A stretch of DNA of 59,957 nucleotides, from contig JAKAPJ010000005.1 of the NCBI GenBank assembly GCA_021807115.1, positions 1-59,957 on the forward strand, written 5' to 3'. The notes beneath the pieces are model-generated. The model was not told where the DNA came from. It worked only from the letters and a program-made list of their open reading frames with translations, and searched no databases. Numbering within the stretch: position 1 is the stretch's first letter; every line of letters begins with the position of its first letter. This DNA is from Microcaldota archaeon (GTDB lineage: Archaea; Micrarchaeota; Micrarchaeia; Micrarchaeales; Micrarchaeaceae). This document shows, in pieces, positions 1 to 59,957 of the stretch. The position numbers and the translations under genes are program-made.

Positions 1-1
1 G

Positions 2-331
2 ACGATCAAGACAGGAAGCATGAACCTGGCATACATCGGCAACTCTATTGCAACGCCTGAATCCAAGTTCCTTGGCGTGACGATGTCTGACATAGAGGAG
101 TTCGACTTCCTGAAGAACATGACGCTGAAGGCAACGGAGGTTGACCTCAAGAGGGCCCAGGAGATGCTGGGATACCCGTGGATAAACCAGCACAAGGAAT
201 GGGTGGAGGAGCTGAAGAAGGTGCTGAAGACCAAGATGAAGCTCGAGCAGGACACGCTCCAGGGGCCGAGGCTCACGTTCGTCGGGGACTACGTCAGGGA
301 CAAGATCAGGAACAAGGAATGGCTGCCATAG
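2..331 (+). CDS. top6A: DNA topoisomerase VI subunit A, C-terminal fragment
   Basis: The frame is open from base 2, so the gene runs off the left edge and only about 109 C-terminal residues are visible. The segment TGSMNLAYIGNSIATPESKF followed by LGVTMSDIEEF matches the end of the Toprim region of archaeal Top6A/Spo11, where the conserved ATPE/ARFLG(V/L)TPSDI stretch lies. The tail DLKRAQEMLGYPW...VGDYVRDKIRNKEWLP also follows the family ending. Top6A is the DNA-cleaving subunit of the A2B2 type IIB topoisomerase that relaxes supercoils and decatenates chromosomes. Its catalytic tyrosine lies in the missing N-terminal part. Subunit B, if adjacent as in many archaea, is outside the window. 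It converges with the pilin-like gene, 6 bases away. Confidence 0.9.
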   Translation, partial: TIKTGSMNLAYIGNSIATPESKFLGVTMSDIEEFDFLKNMTLKATEVDLKRAQEMLGYPWINQHKEWVEELKKVLKTKMKLEQDTLQGPRLTFVGDYVRDKIRNKEWLP

Positions 332-337
332 GGAGCC

Positions 338-1264
338 TCACGGCGCGATGTAGCCGTTCGTCCAGGACCCTACATAGCCTGCACCGTTGTCCTGGCCGTT
401 GTCGCTGCTGCCGGAATAGTCGTTGGCGTTTCCGTTGAGCGGCCACCAACCAACTATGTTCTGCGGCTTGATGGGCGCGCCGCCTATGCCCTGCTGGTAC
501 AGCGAAAGGAGTTCGGAAGACGAGAGGGAGGAGTTGTAGACCTGCAGGTTGGAGACATAGCCAGGAAACGAGTTTGCGCATCCAGAATTCGGATTCGCGC
601 CTATTATCATCACCGTGTTTGAGGCGCCGGGCTGCATTGGCGAACTGTAGCCGGTGGAGCCGGAGGGCTGCCCATTTATGTAAAAGTTCACGACCGCGCC
701 ATTGTACGTTGCCGCTATGTTAGTCCATGAGTCGTAAGGTACGGATGGGCCGCTGAACATGTTTGTCTGCCATGGGCCGCTTGGGCTGAATATTTCAAGG
801 AGGACCTCGTTAGGGTTTGGGCTTGACCAACCGCCACCCCCGACACCGAACCTGTAGACCCAGTCCGATGCGATTCCGCCGGAGAGCGGCCCGAGCACGG
901 CCACACCAACCTCGCAGTCGCTGTTCTGTTGCTCGTACACCCATGCCGAAATTGTAAGGCGGGACAGTGACCCCGGTGTCATGAGGGCGGAATCCAAGGA
1001 GGCCAGCATGTATGTTTGTGCCGATGCTCCGAAGCTGCCAACATACTGTGGCTCGAGCCCTTGGCACATGCCTTCCAGCGATATGGATGCGGATGTCTTC
1101 TGAACCTGGCACGCTCCAGGCTGGGCCTTTGGGGTGAGATTTGCGCTTCCGAATACGCCGAGTTGGAACAACACGCCCAGCACCACGGCTATGACGAGTA
1201 TCACCCAACCATAAGTCATGAGGTATTCCATCGCTGACTGGGATTTCATTCGTACAGGATGCAT
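338..1264 (-). CDS. Pilin-like secreted protein with LamG/concanavalin-like domain
   Basis: 308 residues. The N-terminus MKSQSAMEYLMTYGWVILVI (internal Met6) is the class III, prepilin-type signal of DPANN type IV pilin-like proteins: a short basic leader, then a hydrophobic helix. The rest resembles a laminin-G/concanavalin-type jelly roll, with LTISAWVYEQQNSDCEVG, DSWTNIAATYNGAVVNFYIN and GWWPLNGNANDYSG as hallmark strands. It is probably processed by a prepilin peptidase and assembled or anchored at the surface, where the LamG fold could bind sugars or a partner cell; the ligand is unknown. It begins 2 bases after the stop of the upstream secretion ATPase, so the two are co-transcribed and probably form one surface-filament system. 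Confidence 0.8.
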   Translation of the reverse strand: MHPVRMKSQSAMEYLMTYGWVILVIAVVLGVLFQLGVFGSANLTPKAQPGACQVQKTSASISLEGMCQGLEPQYVGSFGASAQTYMLASLDSALMTPGSLSRLTISAWVYEQQNSDCEVGVAVLGPLSGGIASDWVYRFGVGGGGWSSPNPNEVLLEIFSPSGPWQTNMFSGPSVPYDSWTNIAATYNGAVVNFYINGQPSGSTGYSSPMQPGASNTVMIIGANPNSGCANSFPGYVSNLQVYNSSLSSSELLSLYQQGIGGAPIKPQNIVGWWPLNGNANDYSGSSDNGQDNGAGYVGSWTNGYIAP

Positions 1265-1266
1265 GC

Positions 1267-2583
1267 TTACAGCCTTATGACCGGGGATAGCTGCGGCAGC
1301 CCGATCTTCCTCAGGAGCCCTTCGGGGTTGTCATAGTACTCCTTCACCATGTTGCTTATGCTGGCTATGTCCCTCGTCCCCATCCTGTTCAGCTGCTCCA
1401 GAATCCTTGCCCTGACCGCCTCCTCCGCCAATATGTCAGGGGGCGCGATGCCGAGCACCTTGGAAAGCGAGTCCCTGTACGTCACGCTCGGCAGTATGGG
1501 CGAGGCTTGGTTGGTCTTGAAATCATACTTGTATAGGTCGGAGAGGAGGACCTGAGTCTCTATGCCCGATATCTCCGACATCTGTATTATCTTCCTCTTG
1601 TTAACCTGGTTCTGGTAGACGAACGAGCTCACTATCAGCGCGTCCACCGCTGGAAGTATGTCCCTTGGCACGTTCATGGGGGCGTGCTCCAGCCTGTTTA
1701 TCATGTCTCTGGACGAGGATGCATGGATTGTGGCCATGCATATCTTGCCTATGTTCATCGCCGCAAGCATGTCGTTGGCCTCAACACCCCTCACCTCGCC
1801 GATTATTATCAGGTCTGGCCTCATCCTGAGCGCATTCTTTACCAGCTCCACCATCGGCATGTCAGTGCTTGTCTCGAGCCTGACAGTGTTCTCCTGGGTC
1901 GTGGTGTTCAGCTCGTACGTCTCCTCTATGGTGACTATGCGCTGGTCTGGCCTGAAGAACGAGAACATCGTGTTTAGCAGCGTGGTCTTCCCCGCCGCGG
2001 GCACTCCGCCTATCAGGATGTTCGCGGGGCGCACCTTGAAGCCGTCCGTATAGAGCCACAGCCTCGCGGCGATGCGGTAGTCCATTGTGCCGGAGTTTAT
2101 GAGGTCCAGTATGCTGAGCGGCTGACCCCTGAAGTTCCTTATGGTTATGTCGTATCCGAGGGGGGACGATATTATGTTTGCCCTGCTGCCGGAGGGCATA
2201 TGCACATCCATTATGTTGCCGTTCGCCGCCTGGTTGGTGGCGTACAGCTTCAGCTTGTTCACCAGCCTGCCCAGCTCGTCCTTGTCGCTGTACTTGAATG
2301 GGGCCTTGTATGTGCCCTTCTTGTTGTCGAACGCGAAGACATTGTGCGTGTTGTTTATCATTATGTCCTCTACATTGGGGTCGTCCACAAGCCCTTGGAG
2401 TTCGCCAAAGTCGTTTATGTCGTCGTAAATACGGTCGATCTCGTCCTGCGTTATGTGTGGGCTTATGCTCTTTGCAAAGGATGTGACCATCTCCTTCCTT
2501 TTCTCGGGGTCGGATATGTTGACGAACTCTCCGGTCATGAGGTTCAGGATCGCATCCTCTGTCGCACCCAGTTTCGCGTCCAT
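1267..2583 (-). CDS. Type II/IV secretion system ATPase (GspE/TadA/PilB-like)
   Basis: 438 residues. Walker A is GGVPAAGKTTLLNTM. It is followed by an Asp-box-like VTIEETYELN, a Walker B region RPDLIIIGEVRGVEA and a His-box-like ATIHASSSRDMINRLEHAP, the order expected for VirB11/GspE/PilB hexameric ATPases. An N-terminal domain precedes it, with the conserved RIYDDINDFGELQGLVDDPN and ANGNIMDVHMPSGSRANI segments typical of archaeal members. It powers assembly of pilin-like subunits at the cytoplasmic membrane. The start ATG is preceded directly by GGTGGGAGG. It is the first gene of a two-gene unit with the LamG pilin. No GspF/TadC-type membrane platform gene is adjacent, so that part must be elsewhere. 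Confidence 0.88.
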   Translation of the reverse strand: MDAKLGATEDAILNLMTGEFVNISDPEKRKEMVTSFAKSISPHITQDEIDRIYDDINDFGELQGLVDDPNVEDIMINNTHNVFAFDNKKGTYKAPFKYSDKDELGRLVNKLKLYATNQAANGNIMDVHMPSGSRANIISSPLGYDITIRNFRGQPLSILDLINSGTMDYRIAARLWLYTDGFKVRPANILIGGVPAAGKTTLLNTMFSFFRPDQRIVTIEETYELNTTTQENTVRLETSTDMPMVELVKNALRMRPDLIIIGEVRGVEANDMLAAMNIGKICMATIHASSSRDMINRLEHAPMNVPRDILPAVDALIVSSFVYQNQVNKRKIIQMSEISGIETQVLLSDLYKYDFKTNQASPILPSVTYRDSLSKVLGIAPPDILAEEAVRARILEQLNRMGTRDIASISNMVKEYYDNPEGLLRKIGLPQLSPVIRL

Positions 2584-2658
2584 CCTCCCACCGGAAAAAC
2601 AATACTGTATGTATGAAAAGCTATAAATTAGGATACAGTCGCACGGGGCGCCGCGCGT

Positions 2659-4098
2659 TCAGTTGTTTGGCGCTATGGCGTTTACTATGAAGTCCGGGGT
2701 GTATTTAACAAGGGAATCGTACGATTCCCCTGTCCCTATGAACAGGAGGGGGATGCCGGTCGTGTATGCTATGGATATGGCATTGCCGCCCTTCGCATCG
2801 CAGTCGAGCTTGGTGAGCACTATGCCGTCTATCTTCATGAACTTGTTGAATTCCTTGATCTGCGCTGAAAGCGCGTTGCCTGCGGTGCTCTCACCGACAA
2901 ATATAGTTATGTCGGGCTTTGCCACGCGTGCCATCTTCTGCATCTCGTTTATGAGATTCTTGTTGGTCTCCTGCCTGCCTGCACTGTCTATCAGAACTAC
3001 ATTGACATTGTGGGCCTTGGCGTAGGCTATTGCATCGAAGGCTATGCTAGCCGGGTCCGCGCCGTACTTGCTTTTTATCACTGGCACGCCCACCTTGTTC
3101 GCATGGTGCTCAGTCTGCTCTATCGCCGCAGCCCTGAAAGTGTCGCTTGCAGACATCACGCTGGTTATGCCGTCCTTCTTGAGGCTGTAGGCTAGCTTTG
3201 CCATTGTGGTGGTCTTCCCGGTCCCGTTCGGCCCGAGGAAGAGTATCTTGACGGGCGACTGCCCTGCTGAGACACGGCCGAGAATGTAGGAGCTCAGATC
3301 TATGCTGCTGCGGCTACGTTCGAGTATCTCGAACAGGGACTTGCGCACCTGCGCTACTAGCGCGCCTTGTATGTCCTTGGAATCGAGCCGCGTTGTCTTT
3401 AGGTTTGACCTGAGTGACTCTGTGAATGCCTCGGCGGTGTCATATGACACATCGGACTGCAGCAGGGAAACACGCAGGCCCTCAGTGAATTCTTCGAGCT
3501 CACTGTCCCCTAGCAGAACCGTGCTTATGAATATGCTCTTTATCTTTGTCTTCAGTGAAAGCTTTACCAGTTCATCGTCCTTCTTATCCTGCTCGGGCTC
3601 CGGCCTGGGGCGTTGCTGCGGCCTTTGGACAGGCGGTTCGAATCTGCGCTCTGCTGGCGGGGCTGATGTGGCAACCGGCTTGGGCGCAGCTGCCTTTTGT
3701 ACGGGCTGGACTGCATGAGGTTGCTGTGGTGGATGGGCTGGCGGCTGTTCCGCATGCTGCAGCGCGGCCGGAACCGGCTTGGGCGGCGAGGATTGTACGG
3801 CATCCTTTGGAGGTGGCTGGTTGGAAGGGGGATGTTGCACTGGTTTTTCTTGCACTGGAGCGGGTTTGTGTTCGGATTTTGTTTCAGGAAGCTGCGCCTT
3901 TGGCTGCACTGATATTGTAGCGGGCGGCGGAACAGGAAGGGGGGGCGGCGCCTGCACGGGCGCGGACTGAGGGGACGCGGCGGGGATATCTAGTGGGGTC
4001 TGTTCGACCTTCACCTCGCCCTCCTTTATCTCCGTCTCCTCTCGCTTTGCGAGCCCCTTTATGGCATCCGAAAGCTTCTTGCGCAGGCTATCGAACAT
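2659..4098 (-). CDS. ftsY: Signal recognition particle receptor FtsY
   Basis: 479 residues. The C-terminal NG domain (about residues 175-479) carries the SRP-GTPase signatures GPNGTGKTTTMAKLAYSLKK (G1), SASDTFRAAAIEQ (insertion box), VLIDSAGRQETN (G3) and VLTKLDCDAKGG (G4). FtsY is the membrane receptor that docks SRP54-ribosome complexes for co-translational secretion. Residues about 25-170 form a long Pro/Gln/Ala/Lys-rich, probably disordered linker, much longer than in most archaeal FtsY, where an acidic or basic A domain is usual. It ends the S19e-PDCD5-L39e-L31e-aIF6-prefoldin operon, 9 bases after prefoldin alpha, an arrangement conserved in archaea. Confidence 0.95.
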   Translation of the reverse strand: MFDSLRKKLSDAIKGLAKREETEIKEGEVKVEQTPLDIPAASPQSAPVQAPPPLPVPPPATISVQPKAQLPETKSEHKPAPVQEKPVQHPPSNQPPPKDAVQSSPPKPVPAALQHAEQPPAHPPQQPHAVQPVQKAAAPKPVATSAPPAERRFEPPVQRPQQRPRPEPEQDKKDDELVKLSLKTKIKSIFISTVLLGDSELEEFTEGLRVSLLQSDVSYDTAEAFTESLRSNLKTTRLDSKDIQGALVAQVRKSLFEILERSRSSIDLSSYILGRVSAGQSPVKILFLGPNGTGKTTTMAKLAYSLKKDGITSVMSASDTFRAAAIEQTEHHANKVGVPVIKSKYGADPASIAFDAIAYAKAHNVNVVLIDSAGRQETNKNLINEMQKMARVAKPDITIFVGESTAGNALSAQIKEFNKFMKIDGIVLTKLDCDAKGGNAISIAYTTGIPLLFIGTGESYDSLVKYTPDFIVNAIAPNN

Positions 4099-4107
4099 TT
4101 GAAGTAC

Positions 4108-4545
4108 CTAGTGGGACATCTCCTCCGCCTTGTAAGATATCTCCACAAGCGCGGATTCTATGTCTTTCTTTGTCTTGTTCAGCTTGTTGATGCTCTGTAC
4201 CTCCCTCTCGTTGATGTCGCTTATGTAACCCTTCGCCTCATCGACGCTCTTCTCCACAAGGTACCCGGCACCGACCCCGACCACCACGGATTTTGCCTTG
4301 GATATGGTGCCTGTCATGTACACGCTTGCACCAACATGGATCAGGGACCCCTTGCCTGCCACGGAGTCGGCGTTCTCCAGTGTCTTCAGGGAGCGGCCCA
4401 GCTCCTCAAGCGCGGCGAGCCTGGAGTCTATTTCCTGCCCGACCAGGGAGTACTGGTTCTGGTATATCTGCTGCAGGTACCTGAGCTCCTCTATGGTGTT
4501 GGCTTTTATCTTTCCGGTCTCAGGGTTTGCGGGTTGGTTTGGCAT
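4108..4545 (-). CDS. pfdA: Prefoldin alpha subunit
   Basis: 145 residues. Two long heptad-rich helices (about residues 17-58 and 100-142) flank a beta-rich centre with KGSLIHVGASVYMTGTI and VVVGVGAGYLVEKSVDEAK, which is the alpha-class prefoldin pattern (loop plus beta hairpin, GAGYxVEKxxxEA). The subunit forms the alpha2beta4 jellyfish-shaped co-chaperone that hands unfolded proteins to the thermosome. It sits between aIF6 and ftsY. In many archaea ribosomal protein L18Ae (LX) lies between aIF6 and pfdA; here only 41 bases separate them, so that gene is absent from this place. Confidence 0.92.
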   Translation of the reverse strand: MPNQPANPETGKIKANTIEELRYLQQIYQNQYSLVGQEIDSRLAALEELGRSLKTLENADSVAGKGSLIHVGASVYMTGTISKAKSVVVGVGAGYLVEKSVDEAKGYISDINEREVQSINKLNKTKKDIESALVEISYKAEEMSH

Positions 4546-4586
4546 GATATCACGAACCTATCTGAGCGTAACTTAATAAATCCTTT

Positions 4587-5261
4587 TCAATCCTTGATGT
4601 TCAGCCCATCCATTACCCTCGCAAGCTCGTATCCAGTCGTCTCATCGCCCACGACCACGCCGCTGGAGTTGGCTATGGATGACAGCCCGACGTAGAGCGA
4701 ACCGGTGTTCACCGTGGTTCTCACGGATTCCAGTCCCACAAGCTGTTCCAGGGCCTCCTTCTGCTCGTCAGTGGTGCGGTTATTCACTATGAAGCCGCTG
4801 TTCGTCAGGATGTTGTTTGCCCCGACCGTCTTGAACCCGCCTATCTCGTGCCTCACGACCTCGACCCCGAGTACGTCCCTTATCTCCACAAGCGCCCTGT
4901 GGTCGTAGTCGGGATTCGCTATGGCTATGCGATCGTTGGCTATTATGTTGTTCCCAACGGCGTTCAGGCCACCGGAAATCGTGCCTATCCTTATGTCGAT
5001 ACCGAGCTCCTTTATGCGGGAGAGCTCGTAATCCTCGATCATGCGCGGCAGCAGTATGCCGTTTGAATTGGCCCTTGCAAACACCCCGACAAGGTCCGTT
5101 CCGGAGACCGAGACCTCGAAGACTCTGGTCTTGAGGGTCGAGGAGAGCACATGCTTGACGTTTTCCTTCGCGCCTATACCCACCAGTGTCACACTGTCGT
5201 TCGCCGTGGCGAATGCTCCAACGTAGCCGCTGCCTTTGATATTATACTTGGCTGCACCCAT
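4587..5261 (-). CDS. eif6: Translation initiation factor aIF6
   Basis: 224 residues from the ATG at 5261, which has a GTGAGG ribosome-binding site just upstream; a GTG three codons earlier is the alternative. The protein shows the pentein repeats of the eIF6 family: SGYVGAFATANDSVTLVG, SGTDLVGVFARANSNGILLP, IGTISGGLNAVGNNIIANDR, IGGFKTVGANNILTNSGFIV and TGSLYVGLSSIANSSGVVVG. aIF6 binds the 50S subunit and prevents premature 30S-50S joining. Its place within the ribosomal operon is the usual archaeal one. Confidence 0.96.
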   Translation of the reverse strand: MGAAKYNIKGSGYVGAFATANDSVTLVGIGAKENVKHVLSSTLKTRVFEVSVSGTDLVGVFARANSNGILLPRMIEDYELSRIKELGIDIRIGTISGGLNAVGNNIIANDRIAIANPDYDHRALVEIRDVLGVEVVRHEIGGFKTVGANNILTNSGFIVNNRTTDEQKEALEQLVGLESVRTTVNTGSLYVGLSSIANSSGVVVGDETTGYELARVMDGLNIKD

Positions 5262-5282
5262 CGTCCTCACTACAAAAAGGGT

Positions 5283-5723
5283 TCAGTGCTTGGTGTCGCC
5301 GGATTTGGGTTTCTGATCTGCCTGTGCGGGGTGCTTCTCCTTTGGCTTTGCCTCCGCAGGCTGCGTGGCGGGCTCCTGCTTTGGCACGACCTTTACGACA
5401 GCCTTCTTCAGGTCTGCTATCGGGGACCGCTTCTCCTTGCCAGCTGGCTGCTGGGCAGGCTGGGGCTTATTGTCCTCAAACGGCACAACCTCTGCTGTGT
5501 CGGTCCCAATCTTGACATTGAGCTTGACAGGCACCATGCGCCTGGAATAGTACTTGAATACGAGGTTGTTGAGCTTCTGGCTCATTTTCACGTTGTCCTC
5601 GCTGAGCTTTGTGTAGTGCGCGACCCTCTCGCGGATGTACTTGATCGCCTTCCTGGCGCGCTTTGACCTGGGCTGCGTTACCAGGTATTTGCGTATGTTG
5701 ATTGTTAGTACCCTGTCTGTCAT
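5283..5723 (-). CDS. rpl31e: Ribosomal protein L31e with long C-terminal tail
   Basis: 146 residues. The first about 85 residues are a normal L31e (VLTINIRKYLVTQPRSKRAR, AIKYIRERVAHYTK, VPVKLNVKIGTDTAEVVPFE). The remaining about 60 residues are a low-complexity Lys/Pro/Gln/Ala tail with no recognisable fold, making the protein much longer than the usual 80-100 residues. The core is a 50S protein near the tunnel exit. It starts 9 bases after the L39e stop in the same operon. Similar tails are seen on L7Ae and L24e in this window, and an N-terminal one on S7. Confidence 0.94.
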   Translation of the reverse strand: MTDRVLTINIRKYLVTQPRSKRARKAIKYIRERVAHYTKLSEDNVKMSQKLNNLVFKYYSRRMVPVKLNVKIGTDTAEVVPFEDNKPQPAQQPAGKEKRSPIADLKKAVVKVVPKQEPATQPAEAKPKEKHPAQADQKPKSGDTKH

Positions 5724-5732
5724 CGCTATCAG

Positions 5733-5888
5733 CTATTTCAACTTCAGTTTCGTCCTCCTCCAGTCCCTCTTGAAGAGGTTCATCTGCAGGCGCCGGTGGG
5801 TGCGTATGCTAGCCAGCGGTGGCAGCCTCCTCGATCTCTTGAGGTTGGCGCCAAGCCTCATTTTCTTCTCGCGCGTTTTCCTAGACAT
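5733..5888 (-). CDS. rpl39e: Ribosomal protein L39e
   Basis: A 51-residue gene starting at the ATG at 5888 and ending with TAG at 5733-5735. The product begins MSRKTREKKMRLGANLKRSR and ends FKRDWRRTKLKLK. It is very basic and carries the family's C-terminal W-R-R-T-K-L-K signature. L39e lines the peptide exit tunnel of the archaeal 50S subunit. It lies exactly where expected, between the PDCD5-family gene (9 bases upstream) and L31e (9 bases downstream), which strengthens the call despite the short length. Confidence 0.93.
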   Translation of the reverse strand: MSRKTREKKMRLGANLKRSRRLPPLASIRTHRRLQMNLFKRDWRRTKLKLK

Positions 5889-5897
5889 TTTCCCACT

Positions 5898-6215
5898 TCA
5901 TTTGTGCTTGAATTGCAGCGTAGGTTCCTTCTTATATGTGACCCGCTCAAGTATGCCGATCAACTGCTTCTCGGTGAGCCGGCCCTGTATCCTATTTGAT
6001 TGTGCCAATGATATTATTAAATCCATGACCTGATCGAACAGCTCGCGGTTTGACAGCCTTATGTTCATGAGCCGATTGTATGCGGCTGGATCCAGCAGCT
6101 TCTGCATCACGTTCTTCTTCTGCTCCTCGATCTGCAGCCTTTTCATCCGCTCCTGTACCATCTTCCTTATCTTCGCATTGTTCGGCTCCTGCTGGTTATC
6201 CTCCTGCTCATACAT
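5898..6215 (-). CDS. PDCD5/TFAR19-family DNA-binding protein
   Basis: 105 residues. A flexible acidic/Gln-rich N-terminus precedes a basic helical core with ERMKRLQIEEQKKNVMQKLL, DPAAYNRLMNIRLSNRELF and GRLTEKQLIGILERVT, the conserved blocks of the archaeal double-stranded DNA-binding PDCD5 family. The cellular role in archaea is not settled. It is placed between S19e and L39e, the canonical gene order, with 9-16 base gaps. Confidence 0.92.
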   Translation of the reverse strand: MYEQEDNQQEPNNAKIRKMVQERMKRLQIEEQKKNVMQKLLDPAAYNRLMNIRLSNRELFDQVMDLIISLAQSNRIQGRLTEKQLIGILERVTYKKEPTLQFKHK

Positions 6216-6231
6216 GCTGCTGCACTCTGTT

Positions 6232-6648
6232 TTATTTAGCCTCGTTTGCGAGGTCCTTGCTTATCTTGTCAAGGAACGACTTGCCCTGCGGCGTTATCAC
6301 GCGACCCTTCTTGGTCTTCTTCACCAAGTTCACTGTCTCGAGGCTCGCCATTATGTCCCTGATTATGCTGCCGCCCGCCATCACATGGTGGTGTCTGTGG
6401 ATCTTGTGCTCCTTCCTGCTGCCGTATCTTGTCCTGAGTCTCGAGACCCCAAGGGGCCCGTTCAGATACACCTGCCTAAGTATTGATGCGCTCCTTACGA
6501 AGTAGAAATCCGGGTCAGCCGGAACACGCTCCTTGTTTGCGCCAGACTTGACGTAGTTCAGGTACTCTGGCTTCTTGAGCATGGTCTTTAGCTGCGCGGC
6601 GGCACGCTTCACCAGTTCTGACCCCTTTACATCGAATACATTAGCCAT
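6232..6648 (-). CDS. rps19e: Ribosomal protein S19e
   Basis: 138 residues from the ATG at 6648 (product begins MANVFDVKGSELVKRAAAQL). A GTG three codons upstream is possible but less likely. The conserved winged-helix-like core is visible: PDFYFVRSASILRQVYLNGP, GVSRLRTRYGSRKEHKIHRH and LVKKTKKGRVITPQGKSFLD. It is a 30S head protein needed for 18S/16S maturation in eukaryotes and archaea. It is the first gene of the seven-gene operon running down to ftsY. Confidence 0.95.
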   Translation of the reverse strand: MANVFDVKGSELVKRAAAQLKTMLKKPEYLNYVKSGANKERVPADPDFYFVRSASILRQVYLNGPLGVSRLRTRYGSRKEHKIHRHHHVMAGGSIIRDIMASLETVNLVKKTKKGRVITPQGKSFLDKISKDLANEAK

Positions 6649-6704
6649 TAAAAGCACTTAAATCTGGATGAACCAGAGACTCGTAGAGCAAATCAGGCTT
6701 TAAG

Positions 6705-6716
6705 CAGATATAATTG
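6705..6716 (-). promoter_or_regulatory. TATA-like element for the S19e operon
   Basis: On the minus strand the AT-rich stretch AATTATATCTGC lies about 57-68 bases before the S19e ATG in an otherwise mixed intergenic region. A second AT-rich stretch (ATTTAAG) lies nearer the start. Either could serve as the archaeal TATA box; the spacing leaves a leader of roughly 35 bases for the farther one. Confidence 0.4.
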
Positions 6717-6778
6717 CCTCGAAAACCTATTAATATCTTTTGCTTTAGCGGCGGAGCGTGGCGGCATCGTGGAGATGC

Positions 6779-6794
6779 TACCGCATATGCGGTA
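6779..6794. repeat. Perfect 16-bp palindrome next to a second hairpin, intergenic
   Basis: TACCGCATATGCGGTA is a perfect palindrome. It lies directly beside a second small inverted repeat (GCATC-TCCAC-GATGC on the minus strand, 6766-6780). Both are within the 162-base gap between the S19e promoter region and the stop of the helical orphan gene at 6820. The region holds no convincing gene. The hairpins could end the orphan gene's transcript or bind a dimeric regulator. Confidence 0.45.
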
Positions 6795-6819
6795 CGGGCC
6801 GGTATTGAGGGGTGCGGCG

Positions 6820-7380
6820 TTACTTTGTCTTGTCGTCCTTGCGCAGGCCCACTGGTGCTGGCTCCTTTGAGTCTTCACCGGCTAGGCCGCTCAGTAGACT
6901 GCCCAAAGCTAGCAGGGGAGCCATTGAACCGATCTCGCGCTGTATCTCGGGTATGGCGGCCTTTATCTCCTTGTCCACAACCCACGCCATGTACATCCTC
7001 TTTTCTCTCTCTGTTAGGGCATTGCTATTCTTGATGGATTCGTATTCCTGTATTCCGTCCCGTGCAGCTGGAGGGAGCGAGGATAGGTATGCCTTGCCCT
7101 TCTTTTCGACCTCCTCCACCTCCTTGTTGAACTGCACCATCTGGGCAAGGCTGAGGCTCTTGTCCAGCTTCTCCTTTATAGTCTTGCTTTCCGCAACGTA
7201 TGCCTCCAGCGCGCTGGATATGACGGTGACGGCCGAGAACATCGCAGAAATGTCATTATCACCTGCGGCATCGGCACGATTCATAGTGGCGTCAACTGCC
7301 TTGGTGGTGCGCTCTACCAAGCTGTACATCAGGTCTGTTGCCGCATCCACATTTGTCTTCTTAGTCGCCTGTTTTGCCAT
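6820..7380 (-). CDS. Hypothetical helical protein
   Basis: 186 residues, not recognised. The composition is soluble and strongly helical, with Ala-rich and charged heptads (SAVTVISSALEAYVAESKTI, VQFNKEVEEVEKKGKAYL) and no signal peptide or membrane segment. The C-terminal part (ALTEREKRMYMAWVVDKEIK, then MAPLLALGSLLSGLAG) ends in a short basic tail. Base composition matches the GC-rich neighbours. A TATA-like element precedes it at 7421-7433. It is a single-gene unit downstream of which two hairpins lie. In style it resembles the orphan helical proteins at 40.3-42.6 kb, but no convincing alignment to them is visible. Confidence 0.7.
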   Translation of the reverse strand: MAKQATKKTNVDAATDLMYSLVERTTKAVDATMNRADAAGDNDISAMFSAVTVISSALEAYVAESKTIKEKLDKSLSLAQMVQFNKEVEEVEKKGKAYLSSLPPAARDGIQEYESIKNSNALTEREKRMYMAWVVDKEIKAAIPEIQREIGSMAPLLALGSLLSGLAGEDSKEPAPVGLRKDDKTK

Positions 7381-7420
7381 GCAAATCTACCGCATTTTGA
7401 AGACTACTCTGTATTGTACA

Positions 7421-7433
7421 GTATTTATATTTT
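7421..7433 (-). promoter_or_regulatory. TATA box of the orphan gene at 6820-7380
   Basis: On the minus strand the sequence AAATATAAATAC is an excellent archaeal TATA box, about 42-53 bases before the ATG at 7380. It continues into CTGTACA. The string AAATACTG recurs in both arms of the divergent promoter at 21782-21817. Confidence 0.6.
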
Positions 7434-7509
7434 ATGGTTACGCCGCCATTGTTGACATGGATCTTGACATATCGGTGGCCAGGAGGCAGGCAGCGTGGCG
7501 TGTGAGCAC

Positions 7510-8244
7510 CTATGGCCTGGCCCGGGGCGGGCGGTGCGGGATTTTCTGGAATATGACCAATGAGAGTTTGCGGCGGTATGGCATGCCGTACATTATGTCG
7601 TAGGTAATGTCTTGGAATTCCAGTGTTCTGGACATCCGCGGCGCAAAAAATCCTGAGAACAGGTATTTCAGCTGGGTGGTGGTGTAAAGCCTGCCGCGTG
7701 TTTCGTTTTTGTCCTGGAATACTGCGATGCCGTCGTCCGATTTACTAGGGTCGCGTAGCACTGACTTGTAGTAGCCGTCACCGGGATGAAGTTGGTACTG
7801 GAGGAGATAGGCACCATCCTTGAGCACACGATATATCTCTTTCCTGTAGGTGTAAATGTCATTTTTTGTTACCAGCCTGAAAAACGCCTCTATGTCAACC
7901 CCGATGTCAAAGAATTTATCTGGGAACGGGAGCTTTTTTGAGATGGGGGTGTTGTAAAGATGAACCCTCGGGGCGATGCCTTGCACATCTGCGCGTTCCT
8001 TAAATTCCCCAAGAGCATTAGATGCTATATCAAGGCCAAAAACGTCAAACCCCAATTTTGCCATGTAAAGCCCATTCCTGCCTCGGCCGCATCCAGGCTC
8101 TATGATCTTCCCGCCCGGCTTTATGTTTTTGCTTCGGAGGAAGTCCAGGAATATTGGCAGGGATCTTGAAGGCCTTGATGAGACGCTGGAGGGTATGTTT
8201 TTGCCTGAATATTCGCGCTCCCATATTTCCTTGGTGCTGCGCAT
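7510..8244 (-). CDS. Class I SAM-dependent methyltransferase
   Basis: 244 residues from the ATG at 8244 (MRSTKEIWEREYSGKNIPSS). An upstream in-frame ATG at 8292 falls inside the promoter repeats and is less likely. Motif I is GGKIIEPGCGRGRNGLYMAK, followed by FDVFGLDIASNAL (acidic motif II), a motif VHLYNTPISKKLPFPDKFFD and VDIEAFFRLV in the position of motif IV. This is the Rossmann methyltransferase fold of the TehB/ubiE-like group; the substrate cannot be told. A divergent PfkB kinase shares its promoter. Both genes use more A/T-ending codons than their neighbours, suggesting acquisition from outside. Confidence 0.85.
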   Translation of the reverse strand: MRSTKEIWEREYSGKNIPSSVSSRPSRSLPIFLDFLRSKNIKPGGKIIEPGCGRGRNGLYMAKLGFDVFGLDIASNALGEFKERADVQGIAPRVHLYNTPISKKLPFPDKFFDIGVDIEAFFRLVTKNDIYTYRKEIYRVLKDGAYLLQYQLHPGDGYYKSVLRDPSKSDDGIAVFQDKNETRGRLYTTTQLKYLFSGFFAPRMSRTLEFQDITYDIMYGMPYRRKLSLVIFQKIPHRPPRARP

Positions 8245-8275
8245 AATTATCCGTTTTGTATTCTGTTTGTTCTGA

Positions 8276-8307
8276 TTATTTATAATCTCCACTGCTTATT
8301 TATAATC
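8276..8307. promoter_or_regulatory. Divergent promoter with duplicated 12-bp TATA element
   Basis: TTATTTATAATC occurs twice in direct orientation, at 8276-8287 and 8296-8307, exactly 20 bases apart. The copies lie between the methyltransferase (minus, ATG 8244) and the PfkB kinase (plus, ATG 8363). Read on the minus strand, the left copy gives a TATA box about 32-43 bases before the methyltransferase ATG. The right copy is suitably placed for the kinase on the plus strand. Confidence 0.6.
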
Positions 8308-8362
8308 GTAATATCTGGAGATTACACGGCTTGCTTTGACTTATGGAGATTTGGGTAGTATC

Positions 8363-9319
8363 ATGGCAAAAACAGAAAGGCGCAGCATCTTTGATATAGT
8401 CTGTATAGGAAATACTACCATAGACTATATAGGTAATGCAGGCAAAGCGCGCAGCTCATCAGCTCTCATACTTGTGGATGAGATGATTAGGTCTTTTGGG
8501 GGGAGAGGTTCGAATTTTTCGGTCTTTGCGAGCGCCTTTGGCAGTTCCGTGCTCCTTGCTGCAAAGGTGGGAAACGATTTCGACAGCAGCGGCTATGCGG
8601 ATCATTTCAGAAAATTCGCTCTTGGGACGGCAGGGCTGCTCCATGACAGGGGCACCCAGACCGACACCGTATATGTTTTCAACATGAAAGACGCGTCAAA
8701 GGTGTACTTCTACGGGATGGGGCCAGATGCGGATGACAGCAAGTTGGCTTCACATGTCAGGCGCATATGTACCAGTAACCACGCAAAGGCAGTGTACTGC
8801 ACACATCCATTAAAAAAGCTCAACATATTTTCACTGCTACATTCGAGGGGGCTGAGGGTGTTTTCTCCGGCGCATTCCATGGAGTACTTTAGCAAAAGGG
8901 AACTTGAACTGTGCTTCTCCAATTCTGACATTTTGTTTGCAAATGAATATGAGACCGACCTGGCAAAAAGGATTGTCGGGAAATCCTTGAAAGGCATTAT
9001 ACGCGATTTTGGGCTAGATATCGTCGTGAAGACGCGCGGGGCGAGGGGGTGTGAGGTTATTTCGGCACATGAGGACATGAAGGTTAGGCCTTGCAGACCG
9101 AATATGGTTGTGGACCCGACTGGCGCAGGTGACGCATTTGCTGGAACCTTCGTATCGTCCTATATTGAAAACGGGAACCTGCTCCGTTCCGCCAGAGTGG
9201 CGTCTTCGGCGGCGTCTTTCGTGGTGGAGAAATTTGGATGCCAAAGCAATGTCCCGACACGTGAGCAAACGATAAATAGGGCGATGTTGAACTATCCGGG
9301 AATGAATCGCAAAGGCTGA
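8363..9319 (+). CDS. PfkB-family (ribokinase-like) sugar or nucleoside kinase
   Basis: 318 residues from the ATG at 8363; a TTG nine codons upstream is the alternative. The N-terminal motif FGGRGSNFSVFASAFG matches the PfkB G-G-x-x-x-N substrate-binding signature. The C-terminal signature VVDPTGAGDAFAGTFVSSYI supplies the anion hole and the catalytic Asp (GAGD). The reaction is ATP-dependent phosphorylation of a sugar, nucleoside or related alcohol; the substrate is not predictable here. It is divergent from the methyltransferase and uses noticeably more AT-rich codons than the TCA genes that follow. Confidence 0.87.
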   Translation: MAKTERRSIFDIVCIGNTTIDYIGNAGKARSSSALILVDEMIRSFGGRGSNFSVFASAFGSSVLLAAKVGNDFDSSGYADHFRKFALGTAGLLHDRGTQTDTVYVFNMKDASKVYFYGMGPDADDSKLASHVRRICTSNHAKAVYCTHPLKKLNIFSLLHSRGLRVFSPAHSMEYFSKRELELCFSNSDILFANEYETDLAKRIVGKSLKGIIRDFGLDIVVKTRGARGCEVISAHEDMKVRPCRPNMVVDPTGAGDAFAGTFVSSYIENGNLLRSARVASSAASFVVEKFGCQSNVPTREQTINRAMLNYPGMNRKG

Positions 9320-9348
9320 CACACGTTGGCATTGCACAAAATAGGCAT

Positions 9349-9362
9349 TAGTGGTACCACTA
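9349..9362. promoter_or_regulatory. 14-bp palindrome upstream of the TCA operon (candidate operator)
   Basis: TAGTGGTACCACTA is a perfect palindrome located 19 bases upstream of the malate dehydrogenase TATA box. The position upstream of TATA fits an activator or a distal operator site. TACCAT occurs twice more just downstream (9364-9369 and 9374-9379), which could be half-site-like repeats. No regulator can be assigned. Confidence 0.5.
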
Positions 9363-9380
9363 TTACCATCTTTTACCATA

Positions 9381-9393
9381 CTTTTATATACTT
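9381..9393 (+). promoter_or_regulatory. mdh: TATA box of the malate dehydrogenase operon
   Basis: CTTTTATATACTT is a near-consensus archaeal TATA box. The expected start of transcription, about 25 bases downstream, falls close to 9412. That leaves a very short leader with GGGATGA before the ATG at 9422. Confidence 0.7.
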
Positions 9394-9421
9394 TAATTCT
9401 GATACCAGAAATGGGGATGAA

Positions 9422-10348
9422 ATGGGGAGAAAGAAGATCGCAGTCATAGGTGCCGGTAAGGTTGGTGCAACGCTCGTCCAGATACTTGCATACAAGCAGC
9501 TCGGGGACATAGTGCTTTGGAACAGGACGGTGGATAAGGCACAGGGCATTGCGCTTGACATACTGGAGAGCGCGCCGGTGGAGGGGTTCGACGTGAAGAT
9601 CAAGGCCACAGGAGAGCTCGCTGACATAAAGGACAGCGATGTGGTGGTCATAACTGCAGGCATACCCAGGAAAGAGGGCATGTCTAGGGATGACCTGCTA
9701 GCAGTTAATGCGGCGCTGATAAGCTCGTTTACTGAAGGGATAAAGACATATGCGCCGAATGCGGTCCTTGTGGTTGTCACGAACCCGCTCGATGCCATGG
9801 TCTATCTCACCATGAAGAAGACAGGCTTCCAGAAGAATCGGGTTATAGGGATGGCTGGCATACTGGACTCCGCAAGGCTCAGGGAGTTCATAGCAATGGA
9901 GACGGGGGCAAGCGTGAAGGACATAACCACCCTGGTCCTGGGCAGCCACGGTGACACGATGGTGCCCCTTGTCAGGCACACGAGGATAGGCGGGGTGCCG
10001 ATAGAGGACATTGTGCCGAAGGAGAAGATAACCGCTATGGTTGAGAGGACAAGGAACGGCGGCGCGGAGATAATCAAGCTCGAGAAGGACTCGAGCGCCT
10101 ACTATGCGCCCGCGTCTTCGCTGGCCCTCATAGTGGAATCGATACTGCTCGACAAGAAGATGGTTCTGCCGTGCTCGGCCTATGTGGAGGGCGAATACGG
10201 CATAAACGGGATTTTCATGGGAGTGCCGGTCGTGGTCGGGGCGGGGGGCATTGAGAAGATAGTGCAACTCAACCTGAATGACGATGAAAAGCGCGATCTG
10301 GCCGCGTCCGCTGAGAAGATACGCGCGCTGGTCTCGCAGATGAAATAA
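9422..10348 (+). CDS. mdh: Malate dehydrogenase (LDH/MDH family)
   Basis: 308 residues from the ATG at 9422 (MGRKKIAVIGAGKVGATLVQ); this start follows a good TATA box and ribosome-binding sequence. The Rossmann glycine motif is GAGKVG. The mobile loop reads GIPRKEGMSRDDL, with Arg where lactate dehydrogenases have Gln102, which selects oxaloacetate. The active-site region LVLGSHGDTMVPLVRHTRI holds the catalytic His. It interconverts malate and oxaloacetate. It leads a tight cluster with citrate synthase (11-base gap) and isocitrate dehydrogenase, so these TCA genes are co-transcribed. Confidence 0.93.
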   Translation: MGRKKIAVIGAGKVGATLVQILAYKQLGDIVLWNRTVDKAQGIALDILESAPVEGFDVKIKATGELADIKDSDVVVITAGIPRKEGMSRDDLLAVNAALISSFTEGIKTYAPNAVLVVVTNPLDAMVYLTMKKTGFQKNRVIGMAGILDSARLREFIAMETGASVKDITTLVLGSHGDTMVPLVRHTRIGGVPIEDIVPKEKITAMVERTRNGGAEIIKLEKDSSAYYAPASSLALIVESILLDKKMVLPCSAYVEGEYGINGIFMGVPVVVGAGGIEKIVQLNLNDDEKRDLAASAEKIRALVSQMK

Positions 10349-10359
10349 AGGGTGGTAGA

Positions 10360-11505
10360 ATGACCGACAAGCAAATAGTGGAAACTGAACTCAAGAAGGG
10401 GTTGGAGGGGATAATCGCCGGAAACTCGAAGGTATGCCTGCTCGACGGGGAGAACGGGAGGCTCGAGTACAGGGGCTACAAGATACAGGACCTTGCTGCC
10501 CACTGCACATTCGAGGAGGTGGCGTACCTGCTGCTGTACGGGAAGCTGCCCACGAAGGGCGATCTGAAGGGATTCGTCAAGACGCTCGCCGCGCGCAGGA
10601 AACTGCCAAAACCGGTGATGAAGACGCTGAAGTCGCTTCCGGTAACCATGAACTCCATGGAAGCCATGAGGACGCTTGTGAGCGCACTCGGTGCGGGCAT
10701 ACCTGATGCAAGGAAGCTGACTGCTGAGCAGCAGCTAGACCAGGCCGTGACGCTGACTGCGGCCGTGCCCGTACTTTCGGCGTATTTCTATAGGGTGAAG
10801 AACGGTCTGCCGCTGGTAAAGCCTAGCAAGAAGCTTAGCCTTGCAGCGAACTACCTCTACATGGTCCGCGGCGCGGAACCGACCCAGGAGGAGGCCAGGG
10901 CGATCGACATGGATTTCATACTCCATGCTGAACATAGCTTCAACGCGTCCACTTTCGCGGTGAGGGTCACTATATCCACGCTAAGCGACATGTTTTCTGC
11001 GATGGTCACCGGGATAGGCGTGCTGAAGGGGCCGCTGCACGGCGGAGCCGCATCCCAGGTCATGGGCATGCTCTCGCAGATAGGCAGTGCCAGCAATGTG
11101 GACACGTATATCAACAATGCGCTGGCCAACAAGCAGAAGATAATGGGGATAGGCCACAGGGTCTACAAGACGTTCGACCCGAGGGCGGTAATACTGAAAG
11201 AGGAGGCCAAATCGTTCAGCCAGAAGAAAGGGGACATGAAATGGTTTGACATGGCCGATAAGATAGAGACTAAGATGCTGAAGGAGAAGGGATTGTACCC
11301 GAACGTGGACTTCTATTCGGCAATAGTGTACCACAATCTCGGCATGCCTGCGGAGATGGACAGCGACATATTCGCGATAGCCAGGGTGGTTGGCTGGAGC
11401 GCGCACGCGCTGGAGCAGTACAGCGACAACAGGCTCATACGACCGCTTGACAACTACATAGGGCCAGTGGACCTGGAGTTCGTACCTATAGAAAAAAGGA
11501 AGTGA
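10360..11505 (+). CDS. gltA: Citrate synthase
   Basis: 381 residues, the compact archaeal/Gram-positive type. Conserved blocks are LEYRGYKIQDLAAHCTFEEV, ILHAEHSFNASTFAVRV (catalytic His), GPLHGGAASQVMGML (substrate-binding His) and MGIGHRVYKTFDPRA, then the late catalytic Asp in GLYPNVDFYSA. It condenses acetyl-CoA with oxaloacetate. A 2-methylcitrate synthase activity cannot be excluded from sequence alone, but the mdh and idh neighbours favour the TCA role. Confidence 0.94.
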   Translation: MTDKQIVETELKKGLEGIIAGNSKVCLLDGENGRLEYRGYKIQDLAAHCTFEEVAYLLLYGKLPTKGDLKGFVKTLAARRKLPKPVMKTLKSLPVTMNSMEAMRTLVSALGAGIPDARKLTAEQQLDQAVTLTAAVPVLSAYFYRVKNGLPLVKPSKKLSLAANYLYMVRGAEPTQEEARAIDMDFILHAEHSFNASTFAVRVTISTLSDMFSAMVTGIGVLKGPLHGGAASQVMGMLSQIGSASNVDTYINNALANKQKIMGIGHRVYKTFDPRAVILKEEAKSFSQKKGDMKWFDMADKIETKMLKEKGLYPNVDFYSAIVYHNLGMPAEMDSDIFAIARVVGWSAHALEQYSDNRLIRPLDNYIGPVDLEFVPIEKRK

Positions 11506-11514
11506 GGCGACTGG

Positions 11515-12597
11515 ATGGAGTACTCCGTTACCCTTATACCCGGCGACGGGGTTGGGCCAGAAGTGACAAGGTCCGCAAGGATGTGCGTGGATGCAATAGC
11601 GAGGAAGCACAAGTTCAGCGTGAGATGGGACGAGCAGCTCGCCGGGCAGACGGCAAACGAGAAGTTCGGAAACGTGATACCGGAAAAGACGCTTAGGTCC
11701 GCGAAAAAGAACCGCATAATAATGAAGGGGCCGATAACGACACCTGTGGGTGTGGGGTTCCGCAGCGTGAACGTGGAGCTGAGACAGAGGCTGGACCTGT
11801 TCGCAAACGTGAGGCCTGCGCGGATATTCCCTGGCGTGGAGTCAAGGTACTCCGATGTCAACCTGGTAGTAGTAAGGGAGAACACGGAGGACCTGTACGC
11901 GGGGATAGAGTTTGACATCGGAGGGAAGGACACCGAGGAGCTCATAGGCTTCATCAAGCGCAAGCAGGGCAAGTCAATACGCGAGGACAGCGCCATAGCC
12001 ATAAAGCCTATCTCCAAATTCGGCAGCAAGAGGATAGTGGAGTTCGCATTTGACTACGCGGAGCACAACAAGAGGAGGAAGGTGACAGCGGTGCACAAGG
12101 CCAACATCATGAAGTTCGCGGACGGGCTGTTTCTCAAGACCGCGCAGGAGGTCGCAAAAGAGCATCCGGCTGTGGAGTTTGAGGACAGGATAGTGGACAA
12201 CATGTGCATGCAGCTTGTCACAAAGCCCGAACAGTATGACGTGCTCGTATGCCCGAACCTGTACGGCGACATAGTCTCGGACCTCTGCTCGGGGATTGTT
12301 GGGGGGCTCGGCGTAGCGCCCAGCGCAGACATAGGCAGGGAGTACGCCATGTTTGAGCCAGTGCATGGCAGCGCGCCGACCCACGCAGGCAAGGATGAAG
12401 TGAACCCCACTGCAACGATATTGAGCGCTGTGATGATGCTGGACCATATAGGGGAGCATAAGGCGGCCAAAGACCTGGAGGGTGCGGTGCTCGAGGTCAT
12501 TAGGGAAAAGAAGAAGGTCACATATGACCTGATGCCAAAGAAACCGGTCGGCACAATGGAGATGTCTGAGGAGATAATTAGGAAGATCGATGGATGA
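11515..12597 (+). CDS. Isocitrate dehydrogenase, NAD(P)-dependent, beta-decarboxylating dehydrogenase family
   Basis: 360 residues. LIPGDGVGPEV opens the family. GFRSVNVELRQRLDLFANVR contains the Ser/Asn/Arg substrate residues typical of isocitrate rather than isopropylmalate enzymes. CPNLYGDIVSDLCSGIVGGL holds the metal-binding Asp residues. The cofactor stretch reads HGSAPTHAGKDEVNPTATIL; Thr-His stands where NADP enzymes usually have Lys-Tyr and NAD enzymes Asp-Ile, so the cofactor is not called. It yields 2-oxoglutarate. It lies 9 bases after citrate synthase and 72 bases before aconitase. Confidence 0.87.
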   Translation: MEYSVTLIPGDGVGPEVTRSARMCVDAIARKHKFSVRWDEQLAGQTANEKFGNVIPEKTLRSAKKNRIIMKGPITTPVGVGFRSVNVELRQRLDLFANVRPARIFPGVESRYSDVNLVVVRENTEDLYAGIEFDIGGKDTEELIGFIKRKQGKSIREDSAIAIKPISKFGSKRIVEFAFDYAEHNKRRKVTAVHKANIMKFADGLFLKTAQEVAKEHPAVEFEDRIVDNMCMQLVTKPEQYDVLVCPNLYGDIVSDLCSGIVGGLGVAPSADIGREYAMFEPVHGSAPTHAGKDEVNPTATILSAVMMLDHIGEHKAAKDLEGAVLEVIREKKKVTYDLMPKKPVGTMEMSEEIIRKIDG

Positions 12598-12669
12598 CTG
12601 TATATGTTATTTAGTATTTAACGTGGATATGTACTTCGTATCACACATATCCCCTTGCGGTGAGACCTC

Positions 12670-15501
12670 ATGGCATCACGTAAACCACAATCCAAAGGCA
12701 GATGGGACGCACTTTCCACCTTCAAGCTAAGCGGTGGCAAGACTGTATCCTATTACTCGCTTGCGGCGCTGGAGAGGGCGGGGCTGCCTTCTATGGCAAG
12801 GCTGCCGTTTTCCATACGCATAGTGCTTGAATCACTACTTAGGAACTTGGACGGTAGGACCGTAACGGAGGGGGATGTGGAGACGCTTGCGGGCTGGAAC
12901 CCCAAGGATCCGGCGGACTGCGACGTTCCGTTCAAGGTCGCCAGGGTGCTGATGCAGGACTTCACCGGCGTGCCGGCGGTTGTGGACCTGACGGCAATGA
13001 GGGACTATATCGTAGGCGCGGGCAGGTCCCCGGACCTGATACAGCCCATAATACCGGTGGACCTTGTGATAGACCACTCGGTGCAGGTGGACTCCTTCAA
13101 CTACATCAATGCGGTGCAGCTGAACCAGGAGAAGGAGATGGAGAGGAACAGAGAGAGGTACCTGCTCCTAAAATGGGCCAGCCAGGCATTCGAGAAGTTC
13201 AGGGTGCTGCCGCCCTCTGCGGGCATATGCCACCAGGTCAACCTGGAGTACATATCACAGTGCGTTACAACAAGGGACACCAAGGACGGATGTGTAGCGT
13301 TCCCCGACACACTGGTTGGCACGGACTCGCACACCACCATGGTGGACGCGCTTGGTATAGTGGGGTTCGGTGTAGGTGGTATAGAGGCCGAGGCGGCGCT
13401 GCTTGACCAGCCGGTGTCGTTCACCACGCCCAAAGTGCTTGGAGTGCACCTGACCGGCAAGATGAGGGACGGGGTGACAGCCACGGACTTTGCGCTCACG
13501 CTGACCCGACTCCTCAGGGAGAGGGGCGTGGTCAACATGTTCGTAGAGTTCTTCGGCGAAGGCCTGAAGAACCTCTCGCTACCTGACAGGGCAACGCTGT
13601 CCAATATGTGCCCAGAGTACGGCGCTACAATAGCGATATTCCCCGTGGACGAGGAGACCCTCAGGTACATGAGGAGCACAGGCAGGAGTGATGAACAGAT
13701 AGAGCTGGTAAGGAAGTACTACGAGGCGCAGAACATGCTGAACATCAACTACGACAAAGTCGAGTACAGCGATGTGATTGAGGTGGACCTGGATTCCATA
13801 GCCCCAAGCGTATCTGGGCCGAGCCAGCCAAAGCAGCAGCTGCCTCTTGGCAAGGTGAAGGTCAACTTTGCGGAAACGTTCATGGAGGATGACAGGCACG
13901 GTAGCGAGCACAAGATTGAGCAGGTGGACTACACCCGCTGGGCCGCGGAGAGCGAAACTGTGGAGAACGGCAAAATAAAAAGCGCGCCGATGCACAAGAA
14001 GCTCAAGGGCGTGAACATCAAATACGAGGACGGATATGAGACGAGGCTGTCGGACGGGGATATAGTCATATCTTCCATAACCAGCTGCACCAACACCAGC
14101 AACCCCTCTGTGATGATAGGGGCGGGTCTGCTTGCGAAGAAGGCGCTGGAGAGGGGGCTGTCGGTCAATACAAGGAAGGTCAAGACCAGCCTCGGGCCAG
14201 GCTCGCGCGTGGTTACAAGGTACCTGGAGAGGGCGGGGCTGATGGAGCCTCTGGCGAAACTGGGATACGGCCTGGTGGGCTTCGGATGCATAACGTGCAT
14301 AGGCAACAGCGGCCCGCTCATAGACAGGCAGAGCGATGCGATAAACAAGAACGGGCTTGCGGTAGCGGCCGTGCTGTCTGGGAACAGGAACTATGAGGCA
14401 AGGATACATCCGGATGTGAGGGCCAACTACCTTATGTCCCCGCCACTGCTTATCGCGTATGCCATAGCCGGCACGGTGCTGAAGGATCTCACAAAGGATC
14501 CGCTTGGCAAGAACAGCAAGGGGGAGGACATCTACCTGAGGGACATATGGCCGTCACAGAAGGAGATAAACGATGTAATACACAGGGCGATAAGCATTGA
14601 CATGTTTGAGAAGGAGTACGGCAAGCACATATATGACGTGAACCCGTACTGGAACACGCTCGACATACCGCAGGGCAAGGCATACCGGTGGGACGCGGCA
14701 AGCACGTACATACGGCTGCCACCGTTCTTCGAGGGCTTCGACCCGGGGAAGGAAAGGAGCGTCGGAGATATAGAGGGTGCAAGTGTGCTTGCGGTGTTCG
14801 GGGACTCTATATCAACGGACCACATATCGCCTGCCGGGGCGATAGGCAAGGACAGCCCTGCGGGTAGGTACCTGATAGAGAGGGGGGTGAAACTTGAGGA
14901 CTTCAACACTTACGGGACGAGAAGGGGCAACCATGAGGTAATGATGAGGGGCACGTTCGCGAACAACAGGATAAAGAATCTGATGCTGCCAGGGGTGGAG
15001 GGCGGCTATACGCTTCACCTGCCTGACGGGAAGAAGACAACCATATACGAAGCCGCGATGCAGTACAAGAAGGAGAATGTGCCGCTTGTGGTGATAGCAG
15101 GGGTGGAGTACGGGTCTGGCAGCTCTAGGGACTGGGCGGCCAAGGGGCCGATGCTGATAGGGGTGAAGGCCGTGATAGCCAAGAGCTTTGAGAGGATACA
15201 CCGGAGCAACCTTGTTGGGATGGGACTGCTGCCACTGCAGTTCAAGAGCGGGCAGGATGCAAAGACGCTGAACATAGACCCTACGAAGCCCGTATCAGTA
15301 AGGCTTCCTAAGAAGCTTGCACCCAAGCAGGCAGTCAAGCTCATCTACACGAAGAATGGAGATGGTGCCCAGTCGGAAGCGGAGCTTGTCGTTAGGATAG
15401 ATACCCCCATAGAGATGGAATACTACATGAGCGGCGGGGTGCTGAACCATGTCATAAAGAAGATCATGGCGCGCCATGCGGCCACCAAGGGCACACAGTG
15501 A
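12670..15501 (+). CDS. acnA: Aconitate hydratase (AcnA/IRP1 type)
   Basis: 943 residues, slightly longer than the usual about 900. The three cluster-ligating cysteines lie in SSITSCTNTSNPSVMIGAGL and GFGCITCIGNSGPLIDRQ. The swivelling C-terminal domain has FGDSISTDHISPAGAI and EYGSGSSRDWAAKGP with the active-site Ser/Arg. It interconverts citrate and isocitrate and needs a [4Fe-4S] cluster, linking this gene to the SUF operon at 49.9-56.5 kb. A GGTGAG site precedes the ATG. It may have its own promoter (TAGTATTTAACG about 50 bases upstream), but the direction and spacing suggest joint expression with mdh-gltA-idh. Confidence 0.95.
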   Translation: MASRKPQSKGRWDALSTFKLSGGKTVSYYSLAALERAGLPSMARLPFSIRIVLESLLRNLDGRTVTEGDVETLAGWNPKDPADCDVPFKVARVLMQDFTGVPAVVDLTAMRDYIVGAGRSPDLIQPIIPVDLVIDHSVQVDSFNYINAVQLNQEKEMERNRERYLLLKWASQAFEKFRVLPPSAGICHQVNLEYISQCVTTRDTKDGCVAFPDTLVGTDSHTTMVDALGIVGFGVGGIEAEAALLDQPVSFTTPKVLGVHLTGKMRDGVTATDFALTLTRLLRERGVVNMFVEFFGEGLKNLSLPDRATLSNMCPEYGATIAIFPVDEETLRYMRSTGRSDEQIELVRKYYEAQNMLNINYDKVEYSDVIEVDLDSIAPSVSGPSQPKQQLPLGKVKVNFAETFMEDDRHGSEHKIEQVDYTRWAAESETVENGKIKSAPMHKKLKGVNIKYEDGYETRLSDGDIVISSITSCTNTSNPSVMIGAGLLAKKALERGLSVNTRKVKTSLGPGSRVVTRYLERAGLMEPLAKLGYGLVGFGCITCIGNSGPLIDRQSDAINKNGLAVAAVLSGNRNYEARIHPDVRANYLMSPPLLIAYAIAGTVLKDLTKDPLGKNSKGEDIYLRDIWPSQKEINDVIHRAISIDMFEKEYGKHIYDVNPYWNTLDIPQGKAYRWDAASTYIRLPPFFEGFDPGKERSVGDIEGASVLAVFGDSISTDHISPAGAIGKDSPAGRYLIERGVKLEDFNTYGTRRGNHEVMMRGTFANNRIKNLMLPGVEGGYTLHLPDGKKTTIYEAAMQYKKENVPLVVIAGVEYGSGSSRDWAAKGPMLIGVKAVIAKSFERIHRSNLVGMGLLPLQFKSGQDAKTLNIDPTKPVSVRLPKKLAPKQAVKLIYTKNGDGAQSEAELVVRIDTPIEMEYYMSGGVLNHVIKKIMARHAATKGTQ

Positions 15502-15517
15502 AAATACGGTGGTAAAC

Positions 15518-16300
15518 ATGAGGGATGAAACGCGCATAGAGATTATGAGGATGGAATTCCTGGAGCAGGCCTACGGGGTCCAGGAGGGCACCAGGAGCCC
15601 GGCCGTCCTGTTTGAAAAGATCAGGGATGACCCGGACATAGCGGTCTTCGTGATAGGGTACCCGCGCATACTCAAGATAGCAAACGATGACGGCTGGACA
15701 ATGGCGCATGAGGCGGCACGGCACAAGGATGCGGCGCTGGCGCTCACAAAGCTGCCTGACATACTCAAGATGGCCGACAAGAACGGCAGGACGGTGGCGC
15801 ATGTGGCGGCGGGATACGAGTCTGCGGCTGCAGTGATGGCGAAGATGCCGGATATACTGAGGCTTGCGGATGGCAACGGGCTCACCGTGGCGCATGAGGT
15901 CGCCAGTTTTGAGGCGCCAGCCGAGGAACTCACAAAGCTGCCTGACATACTCAGACTGAGGGACAAGAACGGCAGGACGGTGGCGCATGAGGTCGCGGAC
16001 CACGAGAAGGCGGCGCTGGAGCTCATGGCATACCCAGATATCTTGACGCTTGCGGACAACAACCACTGGACGGTGGCGCATGAGGCGGCATTCTTCCATG
16101 AGGATGCGGCGCTGGAGCTTACGAAGTTCGACGATATCCTAAAGCTCGTGGACAGCAGCGGGTACGCCGTGGCGTACTACGTGGCAAGGTACAAGGGCGC
16201 AGCTATGGAGTTACTAAAGATGCCTGACATCCTGAAGATAACCGACAAGGACGGGCTGCCGCTGGTCAGCACTATAGAGACGATGCTGAACGGGCGCTGA
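15518..16300 (+). CDS. 31-residue tandem-repeat (ankyrin-like) protein
   Basis: 260 residues from the ATG at 15518 (MRDETRIEIMRMEFLEQAYG); an earlier ATG overlaps the aconitase end. After an about 45-residue N-terminus there are about seven tandem repeats of the form PDILKMADKNGRTVAHEAA followed by about 12 residues rich in Ala, Lys and Leu. The period is 31 residues (one copy is 32). The core G-x-T-x-A-H-x-A-A resembles the G-x-T-P-L-H-x-A-A of ankyrin repeats, but the unit is shorter than the usual 33. No enzyme motif is seen. It begins 16 bases after aconitase on the same strand, so it is likely co-transcribed with the TCA genes. A protein-binding scaffold is the likeliest role. Confidence 0.75.
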   Translation: MRDETRIEIMRMEFLEQAYGVQEGTRSPAVLFEKIRDDPDIAVFVIGYPRILKIANDDGWTMAHEAARHKDAALALTKLPDILKMADKNGRTVAHVAAGYESAAAVMAKMPDILRLADGNGLTVAHEVASFEAPAEELTKLPDILRLRDKNGRTVAHEVADHEKAALELMAYPDILTLADNNHWTVAHEAAFFHEDAALELTKFDDILKLVDSSGYAVAYYVARYKGAAMELLKMPDILKITDKDGLPLVSTIETMLNGR

Positions 16301-16308
16301 CGCCAGGG

Positions 16309-17637
16309 CTACTTGGACATCATCTTTACGTTTACCTCCCTGATGGCGTTCTCCAGTATGTCCAGCCCCTTGGCGAGGCTATTCTCGCTTATGGTGACGG
16401 GCGGTATTATCCTTATGGTTGACTCGCCGCACTCGAGCAGTATCAGGCCGTTGTTGAAGCACTCTGACACAACCTGGTCGCGCTCATCAACTGCCGGCTC
16501 CTTGGTGCCCTTGTCCTTGACCAACTCTATCGCGAGCATGAGACCCATACCGCGCGCATCGCCCACAAGCTCGTAGCGCTCCTCCATCTCCTTCAGGCGC
16601 TTAAGGGCCATCTTGCCCTTCACCTTGATGTCGTGCTCTAGCTTTGCCTTGTTCTGCGAGACGTACTTGAGGGACTCGTATCCCGCCGCCACGGCCAGCA
16701 GGTTGCCGCCGAACGTGTTTGAGTGGGATCCGGATGGTATGTCGCCGAGCTTGTTGCTGACGACCGTGGCGCCTATTGGCAGGCCTGCGCCCAGCGCCTT
16801 CGCCATTGTGTACATGTCAGCCTTGACACCGTAGTTGTCCAGGGCCAGGAACTTGCCGGTTCTCATGTACCCTGTCTGCACCTCGTCGGACACCATGAGT
16901 ATCCCATGCTCGTCAAGAAGCTTCCTAAGTTCCTTGTAGTAGTCCTGTGGCGGGAACACGTATCCGCCCTCGCCCTGTACTGGCTCTAGGAAGAATGCGG
17001 CCACCTCGTCAGGGCTAACCTCCTTCTTCAGCGGGTACTGCCTTATGTAGTCAAGGCACGCTATCCCGCACTCCGGATACTTGAGCTTAAGGGGGCAGCG
17101 GTAGCAGTTGGGGAACGGCACGTGGACCACCGGGGCGAATCCGCCTCCGAAGTGCTCCCTTTGCTTCAGCCTGCTGCTGGTGAGCGAGAGGGATCCCCTT
17201 GTCCTGCCGTGGAAAGAATTGTAGAATGCCATGAAGTACGGCCGCTTGGTGAAAATGTTAGCGAACTTCATTGCCGCCTCGTTGGCCTCGGTGCCGGAAT
17301 TTGACAGGAACATCTTGCCGAATCCGGCAGGGAACATCTTTATGAGTAGCTCCGCGAACTTGACCGGCAGTTCGGCATGGAAGTCGGTGAATGCAGCATG
17401 GGACAGGCGATCCAGCTGGGTCTTGACCGCGTTCCTTACCGCGGCCCTTGAGTTTACGCCCAGGTTGTGCACCGACACGAAGCTGGTGAAGTCTATGAAC
17501 TTGTTTCCCTCGATATCCCACACGAAGTCGCCCTCGCCGCGGTCGGCTATGAATGGATAGTCCACCCTTGTCGTGGTGAGGAACACTTTTCTGTCCCTGT
17601 TTATTATGTCCTGCATCCTTTTCGTCACTTTTATCAT
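16309..17637 (-). CDS. Class III aminotransferase (4-aminobutyrate/ornithine type)
   Basis: 442 residues from the ATG at 17637, which has AAGGTG just upstream. PLP-enzyme motifs are FLSNSGTEANEAAMKFA, YNSFHGRTRGSLSLTS, GILMVSDEVQTGYMRTGKF (PLP-contacting Asp) and MYTMAKALGAGLPIGATV (Schiff-base Lys). The Cys-rich NCYRCPLKLKYPECGIACL insertion is characteristic of the archaeal subgroup that includes Pyrococcus/Thermococcus broad-range aminotransferases, ornithine aminotransferases and racemases. Substrate is uncertain. An ornithine role would pair with the P5C-type dehydrogenase at 47.3-49.0 kb, but that link is inference. Confidence 0.86.
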   Translation of the reverse strand: MIKVTKRMQDIINRDRKVFLTTTRVDYPFIADRGEGDFVWDIEGNKFIDFTSFVSVHNLGVNSRAAVRNAVKTQLDRLSHAAFTDFHAELPVKFAELLIKMFPAGFGKMFLSNSGTEANEAAMKFANIFTKRPYFMAFYNSFHGRTRGSLSLTSSRLKQREHFGGGFAPVVHVPFPNCYRCPLKLKYPECGIACLDYIRQYPLKKEVSPDEVAAFFLEPVQGEGGYVFPPQDYYKELRKLLDEHGILMVSDEVQTGYMRTGKFLALDNYGVKADMYTMAKALGAGLPIGATVVSNKLGDIPSGSHSNTFGGNLLAVAAGYESLKYVSQNKAKLEHDIKVKGKMALKRLKEMEERYELVGDARGMGLMLAIELVKDKGTKEPAVDERDQVVSECFNNGLILLECGESTIRIIPPVTISENSLAKGLDILENAIREVNVKMMSK

Positions 17638-17705
17638 TCTAACACCTTGGGTTGAAGTATGAAAGGAACCGTAATGCTGCGCGTGGATGCGTGAGTGTTT
17701 TTCGT

Positions 17706-17716
17706 TTATATGTAGC
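17706..17716 (-). promoter_or_regulatory. TATA box of the aminotransferase gene
   Basis: On the minus strand TACATATAAAC lies about 70-80 bases before the ATG at 17637, leaving a leader of about 45 bases with a ribosome-binding site. It is sandwiched against the stop of the winged-helix gene at 17729, so the aminotransferase is transcribed separately. Confidence 0.5.
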
Positions 17717-17728
17717 ACCGTAGCGCGC

Positions 17729-18505
17729 TTATGCGTACTTTGCAATGGCAATTATCGCAAGAATTACGATTATCACGACAAGGACGACGATGATTCTCTG
17801 GCGCATCTTCGCAGCCTTTATCTTCTTTTCAACCTCCTGCGGAGTCAGGGACTTCTGCTCTGCGGGCTGCGCAGGTTGGGCGGCGGATGCCTGCGCGGAT
17901 GCAGCCGGAACTGGTGGTGTGGGCGCAGTGGGCATCGGAGTGGGAATTGCCGGGGCAGCAGGTTGGCTAGGAGTGGGTTGTGTCTGCATTGGAACGGTGG
18001 GGGAGCTTGGCTGCGGCGGGGATTGCGCGGGTTGTGCGGGCGGCTGGGGAGGGGAGGGCCTTGGCATAACACCGGAACTTGCCTGGGCGAACCCCTTTTC
18101 AGTAAGCATCAGCGTGATTATACCGCTCCTGAACTCATAGGTAGTGTATCCCTGCTGCGTGAGCTTGAACAGGTGCAGTGCCAGATCCCTTGGCCTTACG
18201 CTCACCGCGGCGCCGAGTTCCTCCACGCTCTTCTTGCCGGTCTTTATCTGCGTGAGTATCGTTAGGTCGAGAGGGTCGAAGTCTGTCTTCGCCTTGGCGT
18301 TGGCTTCATCGATGAACTGCTTGCCGACTTCAGTGACGGCGATAGGGTTGGAAAGGGACACCAGATGCTTTATGCTGAGCCCGCCCAGGATGTTTGCGGC
18401 ATCGAAAAAGGACGAATTTATCAGGCCGCCGTACTTGTCTGACGTTGTGTCTGGCCCTATCTTTGACAGCGCAATAAGGTCGATAAAATTGACTTCGTCC
18501 GCCAT
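17729..18505 (-). CDS. Tail-anchored winged-helix protein with Pro-rich linker
   Basis: 258 residues from ATG 18505 (MADEVNFIDLIALSKIGPDT), or three codons earlier. The N-terminal half looks like one or two winged-helix domains (DPLDLTILTQIKTGKKSVEE, then LHLFKLTQQGYTTYEFRSGI and ITLMLTEKGFAQA). It is followed by about 80 residues of Pro/Gln/Ala/Ser linker, a basic stretch and a single hydrophobic C-terminal helix (IIVVLVVIIVILAIIAIAKY). There is no signal peptide, so the protein should be tail-anchored with the DNA-binding-like part in the cytoplasm. Function is unknown; a membrane-tethered regulator is possible. It is divergent from the beta-CASP nuclease and shares the AT-rich promoter at 18527-18552. 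Confidence 0.72.
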   Translation of the reverse strand: MADEVNFIDLIALSKIGPDTTSDKYGGLINSSFFDAANILGGLSIKHLVSLSNPIAVTEVGKQFIDEANAKAKTDFDPLDLTILTQIKTGKKSVEELGAAVSVRPRDLALHLFKLTQQGYTTYEFRSGIITLMLTEKGFAQASSGVMPRPSPPQPPAQPAQSPPQPSSPTVPMQTQPTPSQPAAPAIPTPMPTAPTPPVPAASAQASAAQPAQPAEQKSLTPQEVEKKIKAAKMRQRIIVVLVVIIVILAIIAIAKYA

Positions 18506-18526
18506 GGAAACCATTCGATTTAATAT

Positions 18527-18552
18527 TAAAAATGAATATTTATATATATTCT
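18527..18552. promoter_or_regulatory. Divergent AT-rich promoter
   Basis: The stretch containing AATATTTATATATATTC provides TATA-box-like sequence on both strands. It lies between the winged-helix gene (minus, ATG 18505) and the beta-CASP nuclease (plus, ATG 18602). For the minus-strand gene the distance suggests a very short or absent leader. Confidence 0.55.
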
Positions 18553-18601
18553 TGATAAAGTAAAATTGGCGCCTTGAATCGGCGTTATTTTCGTGTTTTT
18601 T

Positions 18602-19858
18602 ATGCAACTGAAATTCTATGGAGGCGCGCAGGAAGTGGGCAGGTCGGCCATCTACCTGCAGGACGAAAGATGCTTCATGTTCGACTACGGGATAAAGATA
18701 GACCACAAGATAGATTACCCGGTGGCCACCCCTAAGGTAGACGCGCTCATACTCAGCCATGCGCACCTTGACCACAGCGGATTCACCCCGGGCCTGTTCG
18801 GCAGAGACCCCATCCCGGCATTTGGCACACAGCCCACGCTCAAGCTGTCAAACCTGCTGCTGCAGGACTCGCTCAGCATAGCGAAGAAGGAGAAGACGCA
18901 ACCTAAGTTTCACAAGCGGCAGATAGTGGAGTTTGTGGATCGCTATCAGGTCACAGACTACCACCATACGGCAAATTTCGGCAACTATGACATAACGTTC
19001 TACGATGCGGGGCACATAAGCGGCAGCGCCATAACGCTGCTAGAGCGGGCCAAGGCCAGGGACTACCGCAGGATAGTGTACACAGGGGACCTCAAAGTCG
19101 CACCGCAGACGCTGCACAAGGGCGCCGAGATGGTTGAGAGCGACATACTCATAATCGAATCCACATACGCAACCAAGGACCACCCTGACAGGAAGGACAC
19201 CGTGAAGCGGTTTGTGGACAGCGTCACGGAGACACTGGACAGCGGCGGCACTGCGCTGGTCCCGGTGTTCGCGGTAGGCAGGAGCCAAGAGATACTTTCG
19301 ATACTGTACCAGAACGACCTTGCAAGCTCCGTGTACATAGACGGCATGGCAAAGGAGGCCACATCGATCGTGCTGAACTACCCGAAGTACATAAACAACG
19401 CAGACATACTTTCCAAGGCAGCGAGGGACGCAAACTGGATCAGGGAACGCAGGGAGCGCAAGGAAGCGCTGAACGGCCCGTCCATAATACTGACCACATC
19501 AGGCATGCTCAACGGTGGCCCGGTGCTGGACTACATAACGCGCCTGGGAAGGAACTCGAAGGTTCTACTGACAGGGTTCCAGCAGGATGGCACTAACGGC
19601 AAGACACTCCTGGATCACGGGTATGTGACGCTGGACGGTGCGAAGAGGAAGATAAACCACCCTGTCGAATCGTACGACTTCTCTGCGCACGCCGGCATGA
19701 GCGACCTGCACAGGTACGTGAGGGAAAGCTCGCCGCAGATGGTGGTGTGCGTGCACGGGGACCATGACAATGCGAAGGCTTTCGCCGAATCGCTTAAGCT
19801 AGAGGGATTTGACGCCCACGCACCCATGATAGGAGACGTGATAAACATTCCTGGCTGA
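18602..19858 (+). CDS. Beta-CASP metallo-beta-lactamase ribonuclease (CPSF-like)
   Basis: 418 residues from ATG 18602; a GTG three codons upstream is possible. Metallo-beta-lactamase motifs are LILSHAHLDHSGFTPGLF (HxHxDH, motif 2), FYDAGHISGSA (motif 3) and VYTGDLKV (motif 4). Beta-CASP motifs A-C appear as LIIESTYATKDHPD, TTSGMLNGGPVLDYI and FSAHAGMSDLHRYV. No KH domains precede the catalytic part, so it is the shorter archaeal class (aCPSF2/RNase J-like) rather than the termination factor aCPSF1. The expected activity is zinc-dependent RNA cleavage or 5'-3' trimming. Confidence 0.9.
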   Translation: MQLKFYGGAQEVGRSAIYLQDERCFMFDYGIKIDHKIDYPVATPKVDALILSHAHLDHSGFTPGLFGRDPIPAFGTQPTLKLSNLLLQDSLSIAKKEKTQPKFHKRQIVEFVDRYQVTDYHHTANFGNYDITFYDAGHISGSAITLLERAKARDYRRIVYTGDLKVAPQTLHKGAEMVESDILIIESTYATKDHPDRKDTVKRFVDSVTETLDSGGTALVPVFAVGRSQEILSILYQNDLASSVYIDGMAKEATSIVLNYPKYINNADILSKAARDANWIRERRERKEALNGPSIILTTSGMLNGGPVLDYITRLGRNSKVLLTGFQQDGTNGKTLLDHGYVTLDGAKRKINHPVESYDFSAHAGMSDLHRYVRESSPQMVVCVHGDHDNAKAFAESLKLEGFDAHAPMIGDVINIPG

Positions 19859-19864
19859 CTGCGG

Positions 19865-20776
19865 CTACGCCTTTATGCGCAGGAACTCCAGGTATGGGGA
19901 GATTATGTCGGATTTGTCCATTGATTCCAGCAGGGCCTGGGATGCGTCTATGTAGAAATTGTTGAGCTTTATCGCAGTCTTGAGAGGATCGTCCCTGCCG
20001 TGGCCGGAGAACACCGAGATTATGTTGGGCCTGCTGTTCTTCGCGTCGTTCATGACGTCCTTGCCGGCCCTGTCCTCCGCGCCCACATAGTTCATTATGT
20101 CGTCCTTTATCTGGAACGAATACCCTATATTGGTGCCTATCTCGTAAAGCACGTCCCTGTTGCCGTGACCTGCGTAGTCCGCAACGATGCTCGTCGAGAC
20201 GCCTATTAGGTATGCCGTCTTGAGCCTGGCTATGTTGAGGTACGTCTGCAGGTCTGGCACTGACCTGCTCTGCTGCTGCTCGTGGTCCAGTATCTCGCCA
20301 GCGCACATCGCCATGGCCGCCTCAGATGCGCGCATGACGACCTTGCTGCCGTAGGGGCTTGTGAGCTGTATGGCCTTTGCTATCAGGGCGTCGCCGGCGA
20401 GGATTGCCTTGCTCTCACCGAATTTCCTGTGCACCGCCTGGTCACCCCTCCGCACGGAGTCCTTGTCTATTATGTCGTCGTGTATCAGGGATGCGGTGTG
20501 TAGAAGTTCTATCCCTGCGGCAAGGTCAACGAAGTCCTCTGGCTTCTGCGAGAGCATGTATGCCGAGCTGAATACCAGCCCGGGGCGTATTAGCTTGCCG
20601 CTGCTCTTGAGCAGGTGCATGGCGGGCGCATGCAGGTCGTCGTTGATGAACTCCTCCTCGCCGAGGTTCTGCAACCTTCGCTTGGTGAGCCGCATGCTGT
20701 TGACTATCCCTGGCGGGATGGTTATCTCCCTGCTTGAAAGGAGCGCTTCTATTACTTTTGAATCCAAATCTATCAC
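19865..20776 (-). CDS. Polyprenyl (geranylgeranyl) diphosphate synthase
   Basis: 303 residues from a GTG start at 20776. The first Asp-rich motif is LLHTASLIHDDIIDKDSVRR and the second is GYSFQIKDDIMNYVG, the classic trans-prenyltransferase pair that binds Mg-diphosphate. It elongates DMAPP/FPP with IPP to make C20 (or longer) chains for archaeal ether lipids. Product length cannot be fixed with certainty from sequence. It lies 4 bases after deoxyhypusine synthase and is probably co-transcribed. Geranylgeranyl reductase at 38.8-40.2 kb acts later in the same lipid pathway. Confidence 0.9.
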   Translation of the reverse strand: MIDLDSKVIEALLSSREITIPPGIVNSMRLTKRRLQNLGEEEFINDDLHAPAMHLLKSSGKLIRPGLVFSSAYMLSQKPEDFVDLAAGIELLHTASLIHDDIIDKDSVRRGDQAVHRKFGESKAILAGDALIAKAIQLTSPYGSKVVMRASEAAMAMCAGEILDHEQQQSRSVPDLQTYLNIARLKTAYLIGVSTSIVADYAGHGNRDVLYEIGTNIGYSFQIKDDIMNYVGAEDRAGKDVMNDAKNSRPNIISVFSGHGRDDPLKTAIKLNNFYIDASQALLESMDKSDIISPYLEFLRIKA

Positions 20777-20780
20777 TTGG

Positions 20781-21728
20781 CTAGACCAGTTCTGCGGCGG
20801 CGAACATGATTGGCAGTATTATGGTGGCGTCGCCGTCTATCGTAACATACTTTGCCTTCTCCTTGACTTTGCCCCACGATACAGCCTCAGTCAGCCGTGC
20901 GCCAGACAGGCTGCCGTCGTACTGTGATGCGGTGGTTATGTATACCGCATAGTCAAGGCCGCCCTTGAACTGGTTCCACCATATGACATGGTGCTTGCTT
21001 ATCCCGCCACCCACCATCAGGGCGCCGGTGACCTTGTTGTCGAATGGTATGTTGCTCAGCGCAAGCTCGTCCTTGAGCACGTTGAGCTTGAAGTCGTGGT
21101 CTTGGGAGAAGAACGTGACTTGAGTGCCGAACGCCCCGTCCACTATGCCAGGATTGAATATGGGCACGTTGTGCAGGTATGCCTGGCGCATTATTGAGTC
21201 CTCGTCCTTTATGCGCTTGCCGAACTCGTTTATCAGCTCGCTTGGGCTGTACTCCTTCTTGTAGTCCTTGGACTTGTATATGTCGCCCATGATGCTGTTG
21301 AACGCATCCTCGACCTTGAGGCCGTACTCGTCCTTCTCTATGAATATGTTACCAAGCCTGTATATGCCGCGCTTGTGCAGCATAGTGTCGTCCACGTCGA
21401 AGCTGCCCAGGCTGTACACGCCACCGTATGCCTTTGCCAGGTCGTGGTCAAGGGTGCCGCACGTCGTTATTATGGCATCGAAGTACTTCACCGATGCCGC
21501 GAGTGCGCCCCTCAGGCCGGTTGCGACTATGTCGGCCGGAAAGGAGAGGAAGTTGAACGATTCCTTATCGCTGGTCATGGCCCGCAGTATCCCTATGCCG
21601 TTGACCATGTTCTGGCCGGAGAAGCCGCCCATGTCTTCCATGGACCCTATAAGCTCGCCTACCCCCATGCCTTTCTTCAATTTGAGGTCACGTACCTTTT
21701 TGCCGAGGATTCCTCCGCTTGCTGCCAT
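20781..21728 (-). CDS. dys: Deoxyhypusine synthase
   Basis: 315 residues. Family signatures include NGIGILRAMTSDKESFNFLS, IITTCGTLDHDLAKAYGG, VPIFNPGIVDGAFGTQVTFF and the active-site loop MVGGGISKHHVIWWNQFKGG, which carries the Lys that forms the enzyme-aminobutyl intermediate. It transfers the aminobutyl group of spermidine to a lysine of aIF5A using NAD. It is the first gene of a pair with GGPP synthase and is divergent from ftsZ, with mirrored promoter arms between them. Confidence 0.95.
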   Translation of the reverse strand: MAASGGILGKKVRDLKLKKGMGVGELIGSMEDMGGFSGQNMVNGIGILRAMTSDKESFNFLSFPADIVATGLRGALAASVKYFDAIITTCGTLDHDLAKAYGGVYSLGSFDVDDTMLHKRGIYRLGNIFIEKDEYGLKVEDAFNSIMGDIYKSKDYKKEYSPSELINEFGKRIKDEDSIMRQAYLHNVPIFNPGIVDGAFGTQVTFFSQDHDFKLNVLKDELALSNIPFDNKVTGALMVGGGISKHHVIWWNQFKGGLDYAVYITTASQYDGSLSGARLTEAVSWGKVKEKAKYVTIDGDATIILPIMFAAAELV

Positions 21729-21781
21729 ATTTACACACCTGAAAAACAGTGGAATTGCCGCACTTAGAACCTTGCATGAAC

Positions 21782-21817
21782 CAGTATTTATTTAGCCAAC
21801 TATACAAATAAATACTG
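21782..21817. promoter_or_regulatory. Mirrored divergent promoter: 12-bp perfect inverted repeat
   Basis: CAGTATTTATTT (21782-21793) and AAATAAATACTG (21806-21817) are perfect inverted copies separated by 12 bases. They lie between deoxyhypusine synthase (minus, ATG 21728) and ftsZ (plus, ATG 21915). Each arm reads as a TATA box, AAATAAATACTG, on the strand of its own gene, so the two promoters are back to back and symmetric. The ftsZ leader would be about 70 bases, the other about 30. Confidence 0.6.
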
Positions 21818-21914
21818 TTTGCACGCCAGCGTTGGGCGCAATTCCCTTAAACCGCCCATTGCAATAGTTTTTTATCTTTTTGTAGCCATATATAGGCTGC
21901 GACCAGGTAATCGG

Positions 21915-23006
21915 ATGGCAGGAAGTCTGAGTCCAGACGACGAGGAGATACTCCGCTTCATAGAGAGCGCCAAGCCGAAGATTTATGTCATAGGCACCGG
22001 GGGTAGCGGCAGCAACACCATAACCAGGCTGCAGAGCATAGGGGTGCAGGGGGCCACGCTCATAGCCATGAATACCGACGCATCCCACCTAGTCAAGACC
22101 AAGGCAGAGAGGAAGCTGCTCATAGGCAAGAAGATAACCAAGGGGCTTGGCGCAGGAAGCGACATAAGAGTCGGAGAGGAAGCCGCCGTAGAAAGCAAGG
22201 AGGAGATAAGGCATCTCATAGGGGATGCGCAGCTCGTGTTCGTTACATGCGGCCTGGGCGGGGGCACAGGTACAGGGTCCATAGCCACCATTGCGAACCA
22301 GGCAAGGGAATCTGGGGCGCTGTGCGTTGCGATTGTAACGCTGCCGTTCAGCAGCGAGGGAAAGACAAGGATGAAGAACGCGCTGGAGGGGCTGGCAAAG
22401 CTCAAGCGCGTGACCGACACCACGATAATAATCCACAACGACAAGCTACTGGCCGTTGCGCCGGACCTGCCGCTTAACATGGCGTTCCGGGTGTCAGACG
22501 AGGTACTGGCAGGGGCCACAAAGGGGATAGTTGAGATGGTAACAAAGCCGGGCATGGTAAACATAGACTTTGCCGACCTCAAGGGAGTACTTAAGGATTC
22601 GGGCTTCGCCGTAATAGGTTCTGGGGAGGGCATAGCGACGTCGAGCGGCACAAGCAGGGCGGTTGTCGCGCTGGACAACGCCATAAAGAGCCCGATGCTT
22701 GACGCGGACCTAAGCACTGCAAAGAAGGCGCTGGTGAACATAGTCGGCGGGGAGAGCCTGACGCTCAGGGAGTCGGAGGCGATATTCCAGGAGGTCTCCG
22801 CAAGGATAGGGGGGGAGGCGATGCTGAAGTGGGGCGCGAGGATAGACACTGACATGCAGAAGGACTCGCTGCGCGTGATGCTGGTCATAAGTGGGGTGGA
22901 GTTCCCGGAGTACACGGAATCAGGGATCGAGCGCAAGCTCAAGGACGTGGAGGAGAACTTCGACCTCGACTCTGTCTTCGAGGAAGGCAGCAGGAAGAGA
23001 AGATGA
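21915..23006 (+). CDS. ftsZ: Cell division protein FtsZ
   Basis: 363 residues from the ATG at 21915 (MAGSLSPDDEEILRFIESAK). The tubulin signature is present as CGLGGGTGTGSIATIANQAR, with the N-terminal nucleotide-binding turn VIGTGGSGSNTITRL and the T3-T5 loops MNTDASHLVK and VSDEVLAGATKGIVEM. FtsZ forms the GTP-dependent cytokinetic ring. The C-terminus (EENFDLDSVFEEGSRKRR) is short and lacks a long linker. The next gene is convergent, 5 bases away. Confidence 0.95.
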   Translation: MAGSLSPDDEEILRFIESAKPKIYVIGTGGSGSNTITRLQSIGVQGATLIAMNTDASHLVKTKAERKLLIGKKITKGLGAGSDIRVGEEAAVESKEEIRHLIGDAQLVFVTCGLGGGTGTGSIATIANQARESGALCVAIVTLPFSSEGKTRMKNALEGLAKLKRVTDTTIIIHNDKLLAVAPDLPLNMAFRVSDEVLAGATKGIVEMVTKPGMVNIDFADLKGVLKDSGFAVIGSGEGIATSSGTSRAVVALDNAIKSPMLDADLSTAKKALVNIVGGESLTLRESEAIFQEVSARIGGEAMLKWGARIDTDMQKDSLRVMLVISGVEFPEYTESGIERKLKDVEENFDLDSVFEEGSRKRR

Positions 23007-23011
23007 CGCAC

Positions 23012-24724
23012 TCACATGTCCGCATACGACATGTTTATGCTGTTTGACAACCGCAGCCTGCCTATAAGCCCGCTGGCCCTCTCGCGCATGCCAGGGCCGT
23101 CGCCATACTTTACCTCCACGAAGGAGCTGAGCCGCCTCTTGCCGCCGGCCTCGGTCTTTGTGACGTTCCTGTCAACGTTCACGGTTATGCCGTCCATCGT
23201 GTAGCCAGTCCTCTCCTTATCAACCCTTATTATGTTGCCCTTGGATATTGACAGCAGGAATTTCTTTATCTCGCTGTTGTCGCCCTCCAGCGGAAACTCG
23301 AGCTTTGGCCTGCGGCTGGAACCCCTCCCGGTGGATGGACCCTTGTAGCAGAATGTTGTGTGGTCCCCTTCCCTCCTTATCCTGAGCTGCTCGCCGCTCC
23401 TGCCCTTGGCCATCTGCGGCGTTATGTAGTATTCGTCTATGTGGGAGAATGTGCCGATCTTTGTGGCGCCCATGGAAAGCAGCCTGCCCTCCGGCACGTC
23501 GCCCATGAACTTCGCCTGTACTGTGTAGTTGCCTATCCTGGCCGCCTCCTTCCTTGGGTCAAAGTCGTTCTTTATTACTATGTCGGCGCACCTCTTCGTG
23601 CGTTCCACGTACCTTCTGTGGCCGTATGCAGCCACGTTTACGAAAAGCCCGAGCACGTCAGAGGATGCCGGATATATCTTGCTCCTTCCAGTGTCACGCA
23701 ACAGGCGCCTGAGCATCTGCCCCTGCAGGCTGGCGTCCACGAATATTGTAAGGTCGTAGAGGTCCACGAGGGGCTTGACAAGCGTGAACAGCCCCTCTGC
23801 TATTATCACCCTTGCTGGGCGCACCGTCTCGAACGTCGGGGACTCCACCAGCGCAAAGTCGAATACGGGTTTGGTTATCGGCTTATTGGCCCTCAGCTCG
23901 CGCAGGTGGGCGGCGAAAAGGTCGAGCTTTATGGCCCGGGGTGTATCGAAGTTCAGGTACCCATTCCTGCTCGGCAGGCGCTTTATGAAACCCTTGTTCC
24001 TGAAGTAGTCGTCCATCTGCAGTATCATTGCTGATGGACCCAAGGCGTCCTTGAGCAGCCTGCTGACCATTGACGTCTTGCCTGATGCCGACCCGCCGGC
24101 CAGCCCGACAAGTACTGGCGTGTCAGATGTCTTGAGCATGGCCCGTATCTCGGACACCGCTGCGCGCACTCCGCGCTTGAGGTCGTATGTAGCCTGCTTG
24201 CGCGAGGTCCTTGGCCTAATGGCAGTGCTCTGCGGGGCACCGCGGCGCGATAGTTCCTTGTTCTTGTACCGCTTGTCGTATGTCACCTCCCTGCCGAGCC
24301 AGGGCGGGGGCATGAATGCCCTACTCTGTGCCACTGTCGCAAATTCCACCTCAGCGACTACAAGGCCCTTCAGCCCGCCGCGATAGACGTCGAGCTCCAC
24401 GGCACGGCCTTTGTATGGCACAATGTAGCGGGTCTTGCCTATCAGCCTGCCCCGGGCATGCCTGAGTTTTGCGGCGAAATCCTCCGCGGAAATTGTCTTG
24501 GTCTCCTCGTGCCTCTTGAGCCCGGAACCACGCTTCGCGGTGAGGTAGAACTTGCCATCCGCGCTGCGCACCCTGACCTCTTCCTTATCTGTGTTCTTCA
24601 GGTACGCCTGCAGTATGTCATAGTGCCTGCGGCGGCCCAGCCTCTCCGGTAGCCACCGCACAAGGAACTTGCGCTCTATCTCTGGGCCGGAAACGGCGGT
24701 GCCGCCTTTCAGTGTGTTTGACAT
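23012..24724 (-). CDS. CYTH domain - uridine kinase-like P-loop - CYTH domain fusion
   Basis: 570 residues. Residues about 15-160 form a CYTH/triphosphate-tunnel domain: EIERKFLV carries the ExExK signature (E15, E17, K19), followed by EEVRVRSADGKFYLTAKRGS and VVAEVEFATV. Residues about 200-420 are a uridine kinase/phosphoribulokinase-like P-loop domain with GLAGGSASGKTSMVSRLL (207 onward), LQMDDYFRNKG and VIIAEGLFTLVKP. The last about 140 residues form a second CYTH/CyaB-like unit (IDEYYITPQMAKG, LRIRREGDHTTFCYKGP, RPKLEFPLEGD), without a clear ExExK. The N-terminal unit could hydrolyse tripolyphosphate or nucleoside triphosphates. The nearest known architecture is the plant TTM1/TTM2 kinase-CYTH proteins. 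The substrate is unknown. A TATA box (CTTAAATATG on the minus strand, near 24770) precedes it. Confidence 0.85.
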   Translation of the reverse strand: MSNTLKGGTAVSGPEIERKFLVRWLPERLGRRRHYDILQAYLKNTDKEEVRVRSADGKFYLTAKRGSGLKRHEETKTISAEDFAAKLRHARGRLIGKTRYIVPYKGRAVELDVYRGGLKGLVVAEVEFATVAQSRAFMPPPWLGREVTYDKRYKNKELSRRGAPQSTAIRPRTSRKQATYDLKRGVRAAVSEIRAMLKTSDTPVLVGLAGGSASGKTSMVSRLLKDALGPSAMILQMDDYFRNKGFIKRLPSRNGYLNFDTPRAIKLDLFAAHLRELRANKPITKPVFDFALVESPTFETVRPARVIIAEGLFTLVKPLVDLYDLTIFVDASLQGQMLRRLLRDTGRSKIYPASSDVLGLFVNVAAYGHRRYVERTKRCADIVIKNDFDPRKEAARIGNYTVQAKFMGDVPEGRLLSMGATKIGTFSHIDEYYITPQMAKGRSGEQLRIRREGDHTTFCYKGPSTGRGSSRRPKLEFPLEGDNSEIKKFLLSISKGNIIRVDKERTGYTMDGITVNVDRNVTKTEAGGKRRLSSFVEVKYGDGPGMRERASGLIGRLRLSNSINMSYADM

Positions 24725-24905
24725 GCTGTATCAACGCAAAAGGAGCAAAAGAAGAATTCCACGAATTCATATTTAAGGCTTGTGCCATGGCTGGCTTTGC
24801 CAGTTTTGGCCCATTCTGCCGCTGGCGCTCGATGCCGCGCCCGCAGCACACGGATTTGGGGCCGCTCTTGCGGGATGCCCAAGCCTTTTAGAATTTGTGT
24901 GACAA

Positions 24906-25202
24906 ATGCTTTTTGATATGTTAATCGACAGCAAGTTCAAGACCAATGTGGCGTTCGGCATATACGGCGCAGTGGTTGGCATACTGGTCCCAATCATAAA
25001 CGTGTCGCTTACCGATGCGGTGCAGCCATACGGCATAGCGCCGCTCTTCCCGCACCTTTTCATGTTCTTCGCAGTACCTGCGGTGGCGTACTTCGTCATA
25101 TGGAGGCTCTTTCAGCGAGAGGCGCCGCAGGAGGGCAGGATCACGATGTTTCTTATAGGATACTTTGTCTTCTACCTTATAGCAACACTGCTTTACCACT
25201 GA
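24906..25202 (+). CDS. Small membrane protein, three predicted helices
   Basis: 98 residues, not recognised. Hydrophobic segments lie at about residues 14-34 (VAFGIYGAVVGILVPIINVS), 46-66 (LFPHLFMFFAVPAVAYFVIW) and 79-97 (TMFLIGYFVFYLIATLLY), with an Arg/Glu-rich loop between the second and third. No signal for export or catalysis is seen. The 180 bases upstream hold no other gene. The start lacks an obvious ribosome-binding site and the message may be leaderless. It is convergent with the L24e cluster. Confidence 0.65.
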   Translation: MLFDMLIDSKFKTNVAFGIYGAVVGILVPIINVSLTDAVQPYGIAPLFPHLFMFFAVPAVAYFVIWRLFQREAPQEGRITMFLIGYFVFYLIATLLYH

Positions 25203-25227
25203 CGCTTAAGGATTAGATGTAAGCGCA

Positions 25228-25449
25228 TTACGCCTTTGCGGATGGCTTCCTTTCCGCCGACTGTGCCTTGCCCGCAGGCGCGGAGGCCTTTGCGTTCCGC
25301 CTTACCAACTTCTGGTTTATCTTCCTGCCCATCTCAATGTCGTTCTTGAAGCACCGATTGGAGCAGTAGTAGGACGTGTTGCCGGTCTTGTAGACATACA
25401 GCAGCCCTGTCCCCCTCTTTATCTCTGCCGAGCAGTATGAACATTTCAT
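25228..25449 (-). CDS. rpl24e: Ribosomal protein L24e
   Basis: 73 residues. The zinc-ribbon MKCSYCSAEIKRGTGLLYVY followed by YYCSNRCFKNDIEMGRKINQ supplies the CxxC...CxxxC site of L24e. The last about 20 residues are an Ala/Lys/Pro tail. The gene is third in the L7Ae-S28e-L24e operon, a common archaeal order. Confidence 0.94.
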   Translation of the reverse strand: MKCSYCSAEIKRGTGLLYVYKTGNTSYYCSNRCFKNDIEMGRKINQKLVRRNAKASAPAGKAQSAERKPSAKA

Positions 25450-25462
25450 GTGGTTGCACCAG

Positions 25463-25699
25463 TCACTTTACCTTTATCTCCCTGGCCTCTCTGCTCGTGT
25501 CAGGCAGCCTTATTATGTCGCCTGCCTTAGACGGGCCGAGCATGTTCCTCCTTATTATCCTGCCCTTGTCCTTGCCTTCGAGCACCTTGCACGACACCAC
25601 GTATATCTCCCCGTATATCCCGGTCTTCTTGGTCTCGTTGACCTCTATTATCTCGGCCAGGAATCCTGGAAACTGTGGTGCCTGTTGCTCGTCTGCCAT
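25463..25699 (-). CDS. rps28e: Ribosomal protein S28e
   Basis: 78 residues with the OB-fold S28e sequence AEIIEVNETKKTGIYGEIYV, KVLEGKDKGRIIRRNMLGP and the strongly conserved ending LPDTSREAREIKVK. It is a 30S head protein at the mRNA exit region. It is located between L7Ae (17 bases upstream) and L24e (13 bases downstream). Confidence 0.95.
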   Translation of the reverse strand: MADEQQAPQFPGFLAEIIEVNETKKTGIYGEIYVVSCKVLEGKDKGRIIRRNMLGPSKAGDIIRLPDTSREAREIKVK

Positions 25700-25716
25700 A
25701 CAATCAGCTCATGTGT

Positions 25717-26217
25717 TTATGCGGGCTTCGGAGCCTCCTTGGGCGCCTCTGGCGCCTTGGGCTTCTGCGGCTTGGGGGTCGCGGCCTTTTTTTCCTCCTT
25801 TGGGGCCTGCGGTGCCGCAGATGGCGCGGCGGCATGCTTCTGCTCTGCTGGCGCCGACTTGCCTGTCACCTTTGAAACGACATCCTTGATCGCGTTTGTT
25901 GCAGTTCCCTGCTTCTCCACCGCTATCGCAGCGCAAGGCACTGTGAGGCCTATGGACTTCCCGAGATCCATCTTGGTCGGCACATACGAGTACGGCACCT
26001 TCTTCTGCTCGCACAGCTTTGGTATGTGGACAACCACTTCCTCCGGCTCCACGTCCTCCGCTAGGACTACAAACGATGCCAAGCCGCGCTCTACGCTCTT
26101 GGTGACCTCGTTCGCACCTTTCCTTACAGTACCAGACTGCTTCGCCAGTTGCAACGCTTCAAGTGTCTTTGCAACTACATCGCCAGACACGGCGAAATTC
26201 ACATAGGATTTTGCCAT
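25717..26217 (-). CDS. rpl7ae: Ribosomal protein L7Ae / kink-turn binding protein, with long tail
   Basis: 166 residues. Residues 1-120 are L7Ae: VRKGANEVTKSVERGLASFV (RNA-binding G-A-N-E), VVLAEDVEPEEVVVHIPKLC and VPYSYVPTKMDLGKSIGLTV. In archaea it binds kink-turns in 23S rRNA, box C/D and H/ACA guide RNAs and RNase P RNA. Residues about 121-166 are a Pro/Ala/Lys low-complexity extension not seen in typical L7Ae (about 120 residues). A TATA box (GGTTTAAATAAG on the minus strand, 26302-26313) lies upstream. It is the first gene of the L7Ae-S28e-L24e unit. Confidence 0.94.
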   Translation of the reverse strand: MAKSYVNFAVSGDVVAKTLEALQLAKQSGTVRKGANEVTKSVERGLASFVVLAEDVEPEEVVVHIPKLCEQKKVPYSYVPTKMDLGKSIGLTVPCAAIAVEKQGTATNAIKDVVSKVTGKSAPAEQKHAAAPSAAPQAPKEEKKAATPKPQKPKAPEAPKEAPKPA

Positions 26218-26301
26218 ACAAACACCGTCGGACTTGCTTCATCCAGTATTCGGCACCGCCAATACAAGAAGAGACTTTGTTTGATAGGATTGCGTCGGCA
26301 A

Positions 26302-26313
26302 CTTATTTAAACC
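26302..26313 (-). promoter_or_regulatory. TATA box of the L7Ae-S28e-L24e operon
   Basis: GGTTTAAATAAG on the minus strand lies about 85-96 bases before the L7Ae ATG at 26217. The predicted leader of about 60 bases is long for this genome and contains no obvious structure by eye. Confidence 0.5.
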
Positions 26314-26351
26314 TTCTTGTAATTCCGCTAATGCGTTGCGGTGTTTACGCC

Positions 26352-27515
26352 TCATGCACCGAAGAACTCCTTGTGCAGCTGCCTTATGGCGCGCGCGCCG
26401 TGCCTCTCCTTGACTACAAAGCTCTGGCTTATCCCGGACTTGTTTGAGAGCACCATTTCTATCTCTATGTCCTTCAGGGCGGAGAGCGCCTTCTTAAGCT
26501 CGCCAGGTATTGTGCTCATGTTCTTGCCCACGATGGATATCTTTGTAAGGTCGCCGCGGTCGGCCCTAAGGCTGTCCGGGGCGTTCGCCTCGAGGTAGTC
26601 GGTGGACTTGGAGTAAGTTATGGATGCGATTCTCTGCTTCTTGCTTATGTCCTTTGATATGAGCGTGCCGTGACCTGATGGGTTGAGGCTGTTGGCTATC
26701 CTGACAGGTATGCCCTTCCTTATGGCGGGCCCCAGCGTCTTGTGGTGCAGCACCTTCGCGCCCAGGTTGGCCAGCTCCTTTGCCTCATCGTAAGAGGCCT
26801 CGTCCAGCGTCTTAGCCCTCCGCACTATCTTTGGATCCGCGGTCATCATGCCGTCAACGTCGGTCCATATCTGTACTTCATTAGCATTGAGCGCTGCACC
26901 TATTATGGAGGCGGTATAGTCGCTCCCCCCGCGGCCCAGCGTGGTTATGTCGCCGCCTTTTGTGCGGCCTATGAATCCCGTTATGATGGGGATCTGGTTG
27001 CCCAGCTTGCGCATCTCCCTCTTTATTGCTGGGTAAGAGCTGTGCAGCACCTCTGCAGAGCCGAAATTAGCATCGGTGGTCAGCCCCACGTCGTAGGAAT
27101 TGTAAGATCCTGCCGGTATGCCGGAGCGCAGCATGCACTGCGCGACTATCTTGCACGTGGCGCGCTCCCCGAATGCCATTATGGCGTCAAGCGCCTTGGC
27201 GGTCAGCTTCCTTGACGAAGCTACGTCCCTGAGCTGCGACCTGAGCTGCTTGATGTCCGGGTTTATCAGGTTCCTATTCAGCCCCAGAGCGGAAATAATT
27301 CTGTGGTGGAGCTTCTCTAGGGTCTCGAGCCTCTGTGCATATGGCGCGCCGGCTGATGCGAGCTTTGCAATGGTTATGAGCCAGTCGGTCACATCGCCGA
27401 CCGCCGAGACCACGACTATTGGCGATTCGGCCCGCCTGGCGGCGACCTGCCTCACTACGCTGCGCACCCTTGATGCGTTGCCGACAGATGTGCCGCCGAA
27501 TTTCATAACTATCAT
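26352..27515 (-). CDS. lysC: Aspartate kinase
   Basis: 387 residues from the ATG at 27515 (MIVMKFGGTSVGNASRVRSV), preceded by GGTGG. Kinase motifs are KFGGTSVGNASR and LGRGGSDYTASIIGAALNAN, then IWTDVDGMMTADPKIV. The C-terminal about 120 residues look like the paired ACT domains that sense lysine or threonine (ITKISIVGKNMSTIPGEL is one core strand). It phosphorylates aspartate as the entry to lysine, threonine and methionine synthesis. No other gene of these pathways is next to it in this window. Confidence 0.92.
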   Translation of the reverse strand: MIVMKFGGTSVGNASRVRSVVRQVAARRAESPIVVVSAVGDVTDWLITIAKLASAGAPYAQRLETLEKLHHRIISALGLNRNLINPDIKQLRSQLRDVASSRKLTAKALDAIMAFGERATCKIVAQCMLRSGIPAGSYNSYDVGLTTDANFGSAEVLHSSYPAIKREMRKLGNQIPIITGFIGRTKGGDITTLGRGGSDYTASIIGAALNANEVQIWTDVDGMMTADPKIVRRAKTLDEASYDEAKELANLGAKVLHHKTLGPAIRKGIPVRIANSLNPSGHGTLISKDISKKQRIASITYSKSTDYLEANAPDSLRADRGDLTKISIVGKNMSTIPGELKKALSALKDIEIEMVLSNKSGISQSFVVKERHGARAIRQLHKEFFGA

Positions 27516-27630
27516 TTGACCACCGTTGTGTTTTGCCTGTGCCGGCATGCGTGTTTAATTGTGAAGCGCTTGGTTTAATACTTTTATGATGCGATACGGC
27601 AGCGGTTGAATTGTCGGAAGGTGACGTGCG

Positions 27631-28167
27631 TCATTTGCCCTTCGCCGCGGCGGTGGGATGGCCCTTTATCCTGCCCCGGTGCCGCTTGAGTGTGTCGACG
27701 GCGCGCGCCGGCACCAGGTGCTCCCACTTTTCATTGTCGTTTATCAGCAGGCGCACGTTAGTGCCGGACAGCTCATCCCTCCTGAGCTCTGGTGGCACAA
27801 CCACATCCATGCCCTTGGACTTAAAGATGTCCTGGACCCACTGGTTGCCGGAGAACACCACTTCTATGTCGGAGTGCCTGCCCTTTATGTAGTTGAACCA
27901 GTCCTCGTCGTTGTTGAAATCTGGCACCTCGATGAAACGTACCTTGCGCATATCTATCTTGGTATCCTTGAGCCCCTCCTTGATTATCTCCATCCTTGCC
28001 GCCGTGTCCAGCGGGTTTAGCGGGGTGCCGGCCTCGTTGGAACTACCTATCCCTATTATGAGCTCGTCAACATGGGGCTCCACGAACTCAAGCGCGTACT
28101 TGTGCCCTAGGTGGAATGGCTGGAACCGCCCGATGAAGAACCCCTTCTTGTACCTCTTTGCCGCCAT
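27631..28167 (-). CDS. nadM: Nicotinamide-nucleotide adenylyltransferase (archaeal NadM)
   Basis: 178 residues. GFFIGRFQPFHLGHKYALEF carries the nucleotidyltransferase HxGH motif. GIGSSNEAGTPLNPLDTAAR and LSGTNVRLLI (the ISGT/S-x-x-R motif) are typical of the archaeal NMN adenylyltransferase family. It makes NAD from NMN and ATP. The Lys-rich C-terminus is slightly extended. Single gene, with its own upstream gap of about 90 bases before EF-2. Confidence 0.93.
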   Translation of the reverse strand: MAAKRYKKGFFIGRFQPFHLGHKYALEFVEPHVDELIIGIGSSNEAGTPLNPLDTAARMEIIKEGLKDTKIDMRKVRFIEVPDFNNDEDWFNYIKGRHSDIEVVFSGNQWVQDIFKSKGMDVVVPPELRRDELSGTNVRLLINDNEKWEHLVPARAVDTLKRHRGRIKGHPTAAAKGK

Positions 28168-28259
28168 GCTGCTCGCTATTACTTGTTGGTAAGCTAATTT
28201 ATCGGTTTCTGTGCAGTGGGGGAGCGGCTATGCAAGGATTTGCGTGCGCAAGGCGCTGC

Positions 28260-30455
28260 TCACTCCATGAACTGCTGCGCGGTTGGAGGCTCTGGTGGCA
28301 CACCCTTCCTGGTCCTTATCTGCTTTACCACTGTGGTCTGCAGGTCGCCAGGCAGCTTCTCGTAGCCTGCGAACTCGGTGTACCATATCGCCCTTCCCTG
28401 CGTCTCGCCCCTCAGGTCGTTGGCGAAGCCCTTTATCGTCTCCGACACCGGCATTTTGGCTACTATGGACACCTGCTCGCGGTCTTGGGTTATATTGTTG
28501 ACCTGCCCCCTCTTGCCCTGTATGAACGTTATTATGTTTGACATATACTCCTGCGGGACGTTTATGGTGAAGTTCTGCTTTGGCTCGAGCAGTGCGACAC
28601 CTGCCGTTATCAGCGCCGCGTAAGTCCCGTTCCTCATGGCAGGAATTATCTGCGCTGGGCCCCTGTGCACAGGGTCCTCGTGTATTGTGGCATCCACTAT
28701 GCTAACCTTAACTCCGCCGACCTTCTCCCTTGCGAGCGGGCCGTCCTTCATGGCCTCCTCGAAGCCGTCTATCAGCAGCTCCATGACCTCGTTCATGTAC
28801 TGCACTCCCTTCGTGGCATCTACCAGCATGTTGCGGTTGTAGACGTCCACGACGCCCTTTGCTGTGGGCCTGTCCATCCCGGCCTTTATCATCGCGTCGA
28901 CTGCGACCTGTCCCTTTGGCTTGCCTTCCCTTATCGTGCCCTCGTCCATTGCGGCCACGACGGATGCGGGCAGCGGCTCTACGATTATGTAGAACCGGGA
29001 GTGCCTGTTGGGGGACTTGCCCTCTATCGGGCCGGCCTGCTTGTCTATGGTCTCCTGGTAGACTACTATTGGCTCGCTGGATATTATCGGTATCTTGAAC
29101 TCGTCCCTGACCTTCGTCTCTATGATCTCGAGGTGCAGTTCGCCCATTCCGCTTACCAGATGCTCGCCTGTGTCCTGGTCTATCCTCACTACTATGGTGG
29201 GGTCCTCTTTTGACAGCTCGCGCAGCGCCTCGATCAGCTTTGTGGTGTCCCTGGTGTCCTTCGCCTCTATGGCCTTGGTCACCACTGGCTTGGAGTAGTG
29301 GGTTATCTGCTCGAAAGGCTCTATGTTGTCCTCACTGAGCGTGTCGCCGACGTTAGGGTCCTTTAGCCCGATGATCGCGGCTATGTTGCCCGCGGGTATC
29401 TGGTCGCATATGACCCTCTCCGCAGCCATGAATATACCTACCTGCTGTATCCTCTGCCTTATGTTGGTGTTGCTGGACAGCGTCAGCTCCAGCCCCTTCT
29501 TAACGTTGCCGGAGAATATCCTGGCGATTGCGACCTCGCCGCTGTGCTGGTCGTACGTTATGCCGAATATGACGCCGTTTGTCTTTGCCCTCGCGTCGAC
29601 GCCGAGCATGGCCTTGCCAGCATCGCTCTCCAGGTCCCCGTGCCACAGGTGCGGTATACGGTACTTCTGAGCCTCCCTTGGCGAAGGCAGGTGCTCTATA
29701 ATCATTGGTAGAACTGCTTCGTCCACGGGGGCCACGGTGGCCAGCTCGTCCTGCTTGTCCTGCGCGGTGAGCTCGAACACATGCTTGAACGATATCTTTG
29801 TCTTCTCTATGGAGCGCTTGGATATTGCCCATTTGTCGTAGGCCGAACCTATTGCCACGCTGCCCCTCTCCACACTCACCTTCCACGCCTCCGCATATTC
29901 GATGGGTGCGTACTGCTCTATGAGGTGGTTGACGTCGGATATGAGCTTCTGCAGCCTCTCCATTGTCTGCTCCGGGGTGAGCCTCAGCTCATTGATGAGC
30001 CTGTCGGTCTTGTTTATGAACAGTACTGGTTTGGCCTTCTCCTTCATGGACTGCCGCAGCACGGTCTCGGTCTGCGGCATTATGCCCTCCACGGGGTCAA
30101 CCACGAGCACGACTCCGTCGACAGCGCGCATGGACCTGGTGACGTGGCCGCCGAAGTCAACGTGGCCCGGCGTGTCGATCAGGTTGATTATGTAATCCTT
30201 GTCCTTGTACGTGAACCCCAGGGATATCGCAGCTGACTTTATGGTCATCCTGCGATCCTTCTCTATGGCCTCGTAGTTAGTGTAGAGCGCGTCTCCAGCT
30301 ACCGTCTTTGATATAAGCCCGGCCCTTGCGAGCAGGGAGTCGGTGAGTGTTGTCTTGCCGTGGTGCACGTGCGCTATGATGGCTATGTTCCTTATGAGGT
30401 CCAGGTCCCCCATAAGCTTTGTAATCTCCTCAACTACGTACTCTTTTCTTACCAT
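28260..30455 (-). CDS. fusA: Translation elongation factor aEF-2
   Basis: 731 residues, full length. G-motifs: AHVHHGKTTLTDSLLARAGL (G1), DTPGHVDFGGHVTRSMRAVD (G3) and INKTDRLINEL (G4). The domain IV tip reads ATIHEDPVHRGPAQIIPAMR, where the His of VHRG is the expected diphthamide site. It drives GTP-dependent translocation. It is the last gene of L30e-S12-S7-EF-2, 13 bases after S7, which is the archaeal str-type operon (no NusA gene between L30e and S12 here). Confidence 0.96.
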   Translation of the reverse strand: MVRKEYVVEEITKLMGDLDLIRNIAIIAHVHHGKTTLTDSLLARAGLISKTVAGDALYTNYEAIEKDRRMTIKSAAISLGFTYKDKDYIINLIDTPGHVDFGGHVTRSMRAVDGVVLVVDPVEGIMPQTETVLRQSMKEKAKPVLFINKTDRLINELRLTPEQTMERLQKLISDVNHLIEQYAPIEYAEAWKVSVERGSVAIGSAYDKWAISKRSIEKTKISFKHVFELTAQDKQDELATVAPVDEAVLPMIIEHLPSPREAQKYRIPHLWHGDLESDAGKAMLGVDARAKTNGVIFGITYDQHSGEVAIARIFSGNVKKGLELTLSSNTNIRQRIQQVGIFMAAERVICDQIPAGNIAAIIGLKDPNVGDTLSEDNIEPFEQITHYSKPVVTKAIEAKDTRDTTKLIEALRELSKEDPTIVVRIDQDTGEHLVSGMGELHLEIIETKVRDEFKIPIISSEPIVVYQETIDKQAGPIEGKSPNRHSRFYIIVEPLPASVVAAMDEGTIREGKPKGQVAVDAMIKAGMDRPTAKGVVDVYNRNMLVDATKGVQYMNEVMELLIDGFEEAMKDGPLAREKVGGVKVSIVDATIHEDPVHRGPAQIIPAMRNGTYAALITAGVALLEPKQNFTINVPQEYMSNIITFIQGKRGQVNNITQDREQVSIVAKMPVSETIKGFANDLRGETQGRAIWYTEFAGYEKLPGDLQTTVVKQIRTRKGVPPEPPTAQQFME

Positions 30456-30468
30456 GTCGGTTGCACCG

Positions 30469-31263
30469 CTACTTGGCGCTCCTTGCCATGCGCTCTATCT
30501 CGTTCTTGCGCTTTATCGCGTAGCTGTTGACGTCGTTCTTAGCTGCCAGGATGAGCTCGTTTGCAAGTGTGTCAGCCACGCTCCTCTTATTGTTGAATGC
30601 CCCTATCATCGCGGCCATTGAGATGTTGCGCAGCGCTATGTCGAGCCTCCTGCTCGCGCTTATGTCTACAGGTATGTTTGAGATTATGCCTCCGTACCTG
30701 ACCCTGGTGGTATCTTCTATAGGTGCACTGTTCTCCAGTGCATATACAAGCACCTGCACTGGGTTCTTCCCGGTCTGCTGCTGCACGGCTCCAAACGCCT
30801 CCTCTATTATGCTTATTGCTGTGGTCTTCTTCCCCTGCAGCCTACCCTTGGTCCTTATCACCTTCCCGCCGATCTTTCCGCCCGTGCCACCGCGCATCAT
30901 GTCGTTCGCGAGCCTCTCCACTATGTTGATCCTAGCCTTTGAAAGGCGTTTCTGGCTCTCCCTCCTGAACGTCTCGGGGTATATGACAGGTGTCAGGTTG
31001 ATGTAGTTCTTGAGGCTCAGGTCGCGCACCTCCACATCGTAGCCGTACTTGTTGAACAGCATTACGCCGCCTGTTGACTGAGACTGGACGGCGGGTGCAT
31101 CGGCAGATGCCTTGGGCTTGGCAACCCTCTTGCGGGGGGCCTTCTTTGCCTCGGCTGAGGTCTGCTCGGGCTGCTGCGGCGACGCCTGCTCTTCCGGAGC
31201 CGGATTTGACGGCACGCCTTCAGCTTTAGCCTCCTGTTTCGGAACATCTGCCATTGCAATCAT
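30469..31263 (-). CDS. rps7: Ribosomal protein S7 with N-terminal extension
   Basis: 264 residues from the ATG at 31263, whose ATGA overlaps the S12 stop; an ATG at 31254 is a close alternative. The C-terminal about 195 residues are S7 (MLFNKYGYDVEVRDLSLKNY, RINIVERLANDMMRGGTGGK, PVQVLVYALENSAPIEDTTR). The first about 65 residues are a Pro/Glu/Gln/Ala-rich, Lys-rich low-complexity segment absent from most archaeal S7. S7 nucleates assembly of the 30S head. Located between S12 and EF-2. Confidence 0.94.
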   Translation of the reverse strand: MIAMADVPKQEAKAEGVPSNPAPEEQASPQQPEQTSAEAKKAPRKRVAKPKASADAPAVQSQSTGGVMLFNKYGYDVEVRDLSLKNYINLTPVIYPETFRRESQKRLSKARINIVERLANDMMRGGTGGKIGGKVIRTKGRLQGKKTTAISIIEEAFGAVQQQTGKNPVQVLVYALENSAPIEDTTRVRYGGIISNIPVDISASRRLDIALRNISMAAMIGAFNNKRSVADTLANELILAAKNDVNSYAIKRKNEIERMARSAK

Positions 31264-31688
31264 CTCTTCGGTTTCTCCTTCTTGCCCCTCCTTATCTGCT
31301 GTAGGTCGGTACCGTTTACTGCGGATACCTTGTACTTCATGCCGGGTATGCATCCCATCTGCCCCCTCTGCGAGCCTCCGAGCCCCTCGAGGGTGACCTC
31401 ATCGTGCTCGTCAATGAAGTTTATCGAGCCGTCCCCTGGCACGAATGCGCCCACGACCTTGTGGTTCTTTATGAGCTGCACTCTTACGCATTTGATCATG
31501 CCGGAGTGTGGTTGCTTCTGCTCCACAGCAAACTTCTGCAGCACAAGCCCCTTGCCCCTCGGCACCGTGCCGAGAGGGTCGTACTTCTGCTTGAGCTTGA
31601 ATAGCTTTCGAACGAACGGCTTCTTGAGCATGCGCTGGTGCTTTCTCTGCTTCAGAAGCTTTCTTGCTGCAAATTCTCCGTTTGGCAA
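31260..31688 (-). CDS. rps12: Ribosomal protein S12
   Basis: 142 residues, archaeal S23e-like form. Visible blocks are KQKYDPLGTVPRGKGLVLQK, QPHSGMIKCVRVQLIKNHKV and AFVPGDGSINFIDEHDEV, followed by the conserved tail with GQMGCIPGMKYKV. S12 forms part of the decoding centre. Only 4 bases separate it from the L30e stop, and its own stop overlaps the S7 start. Confidence 0.96.
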   Translation of the reverse strand: MPNGEFAARKLLKQRKHQRMLKKPFVRKLFKLKQKYDPLGTVPRGKGLVLQKFAVEQKQPHSGMIKCVRVQLIKNHKVVGAFVPGDGSINFIDEHDEVTLEGLGGSQRGQMGCIPGMKYKVSAVNGTDLQQIRRGKKEKPKR

Positions 31689-31692
31689 TATA

Positions 31693-31992
31693 TCACTGTT
31701 TTTCCTCGAGTATCTTTGAGTTACCCGGGTCTATTATCGACAGCACTGACACGGAGAAAGGCTTGCCGCACACGGCGCCCAGCTCCATGGAATTCCCTTC
31801 GAAAAGCACTAGGCGCACGGCCGATATCTTGGACTGGTGCGCTATGTCCTGCAACGTGTCCTGCTTGGCACCCTTTGCCGCGACAACTAGCTTGGCGCGG
31901 TTGTCGCGCAGCGAGTCCGTAACGCTGTTTATGCCGAATGCTACCTTACCGCTGTCAACCGCTAAACGTATGTTGTTGGTTAGATCCGTCAT
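31693..31992 (-). CDS. rpl30e: Ribosomal protein L30e
   Basis: 99 residues from the ATG at 31992 (MTDLTNNIRLAVDSGKVAFG); the frame is open further upstream but the longer form has no family match. KVAFGINSVTDSLRDNRAKL, VVAAKGAKQDTLQDIAHQS and GAVCGKPFSVSVLSIIDPG follow the L30e/L7Ae-like fold. It opens the L30e-S12-S7-EF-2 operon. A TATA-like TTTATACC lies upstream on the minus strand near 32075. Confidence 0.92.
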   Translation of the reverse strand: MTDLTNNIRLAVDSGKVAFGINSVTDSLRDNRAKLVVAAKGAKQDTLQDIAHQSKISAVRLVLFEGNSMELGAVCGKPFSVSVLSIIDPGNSKILEEKQ

Positions 31993-32115
31993 CGTATCAA
32001 CAGAAACCGTAGATAAGAAGTCTCTGCACCAGCCTCTTTCGAGGGAGGATACATGATAATTTATCATCGAAAGGTATAAATAGATATTTGGATTCCGTGG
32101 ATTTGTAGAACGGTG

Positions 32116-33153
32116 CTAGCTCACTACCGTGGAATTGCACCCGGCGGGCTCGGCGAAGTTGTTGCTCAGTATGAGCTTGAGATACCCCACGTATGGCAGG
32201 CTCGCTATAGTCTTGCCGCCGACGTAGCTCATGGCTATGGGGTAGTTCTGGTACTGCACATCTAGGCCGGGGTTGTTGTCGCCCTTTGTCAGGACATAGA
32301 ACCTGCCGCTGGCGTTGACTATGGCATACACCCTGTGGACTATGTAGCTGTCCCCATCCTTGTAGAAGGCGTCCTGGGGTATGGTCTGGTAGACTATTAT
32401 GCTGTTGTTGCGGTCGCCGCGGATGGTGGTGTTGCCAACTACTATCCCTGTCGTGTATGCCTCCTGGCCCATTGTGCCGTTCTGGAACAGCACGTTCGCT
32501 GTGCCGCAGATGTACTTTACGGTGTTGTTCTGTTGGTAGTTGTATGGGACTATCAGGCCAGTCACGCCGTTGGTCCTCAGCAGTCCCACGGAATATCCGG
32601 GGCGGACCAGCTGGGAGACAGAAACCCTGCCACCGACCTTGGAATAGGCAACGCACTGCAGCGCCTCCTTGGAGAGGTTCGCGAACGACGCGTTCCACTG
32701 CGTCCCGTTCACGTTGATGATTGGTGCGTTGAGGCTGCTTTGGTTGGCCCCCTGCAGGACTATCATATCACCCCTGTTCAGCACCGGCAGCATGCTGCAG
32801 CTTGGTACGACGTCGAGGGGGTAGGTGGTGTTCAGCACTGCCCGCATACCGAACCACAGCACCACCACGAGTATTATGGCGACTGCTATCTCCATCGCGT
32901 TCTTCACCGTGCCCTCCTCCCGCGCCCCATTGGTCACCTCTAGTATGAGCAGTATTATTATGGTGAAGAACAGGGCCGCGCCGAATATTATGGAAAGCGA
33001 TGGGCTCTGCTGGAACGCGAAGTATGCTATGAACAGCAGGGCGAGCAGCACGTAGATGGGAAGCGTGTTAATGGTTCGTGCCAGGGCGCGCCTTCTCCCG
33101 CGTCTTGGATGCTCTGGCTTTTTTTCCTGCAATCTTTGATTCAAATGTGCCAC
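32116..33153 (-). CDS. Signal peptidase I, ER/archaeal type, with large insertion
   Basis: 345 residues from a GTG start 7 bases after the SMC stop. A basic N-terminus precedes three hydrophobic segments (about residues 31-48, 52-72, 88-106). The catalytic Ser box is VPSCSMLPVLNRGDMIVLQG, and the second catalytic residue is His (DSYIVHRVYAIV), as in ER-type enzymes rather than the bacterial Lys. FYVLTKGDNNPGLD supplies the late Asp box. Between the Ser box and the His box lies an unusually long, Asn/Gln/Gly-rich insertion of about 130 residues, exposed outside the membrane and rich in N-x-S/T sites. It cleaves secretory signal peptides. Confidence 0.85.
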   Translation of the reverse strand: MAHLNQRLQEKKPEHPRRGRRRALARTINTLPIYVLLALLFIAYFAFQQSPSLSIIFGAALFFTIIILLILEVTNGAREEGTVKNAMEIAVAIILVVVLWFGMRAVLNTTYPLDVVPSCSMLPVLNRGDMIVLQGANQSSLNAPIINVNGTQWNASFANLSKEALQCVAYSKVGGRVSVSQLVRPGYSVGLLRTNGVTGLIVPYNYQQNNTVKYICGTANVLFQNGTMGQEAYTTGIVVGNTTIRGDRNNSIIVYQTIPQDAFYKDGDSYIVHRVYAIVNASGRFYVLTKGDNNPGLDVQYQNYPIAMSYVGGKTIASLPYVGYLKLILSNNFAEPAGCNSTVVS

Positions 33154-33160
33154 CGCTTGC

Positions 33161-36100
33161 TCATGCCTTGCTGCTTGCTACCTCAAGGCCGAAGGTCTGG
33201 GAGCCGTTGCTGCCCTTCGCCACGCCTATGGCGGTGTCGGCCTCTGATATGAGCGAGTTGTTGTGGCTAACAACTATGAACTGCGACTTAGCGCTCAGCT
33301 CCTTTATGAGCTTGGAGAGCTTCTTCGCGTTCTCTGGGTCCAGCGATATGTCTATCTCGTCGAATATGTAGAACGACAGCGGATTCCTCATCTGTATCGC
33401 GAATATGAGCATGAGTGAGAGCAGCGACTTCTGGCCCCCGGATGCCGTGTCGGCGTTTATCTCCTTGTTAGTGGTCTCTATCAGCAGGCCGGAATTGAAC
33501 GGGTCGGACGGATCCTTGAGCTTCAGCGCGGCCTCTCCGGTGAATAGATAGCCATAGAGGCGCTTGAAGTTCTCATTCACGTCCCGTAGCGTTTCGCTGA
33601 AGACATTGGACTTCTTCGAGTCTATCTCCCCTATCATGGAGAGTATGGACGACCTCTCGTTTCCGAGCGTCTCAAGCTTCTGCTGCGCCTCGTCAACGTC
33701 CTTCTTCTTCTCCGCGTAAGCCTCAGGGGCCTTGAGGTTGACGTTGCCCAGCTTGTCCAGCCTGTCCTTGAGTATGATCCTCTGCCTTTCCAGCTCCTCT
33801 GTCTTCACGTCCTCGATTACGGCTATCTGCTGGTTCTGGTACGCCATGAGCTGGGCCTTTACGTCCGTAAGCCTGGTCTCGAAGTTTGAGCGCTTCCCCT
33901 CCAGCTCAACCAGCTCGCGGGCCAGCCTCTGCTGCTCCTGCGCGAGCTTGACCTTGTCGTCCGTGAGCTTGCCTATCTTGGCGTCCAGGTCCGCCATCTG
34001 CTTGTATATGCCTGAAGAGTTCTTGTCGTCGGCCTGGAGGCGCTGCTCCAGCTCCGCCCTCTTTTTGGCGCCCGCCTCCATGTCCTTGGCGAGCTGAGCA
34101 AGCTTGCCCTTCAGTATTGTAAGGTTGCTGCGCTCCTGCTTGAGGTCCGCGGCGTTCTTTGCCTCTTCGGTCTTGAGCATCTCGCCCCTGGTCTTCAGCG
34201 AACCTATCTGTACGTTCAGGGACTCTATCTCGTTGCGCAGCGCCTCGATCCTGGAGGCCTCCTCCTTCGCCTTAGACCTGCTGCCCTTCTCGGACGCAAT
34301 CCGCTTCAGCAGTGCGCCCAGGCTCGTGTTATCCTCGTTAAGCACGGCTACCTCCTTCTCCGCAGAATCCTTTTCTCGCTTCGCGCGCTCCATCACTGAG
34401 TCGCACTTGGCACGATCCTGGGCTAGTGATTTGATCTTGGCATCCGTGGAGTCTATGTCCCTGTTAACTTCGTCCTCCATGGAGAGCAGCGAAGTTATCT
34501 CCACATTGCGCGAGCCTATGCCCGTCTCGTATTCGGCGATCTTCTTCCTTATGTTGGCGACAGTCGTTGCGGTCTCCGCGGCGCTTGCGGACAGGCTTGC
34601 TGCGTCGGATTCAAGCCTCTTCACCCGCGCTTCTATCGCGGCTATGGTCTGGACCACCTTCATGCTTCCGCCCGTTATCGCCCCCGATGGCTCCACCACC
34701 TCGCCCTCCAGGGTCACGAAACGGTACGTGCCCAGGCCCACCTTCTGCGCGGAGGGGATGTCGTCAACGAGGTACGTGTTGGAGAAGATGTACTCGAACG
34801 CCCGCTGGTACTTCTTTTCGAACTTGATAAAATCTATGAGCGGGCGCATTCCCTTTGCCTCGCCCTTCTGTGGCTTGGACCTTATCTCGTCCAGCGGTAT
34901 GAACGTGGCGCGGCCTAGCTTCTGGGACTTTAGCACAGCTATTGCGGCCTTGACCGACTCGACATCCTCGGCTATGAAGTTGCCAAGCCGCGACCCGGCT
35001 GCCGCCTGCACCGCAAGCGCGTACTTGTCGTCATACGTACACAGCGCGTCGGCCCTGCCCAGTATGCCCTTGCCCGCCTTGCGCAGGGCGTCGGCGACCC
35101 TGTCCGATGAGTCACCCCCGCGCGACGCGAGCGCGTACTTGAGGTCCATCAGTTCCTTGCTGTTGGCGCCTTGCTTTCTTGAAAGTTCCTCCTGCAGCGC
35201 CAGGATGGCTGGGAGCTCTTTCTCCTGTTCCTTCATGTGCAGCCCAGCCTCGTTGACCGCCTCCTTCTTCGCCTTTATGTTGGCGATCAGGCCTGAACGC
35301 TTCTGGCCCATCACGTTCATCGCGTTCTGCAGCTCGAGTATGTTCTTGCTGATCGAGTCGTGGTCCGATGAGGACCTGGTGAATTCTGATGTAAGCGCTA
35401 TGAGCTTCTTGCTCAACTCCTGTATCTGCGCGCTGTTCCTGATGTACTTCTCGTTCGCCGACCCGTCATCGTACGGATCTGATTCTCCGGCTGCCTTGGG
35501 CAGGCCCTTCGACTTCACGCCGACCTCGAATGTGAGCTTGCCTATGGATTCTTCAACAGACTTGCCCTCTTCCTGCGCCTTCTTCTGTGCCGCCTGAAGG
35601 TCCTCTATCTTGGCGGATGAGGCCGCCATGTTCTCGTTGAGCGCGTCGCGCTGCGTTGATGCTATTGCTATGCCCTTGTTGATTTCCTGCAGTATGCCGT
35701 TGTTGGAGCTCGCCTCTGCCGACTTAGACGCCCAGCTCTTTGAAAGCAGGTCCTTCTCGCCCATGTGCTGCGATATCCTCGACTCGAGCTCCGCGAGCTT
35801 CTGCTCTACATCCTGCCGCCTCTGCGTCCCCTCCGTGGCGGCCTTGACCGTGGCGGCCAGGCCGGAATTTATCTCGGACACCCTGCGCTGCAGTATGGTG
35901 TATTCGGTGCTGCGGACCTTGTTGTTCATCTCTGTCCATGCCTCGGCGTCCGCCTTCTCCTTCTCCAGGCCGCTGAGGAATCCTGCCCGCTCCTGCAGCT
36001 GCACCTTAGCCAGATTTATCTTCTCCTGCACCTTGTCCAGCTCGTGGATGGCGGAGTCCCTCTTCTCGTTGAACTCACTTATGCCTGCCGCGGTGTCTAT

Positions 36101-36562
36101 CAGCATCCTGCGCTCGCGCGGATTGAGGCTAAGGAGCCTCTTGGTCTCGCTTTGCGTTATGGTGTTTGTCTGGTTCACCTCGCACTTTGCGTCCCGCAGC
36201 ACCTCTATGACCTTCTCCCTGGTGACCTTCTTGCCGTTCAGCCTGTATCCTACCTTCTTGTCGGAGCGTATGGTCTTGATAACCTCCAGGTCGTGGTCCC
36301 CTGAGAACTTGATCCTCGCGTAAGCCCTCTTCATCCTGTCCTCCTTGCTGGGCTTCACAAGCGCGTTTATGAGCTGGGTGGAGGACTGCACGTCCAGCCG
36401 CTTCAGCGACTTCTCCCCCAGGGCATATATGAGTGAGTTCGCTATGCTAGACTTCCCGGAGCCGTTGGGCCCTATTATGCAGTTGAAGCCCTTGTTGAAC
36501 TTTATCGCGGCGTGCCTGAAGGATCTAAAGTTGTGTATGACTACCTCGTCTAGGTATATCAT
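33161..36562 (-). CDS. smc: Chromosome segregation protein SMC
   Basis: 1133 residues. The N-terminal ATPase half has FNCIIGPNGSGKSSIANSLI (Walker A). Two long coiled-coil arms flank a hinge at about residues 500-660 (VADALRKAGKGILGRADALC, LGTYRFVTLEGEVVEPSGAI). The C-terminal half has the signature ASGGQKSLLSLMLIFAIQMR and Walker B FYIFDEIDISLDPENAKKL. SMC dimers compact and segregate DNA. No scpA or scpB lies beside it. It is followed by signal peptidase on the same strand. Confidence 0.96.
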   Translation of the reverse strand: MIYLDEVVIHNFRSFRHAAIKFNKGFNCIIGPNGSGKSSIANSLIYALGEKSLKRLDVQSSTQLINALVKPSKEDRMKRAYARIKFSGDHDLEVIKTIRSDKKVGYRLNGKKVTREKVIEVLRDAKCEVNQTNTITQSETKRLLSLNPRERRMLIDTAAGISEFNEKRDSAIHELDKVQEKINLAKVQLQERAGFLSGLEKEKADAEAWTEMNNKVRSTEYTILQRRVSEINSGLAATVKAATEGTQRRQDVEQKLAELESRISQHMGEKDLLSKSWASKSAEASSNNGILQEINKGIAIASTQRDALNENMAASSAKIEDLQAAQKKAQEEGKSVEESIGKLTFEVGVKSKGLPKAAGESDPYDDGSANEKYIRNSAQIQELSKKLIALTSEFTRSSSDHDSISKNILELQNAMNVMGQKRSGLIANIKAKKEAVNEAGLHMKEQEKELPAILALQEELSRKQGANSKELMDLKYALASRGGDSSDRVADALRKAGKGILGRADALCTYDDKYALAVQAAAGSRLGNFIAEDVESVKAAIAVLKSQKLGRATFIPLDEIRSKPQKGEAKGMRPLIDFIKFEKKYQRAFEYIFSNTYLVDDIPSAQKVGLGTYRFVTLEGEVVEPSGAITGGSMKVVQTIAAIEARVKRLESDAASLSASAAETATTVANIRKKIAEYETGIGSRNVEITSLLSMEDEVNRDIDSTDAKIKSLAQDRAKCDSVMERAKREKDSAEKEVAVLNEDNTSLGALLKRIASEKGSRSKAKEEASRIEALRNEIESLNVQIGSLKTRGEMLKTEEAKNAADLKQERSNLTILKGKLAQLAKDMEAGAKKRAELEQRLQADDKNSSGIYKQMADLDAKIGKLTDDKVKLAQEQQRLARELVELEGKRSNFETRLTDVKAQLMAYQNQQIAVIEDVKTEELERQRIILKDRLDKLGNVNLKAPEAYAEKKKDVDEAQQKLETLGNERSSILSMIGEIDSKKSNVFSETLRDVNENFKRLYGYLFTGEAALKLKDPSDPFNSGLLIETTNKEINADTASGGQKSLLSLMLIFAIQMRNPLSFYIFDEIDISLDPENAKKLSKLIKELSAKSQFIVVSHNNSLISEADTAIGVAKGSNGSQTFGLEVASSKA

Positions 36563-36606
36563 TTCTACACCAGTCGCCGTAGAATATAGAAGAATAAACC
36601 TTTTTA

Positions 36607-37695
36607 TTACTTTGCGCCTGCTGCCGCTTTACGGGAAGCTATCGCCTGGGGCATATGCAGGGCTATTATGGCCTCCACGTGGTCGCCAAGCAGCACACCT
36701 GCTACCTTTCCCGCCCTCAGGACTGCCACTATCGGAGCCTCCTCGTACCTCATCTTCTCTATCGCCCTGGAGAGGCGCGAGTTGTAGTCCACGGTGGGCA
36801 GGTCGGAGCCGAATCCCTCCACGCTCCTGCCCAGCACATCGGGGGGCATGCTCCCGTATGTGGAAGGCAGCTTGTTCACCATGCAGACCCTGCCGTTCCT
36901 CATGAACAGCACTATGTGCGTGCCGCGCCTCAACAGCGTTGAGTATACCGACCGCATCGGGGCGGTGGGCCGGACCATCACGAAGTTCCTGCTTATGGCA
37001 TCGCGTACCCTGAGGTTCTCCGTGTACTTCACTATGTACGCGGACTCCAGCTCCGCCTTGGCGCCTCCGTATATGAATATGGCGAGTATGACGTCCCAGC
37101 CCAGCGTGAATATCCACCCGGACTGCGATGGGGACAGCGAGAACTCGTACAGGACGCTCGCCGCTATGAACAGTACAAGCGCCACCTCGCTTACCTTGAC
37201 CGCGATCTTCGTGGCCTCAAGCTTGCCCATGCCCTTCTCCAGGTAGCTCTTGAGCACCCTCCCCCCGTCCAAGGGGAAGGCCGGCACGAGGTTGAAGATG
37301 CCAAGTAGCATGTTGAGCAAGAAAAGCCACTGGAACGTCTGTTCTAGCGGGCCGGGGGGCGCATAGACTGCCAGCGCCCCGAATACCACCCCCAGCAGTA
37401 TGCTCGTCAGGGGGCCTACCAGCGCCACCCTGAACGAGACTTCGGGGGTCGCGTTGTCCAGCTCCACTATTGAGGCGCCGCCGAACGGCAGCAGAAGTAT
37501 CTTCTTGACGTTCAGGCCGTTGCGCCTTGATGTGACAGAGTGGGCCAGCTCGTGGACCACGACCATTGCGAAGAGTATGACTATCTCGACCAGCAGGTTG
37601 TAGAGCGCGGCGATGAGTAGGATCAGGACGAATGACCAGTGCAGCTCTATGTCTATGCCGAATATCTTGCCGAGCACTATGGACCCTCCAGCCAT
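36607..37695 (-). CDS. Site-2 protease family (M50) membrane metalloprotease with CBS-like tail
   Basis: 362 residues. The zinc motif HELAH lies in MVVVHELAHSVTSRRNG. The second metal motif is FNLVPAFPLDGGRVLKSYLE (family NPxPxLDGG with variation). Several hydrophobic helices surround them up to about residue 215. Residues about 230-350 resemble two CBS domains (VRDAISRNFVMVRPTAPMRS, LSRAIEKMRYEEAPIVAVLR), matching the archaeal S2P-CBS group. It would cut membrane proteins within the bilayer under ligand control by the CBS pair; no substrate is evident. It is divergent from the phosphoesterase at 37787. Confidence 0.9.
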   Translation of the reverse strand: MAGGSIVLGKIFGIDIELHWSFVLILLIAALYNLLVEIVILFAMVVVHELAHSVTSRRNGLNVKKILLLPFGGASIVELDNATPEVSFRVALVGPLTSILLGVVFGALAVYAPPGPLEQTFQWLFLLNMLLGIFNLVPAFPLDGGRVLKSYLEKGMGKLEATKIAVKVSEVALVLFIAASVLYEFSLSPSQSGWIFTLGWDVILAIFIYGGAKAELESAYIVKYTENLRVRDAISRNFVMVRPTAPMRSVYSTLLRRGTHIVLFMRNGRVCMVNKLPSTYGSMPPDVLGRSVEGFGSDLPTVDYNSRLSRAIEKMRYEEAPIVAVLRAGKVAGVLLGDHVEAIIALHMPQAIASRKAAAGAK

Positions 37696-37786
37696 GCGAA
37701 GACCGCGCCAGCCCTGAAATGGGTTGGGGCATGAATCTTACGCTGCATATCTATTTATTGGTTTATTGGAAGACTTATTGGATTGG

Positions 37787-38566
37787 ATGATTTCGGCGGG
37801 CGGGGTCAGGTTCGTGTACGACGAGCCGGCAGCAGAGGTGGTCCTGGACGGCAGGCGGACGCTGGTGCTGGGGGACCTGCACATAGGCACGGAGAGGAAG
37901 TTCATAAGCAGGGGCATACGGCTCTACACCGCATCGGAGGCCATGGGCGCGAGGGTGGTGTCCATAGCTGAGAGGATGGGCGCGAGGGCCATAATAATAC
38001 TGGGGGACGTGAAGGAGAGCGTGCTGCACCCGGAGGCTGCGGAGGCCGGGGAGGTGAGGAGGTTCTTCCGCGGGCTGGAGGGCTATGACGTGACCGTGAC
38101 TGCCGGCAACCACGACGCCAGGCTCGGCGAGATAGTAGGGGCGAAGATAGTGGACGAGGTGGTGTCTGGCAGGTTCTCATTCATGCACGGACACCGCTGG
38201 CCTTCGGAGGAGGCCATGCAGGCCGGCACGATATTCGTGGGCCACAACCACGCCGCGGTGTCAATGACGGACAGCAACGGCGCGCGCTACGCGCAGAAGG
38301 CGTGGCTTGTGGCCGGGATTGACAGCAAGGAGGCGCAGGCGCGGTACGCAAAGCCCAACCCTAAAGCCAGGCTCGTGGTCATGCCGGCGTTCAACGACCT
38401 GATAGTTGGCATGCCTGTGAACGAGGTGAAGGGGGACAACCTCAGCCCGCTCTTCAGGAACGGCGTGTTCGACTACTGGGGCGCCAAGGTCTACAGCATG
38501 CGCGGGGAGCTGCTGGGCACGGCTGAGGGGCTTGCGAAAAGGTACGGGGGCAGCTCTGCTACTTGA
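37787..38566 (+). CDS. Calcineurin-like metallophosphoesterase
   Basis: 259 residues from the ATG at 37787 (MISAGGVRFVYDEPAAEVVL). Metal-binding motifs appear in order: LVLGDLHIGTERKF (DxH), IIILGDVKES (GDxx), VTAGNHDARL (GNHD), SFMHGHRWPSEEAM (GH) and IFVGHNHAAVSM (GHxH). This is the archaeal single-domain phosphoesterase family (ICC-like), annotated elsewhere as a possible DNA repair or nucleotide phosphoesterase. The substrate is unknown. Its 3' end overlaps the convergent rpoK gene by 8 bases. Confidence 0.86.
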   Translation: MISAGGVRFVYDEPAAEVVLDGRRTLVLGDLHIGTERKFISRGIRLYTASEAMGARVVSIAERMGARAIIILGDVKESVLHPEAAEAGEVRRFFRGLEGYDVTVTAGNHDARLGEIVGAKIVDEVVSGRFSFMHGHRWPSEEAMQAGTIFVGHNHAAVSMTDSNGARYAQKAWLVAGIDSKEAQARYAKPNPKARLVVMPAFNDLIVGMPVNEVKGDNLSPLFRNGVFDYWGAKVYSMRGELLGTAEGLAKRYGGSSAT

Positions 38567-38732
38567 GCACTGTTATTGGGATTACCTCCTTGTCGAACTC
38601 GACTTCAGCCAGGTCTATCGGGTTTATCATCCCGGCCGGCACCTTCACCAGGGGCGGAGCTCCGTACGCCAGCTGCAGGGCCCTGGCGCTTATTATCCTG
38701 GCCTTCTCGAATTTTGAGTATTGTTCCGCCAT
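38559..38732 (-). CDS. rpoK: RNA polymerase subunit K (Rpb6/omega homologue)
   Basis: 57 residues from the ATG at 38732 (MAEQYSKFEKARIISARALQ); the frame is open 8 codons further upstream. The family core FEKARIISARALQLAYGAPP and the ending PIDLAEVEFDKEVIPITVLK are clear. RpoK helps assemble the large RNA polymerase subunits. It lies 20 bases after geranylgeranyl reductase, outside its usual rpoN/S9/L13 setting. Confidence 0.93.
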   Translation of the reverse strand: MAEQYSKFEKARIISARALQLAYGAPPLVKVPAGMINPIDLAEVEFDKEVIPITVLK

Positions 38733-38752
38733 GGGTTTCACCACTACAAACG

Positions 38753-40195
38753 TCACACTGGATTGGGCTTGAAGCGCCCCTTCACCGCCTCGACCTCCGC
38801 CTTCACGCTCTCCCGCCAGCCCCGGAACTCCTCGGGGTTCTGAGGGTACTTTGAATAGAGCTCGTTGAGCTTCTTCATCTCCTTGACGGCGTACACCAGG
38901 TCAGAGAAGGCGCTTATGTTCTGCGCGCCCTTGAGCACCATCTTGAACTTGGCCTTCAGGCTGAGGTCAGGTATCCTGCCGTAGCAGAGGTCCTGCGCCT
39001 CCTGTGTGGAGAGGAAGTTCTTCATGCCGTAGTTGATTATGTCGTTGTTGAGGGACTGCAGGTACGTCCTGAAGACCTCCATTCCAGCGGTCTTGCTGCC
39101 GTACTCCTTGTTGAACTCGACGTTGTAGCGCCACAGCGCGCTTATGCTCACGTCACCTCCCTTGGCCGCCCTGGCCGCGTTCTCGCCGGCAAGCACCCCT
39201 GACACCAGTGCCGGGCCTATGCCTCCCGCGCTTATCGGGTTGGGCATCGCCATGCTGTCGCCGGCGCCGATGTAGCCGTTGTACACCATGCACTCCAGCT
39301 GACGCCTCACCGCAACTGACCAGTACCCCTTGCCGTTGTTATCCTTGTTGAAGAGCTTGGGGTTCTTCAGCACAGGGACCCACTTGACATACTCGTCCAT
39401 GAGGTTGTGCAGGTTGTCTTTCTTGCCCAGCTTCTTGTTGTGTATGTCGAGGCTGGACTTCTGCAGCCCTATGCCTATGTTCACCCTGCCGTACTCGCTC
39501 TTCGGGAAAACCCATCCGTAGCCCCCTGGCGCGAGCAGCTGGTTGAGGTGTATGACCGCGTTCTTCGGGTCGTAGTACCTCTTGTCGTCTGTAGTCACCT
39601 CGCAATCGTATATGTACCTGCCCGTGGACTCCACGTCGTCGACGTCCACCACCCTGTCCACATAGGGGTTGTCTGGCAGCTTGCGCCTTATGTTTGTTGC
39701 TATGCCCAGCGCATCTATGACCAGCGTCGCGCGGTATTCGCGGTGCACGGACTTGTCGTCCTTGCCGAACACCCCGACCACATAGTCGTTCTCTATTATC
39801 GGCCCCTCCACGTCGAACCTGGGCACGTACTCGGCGCCGCACTTTATTGCATACTCCCTGGTCTTGCGCTCGAACACGGGCCTGTCCAGCACGTAGCCCT
39901 CACCGTCAAACACGAACTTTGATTCCAGGTCCGGAGAGAACGCTATGACCCCGTCCACCTTTGTGTCGAGCTCGGGCTTGGAAAACTTCAGCCCTATGTG
40001 CTCAGTCACAAAGTCGAGGTGGTTCTTTGCGACAGCGTCGCCGCACACCCATCCCCAGTTTGTCTTCTTGCCGGACTCCTCTGGCTTGTTCTTGTCTAGG
40101 AGCAGCACCTTTGCGCCTGCCTTTGCGGCCGCAGCTGCGGCTATGGATCCTGCCATTCCAGAGCCTGCAACTATGATGTCGTATTTTTCACTCAT
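38753..40195 (-). CDS. Geranylgeranyl reductase family FAD enzyme
   Basis: 480 residues from the ATG at 40195 (MSEKYDIIVAGSGMAGSIAA). The FAD-binding dinucleotide fold GSGMAGSIAAAAAAKAG is followed by WGWVCGDAV (K/xCGD-like active-site loop), GVFGKDDKSVHREYRATLVI and GDSMAMPNPISAGGIGPALV, the second FAD motif. The family reduces the prenyl chains of archaeal ether lipids (digeranylgeranylglycerophospholipid reductase). It is about 90 residues longer than typical members, mostly at the C-terminus. A TATA box AACTTAAATAGG lies on the minus strand near 40280. rpoK follows in the same direction. Confidence 0.88.
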   Translation of the reverse strand: MSEKYDIIVAGSGMAGSIAAAAAAKAGAKVLLLDKNKPEESGKKTNWGWVCGDAVAKNHLDFVTEHIGLKFSKPELDTKVDGVIAFSPDLESKFVFDGEGYVLDRPVFERKTREYAIKCGAEYVPRFDVEGPIIENDYVVGVFGKDDKSVHREYRATLVIDALGIATNIRRKLPDNPYVDRVVDVDDVESTGRYIYDCEVTTDDKRYYDPKNAVIHLNQLLAPGGYGWVFPKSEYGRVNIGIGLQKSSLDIHNKKLGKKDNLHNLMDEYVKWVPVLKNPKLFNKDNNGKGYWSVAVRRQLECMVYNGYIGAGDSMAMPNPISAGGIGPALVSGVLAGENAARAAKGGDVSISALWRYNVEFNKEYGSKTAGMEVFRTYLQSLNNDIINYGMKNFLSTQEAQDLCYGRIPDLSLKAKFKMVLKGAQNISAFSDLVYAVKEMKKLNELYSKYPQNPEEFRGWRESVKAEVEAVKGRFKPNPV

Positions 40196-40314
40196 TCTGA
40201 ACACTCCAGTTTGTGCCGCTGAAGTCAAAGGCCAAAAAAGCTCCTTAATAAGGGTAAACTTTTTACTGCATTATCCTATTTAAGTTTTGCCCTTAATTGC
40301 TTGAAATCGGCGTT

Positions 40315-41436
40315 TTACTGGTACATCGAGTCCGGAGGCAGCCTCTTGCTCTCCCCGTACTGGTTCACCAGCGACATGGGGTCCTTCAGCACCGCCTTGA
40401 GGTTCTGCCGCTTGGACGCTATCGCCTCGGCCAGCAGCACGCTCTCGAGCTGCAGCAGGGTTGTGCTGGAGCCCTGCAGAGCAAGTGCCTCGCCGGACTG
40501 CATACTCTCGGGCGTTATGTTCATGCGCGCCGCCTCCATTGCGACCACGAGGTTTATGCCAGTAAGTATGGTCTCGAGGTTCTCCTTCTGCGAAGTGAAG
40601 TAGCTGGATGCCACCTTGTTCCATATGAACGAGTGCTCCTGTACGTGTGGGTGCGCCATCTGCACGCCACGGCGCACCAGGTCTGAGAATGTATTCTCCT
40701 GCATGAACGCCAGGACCGACTCCTGCGTGTCCTTGCCCTGCGCGGCCAGCCGAGAGAGTACGGACTTGTCGTCGAATGGTCCGGATACCTGCTGGCCGTC
40801 TGATATGGTGGTGGCGGTGAGAATGTCCACAAGCGCCCTCTTGTACACCTCCCCGAGCATTGCGCCGAAGCTCTTTGCCAGCTGTATCTCCTGGGGCTGC
40901 TCGGGGTTTGCGCGGCTCGTGAAGAAGTTCATTATCTCCGGGCCCATGGAGTTGTATGGGTTCGCCCTACCGCCTACATTCTGTATCTTTGTGGCGAGGT
41001 CTATGAGCGCGGTCGCCAGTCCGCGCACATATTCCGCCCTTATGCTGCTTGAGGTCTCCGAAAGGTCGTCAGCGGTGGTCGACTTGTCAGCCGCAACTGC
41101 CTGATATGCCTCGTAGTATGCCTTGTAAACCTCGTCCTTGAGCACTATGTGGTACTTGCCTTTCGTCTCCGCCTGCAGGTTGAGCAGACCCTGATGGTCG
41201 AGGGAGCGCAGCTCTGTGGCCGATATGAGCCTTACCTTGCCCTCGAGACCTATGCCGCTCATTTCATGGAACGCCTTTGCCATGCCGTCGAAGTCGGCCT
41301 GTATGGAATTCATGTCCATCTTGAACCCCTTCGCCGCCGCCTGCTCGGCCCTGTACGCAATGCCCGCCGACTGGGGCTGCTGGGCCGCGCTATTGGGCTG
41401 CTCCTTGGGCGCTACGGTGTGATTCGCATCTGCCAT
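40315..41436 (-). CDS. Orphan helical protein A (paralogue of 41573-42598)
   Basis: 373 residues from ATG 41436. Not recognised as a known family. It is helical and soluble, with a Gln/Ala-rich N-terminus, and lacks signal peptide and membrane helices. The segment SFGAMLGEVYKRALVDILTA, the following DGQQVSGPFDDKS and the C-terminal LKAVLKDPMSLVNQYGESK align with ALGSLLGDICQYALTALLAV, SGQDGVAGPTSDGK and PAEFLKDPRSLLKGTQPLL of the neighbouring gene, so the two are tandem paralogues. No catalytic motif is seen. Each gene has its own AT-rich promoter. Confidence 0.75.
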   Translation of the reverse strand: MADANHTVAPKEQPNSAAQQPQSAGIAYRAEQAAAKGFKMDMNSIQADFDGMAKAFHEMSGIGLEGKVRLISATELRSLDHQGLLNLQAETKGKYHIVLKDEVYKAYYEAYQAVAADKSTTADDLSETSSSIRAEYVRGLATALIDLATKIQNVGGRANPYNSMGPEIMNFFTSRANPEQPQEIQLAKSFGAMLGEVYKRALVDILTATTISDGQQVSGPFDDKSVLSRLAAQGKDTQESVLAFMQENTFSDLVRRGVQMAHPHVQEHSFIWNKVASSYFTSQKENLETILTGINLVVAMEAARMNITPESMQSGEALALQGSSTTLLQLESVLLAEAIASKRQNLKAVLKDPMSLVNQYGESKRLPPDSMYQ

Positions 41437-41572
41437 AAGCATTACCAATAGGCTTGTCGCGGTTGAGAATACTTAAACATTGCTCGATAGCACAGAAACG
41501 GCGCAGGGGATGGTGGAAATGGTAAGGATAGCAACGCGTAAATATGGCGACTGTGGCCTTGGCCTATTGCCG

Positions 41573-42598
41573 TTATACCGCACCCCTCAACAGTGGCTGT
41601 GTGCCCTTCAGCAAGGAGCGCGGATCCTTGAGGAATTCGGCGGGATCCCTTCCGGAGCCCAGCATGGAGAATGCCAGCAGGGCGCCCTCTATCATGATGA
41701 CGTTCTCCTTTAGCTCGCGCAGCAGCGCTACACCGTACTCTGTGTCGGGGGTGATGTCGCGGGTCCTGGCCTCCTCGTCCATTATCCTCTGGGTGCTGTA
41801 TGCCAGTATCTTCAGCGCCTGCCCGGATGCGCCGAATCCCATGCGCACCGCGGAGTCCATTATTGCGTCCTTGTGCACGCTGGTCTCGGATTCCTTGATG
41901 TTTATGTTGTTTATGGATGCAGTCTCAAGGGCGGCCTCGAATAGGTATGCAAGCATGGTGGTCTGCTGCAGCAGGTCGCGCGGCCTGGTGAACTCCAGCA
42001 GCTTGCCGTCGGATGTCGGGCCGGCCACGCCGTCCTGCCCTGATGCGATGTGGACCGCCAGTAGCGCGGTTAGGGCGTACTGGCAAATATCGCCGAGCAG
42101 CGAGCCCAGTGCCGCATTCACGCGCGCCTCCTCTGGCGCGGCGTTCTTATCGGCAAAAAGGTTCCGCACGGCGCTTCGCATCTCCATATACTGGTTAGGG
42201 GTGCCGGAGGCTGGCTCATTCAGGGAGGCCTCGACTATCTTGGACGCCAGCTCGTAGGAGTATGACATCATGTACGACTTGGCCAGCGCCGCAGCGGCCT
42301 GGGGGTTCTTTCCTGAAAGCAGCGCCTCCTTGACTGATTCCAGTGTGGCCTGGTCTATGACAATCGTGGTGTCCCTTGCCTGCAGCGCCTCGTTGAGCTG
42401 CTTGAAGTCATTTGCAACGACGATAGGGATGCCTGAGACTGCGGATGGCACGCCGGATATTCCGGTCATGGCAGCGAACTTGCTGGCAGACCTGCGCATG
42501 TCCTCTGACACTGCGGAGGGATCCGCCTTCGCCGATAGGCCGTCCTTTTCCTGCTGCGCCTTCTTGAGCGTGCTGTCGATGGATTTCGAACCCGGCAT
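41573..42598 (-). CDS. Orphan helical protein B (paralogue of 40315-41436)
   Basis: 341 residues from ATG 42598, which has AAGGCG upstream; the frame is open further but the upstream part overlaps the divergent nucleotidase gene. Not recognised. It is Ala/Ser/Leu-rich and helical, with no membrane segment. The shared blocks with protein A (LLGDICQYALTALLAVHIAS, GQDGVAGPTSDGKLL, FLKDPRSLL) lie in the same order, giving a common core of about 200 residues. The family looks lineage-specific. It could be a structural or scaffold protein; nothing in the neighbourhood fixes a role. Confidence 0.75.
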   Translation of the reverse strand: MPGSKSIDSTLKKAQQEKDGLSAKADPSAVSEDMRRSASKFAAMTGISGVPSAVSGIPIVVANDFKQLNEALQARDTTIVIDQATLESVKEALLSGKNPQAAAALAKSYMMSYSYELASKIVEASLNEPASGTPNQYMEMRSAVRNLFADKNAAPEEARVNAALGSLLGDICQYALTALLAVHIASGQDGVAGPTSDGKLLEFTRPRDLLQQTTMLAYLFEAALETASINNINIKESETSVHKDAIMDSAVRMGFGASGQALKILAYSTQRIMDEEARTRDITPDTEYGVALLRELKENVIMIEGALLAFSMLGSGRDPAEFLKDPRSLLKGTQPLLRGAV

Positions 42599-42754
42599 AT
42601 CTACGCCTTTATCCACCCTGATTATTATGCTTTTCCGTGCGGCGCCGAACCGTACACATCGCCACAATGTTGGAGGGTATCGCGTGTGTGCATTTTGCCC
42701 CGAACAGGGTAAAACGGCAAAGTTTAAGTATTTGGGTGGGCGAATTGGGGGTTG

Positions 42755-43399
42755 ATGGGCAAAGACACTCTGCTGCGGACGGACGACAGGCTGCGCGTAG
42801 CGCTCGATGTTGATGCTACACTTGCACTGTACCACCATATACTCGCAGCGGACTGGGGCGCGATGGTGGGCCGGCAGTTCACGATTGACGACATAACGGA
42901 ATGGGACACGGAGCAGACGAAACTTGGCCTGCCGCTGAAGAAGCTCCGGGAGCTTTACAACGACATATGGAACAACAAACAGGATCAGATACTACCTACT
43001 GTAGACCCGCGGACCCTTAGGGAGTTCATGGGTGCGTTTTCCGTCGACCTTGTGACACAGAGGTCGCAGGGCACAGTTGCGCCGCTCGAGAGCTGGCTGG
43101 CAGCCAACTTCCCTGGCGTGGTGTTTACCATAGACACAACGAAGACCATAGAGGAGAAGCTAGGCAGGGGATACGATATCCACATAGATGATTCCAACCC
43201 CCTGGCCGACCTGTTCGCCGCGAAGGCGAAGGGCACCGAGGGCAAACACCTCTATCTGGTAACACAGCCGTGGAACAAGGACAAGGGCTACGACAGGTAC
43301 GACAACATAACGGTGGTGAATGACCTGCCTGATGCCATAGCGCTTATACGGAAGGCCTGCTCAACGGAGAGGAGCGTGCGGCGGCGCAATGTCACATAG
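42755..43399 (+). CDS. HAD-superfamily phosphatase, NT5C-like 5'(3')-deoxyribonucleotidase
   Basis: 214 residues from the ATG at 42755; a TTG just before it is an alternative. The HAD motif I is RVALDVDATLALYHHIL (DxDxT). The C-terminal part YDIHIDDSNPLADLFAAKAK and HLYLVTQPWNKDKGYDRYDN resembles the motif IV and P-W/Y-N ending of cytosolic 5'(3')-nucleotidases (NT5C family). Expected activity is nucleotide dephosphorylation, but the substrate is unproven. A TATA-like TTTAAGTATTT lies upstream near 42722. Confidence 0.68.
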   Translation: MGKDTLLRTDDRLRVALDVDATLALYHHILAADWGAMVGRQFTIDDITEWDTEQTKLGLPLKKLRELYNDIWNNKQDQILPTVDPRTLREFMGAFSVDLVTQRSQGTVAPLESWLAANFPGVVFTIDTTKTIEEKLGRGYDIHIDDSNPLADLFAAKAKGTEGKHLYLVTQPWNKDKGYDRYDNITVVNDLPDAIALIRKACSTERSVRRRNVT

Positions 43400-43407
43400 C
43401 CAAGCCT

Positions 43408-44748
43408 TCAGCGCCCGGGCCTGAGCAGTAGTGTCAGTGAGCGGTCGGGCCGCAGGTATTCGGATGCGACCTTCCTTACATTGTCCAGCGTTATCTCGTC
43501 CAGTATTTTGGGAGACTGCTCCAACAGATATGTCTTGCCGTATACGAGGTGGTTGAGCGCGGTGTTGACTGCTCCCCCGAGGACGCCGTAATTTGGCACC
43601 TTTATGGCCTCGGCCATATCCTCCTTCTCCTCACGGAATTCCTTGGGCGTTATCTCGCCTGATGACATGCCGTCAAGTATCCTGTACATTATGCGCCTTG
43701 CCTCTGGTGCGTTACTCGGCGCTACGGCGGTGGACAGCGCCACGTATGCGTATGTGGATCCTGTCTCCTGCCAGCCGCCTGCGCCGTATGCAAGCCCGCG
43801 GTCCCAGCGCAGCCGGTCCATTGCGCGCGTGCCGGCAATCTCCACTGCAAGCTCGAGAGCCATCTGCTCCCGCTCCCCAGAGGCGCGGTTCATAGGGGGT
43901 ACCTTCATCGCCATGATGAGCTTTGCCTGCCTGAAGTGCCTGTCCGCTATCTCCACCTCCCCCATGCTCTGGCCCAGAGGCGCGGGGAGCACCTCGGTTG
44001 GGCGAAGGTCCCCCGAAAGCGACGAGAACTTCCTCTCGGCGGCCTCAATGAGCTCCTTGTTGACCGCACCATAGAGTACTACTGCGGAATTGTCCGGGGT
44101 GTACTTGTCTCGGTATGCGGCCAGCAGCTCTGCCCTAGTGACCGCGTTTACTGCACGGTGCGAATAGTTTGACGGCCTGCCCACAGGATGGCCCTTGAAC
44201 AGCGACCCCATGAGCGCGTCGTATGCCACCTCGCCGGTGTCCTCCAGGTCGCTGGCGTATTCCTGCCACACAGGCCTGCGCTCGTTTTCGACGCCGTAGC
44301 GCCTTATCGTGGAATTGGCCATCTGGTCGGAAATCAGGTCCACTGCGCGCCTCGCGTCTGCCCCCTTGTCGGTCTCTATGTAGAAGAGGGTGGCCTCGTT
44401 GTACGTTGCGGCATTGTCCCGCCTTGCTATGCTGTTGAGCACATCGTTTATGTCCTGCACCGTCTTCCTCCGCTGCGTGCCCTCGAAAAGTACGTGCTCC
44501 AGGTAGTGCGACCTAGGGGTGCCTGTCTCCTGGCTGTCATCAATCCTGCCGAACCTTGTGCCGAACACCACTGCCGTGGTCTTTGCCTTCTTTACCTTGC
44601 GCACTATTATTGGCAGGCCGCTGTCGATGTGACGCACCTGCGTCTTGAAGTCCTCGGGATCCGCTGGCATCGGCTCCTTCAGCAAACCTCCGGTAGAGGG
44701 TCTGCGCGCGACGTAGTCCTTGTGCGTGTTCCAATGAGATATTCCCAT
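43408..44748 (-). CDS. M16 family zinc peptidase (pitrilysin/processing peptidase-like)
   Basis: 446 residues from ATG 44748 (MGISHWNTHKDYVARRPSTG); a GTG three codons earlier is possible. The inverted zinc motif HxxEH is present in RSHYLEHVLFEGTQRR, with the downstream Glu in ENERRPVWQEYASDLEDTGE. The C-terminal domain has the M16 pattern VTRAELLAAYRDKYTPDNSA and LRPDRSLTLLLRPGR. At about 450 residues it is the single-repeat bacterial/mitochondrial processing peptidase type. The N-terminus has no signal peptide, so it is likely cytoplasmic. TATA: CCTTAAATATC on the minus strand near 44785. Confidence 0.9.
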   Translation of the reverse strand: MGISHWNTHKDYVARRPSTGGLLKEPMPADPEDFKTQVRHIDSGLPIIVRKVKKAKTTAVVFGTRFGRIDDSQETGTPRSHYLEHVLFEGTQRRKTVQDINDVLNSIARRDNAATYNEATLFYIETDKGADARRAVDLISDQMANSTIRRYGVENERRPVWQEYASDLEDTGEVAYDALMGSLFKGHPVGRPSNYSHRAVNAVTRAELLAAYRDKYTPDNSAVVLYGAVNKELIEAAERKFSSLSGDLRPTEVLPAPLGQSMGEVEIADRHFRQAKLIMAMKVPPMNRASGEREQMALELAVEIAGTRAMDRLRWDRGLAYGAGGWQETGSTYAYVALSTAVAPSNAPEARRIMYRILDGMSSGEITPKEFREEKEDMAEAIKVPNYGVLGGAVNTALNHLVYGKTYLLEQSPKILDEITLDNVRKVASEYLRPDRSLTLLLRPGR

Positions 44749-44849
44749 GGCATCCACTGGGTGGATACCTAGGTGGCCGGGAGATATTTAAGGGTAGCTG
44801 AACAGGGCAGAAGCGGCAGGACGAATTGCGTTTGTGATACAATGGAATG

Positions 44850-44959
44850 TGCAGGGGGAGAGATTTGAACTCTCGAAGGCGCTAAGGCCACAGGATCTTA
44901 AGTCCTGCGCAATTTTCTGTGGCAATTGCCCTTGCCAGACCAGACTCTGCAACCCCTGC
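44850..44959 (-). tRNA. tRNA-Leu (anticodon TAA) with an extra segment in the D-arm
   Basis: On the minus strand the acceptor arms GCAGGGG (44959-44953) and CCCCTGC (44857-44851) pair perfectly. The anticodon arm is CAGGA-CTTAAGA-TCCTG (anticodon TAA, Leu). A class II variable arm follows (GGCCTTAGCGCC), then the T-arm GAGAG-TTCAAAT-CTCTC. The discriminator is A, and CCA is not encoded. The total is 110 bases where about 85-88 is normal. The excess of about 21-23 bases lies between GTCTGGTC and TTGC of the D-arm. It contains a 6-bp hairpin, TGGCAA-GGGCAA-TTGCCA, which suggests an intron at a non-canonical position. Without it, the D-stem GCAG/TTGC closes normally. Confidence 0.9.
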
Positions 44960-44983
44960 ATTGTAAGTGGTAAGTGTGCGGGC

Positions 44984-45757
44984 TCAGGCGTACATGGGTG
45001 TGCCGCTGGCCTCGTCGCTGGTGCGCTTGTGGGCGTCCTGCAGGGCCTTGTTCTTCTTCAGCAGCTCCCTTATCTTTGTCTCCACCTCCTTCGCCTCCCT
45101 ATCCAGCTCGCTGACGTCGACCCCAAGGTTTATGAGCCGGTTGAGGCTGATTATAGCCAGCTCGGCGTACTTCGGATCCAGTATGTTGGGATCCACCGGT
45201 ATGAGGATGTTGACATCGGGTATGCTGGATGTTACTGCCTTGAGCATCATCAGCGCGCTGACCCCTGTCGCCACCCCTTCGCCGACCGGCTTGAGGCCGG
45301 CCTTTATGGCGTCCTTCTTCATGTCGTCGTTGGACGCTATGGCGAACACGCTCACCGGAACGGAGTCCTGTACAGGGGTGGACTGCTGCGCCGCGCCCTG
45401 GATGTTAGGTATGCCGCCTATTGAAACTATCCTGGATACCCCATTGGTCTTTGCGAAGCCGAATATCATGTCGCTCAGCTCGTATGTGAGCGAAAGGGGT
45501 ATCGCGAACTCGGCGAGTATTGTTACGAGCTTTGCCTTCTCGCTCCAGTACACCCTGATTGGTGGCATCGGCACATTCTCATGTATCGCTATAAGCGGCG
45601 GGAAATCGGGGCTCTCCATATGCCCGACGTACTTCATCCCGAGCTTGTCTATGATATAGCTTATGGCCATTGGTCCCACAAGCCCGGCGCCAGGGAATCC
45701 CTCGATTAGTGTGAATCCCTTTAGGTCGGCGTTCTGGTGCATCTTTATGTTTATCAT
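44984..45757 (-). CDS. PAC2-family protein (proteasome assembly chaperone-like)
   Basis: 257 residues from the ATG at 45757 (MINIKMHQNADLKGFTLIEG), chosen because a strong TATA box (CTTTTATATG, minus strand) lies only about 30 bases upstream. GFTLIEGFPGAGLVGPMAIS and the later LSLTYELSDMIFGFAKTNGV and VSIGGIPN are family signatures. PAC2 proteins in archaea (PbaB-like) bind proteasome alpha subunits or act as ATP-independent chaperones. The C-terminus (about residues 205-250) is a charged, coiled-coil-like helix. It lies just upstream of the tRNA-Leu gene on the same strand. Confidence 0.87.
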   Translation of the reverse strand: MINIKMHQNADLKGFTLIEGFPGAGLVGPMAISYIIDKLGMKYVGHMESPDFPPLIAIHENVPMPPIRVYWSEKAKLVTILAEFAIPLSLTYELSDMIFGFAKTNGVSRIVSIGGIPNIQGAAQQSTPVQDSVPVSVFAIASNDDMKKDAIKAGLKPVGEGVATGVSALMMLKAVTSSIPDVNILIPVDPNILDPKYAELAIISLNRLINLGVDVSELDREAKEVETKIRELLKKNKALQDAHKRTSDEASGTPMYA

Positions 45758-45784
45758 AGGACCACACGGATACTTCGCAAGAAA

Positions 45785-45797
45785 CATATAAAAGGGT
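45785..45797 (-). promoter_or_regulatory. TATA box of the PAC2 gene
   Basis: CCTTTTATATGTT on the minus strand is a near-consensus archaeal TATA box. Transcription about 25 bases downstream would start near 45765, giving a leader of fewer than 10 bases, so the message is nearly leaderless. Confidence 0.65.
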
Positions 45798-45966
45798 AAT
45801 AGAGGGGAAAAGCAGGGGCGGGACTTATGCTGCATACGACGGCAAACCACCCCGCGGTGACGACAAAAACGGGCGCGGATTTTGGTGCTGTCCGTTACTT
45901 TTCTGACGATATGTCGACGATAGATATTTAAATACTCCCATTGATACTATTAACAAGGTGAATTTT

Positions 45967-46191
45967 ATGGCAGAACGAATAGGAAGCGAAAAAGTACCGC
46001 GGGAGGAGGGGTACCTGTACTACCTCGGAAAGGATGGTTTCGTCTGGCGCACGCCCATGAAGACAAACGCTAGGGGGAGAAAGGCCAAGGTCGGGGGGGA
46101 GAAGATAAGGAGAGAGGAGGGCTTCCTTTACTTCATCGACAAGGCAGGCTTTGTCGCAAGGGCAAAGATGAACAGGAAGGGAAGGCGCTGA
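45967..46191 (+). CDS. Small basic protein made of two tandem about 29-residue units
   Basis: 74 residues from the ATG at 45967, preceded by AAGGTG at the right distance and a TATA box (ATATTTAAATA, 45924-45934). The two halves align: GSEKVPREEGYLYYLGKDGF and GGEKIRREEGFLYFIDKAGF, each followed by a V-x-R/A-x-x-K/M stretch. The repeat therefore arose by internal duplication and each unit probably folds as a small beta motif. It is very basic (ends MNRKGRR), which may mean nucleic-acid binding. No known family is recognised. It is followed by a long T-rich terminator. Confidence 0.78.
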   Translation: MAERIGSEKVPREEGYLYYLGKDGFVWRTPMKTNARGRKAKVGGEKIRREEGFLYFIDKAGFVARAKMNRKGRR

Positions 46192-46202
46192 ACGATTAGC
46201 AT

Positions 46203-46264
46203 CTTTTTATTTTCTTTTTCTTTCTTTTTTGTTTCAGTTTTTCTTGTTTCTCCTTTTATTTTTC
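46203..46264 (+). terminator. T-rich archaeal terminator tract
   Basis: About 60 bases that are almost all pyrimidine, with repeated runs of four to six T, begin 12 bases after the stop of the small duplicated protein. Archaeal intrinsic termination needs T-runs without a stem-loop, so this is a strong, multi-site terminator. It is the longest such tract in the window. Confidence 0.75.
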
Positions 46265-46335
46265 AGGCCGCTTTACCGGTTGGGCGGCGCTTGCGCTGTG
46301 CAACGCATGCTAGCTTTCAGCAGTTGTGCGCGGCT

Positions 46336-46407
46336 TCACTTGCGTAGATGGCGCATCTTGCGCTTGCGCCTGGCACTTACCATCCTTCCCTTAGAGAGGT
46401 GGGACAT
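46336..46407 (-). CDS. Tentative 23-residue basic peptide (L41e-like?)
   Basis: The gap 46192-46504 (313 bases) holds the T-rich terminator and, on the opposite strand, this short frame: product MSHLSKGRMVSARRKRKMRH ending LRK. The size and Arg/Lys density recall ribosomal protein L41e, but the match is only compositional. On the minus strand a TATA-like AGTAATAAATACTTA (46472-46485) is placed to start a transcript near 46450. There a perfect hairpin CCGCGC-cccgt-GCGCGG (46447-46431) would form in the leader. It could instead be a non-coding RNA. Nothing else is seen in the gap. Confidence 0.25.
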   Translation of the reverse strand: MSHLSKGRMVSARRKRKMRHLRK

Positions 46408-46504
46408 CTGTATGACACCAAAACCCGGCACCGCGCACGGGGCGCGGCAGGATAATGTGATTCCATTCCCTAAGTATTTATTACTTGCCGTGATGCGCGG
46501 GCGA

Positions 46505-46858
46505 TCAGCGTATGTAGCTGGCCGTGCCGTGGGCTGCGCCGTCCTTTGACTTTGTGGGACGCCACTCGGGTGGCAGCTTTATCTCGCCGAACTGCTTCTC
46601 CACCCCATCAATCTGCTCCTTGAGTATTATCAGCAGCATCTTGCTCACGTATGTTGGCATTATTATGGTCTCGTGCTTTGTGACCAGGGTCATCACTCCG
46701 GTCCCTTGCGGCGTGTCGCTGCGGGGGGTGGTCTGCCTGAAGTCCAGGACCGCCTCATTGCCGTTCACGAATGCGGCGAATGCGTTCACGTACATCGCCA
46801 CATTGCTGTTGTCCACGCTCTCGTTGAGAGGCGGCTGCTGTTGTTCTTGCTTGGGCAT
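46505..46858 (-). CDS. DUF3467-like small protein
   Basis: 117 residues. The order VAMYVNAFAAFVNGNEAVLD, FRQTTPR, a VTKHETIIMPTYVSKMLLII segment and EQIDGVEKQFGEIKLPPEW follows the DUF3467 pattern (N-terminal beta strands, then M-s-P-x-h-A/S-K-x-L-L helix ending with QFG-x-I-x-L). The function of that family is unknown. It is cytoplasmic with a Gln-rich start and a disordered C-terminal tail. It is transcribed in the same direction as the DUF192 and aldehyde dehydrogenase genes upstream, 45 bases after DUF192. Confidence 0.6.
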   Translation of the reverse strand: MPKQEQQQPPLNESVDNSNVAMYVNAFAAFVNGNEAVLDFRQTTPRSDTPQGTGVMTLVTKHETIIMPTYVSKMLLIILKEQIDGVEKQFGEIKLPPEWRPTKSKDGAAHGTASYIR

Positions 46859-46903
46859 TTGATCACGTAATTTTTGCGCATAATTGCGATTGCCGCCAGC
46901 CCG

Positions 46904-47344
46904 TCATCCGCTCCCCCCGCGGCGCCCAGAGGCGCGGAGCGGCAGGCCCACCCTTCCCCCAACCGCCACATGGTGGCGGCGAATGAATCCTGCCTGGAGC
47001 TCGATGACATAGCTTGCCGGCGTGCGGGGGTAGTATGTCCTGAAGTCCAGCCCGTGGGCCGGGCGCAGCCCGGATGCGGTGTCGACAACCCTGCCTGAGC
47101 CGTCCACCCACAGCACATCTATGGGGAAGCGCATGTTGCGCATCCATATCCCCTCCAGGGAGGGTGATTTGAGGGTGAAAAGCATGCAGGTGCCAGCCTG
47201 CAGCGAGTCGCGGTGCATGAGGCCTACCATCCTCTTCACCGCCGTGTCTGCCACTATGGCGTCAAGACCGACGCCGCAGACGGTGATGCGGACCGTACTG
47301 TATTTTTGGATCCGCTTGAGCAGCTTTGTGACCACACGATGCAC
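46904..47344 (-). CDS. DUF192 family protein, cytoplasmic form
   Basis: 146 residues from a GTG start immediately after the aldehyde dehydrogenase stop. The DUF192 core is clear: ADTAVKRMVGLMHRDSLQAG, MLFTLKSPSLEGIWMRNMRF, PIDVLWVDGSGRVVDTASGL and YVIELQAGFIRRHHVAVGGR. The family forms a small beta barrel of unknown function. There is no signal peptide here, unlike the second DUF192 copy at 56501-57064. The C-terminus is Gly/Arg-rich. Confidence 0.8.
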   Translation of the reverse strand: MHRVVTKLLKRIQKYSTVRITVCGVGLDAIVADTAVKRMVGLMHRDSLQAGTCMLFTLKSPSLEGIWMRNMRFPIDVLWVDGSGRVVDTASGLRPAHGLDFRTYYPRTPASYVIELQAGFIRRHHVAVGGRVGLPLRASGRRGGSG

Positions 47345-47345
47345 C

Positions 47346-48971
47346 TCAGGTGGTCAGCGACATGCTCTGCTCTCTCATGAACTGGGGCAGGTAGAACCTG
47401 CTCCCGGAGCCCTTGCCGTTCAGGCTGCTGCCCTTCCACCCGACGAACGTATGCATACCGACTATCGCGCCGGTCGTGGCGCTTATCCCCCTATTTATGT
47501 ACACCACGCCCGCCTCTATGGCGTCCATGAACTCCTTTATCTCCTTGCGGTTCTTGCTGTAAAGCCCGGCGGTCAGGCCGTAGTCGACATCGTTGGCGTA
47601 CTTCAGGGCGTCCTCGAAGTTCTTGTAGCTCTCTATGGAAAGTATGGGGACGAACAGCTCCCTCTTGACCAGTTCGCTGTCGTGACGCAGCTCGACTATG
47701 GTTGGCTCTACGTAGTAGCCGCCGAGGCCCAGGTTTACCTTGTTGCCCCCATAGAGGACCCTGCCCTGCACCTTTGCCTTCTCCACGGCCTCTGTGTATG
47801 TCCTGAAAGCCTTGTCGCTGATGAGCGGGCCCATGTATACGTCCTTCTGCAGGGGGTTGCCGATCTTGAAGCCCCTTGCCTTGTCTATCATCTTGCTTAC
47901 GAACTGTTCCTTTATGGAGTCGTGCACATACACCCTTGAGCATGCGCTGCACTTCTGGCCGTCGAATCCGAATGCTGCGCTTGCGACCCCTGAGACTGCG
48001 TCGTCTATGTCAGCGTACTTTGACACTATTGCAGGGTTCTTCCCACCCATCTCCACTATGAACGTCTTCTGCAGCCCTAGCCCATATGCCTTCATCATCA
48101 TGCCTATACCCGTAGCGCGCGAGCCGGTGAACACTATGCCGGATACATCCCTGCTCACCACCAGCTCGTCGCCGACCTCGGAGCCTGGACCGCTTATGTA
48201 GTTGAATACGCCATCAGGCAGTCCCGCCTCCTTGAAGTACTCATATATCTTGAGCCCCGTGAGCATAGTCATGCTGTCGGATGCCGAGGGCTTGAAAACC
48301 ACGGTGTTGCCGGTTATCATGGCGCCGACGCTCATGCCTACGGATATTGACACGGGGAAGTTGAACGGCGCAATCACCCCGAATACCCCGTACGGCTCCA
48401 GCCTTATAGTTATCTTTTCGGTCTTCGTTGACGGCGCGCCCTGGAACCCGGCGCTCACCTTGGCTTCGCTGGACTTTATGACGTTCCTGCGCAGGTATCC
48501 CCTGTTCGCCTCTATTTCGTCAGCATAGTACCTCATGAAGTCTATGGCCTCGTCCACCTCTCCCACGGATTCGTACCTGGACTTGCCGTTCTCGTAGCTG
48601 AGGATTGCCGAAAGTAGGAATTTGTGCCGCACGAACACGTCGGCGGCCTTGCGGAAGATTGCGGCGCGTTCCTTGTAGCCCGTTGCGCGCCATGGCCCGA
48701 ACGCCGCTTGGGCCTCCTTTATGGCGAGCTTCGCCTGGTCCCTCGTGGCCTTCTGGAAGTATCCTATCACAGTGCCATCTATGGGGGATTTCTCGGTTAT
48801 GGTCTCGGACGCAGCAAGGTCCTTGCCGGCTATGTGGAGCTTATGTATGGCGCCGAAAAGCTTCTTCGCCTCCTCGACTGCCTGATCGAACATGCGGTCG
48901 AATTCGGCCTCCTTCCCGGTCTCCACCGCGGTTTTATACGTTGACTCGTTTGAGAACTTGGACCGTGACAT
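47346..48971 (-). CDS. Aldehyde dehydrogenase, 1-pyrroline-5-carboxylate dehydrogenase-like
   Basis: 541 residues from the ATG at 48971 (MSRSKFSNESTYKTAVETGK), preceded by GGAAGGTGAT. NAD site and catalytic residues: VIAPFNFPVSISVGMSVGAM, GIVFTGSRATGIGMMMKAYG, FIVEMGGKNPAIVSKYADID (general-base Glu) and FGFDGQKCSACSRVYVHDS (nucleophile Cys). The ending GMHTFVGWKGSSLNGKGSGS and QFMREQS matches P5C dehydrogenases (RocA/PutA-type) better than succinate-semialdehyde enzymes. It would oxidise glutamate gamma-semialdehyde to glutamate with NAD(P). No proline dehydrogenase gene is adjacent; ornithine transamination is the likelier source of substrate. Confidence 0.83.
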   Translation of the reverse strand: MSRSKFSNESTYKTAVETGKEAEFDRMFDQAVEEAKKLFGAIHKLHIAGKDLAASETITEKSPIDGTVIGYFQKATRDQAKLAIKEAQAAFGPWRATGYKERAAIFRKAADVFVRHKFLLSAILSYENGKSRYESVGEVDEAIDFMRYYADEIEANRGYLRRNVIKSSEAKVSAGFQGAPSTKTEKITIRLEPYGVFGVIAPFNFPVSISVGMSVGAMITGNTVVFKPSASDSMTMLTGLKIYEYFKEAGLPDGVFNYISGPGSEVGDELVVSRDVSGIVFTGSRATGIGMMMKAYGLGLQKTFIVEMGGKNPAIVSKYADIDDAVSGVASAAFGFDGQKCSACSRVYVHDSIKEQFVSKMIDKARGFKIGNPLQKDVYMGPLISDKAFRTYTEAVEKAKVQGRVLYGGNKVNLGLGGYYVEPTIVELRHDSELVKRELFVPILSIESYKNFEDALKYANDVDYGLTAGLYSKNRKEIKEFMDAIEAGVVYINRGISATTGAIVGMHTFVGWKGSSLNGKGSGSRFYLPQFMREQSMSLTT

Positions 48972-49127
48972 TGCATCACCTTCCCCAGTACTATAAGCAC
49001 ACCTCATTTTAATAAACGTAATGTTTCGCTGTCGTTGCCTGCGCCCTGGCGGACCGGCGTGCGACGCGGTATCGGGCTGCGCGCAGAAAAACATAAATGC
49101 GCGGGTTGCCATTCTGTGTAATCAGGG

Positions 49128-49775
49128 ATGGACATGGACCAGAAAGGGATGGCTGCTGAGCTGGCGGAGGTATCGAGATTCTACAGATCCGTGACCGGGC
49201 GCAGCGTTGCACCGCCTCCGGTGGGCATAGACACCGGTTACGGGGACGCCGCAGGATACGAGAACGGACGCATAGTGATAAACCCCCGCAGGAACAAGGA
49301 GGGGCTTGGATATGACGAGATGCTTGCGCACGAGTACTTCCATCACGTGCAGGCCGAGGCAGGGTTCGGGGTGCGCGAGGTGCGCAGGCACCTTACCGAG
49401 GAGGTGCTGCTCAGGAGGACAGGGATGGGCATGGGGCAGATGGAGCGCATCGCCAGCAACTTCTACGAGGGGCCGGCTTTCCTGTTCGCGGCGCTGTATG
49501 TGGGGAGGGGCAACAAGGATGCGCGCAAGAGGGCGCTGGGCGTTGCGGAGTACCTGGGCAGGAAGGAGCACATGTACCCCAATGTGGAGGCGGGGCTTGC
49601 CAAGGGCATGGGCGGGGGGATAGGCGGCGCGCTGGTCGGGATGATGCTGAGGAGGTTCGGGTGCAACGCTCTGCCGCTCATGGTTTTCGCAGCGAACGGC
49701 TTCGACCAGAGGAGGACGGTGCGCGAGCTGCTGGACGAGGACAGGATGCTGCAGTACATAAGCGGGGTGTTCTGA
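49128..49775 (+). CDS. Putative zinc metallopeptidase with HEYFHH motif
   Basis: 215 residues. YDEMLAHEYFHHVQAEAGFG contains an HExxH zinc motif with His following, and a candidate third ligand Glu lies about 45 residues later in SNFYEGPAFLFAALYVGR. A Gly-rich hydrophobic stretch (GMGGGIGGALVGMMLRRFGC) lies near the C-terminus. No family is recognised with confidence and there is no signal peptide. The gene stands alone between the divergent P5C dehydrogenase and the suf operon. Confidence 0.6.
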   Translation: MDMDQKGMAAELAEVSRFYRSVTGRSVAPPPVGIDTGYGDAAGYENGRIVINPRRNKEGLGYDEMLAHEYFHHVQAEAGFGVREVRRHLTEEVLLRRTGMGMGQMERIASNFYEGPAFLFAALYVGRGNKDARKRALGVAEYLGRKEHMYPNVEAGLAKGMGGGIGGALVGMMLRRFGCNALPLMVFAANGFDQRRTVRELLDEDRMLQYISGVF

Positions 49776-49794
49776 GCGGTCCGCCACCGATAGT

Positions 49795-49807
49795 ATTTTA
49801 AATTATA
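49795..49807 (+). promoter_or_regulatory. TATA box of the suf operon
   Basis: ATTTTAAATTATA is a strong archaeal TATA box. Counting about 25 bases downstream places the start of transcription at roughly 49826-49832, on top of the palindrome at 49818-49832. The sufB leader is then about 50 bases. Confidence 0.65.
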
Positions 49808-49817
49808 AGCGGGATAT

Positions 49818-49832
49818 TATAACTGAGTTATA
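49818..49832. promoter_or_regulatory. 15-bp perfect palindrome at the suf transcription start (candidate operator)
   Basis: TATAACT-G-AGTTATA has perfect 7-bp arms with a single central base. It lies 10 bases after the TATA box and overlaps the predicted start site, the classic position for a repressor operator in archaea. The operon itself encodes an HTH regulator with three C-terminal cysteines (53718-54038), a natural candidate to bind it. Confidence 0.55.
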
Positions 49833-49880
49833 GACCGCGCCCGTATTCCTGTTTTTCGCGCGGCCGCAGGCAGTGTTTGC

Positions 49881-52382
49881 ATGGCCGATGAAAACCTCAA
49901 GGCAGTGCTGGAGCAGCAGAACAGCGAGTACAAGGACATGTACGGCTTCAGCGACAGCTTCAAGTACGACTTCAGGACCAAGAAAGGCCTGTCTGAGGAC
50001 ATAATCAGGGAGATATCAGATATCAAGAAGGAGCCGGAGTGGATGCGCGAGAGGCGCCTGACAGGATACAAGGTCTTCAAGAGCAAGCCTATGCCGAAGT
50101 GGGGCGCGGACCTCAGCGGGATAGACTTCGACGACATATACTACTACCTGAAGCCGTCTGACAAGCCAAAGGCCGACAGCTGGGACAAGGTGCCTGAGGA
50201 GATCAAGAGGACGTTCGACAAGCTGGGCATACCGGAGGCGGAGCGCAAGTTCTTCGCCGGGGCCGAGATACAGTACGACTCCGAAGTCGTGTACGGCAAG
50301 ATACGCGCGGACCTGGAGAAGCAGGGAGTCATATTCACTGACATGGACAACGCGGTTAGGAAGCATCCGGAGCTTGTCAGGAAGTACTTCGGGACCACGA
50401 TACCCCCGACAGACAACAAGTTCGCGGCGCTCAACACCGCGGTCTGGAGCGGGGGCAGCTTCATATACGTGCCGAAGGGCGTGAAGGTCGTCATGCCCCT
50501 GCAGGCGTATTTCCGGATAAACGCCGAAAAGGCGGGGCAGTTCGAGCGCACGCTCATTGTCGCAGATGAGGGCGCGGACGTCACCTACATTGAAGGCTGC
50601 CTCCCGGCTGACGAATTGGTGAGCAGGGGGGACACATTGCAAAGGATAGACACAATTTCCAAGGGCGACGATGTTGTCACACACACCGGCCGCAGAAGGG
50701 AAGTAAACCAAACGTTCGTGCACCGGCACAGGGGAACCATGCTTGAGATAATGCCGTTGTCGAAGGGCAACAGCTTCAGGCTAACCGGAGAGCACCCGGT
50801 ACTGTGCATAAAGCGCAGCACGGTGCGCACGAAGCGCAATGTGCGCGGAAAGAGGCAGCCGGAGGTTTCGACAAAACTGCTGATGGATGCCGAACCTAAA
50901 TTTGTCAAGGCGGAGGAACTGGAGGAAGGGGATTTCATAGTGTATGTTGCGCCCACGCTTTCTGAGGACAGCCCTGATTTGGATAGCACAATGCTGAAAA
51001 TCCTGGGCCTGTATCTTGCTGAGGGCTCCGTGGGCGAGAATGTTGCGTTGGGCGGGATAAAATCAGTCACTTTCAGTTTTGGCAAAAGCAGAAAGGAGGC
51101 CGGATTGGCGCGGGAGCTGCATACAATGATAAAGGGCCTGGGCTGGAAGGCGAGCATATGCAGAACAGGGGGCGGATATTATGTAGTTAGCTCGTACAAC
51201 AAGGAACTTATACGGCTGTGCGAATCGGGCTGCGGACGTGGCGCATCCACAAAGCTCCTTTCCGCACAGATAATGAGGCTTACGCCAGAAAAGCAATTCA
51301 CGCTAGTTGAGTCTTATTGGAAGGGAGATGGAAGCGTATATCGGAGGGGCGGAAGGCGGCTGATGCGCGCCTCCACCGCAAGCAGGCTTCTTGCTTACCA
51401 GCTCCAGGAGATACTGGCAAGGAACGGGATATTTGCAAACTTGAACGTCAGGCCGGCTTCAGACGATTTTATATTGGGAAGGGCGATACACCGCAATGAC
51501 CAGTACGTGGTTGAATACACAGCAGATAAGCGCATTGGGGAAGTAAGGCGCAGGGGTAACTCATACTTTGTGCCGATAAAGCGCATAGTGCGGCATACGT
51601 TTGACGGCAATGTGTACAACTTCGGGGTAAGGGGCGATGAGTCGTACCTGGTAAGGGGATTTGCGGTACACAACTGCACCGCGCCCATCTACATGAGCTC
51701 GTCGCTGCATGCGGCGGTGGTCGAGCTGATAGCTCACCGGGACTCGCACATAAGGTACGTGACCATACAGAACTGGTCGAAGAACGTCTATAACCTCGTC
51801 ACCCAGAGGGCGTTCGCATACGAGAACGCGAATGTGGAATGGATCGACGGGAATTTGGGCAGCAGGATTAATATGAAATATCCGTCGGTCTACCTGAAGG
51901 GCGAAGGCGCGAAGGGCGAGGTCCTTTCCATAGCGATAGCCGGCGACGGTCAGACGCAGGACTCAGGCGGCAAGATACTGCACCTTGCGCCCAACACGTC
52001 CTCGAAGATAATATCGAAGAGCGTGTCCAAGGGCAGCGGCGTGGCTTCGTACAGGGGGCTGTTGTACATAGCGAAGGATGCCGCGAACGTGAAGTCATCG
52101 GTGCGGTGCGACGCGCTGCTGCTTGACGAGCACTCGAAGACCAACACCTATCCATACATGCAGGTTTACAGGGACGACGCGACCATAACTCACGAGGCGA
52201 CCGTTGGGAAGATAGGCGAGGAGCAGCTCTTCTATCTTATGTCAAGGGGTGTCAGCGAGGAGGACGCCATAGCGACAATAGTGCTGGGCTTCATAGAGGA
52301 CCTTGCGAAGGTGCTGCCGATGGAGTACTCTCTTGAGCTCAAGAGGCTCATAAAGCTGGATACATCGGGAGGGGTCGGGTAG
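49881..52382 (+). CDS. sufB: Fe-S cluster assembly protein SufB, interrupted by an intein
   Basis: 833 residues translated, of which 359 (residues 240-598) are an intein; the spliced SufB is 474 residues, normal for the family. N-extein blocks include YGFSDSFKYDFRTKKGLSED, VFTDMDNAVRKHPELVRKYF-like text and WSGGSFIYVPKGVKVVMPLQ. The C-extein begins CTAPIYMSSSLHAAVVELIA and ends with FIEDLAKVLPMEYSLELKRL. The insertion is within the conserved EGC/TAP motif, whose Cys corresponds to the residue reported to take part in sulfur transfer in bacterial SufB. SufB forms the scaffold with SufC and SufD. First gene of sufB-D-regulator-C-S-U. Confidence 0.95.
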   Translation: MADENLKAVLEQQNSEYKDMYGFSDSFKYDFRTKKGLSEDIIREISDIKKEPEWMRERRLTGYKVFKSKPMPKWGADLSGIDFDDIYYYLKPSDKPKADSWDKVPEEIKRTFDKLGIPEAERKFFAGAEIQYDSEVVYGKIRADLEKQGVIFTDMDNAVRKHPELVRKYFGTTIPPTDNKFAALNTAVWSGGSFIYVPKGVKVVMPLQAYFRINAEKAGQFERTLIVADEGADVTYIEGCLPADELVSRGDTLQRIDTISKGDDVVTHTGRRREVNQTFVHRHRGTMLEIMPLSKGNSFRLTGEHPVLCIKRSTVRTKRNVRGKRQPEVSTKLLMDAEPKFVKAEELEEGDFIVYVAPTLSEDSPDLDSTMLKILGLYLAEGSVGENVALGGIKSVTFSFGKSRKEAGLARELHTMIKGLGWKASICRTGGGYYVVSSYNKELIRLCESGCGRGASTKLLSAQIMRLTPEKQFTLVESYWKGDGSVYRRGGRRLMRASTASRLLAYQLQEILARNGIFANLNVRPASDDFILGRAIHRNDQYVVEYTADKRIGEVRRRGNSYFVPIKRIVRHTFDGNVYNFGVRGDESYLVRGFAVHNCTAPIYMSSSLHAAVVELIAHRDSHIRYVTIQNWSKNVYNLVTQRAFAYENANVEWIDGNLGSRINMKYPSVYLKGEGAKGEVLSIAIAGDGQTQDSGGKILHLAPNTSSKIISKSVSKGSGVASYRGLLYIAKDAANVKSSVRCDALLLDEHSKTNTYPYMQVYRDDATITHEATVGKIGEEQLFYLMSRGVSEEDAIATIVLGFIEDLAKVLPMEYSLELKRLIKLDTSGGVG
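50598..51674 (+). mobile_element. SufB intein with LAGLIDADG homing endonuclease
   Basis: The intein starts at Cys240 (CLPADELVSRGDTLQRIDTI, block A) and ends with His-Asn (residues 597-598, FGVRGDESYLVRGFAVHN), followed by Cys+1. Block B carries T-x-x-H in RLTGEHPVLC. Two LAGLIDADG-type motifs, ILGLYLAEGSVGEN and LVESYWKGDGSVYRRG, are about 100 residues apart, so the homing endonuclease domain looks intact. All residues needed for class 1 splicing (Cys1, block B Thr/His, penultimate His, Asn, Cys+1) are present. Codon use inside is slightly more A/T-rich than in the flanking exteins, suggesting later arrival. Confidence 0.93.
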
Positions 52383-52410
52383 GCATGCGGACGGGACGTG
52401 CGGTTTGGGG

Positions 52411-53721
52411 ATGCGCTTGAAGTACTACGAAACGATGAACAAGGAGGCAGTCGAGCTGTCCAAGGCGCTCCCGGAGGAGAAGAGCGAGCTGTACAAGAAG
52501 TTCTTCGTGCCGCTGCCCCTTGAGTCGTTTGCCAAGGAGCTCAAGGCGGCCGGCAGCCCTGAGGAGGAGGCAGGACAGCTGCGCGCCATATCGGACGAAG
52601 CGGCAAGGAACCTCAACATCAAGTTCGACGCGGCAATAGGGAGCGCTACCGCGATAATCAAGGAGGGGGTCGGCAGCATACGGGTCGTGAAGGTCAGCGA
52701 CCTCACGGACTCGCAGCTCATGGGCAGGATGTACAGGAGCTCGGATGACCGCCTGGTGGCGTTCATACACGCATATACAAAGCGGCTGGTGTTCATAGAG
52801 GTTCCGGACGGACAGAAGGCCGAGCTGTCCCTGCTTTTGGCCAATACCGCACCCATGGTCACACAGATCATAGTCAACATAGGCAGCGGCGCGGAGCTGG
52901 AGCTGCTGGAATGGTACGCATCAAGGACGCAGGAAGCTTCCCTCCTCGGGGCGATACACGAAATAACAGTAGGCAAGCACTCGAACGCGGAGATGAACCT
53001 GGTGCACAACGAGGGGCCGGCCACCTACGTGGTGGGGTTCGCGAAGGCAGATGTCACTGAGGGGGCCAAGCTAAGGATGAACTTCGTGTACAACGGCGGG
53101 ATGAGCACCAGGGTAAAGAACGTGGTGAACGCCAACGGCTACGCGTCGGGGAGCGAGATAGTTGAAATGGTTATGGGATCCGGGGAGCAGAAGTTCGACC
53201 TGAACACTGTTATAGCGAACATCGGGCAGGATACCGTGTCGGACCTTGGGTCCAAGGCGGCGCTGATGGACAGCGCGGTGTGCATCCTCAAAGGGTTCGC
53301 CGAAGTGCAGGCGGACGCGAGGGGATCGCGCTCGTTCGTGAACGAGAGGGGCATACTGCTTGACAACAGGGCCTACGTGAGCTCGATACCTGGCATGTCT
53401 ATTGGAAACGCCAACGTGAAGGCAACGCACTCGTCCGCGACCGCGCCGGTTGACGAGGACTCGCTCTTCTACCTGATGTCGAGGGGCGCTGACGTGACTG
53501 ACGCGAGGAAGCTGTTGGTGTCGGGGTTCTTCTCAGGCAGCATAGCGAAGATGAAAAGCGCGGTGGTGAAGGGCGCGGTGGGCTCGCTGATGAACGAGAA
53601 GATAAGCGGCAGGCGGTTCGGGGGCATACCGATGCTGAACACTTCGAGCATGTGGTTCGACACGTCGCAGGTCGACCCCGACAGCCTGGGCGGGCACTAC
53701 AAGTACAGGGATCTGAGATGA
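52411..53721 (+). CDS. sufD: Fe-S cluster assembly protein SufD
   Basis: 436 residues from the ATG at 52411 (MRLKYYETMNKEAVELSKAL). The beta-helix core of the SufB/SufD family is evident in LLEWYASRTQEASLLGAIHE, GMSTRVKNVVNANGYASGSE, DNRAYVSSIPGMSIGNANVK and the conserved ATHSSATAPVDEDSLFYLMS, where the second His-containing block matches the SufD cluster-site region. It pairs with SufB in the SufBC2D scaffold. The stop overlaps the start of the HTH gene (ATGA). Confidence 0.93.
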   Translation: MRLKYYETMNKEAVELSKALPEEKSELYKKFFVPLPLESFAKELKAAGSPEEEAGQLRAISDEAARNLNIKFDAAIGSATAIIKEGVGSIRVVKVSDLTDSQLMGRMYRSSDDRLVAFIHAYTKRLVFIEVPDGQKAELSLLLANTAPMVTQIIVNIGSGAELELLEWYASRTQEASLLGAIHEITVGKHSNAEMNLVHNEGPATYVVGFAKADVTEGAKLRMNFVYNGGMSTRVKNVVNANGYASGSEIVEMVMGSGEQKFDLNTVIANIGQDTVSDLGSKAALMDSAVCILKGFAEVQADARGSRSFVNERGILLDNRAYVSSIPGMSIGNANVKATHSSATAPVDEDSLFYLMSRGADVTDARKLLVSGFFSGSIAKMKSAVVKGAVGSLMNEKISGRRFGGIPMLNTSSMWFDTSQVDPDSLGGHYKYRDLR

Positions 53722-54038
53722 GGACCGAATACGAGAACATGGTTAAGGAGTTCCTGCCCGCGCTCAGGGCGGGAGCGGCGAAGAAGCTGGTGGGGGAGTA
53801 CGGCGTGAGCCAGATGGAGGCCGCCAGGATGCTGCAGACCACCCAGGCCGCAGTCAGCAAGTACCTCAACGGCAGGTACTCCGCGAAGGTCAAGGCCCTC
53901 GAATCGTCATTCAGGGAAGGCGAGGTGGAGGAGTTCGTGAAGGACCTGATGGCCGGCGATGAGTACGATGCCCAGAAGATTGTGTGCAGGATGTGCTCGC
54001 GCGGACTTAGCTTCGAGTGCGGCCTTAAGGTAAGATGA
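53718..54038 (+). CDS. HTH (XRE-like) transcriptional regulator with C-terminal cysteines
   Basis: 106 residues from the ATG at 53718, overlapping the sufD stop by 4 bases. The DNA-binding helix-turn-helix is KKLVGEYGVSQMEAARMLQT plus TQAAVSKYLNGRY. It resembles the archaeal predicted-regulator family COG2522. The C-terminus IVCRMCSRGLSFECGLKVR has three Cys (CxxC then C), able to hold zinc or an Fe-S cluster. Its location inside the suf operon and the palindrome at the operon start suggest that it senses Fe-S status and controls the operon. That role is inference. Confidence 0.78.
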   Translation: MRTEYENMVKEFLPALRAGAAKKLVGEYGVSQMEAARMLQTTQAAVSKYLNGRYSAKVKALESSFREGEVEEFVKDLMAGDEYDAQKIVCRMCSRGLSFECGLKVR

Positions 54039-54077
54039 TGCTTTGCGTTTGGAATTTAACAGGATTTGAGTGATGCA

Positions 54078-54836
54078 ATGGCAGTGACGCTGGAGATACG
54101 GGGCCTGTGCGTTTCCACGCAGGGCAAGGAGATACTGAAGGGGGTAGACCTTACCGTGAGGGAGGGCGAGTTCCATGTGATAATGGGGCCGAACGGGTCG
54201 GGCAAGACGACGCTGGCCAAGGCGGTGATGGGTCATCCCGCTTACAAGGTCACGGCGGGCGACATATCCGTGAACGGGGAGAGCATAAAGGGGCTCGCCG
54301 CGGACAAGAGGGCCAAGCTGGGGCTGTTCATGCAGTTCCAGAACCCGGTGGAGATAGAGGGAGTGGGCTTCGTGAACTTCCTGCGCGCGGCGAAGGAGTC
54401 TGTCACAGACGGCACGGTGGACTTCAAGCAGTTCATGGGGGACATAAAGTCCTACACGGAGAAGCTATCCATAACCAACGGCATAATAGGCAGGTCGCTG
54501 AACCACGGCTTTTCCGGGGGGGAGAAGAAGAAGGCGGAGGTGCTGCAGATGGCTATACTGAAGCCGAAGATTGCGATATTCGACGAGCCGGACTCCGGGC
54601 TCGACATAGACGCGGTCAGAGCAGTGGCGGAAAGCATAAATGATATAGCTGCCAAAGAGCATACGGGCCTGCTTGTCATAACGCACTACAACAGGATACT
54701 CTCGTACATGCAGCCGCAGTTCGTGCACATAATGGCCGACGGCAGGATAGTCGCGGAGGGGGGGCACGAGCTGATAATGAAGCTGGAGAAGGAGGGCTAT
54801 GACTCCTTCGTGAAGGGCAGGCACCACAAGGAATGA
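54078..54836 (+). CDS. sufC: Fe-S assembly ATPase SufC
   Basis: 252 residues from the ATG at 54078 (MAVTLEIRGLCVSTQGKEIL); a TTG four codons upstream also exists. Walker A is MGPNGSGKTTLAKAVMGHP. The SufC-specific GLFMQFQNPVEIEGVGFVNF is the Q-loop region. The signature is FSGGEKKKAEVLQMAILKP, with Walker B IAIFDEPDSGLDIDAVRAV and the switch His in LLVITHYNRILSYM. It is the cytoplasmic ABC-type ATPase that remodels SufB-SufD during cluster assembly. Confidence 0.95.
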   Translation: MAVTLEIRGLCVSTQGKEILKGVDLTVREGEFHVIMGPNGSGKTTLAKAVMGHPAYKVTAGDISVNGESIKGLAADKRAKLGLFMQFQNPVEIEGVGFVNFLRAAKESVTDGTVDFKQFMGDIKSYTEKLSITNGIIGRSLNHGFSGGEKKKAEVLQMAILKPKIAIFDEPDSGLDIDAVRAVAESINDIAAKEHTGLLVITHYNRILSYMQPQFVHIMADGRIVAEGGHELIMKLEKEGYDSFVKGRHHKE

Positions 54837-54846
54837 ACGTGGAACG

Positions 54847-56100
54847 ATGAAGGGGACAGTGGACTTCGATTCGATCAGGGAGGACTTCCCGATACTTGGG
54901 ACCAAGACGACTAATGACAGGCCGCTGGTCTACCTGGACAGCGCGGCCACGTCACAGAAGCCCAGGAAGGTAATAAACGCGGTCTCGAGGTTCTACAGGA
55001 CATGCAACGCGAACCCGCACCGCGGCTCGTACAAGATATCGGAGGCCGCGACCGAAGCATACGAGAAGTCCAAGAAGAAAGCCGCCAGGCTGATAAACGC
55101 GGGCGCGTGGGAGGAGATTGTTTACACACGGAACACTACGGAGTCCATAAACCTGGTGGCGCAGACTTGGGCTGACGAGAACATAGGGAAGGGCGACCAC
55201 ATACTCATATCCGAGATGGAGCACCACAGCAACCTTGTCCCATGGCTGATGCTGGCCCACAGGAAGGGAGCGGTGCTGGACTACATAAGGCTGAACGGGA
55301 GCAGGACCGGGCTTGACGAGGGCAGCATGGAGGAGCAGATGGCCAAGAGCCCAAAGCTGGTGTCGATAACGCAGTGCTCCAATGTGCTGGGCGCGATAGT
55401 GGACGTAAAGAAAGTGGCACGCAGGGCGCACGAGCGCGGGGCGAAGGTGCTGGTCGACGGCGCGCAGTCGGTGCCGCACATGTCGGTGGACGTGAGGGAG
55501 ATTGGCGCGGACTTCCTGGCGTTCTCTGCGCACAAAATGCTCGGGCCGTCCGGGGTCGGGGTGCTGTGGGGGCGAAGGGAGCTGCTTGAGCAGATGCCGC
55601 CGTTCCTGGGAGGGGGGCAGATGATAAGGTCGGTAGAGTTCCAGGACTTCACCACCACCGAGCTGCCGTGGAAGTTCGAGGCCGGCACCGCAAACATAGA
55701 GGGCGCGGTGGGCTTTGGGGCTGCGTTGGACTACCTCAGGAAGATAGGCATGGACAGGATCAGGGAGCATGATGTGATGCTTACGAAGTACGCGCTGGAG
55801 GGGATGTCGCGCCTGAAGGGGGTGGAGGCGTTCGGGCCGGGACTTGACAGGCTGGACAGCAAGGCAGGGGTGGTGTCGTTCGAGATCGCCGGGGCGCACC
55901 CGCACGACGTCGCAACCATATTCGACGGCGAGGGCGTGGCGATACGGGCCGGACACCACTGCGCCATGCCGCTGGTGGTGCAGATACTAGGTAAGCCGGC
56001 GCTGGCTAGGATGAGCTTCTACCTGTACAACAACGCCCAGGACGTGGATGCGGGTATCGCCGCGATAGAGAAGGTAAAGAGGACGTTCAAACTGAAATGA
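54847..56100 (+). CDS. sufS: Cysteine desulfurase SufS
   Basis: 417 residues, group II (SufS/CsdA) type. VYLDSAATSQKPRKVINAVS opens the family. SEMEHHSNLVPWLMLAHRKG, VDGAQSVPHMSVDVREIGAD and FLAFSAHKMLGPSGVGVLWG (PLP Lys) follow. The active-site Cys lies in IRAGHHCAMPLVVQILG. It removes sulfur from cysteine as a persulfide for the SUF scaffold. No SufE gene is present; the adjacent IscU-like protein probably accepts the sulfur. Its stop overlaps the sufU start (ATGA). Confidence 0.94.
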   Translation: MKGTVDFDSIREDFPILGTKTTNDRPLVYLDSAATSQKPRKVINAVSRFYRTCNANPHRGSYKISEAATEAYEKSKKKAARLINAGAWEEIVYTRNTTESINLVAQTWADENIGKGDHILISEMEHHSNLVPWLMLAHRKGAVLDYIRLNGSRTGLDEGSMEEQMAKSPKLVSITQCSNVLGAIVDVKKVARRAHERGAKVLVDGAQSVPHMSVDVREIGADFLAFSAHKMLGPSGVGVLWGRRELLEQMPPFLGGGQMIRSVEFQDFTTTELPWKFEAGTANIEGAVGFGAALDYLRKIGMDRIREHDVMLTKYALEGMSRLKGVEAFGPGLDRLDSKAGVVSFEIAGAHPHDVATIFDGEGVAIRAGHHCAMPLVVQILGKPALARMSFYLYNNAQDVDAGIAAIEKVKRTFKLK

Positions 56101-56504
56101 GGGCGCTGCAAGTGGCAATGGACATATACGCGGAGGAGATAGTAGCGCACTACGAGCACCCCCACAACAAGGGCAGAATCGATGGGGCAAGCGCGAGCTT
56201 CCACGAGTTCAGCCCGTACTGCGGCGACGACCTTACGCTTTACCTGGACATAAGTGACGGCAAGGTGACGGATGCGAAGTTCGACGGCTCGGGCTGCGCG
56301 ATAAGCGTGGGCAGCGCCAGCATGCTCACAGACCTAATCAAGGGCAAGTCAGTATCGGAGATTGTGCGCATGGGGCCGGCGCAGGTTATAGAGATGCTGG
56401 GTGTGGACCCAGGGCCGGTGAGGCTTAAGTGCGCCACCCTGTCCCTCAAGGCTGTGCACGAGGCCATCAAGCAGTACGTGAAGAATGGGGGAGGCAAGAC
56501 CTAG
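56097..56504 (+). CDS. IscU/SufU-like scaffold or sulfur acceptor
   Basis: 135 residues from the ATG at 56097. The three conserved Cys lie in FSPYCGDDLTLYLDI, GSGCAISVGSASMLTDLI and RLKCATLSLKAVH. The spacing from the second to the third Cys is 45 residues, as in IscU, whereas classical SufU carries an insertion of about 18-20 residues there. Lys precedes the third Cys, as in SufU (R-x-K-C), rather than His as in IscU. It is thus a hybrid-looking member in a SUF operon. It either receives persulfide from SufS or acts as a cluster scaffold. Confidence 0.9.
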   Translation: MRALQVAMDIYAEEIVAHYEHPHNKGRIDGASASFHEFSPYCGDDLTLYLDISDGKVTDAKFDGSGCAISVGSASMLTDLIKGKSVSEIVRMGPAQVIEMLGVDPGPVRLKCATLSLKAVHEAIKQYVKNGGGKT

Positions 56505-57064
56505 GTAGGCCGCAGCTCTAGCCGGTCGCCTGGCGCCAAGCTCTGGTTGATCGATGTCTCGAGCACCATCTCGCCGTTGGCGCAGACCACATTCTGCGAC
56601 TGGGGCGTCGCATTGTACACGTACAGCACTATCCCGTTTGGATCCAGCCACGCCTGCCTCAGCGGCATTATCGTGTTCTTCATCCAGAAGCACTGGTCGG
56701 AGAAGTTGCTGAACACGAAGAGCATGCCAAGGCACGGGCTTGCCCCCCTGCAGTCCCCCAGCGACGTCTGGTTCATGTACCCCTGCTCCCACTGCGGCAG
56801 GGTGGTGGCAAGGTATACCCCGTAGGTCCTGGACGACGAGGCGTTTGACAGGACTGCCGCGGTGGCGTTGAATACAGCATCGAGGCTGCTGGGCGCGGCG
56901 AGGGGGACATGAGGCCTGGAATACAGGTATATGCAGATCGCCGCCGCAGCGAATATTATGAACACCGCGAAGCCGGCCGCCATCGCGGACTTGGCGACCC
57001 TGTTGAACCGCTGGACGCCGGCGGCACCGTGATGGGCCATAGGGGGTTTCTTCATTACCAACAC
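56501..57064 (-). CDS. Membrane-anchored DUF192 protein
   Basis: 187 residues; ATG four codons in (57055) is equally possible. A basic N-terminus precedes a membrane helix (residues about 26-48, SAMAAGFAVFIIFAAAAICI), followed by an outward DUF192 domain: WEQGYMNQTSLGDCRGASPC, LGMLFVFSNFSDQCFWMKNT, IMPLRQAWLDPNGIVLYVYN and MVLETSINQSLAPGDRLEL. It differs from the cytoplasmic copy at 46904-47344 by the membrane anchor, several Cys and N-x-S/T sites. It overlaps the convergent sufU stop by 4 bases. Function unknown. Confidence 0.82.
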   Translation of the reverse strand: MLVMKKPPMAHHGAAGVQRFNRVAKSAMAAGFAVFIIFAAAAICIYLYSRPHVPLAAPSSLDAVFNATAAVLSNASSSRTYGVYLATTLPQWEQGYMNQTSLGDCRGASPCLGMLFVFSNFSDQCFWMKNTIMPLRQAWLDPNGIVLYVYNATPQSQNVVCANGEMVLETSINQSLAPGDRLELRPT

Positions 57065-57099
57065 CGGATTTTGACCTTGTATTATGCCGGGGATGTGGC

Positions 57100-57693
57100 T
57101 TAGAGCGCGGCTAAGAGCGCCAGCAGCGGCGCTATGCCGAACGCTACATTAAGCACGAAAAATACCAGTTGCACCCTCACCTTGTAGAAGTAGAATGAGA
57201 GCAAGGAGTATATGGCTATCAGCACGGCACCGAAGGCGAAGGCGAAGTCCACCGCAAACTTGTACGCGCCGGTGTTTAGGACGAACCCTACCGCTAGTAC
57301 CACGAATCCGACTGTGCCTATCACGCCTATCCTGTCCTTGCGGTAATAGCCTATTGAATATAGATAGGCTATCATTGCCAGCGCCGCAAGCGAGACGACC
57401 CCGAGGTACGCCAGGAGGGGCACTGATGAGAAGAACGAGGCCGCTATGCTCAGCAGTATCTCGATCTGTATTGCGACCAGGACCTTCTGCCTGCTTTCGT
57501 ACGCGACAAGAAGCAGGATTGTGTCGCCCACGAGGAACGTGTACCGCTGGGTGGGCGTGCCGGAATTGAGGAACGAGACCGCATAGACCAGCATCAGCAT
57601 ACCCAGTATGCCTATGTAGAACATTATTTCGCTGCGCAGCCCTGCGCCTCCCGCGCCAGTACGCGCGGGGCGCTTGGTGCGCCTTGTCGCCAT
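57100..57693 (-). CDS. Polytopic membrane protein, about six helices
   Basis: 197 residues with a short Arg/Lys/Gly-rich cytoplasmic N-terminus and about six hydrophobic helices, for example IMFYIGILGMLMLVYAVSFL, IQIEILLSIAASFFSSVPLL, VIGTVGFVVLAVGFVLNTGA and RVQLVFFVLNVAFGIAPLLA. It has few charged residues inside the helices and no transporter signature. Not recognised. The TATA box ATTAAATAAGG lies on the minus strand near 57720. Confidence 0.65.
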   Translation of the reverse strand: MATRRTKRPARTGAGGAGLRSEIMFYIGILGMLMLVYAVSFLNSGTPTQRYTFLVGDTILLLVAYESRQKVLVAIQIEILLSIAASFFSSVPLLAYLGVVSLAALAMIAYLYSIGYYRKDRIGVIGTVGFVVLAVGFVLNTGAYKFAVDFAFAFGAVLIAIYSLLSFYFYKVRVQLVFFVLNVAFGIAPLLALLAAL

Positions 57694-57813
57694 AAGTGAG
57701 GATAAGGAACGGCTACCTTATTTAATGCTTGTTTTGCGATACTTTGATTGCCGAACTTGCGCATACGCGGGCCTTGTCGGGCTGCGGCAATATGGCAGCA
57801 GCGCGGATGAGGG

Positions 57814-57830
57814 CCTTCGTGGCGCGAAGG
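57814..57830. repeat. Small perfect hairpin in a 198-base gap
   Basis: CCTTCG-tggcg-CGAAGG forms a perfect 6-bp stem with a 5-base loop, in the non-coding gap 57694-57891 between two divergent genes. Apart from this and the upstream TATA element nothing is seen in the gap. It may be a leader hairpin of the gene at 57892. Confidence 0.35.
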
Positions 57831-57891
57831 GATTTGTGGGGCCTAGCCTTTCCTTAATTTTGCGTCAGGGCCCGCGATAGTTGCATACACG

Positions 57892-58560
57892 GTGAGGGAC
57901 AAGGGCAACATTTTCAACATAGAGAGCGCCACGACAGCCTGCTGCACGTACATGCCCTACGAGGTCAACAGCTGGGGGGCGATGGGATACGCCGTGGACC
58001 CGGCCGTGGTCATAGTGAACTTCTCGGTCGCCGGCGCGCCGCTCGCGGCGAAGGTGGAGGACCTGAAGGCCCACGGGACCGCGATAGGCGCGCTAGGCAG
58101 GAGCCGGAGCGGCAAGAGGATACTGTACATAGACTCGCTTGAGGGCGGAGACAAGTTCAACAGGGCGATTAAGGGGAACGAGGATCGCCTCCTTACGATG
58201 CTGCAGGAATTCGGCAGGGAGGTGGGCGCGGAGGAGGTGGCCATACACACCATTGCGAGGAAGTGGCCGGGCGCCGACACGCCGGTGGAGTTCGCCAACG
58301 CCCTGGCCATGCCGAAGGCGCGCAGGAGGATGGGGATACTGGTGGACGGACCGCAGTACTTCGAGTGCTTCAACCTGCAGCAGCAGTACAACATGGTGGA
58401 AAGCGCGGCGCAGAGCAAGCGCAAGGCCGACGACGCCCTGACCAGCATACTCAGGGCCAGGCTGGAGGACGACCTGTCCATCGGCAGGGAGGAGGAGAGG
58501 AAGCTGCTGAGGCGCGAGATAAGCATACCCGTGAAGAGCATTGCGATAAGAAAGGGTTAG
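57892..58560 (+). CDS. Hypothetical protein with helical C-terminus
   Basis: 222 residues from a GTG start at 57892; no ATG is available before codon 21. Not recognised. The N-terminal two thirds read as an alpha/beta domain (VVIVNFSVAGAPLAAKVEDL, AHGTAIGALGRSRSGKRILY, VAIHTIARKWPGADTPVEFA, MGILVDGPQYFECFN). The last about 50 residues form a charged helix (QSKRKADDALTSILRARLED). There is no membrane segment. Base composition is the host's GC-rich type. A small membrane protein gene follows 8 bases later and is probably co-transcribed. Confidence 0.68.
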   Translation: MRDKGNIFNIESATTACCTYMPYEVNSWGAMGYAVDPAVVIVNFSVAGAPLAAKVEDLKAHGTAIGALGRSRSGKRILYIDSLEGGDKFNRAIKGNEDRLLTMLQEFGREVGAEEVAIHTIARKWPGADTPVEFANALAMPKARRRMGILVDGPQYFECFNLQQQYNMVESAAQSKRKADDALTSILRARLEDDLSIGREEERKLLRREISIPVKSIAIRKG

Positions 58561-58568
58561 TGGCTTGC

Positions 58569-58736
58569 ATGGAGGAGACGACAAAGGGCAGGATAGTGTA
58601 CGGGGCAATAACGGTGGCGAACGGCTCAATGGCGGTGGTGACCGCGGCCGTGGGGGTGCCTATAATAGCGGTGCCGAACGCGATACTGGCCGGAATGGCG
58701 GGGCATCGCCTCCTGACCAGCCTGCTGCGCGGCTAG
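58569..58736 (+). CDS. 55-residue hydrophobic small protein
   Basis: Starts at the ATG at 58569 (MEETTKGRIVYGAITVANGS), 8 bases after the previous stop, and ends at the TAG at 58734-58736. One hydrophobic stretch runs through the centre (MAVVTAAVGVPIIAVPNAIL), rich in Ala/Val/Gly, then a short basic tail. It is probably membrane-associated. No family is recognised. G/C-ending codons and tight spacing support a real gene. Confidence 0.5.
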   Translation: MEETTKGRIVYGAITVANGSMAVVTAAVGVPIIAVPNAILAGMAGHRLLTSLLRG

Positions 58737-58767
58737 GCGCAGCATTCGGAGTCGTGCGCCGCGGCGA

Positions 58768-58819
58768 TTAGCCGAACATGGGCGGCATTCCCTTGTCGCT
58801 GTGCCTGTGCAGCGCCATG
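58768..58819 (-). pseudogene. Severed C-terminal end of a GC-rich gene
   Basis: On the minus strand the frame ATG-GCG-CTG...-TAA encodes MALHRHSDKGMPPMFG with almost every codon ending in G or C, as in the host genes. It has no open frame upstream: a TAG lies 8 codons before it, inside the AT-rich insert. If the insert 58820-59877 (including one CATG copy) is removed, this end joins in frame to the GC-rich coding frame at 59874-59957, giving ...DVVYNFHRRM-ALHRHSDKGM.... It is therefore read as the displaced 3' end of that gene. Confidence 0.62.
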
Positions 58820-59873
58820 TACTTGGAGGGAATTCGGAGCTACTGTCAAACAAAATAATAGGTTTTATACCCAAAAGTAATAAAAGCACACATTACGAGA
58901 AGCCAAGGAGTTAATGTTAAATCGAATTATAATGTTTGTAGTACTGAGTACAACACTATTAGCTACTTTATCATGCGCGCAAACCGTAAGTGATAGTGGG
59001 CTATTTAGTTGTTTTAAGATACCTGCAATTCCCACCAAAAATTACATCATATCGCTTATCAATTTGGTTTCATCAGAAAATATATATGGTGCATGCGCAT
59101 TAGAGGGCCTTTCAATTTATAATACGTCAGGTGCACTTTCAAAGTACAATATCAGCATTAATTTTACTCATCTTAACAAGAATTTTTTTGCTGGTAACCC
59201 ATTTTTACCATCACAGAATATATCAAATGCAATATTGTTTAACTCTACATCTCTTAAAATTACAAAACCAGAGGAGATATGCATAAAATATACCCCCGAA
59301 AGTAACAATGCGAATTCAAATGCGGATCGTACACATATACACACATGTACTCCTGGTCTGTTAAAAAATTCTGATATAATCTTTAACATAACTACTGCGT
59401 CAAATGTTATCGTTTTGCCACCTCCAAGAGGACCAATTATCATTAACACGTCCCTTACAAATCTATCCATTAATAGCTCAGACGCGCAACCATATCCTAT
59501 CTGGGCAGGTTACCAAGTAGGGCCAAAAAATAGTTCTGCATTGGTAGACAGCATCTCTGGTTCTTGGATTGTACAAAAAGCATTGTCAAGTCAGACAGAA
59601 AGGGCTTCGTATCAATGGCTTGGGATTAGTGCACCCAGCGGCATAAATATGGTTCAAATTGGTACAGTATCGTGCTATAAAAGCGTGCTGTATCCATGTA
59701 ATAACTCTACTAACGCGTCATACGGCGTAATTTTAGAATATGTAAATTCTGATGGTGTCCCTACCCCTCTATATGTACCAAATTTTTCTATACACGGGGG
59801 AGATAAAATAACCGCAACAATTAACATTACATCGGCTCTGTAGAAATCCTACAAGCAAAATAATTCTGTAACT
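58820..59873. mobile_element. AT-rich insertion of about 1.05 kb carrying one secreted-protein gene
   Basis: The base composition changes sharply from GC-rich to AT-rich near 58850 and back near 59875. The segment is bounded by CATG on both sides (58816-58819 and 59874-59877), a possible 4-bp target duplication. Near the ends lie imperfect direct repeats CAAACAAAATAATA (58847-58860) and CAAGCAAAATAATT (59852-59865). No transposase or integrase is inside, and terminal inverted repeats are not evident. The mechanism of insertion is unknown. Confidence 0.6.
58914..59843 (+). CDS. Secreted protein with glutamic peptidase (G1/eqolisin)-like C-terminal domain
   Basis: 309 residues, preceded by AAGGAG and a TATA-like TTTTATAC (58863-58870). 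The N-terminus MLNRIIMFVVLSTTLLATLS is a signal peptide, with Cys21 giving a possible lipoprotein-like site. More than ten N-x-S/T sequons suggest glycosylation. The C-terminal about 130 residues follow the G1 peptidase order: PIWAGYQVGPKNSSALVDSI, SGSWIVQKAL, ASYQWLGISAPSGINMVQIG and YGVILEYVNSDGVPTPLYVP, then SIHGGDKITATINI. G1 enzymes act at acid pH with a Gln/Glu pair; the Glu would be in ILEYV and the Gln earlier, but the catalytic pair cannot be fixed by eye. Codons are AT-rich, unlike every neighbour. Confidence 0.55.
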   Translation: MLNRIIMFVVLSTTLLATLSCAQTVSDSGLFSCFKIPAIPTKNYIISLINLVSSENIYGACALEGLSIYNTSGALSKYNISINFTHLNKNFFAGNPFLPSQNISNAILFNSTSLKITKPEEICIKYTPESNNANSNADRTHIHTCTPGLLKNSDIIFNITTASNVIVLPPPRGPIIINTSLTNLSINSSDAQPYPIWAGYQVGPKNSSALVDSISGSWIVQKALSSQTERASYQWLGISAPSGINMVQIGTVSCYKSVLYPCNNSTNASYGVILEYVNSDGVPTPLYVPNFSIHGGDKITATINITSAL

Positions 59874-59957
59874 CATGCGCCTGTGGAAGTTGTACACAAC
59901 GTCCACGACCTTCATCTCTTTCCTCTGCAGCCGCAGCAGCTTGCTCCTGAGCGCGTC
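59874..59957 (-). pseudogene. 3' part of a GC-rich gene interrupted by the AT-rich insert
   Basis: The frame is open from the right edge on the minus strand and encodes DALRSKLLRLQRKEMKVVDV then VYNFHRRM, nearly all codons ending in G or C. Past 59874 the frame continues open into AT-rich sequence with a different character (SYRIILLVGF...), so the native end of the protein is lost. The helical, basic sequence is not recognised as a known family. The missing end appears to be at 58768-58819. The gene may still be translated with a foreign tail. Confidence 0.6.

Follow-up and report, generated by a model that had tools for sequence, protein, structure and literature searches.

The window, a 59,957-nucleotide stretch of contig JAKAPJ010000005.1 from a Microcaldota archaeon, encodes a 570-residue protein in which a CYTH domain of the active tripolyphosphatase type is followed by a P-loop kinase of the uridine kinase family and a second CYTH domain. 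The kinase and second CYTH form a tandem resembling plant TTM1 and TTM2, and the CYTH behind the kinase has lost its metal ligands in the archaea as in plants. The individual domains are familiar, and a kinase-CYTH tandem has been described in plants and amoebae. The three-part arrangement and the archaeal family that carries it, however, appear undescribed, as no paper on them was found in the literature searched. This agrees with the initial annotation, which considered the architecture little described. A previous study described a kinase-CYTH cluster, lacking both ExExK and ExE, as exclusive to Viridiplantae and Amoebozoa (PMC8233210), and the layout is now seen to extend beyond those eukaryotes. 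Solid evidence stands behind the architecture, the loss of ligands throughout the family and the connection with TTM1/TTM2; the functional proposals made below are less firmly based.

Domain organization of the fusion protein

The gene and its component parts, in window coordinates, are as follows.

23012–24724, minus strand: CYTH-kinase-CYTH fusion gene; single open frame with an ATG start, stop codon at 23012–23014
24245–24685, minus strand: N-terminal CYTH/TTM domain (N-CYTH) of the NeuTTM (NE1496) type, residues 14–160, from PDB 3typ/2fbl, motifs and the AF2 model
24668–24682, minus strand: ExExK motif EIERK, residues 15–19
24185–24244, minus strand: linker, partly disordered by AF2 pLDDT, residues 161–180
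23555–24184, minus strand: uridine-kinase/PRK-family P-loop kinase, residues 181–390, from Pfam PRK, PDB 3asy and alignment
24074–24097, minus strand: Walker A motif GGSASGKT, residues 210–217
23015–23533, minus strand: C-terminal CYTH domain (C-CYTH), SaTTM-like, residues 398–570, from Pfam CYTH, the SaTTM 7ns8 profile and motifs
23510–23524, minus strand: degenerate ExExK, TVQAK, residues 401–405
23108–23116, minus strand: degenerate ExE, EVK, residues 537–539

The reading frame is intact, and the plus strand of 23012–24724 contains stops. Pfam profiles identified PRK/uridine kinase at residues 206–385 (E 2.5e-18). They also matched CYTH to two segments of the protein (total E 1.5e-13), of which the best, residues 415–521, lies in the C-terminal region. 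The AF2 model, built with 26 relatives, displays three confident domains (mean pLDDT 91), low confidence being restricted to residues 1–6 and 163–168, with pLDDT below 50 at 163–168. Pfam, PDB profile matches and the model therefore agree on the three domains, and on their order, that had been read from the sequence initially. The kinase domain ends in an NxYNP-type linker, here KNDFDP. A chance or mis-assembled fusion is ruled out by the identical architecture in several independent genomes.

The N-terminal CYTH is of the NeuTTM type

Residues 15–159 match the solved inorganic triphosphatase NE1496 (NeuTTM; 2fbl/3typ) with an E of about 5e-26 and ∼40% identity over the whole length. The motifs of the domain (EIERK, RVR, TAK, KTR, LDVY, EVEF and TYDKRYKN) are all as in NE1496, providing a complete set of ExExK, RxR, TxK, KxR, D, ExE and plug helix, with the tunnel Arg/Lys residues in place. 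The initial description of this unit as complete and carrying ExExK is thus confirmed, and the domain is, by its motifs, most likely a working tripolyphosphatase. NE1496 consists of this domain alone, whereas its archaeal counterpart is joined to further domains at its C-terminal side. In the divergent triple fusion of genome G226 (L045 964–2661) the N-CYTH lacks ExExK and other catalytic residues, although a CYTH-like strand pattern is still modelled, indicating that tripolyphosphatase activity would not always be needed. The window's own genome (G000) also contains a second, standalone NeuTTM-like CYTH, split over the ends of contigs C39 and C12 (L104/L105).

The kinase resembles, but differs from, uridine kinases

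The central domain matches the PF00485 profile and contains Walker A (GGSASGKT) together with the motifs MDDYF, NFD, EGLF and RRLLRD. The Walker A Lys216, Asp238, Asp260, Glu310, Arg340 and Arg343 are present in all 14 of the archaeal proteins that span these positions. With the uridine-cytidine kinases (Tth UK, 3asy; human UCK2, 1udw) it shares the fold, Walker A, the catalytic Asp, the EG motif and RRxxRD, and its closest uridine-kinase matches are NCBIfam PRK05480 (3.1e-33) and PDB 3asy (1e-27). These similarities, and the observation that no other PRK-family gene was found in the draft genome (86% complete, making the absence provisional), are consistent with a uridine/cytidine kinase that makes UMP/CMP in pyrimidine salvage, with the fused CYTHs removing or sensing NTP/PPi. 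Such a role is nevertheless unlikely. The kinase scores only 112–115 bits against udk equivalog cut-offs of 180–220 in NCBIfam (115 bits against a cut-off of 180), which excludes an ordinary udk, and true uridine kinases form a group apart from the archaeal fusion kinases in trees (support 96/88 and 93/89). The position aligned with His117 of human UCK2, a base-contact residue, is not conserved, being V, A, G, S or Q in the archaeal kinases, and the LID motif is RDxxR in 9 of 14 archaeal copies compared with RDxxxR in true uridine kinases. In addition, the gene is missing from most relatives in the genus. The conserved catalytic residues and the divergent base-contact and LID positions suggest that the domain is most likely a functional kinase that phosphorylates something other than uridine.

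Two related arrangements were observed elsewhere. A close relative of the kinase in genome G055 (L046 958–2175) is fused to a NUDIX domain and lies beside an ITPase-like (Ham1-type) ORF; the Nudix fusion shows that this type of kinase recurs with phosphoanhydride hydrolases. On the Aneurinibacillus plasmid NZ_CP116888.1 (L030 5446–6465) a guanylate kinase (PF00625, E 1.9e-20) is followed by a NeuTTM-like CYTH. Taken together, these two proteins indicate that kinases and triphosphate hydrolases have been joined repeatedly.

The kinase-fused CYTH has lost its metal ligands

The profile and the fold, for which Foldseek matches include SaTTM 7nsd, both place the C-terminal domain in the CYTH family. 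Its nearest solved relative is the archaeal SaTTM (Saci_0718, 7ns8–7nsf; profile E 4e-18 with 7ns8), with which it also shares tunnel residues, while CyaB (3n0y) is far behind at 0.0018. The proposal of a second, CyaB-like CYTH unit therefore holds for the CYTH assignment and not for the likeness to CyaB. Class IV adenylyl cyclases (CyaB) are marked by an HF motif situated four residues ahead of ExExK (PMC8233210), which is absent from both CYTHs of the fusion (the N-CYTH reads TAVSGPEIERK and the C-CYTH EAARIGNYTVQAK). A cyclase identity is rejected on the basis of the missing motif and the closer similarity to SaTTM. With a cyclase role unlikely in the absence of HF, the suggestion that the protein acts in nucleotide signalling found no direct support.

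SaTTM has both ExExK and ExE intact (PMC8233210). In contrast, the C-CYTH does not display the residues of a catalytic TTM, as ExExK is replaced by TVQAK and ExE by EVK. Among the 15 kinase-fused C-CYTHs, Gln replaces the second Glu of ExExK in 14 and Tyr replaces it in the remaining one. In place of the second Glu of ExE, all 14 that span the site have Lys, Arg, Ser or Thr; the protein in the window lacks the first Glu of ExExK as well. The kinase-linked CYTH of genome G235 (L081) is also degenerate (DIQFR and EVV). Conversely, both motifs are intact in 10/10 standalone CYTHs from other archaeal phyla. Judged from these alignments, loss of the metal ligands is a property of the kinase-fused group rather than a quirk of a single protein. 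The tunnel itself is preserved, with Lys405 present in 15/15 kinase-fused C-CYTHs and Lys461, Lys503, Arg505 and Asp518 in 14/14. Eleven of 14 retain the first Glu of ExE, and the domain could still be active by a different mechanism. A further copy, in genome G018 (L008 1474–3354), contains a C-CYTH with an insertion of ∼73 residues ahead of the YKGP strand.

Relation to plant TTM1 and TTM2

The initial comparison with the kinase-CYTH proteins TTM1/TTM2 was borne out by both profile and fold, as these were the first match in each case. A profile of the archaeal kinase-CYTH tandem gave AtTTM1 (7z66) as top PDB match (E 4e-48), with both domains aligned, and the divergent G226 protein likewise matched AtTTM1 first. 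In Foldseek searches with the model 7z67 ranked first (E 2.5e-23 over 407 columns), at an rmsd of 14, the domains not being superposable as one body. The archaeal and Arabidopsis proteins share the order of kinase then CYTH, the NxFNP/NxYNP linker and a catalytically degenerate CYTH, the plant loss of the ExExK/ExE ligands being as described in PMC8233210. Alignment also revealed that FKxxxRxG, the RDxxR LID and the NxFNP linker are common to AtTTM1 and many of the archaeal proteins. That the ligands are lost in both archaea and plants suggests that the role of the fused CYTH is either altered or non-catalytic.

There are also clear differences. The archaeal protein has an additional N-terminal TTM domain that is, by its motifs, of the active type, and the kinase supplies most of the TTM1 profile score (152 of 166 bits). 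A C-CYTH profile on its own did not find the TTM1 CYTH, and the closeness of this domain to SaTTM leans towards its local origin. The motif of the plant cluster, W/YxRxR (PMC8233210), is not present in the archaeal C-CYTH, which reads QLRIR. In the kinase tree AtTTM1 lies beside true uridine kinases with weak support (86/69), and the AU test does not reject a single clade of AtTTM1 and the archaeal kinase-CYTH group (p 0.30). Neither the origin of the tandem nor the number of fusion events is settled by the kinase tree, and the N-CYTH tree likewise leaves the origin and number of fusions unsettled. It is conceivable, if doubtful, that plants, amoebae and small-genome archaea share the tandem as an ancient module whose metal-less CYTH is a phosphate or nucleotide sensor that controls the kinase. 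If so, the archaeal triple fusion would carry this module and its working partner, an active tripolyphosphatase, on a single polypeptide.

Distribution and decay of the fusion gene

Of 301 genomes from the window's phylum, 17 encode the kinase-CYTH tandem or pieces of it, and all 17 belong to two families within a single order. The triple fusion is present in 10 of the 301 (G000, G001, G013, G018, G023, G027, G030, G226, G252 and G253), although the G013 copy is frameshifted and that of G252 is cut by a contig end. The double-CYTH archaeal protein, while little described as had been supposed, is consequently not a one-off, with nine further genomes of the phylum encoding the triple fusion, which is a lineage feature. 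In genome G168 an N-CYTH gene lies directly upstream of a kinase-CYTH gene, ∼80 bp apart and in the same direction. Six genomes (G014, G040, G227, G228, G025 and G235) have the tandem without a fused N-CYTH, those of G025 and G235 being interrupted by the end of a contig.

The tandem was not detected in 177 archaeal genomes outside the phylum (94 from outside the phylum and 87 of one other archaeal phylum, four being shared), where kinase and CYTH are encoded separately; the triple architecture is thus not common in archaea. Collections of plasmids, phages and viruses provided no kinase-CYTH protein; plasmids and phages gave kinases only, and the viral scan, which used one Walker A pattern only, says little. 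In 199 Bacillota genomes the matches to E 1e-50 were only uridine kinases, a threshold too strict to detect a fusion with the divergence of TTM1. A scan of genome contigs with a single fusion protein as query also found no fusion.

In three genomes of the window's genus the gene is flanked by ftsZ on one side and by the L24e-S28e-L7Ae cluster on the other; outside the genus there is no conserved functional neighbourhood and there are no conserved operon partners. At the syntenic ftsZ/L24e place in genome G008 (L102 2545–3036) only the beginning of the N-CYTH and the final part of the C-CYTH are left, the kinase having been lost. From these remnants we interpret the locus as a decayed copy of the triple fusion, and a C-CYTH fragment in G010 (L103) is similar to this relic. 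The fusion gene is thus old in the genus and often lost and, as it is absent or decayed in most relatives, is not essential.

Proposed function

We favour, at about an even chance, a model in which an active NeuTTM-type tripolyphosphatase is fused to a TTM1/TTM2-like module comprising a non-uridine kinase and a metal-deficient, regulatory C-CYTH. From the motifs and the structural model we infer that the N-CYTH would hydrolyse tripolyphosphate or another triphosphate, while the kinase would use ATP to phosphorylate an acceptor, probably one other than uridine. In its still basic tunnel the C-CYTH may bind (poly)phosphate or a nucleotide and thereby regulate the kinase. Alternatively, any chemistry of the C-CYTH may be at most weak and altered, for example cleavage of pyrophosphate as has been claimed for TTM1/TTM2.

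Tripolyphosphatases of the type to which the N-CYTH belongs yield PPi and Pi, and the fusion could be a pyrophosphatase in which the C-CYTH or the kinase cleaves the PPi released by the N-CYTH. The tandem has the same layout as TTM1/TTM2, for which a pyrophosphatase activity has been reported but not assigned to a domain (PMC6973038); the compact archaeal proteins offer a means to settle which domain of this type does what. Consistent with such a role, no soluble pyrophosphatase (PF00719 or DHHA2) was found in the draft genome, an absence that is provisional at 86% completeness. The genome does, however, encode a full-length membrane H+-PPase, so removal of PPi is already covered and the fusion is unlikely to be the sole cellular pyrophosphatase; in addition, the C-CYTH sequence on its own shows no detectable resemblance to the TTM1 CYTH. 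Pyrophosphatase action is considered improbable. Finally, the sporadic distribution, the G008 relic, the G010 fragment and the frameshifted G013 copy might reflect a drifting fusion under weak selection with a C-CYTH that is merely decaying, which is very unlikely given that the kinase catalytic and C-CYTH tunnel residues are invariant in 14–15 proteins only ∼35% identical and that the lost positions are replaced uniformly (by Gln, then by Lys/Arg) rather than randomly.
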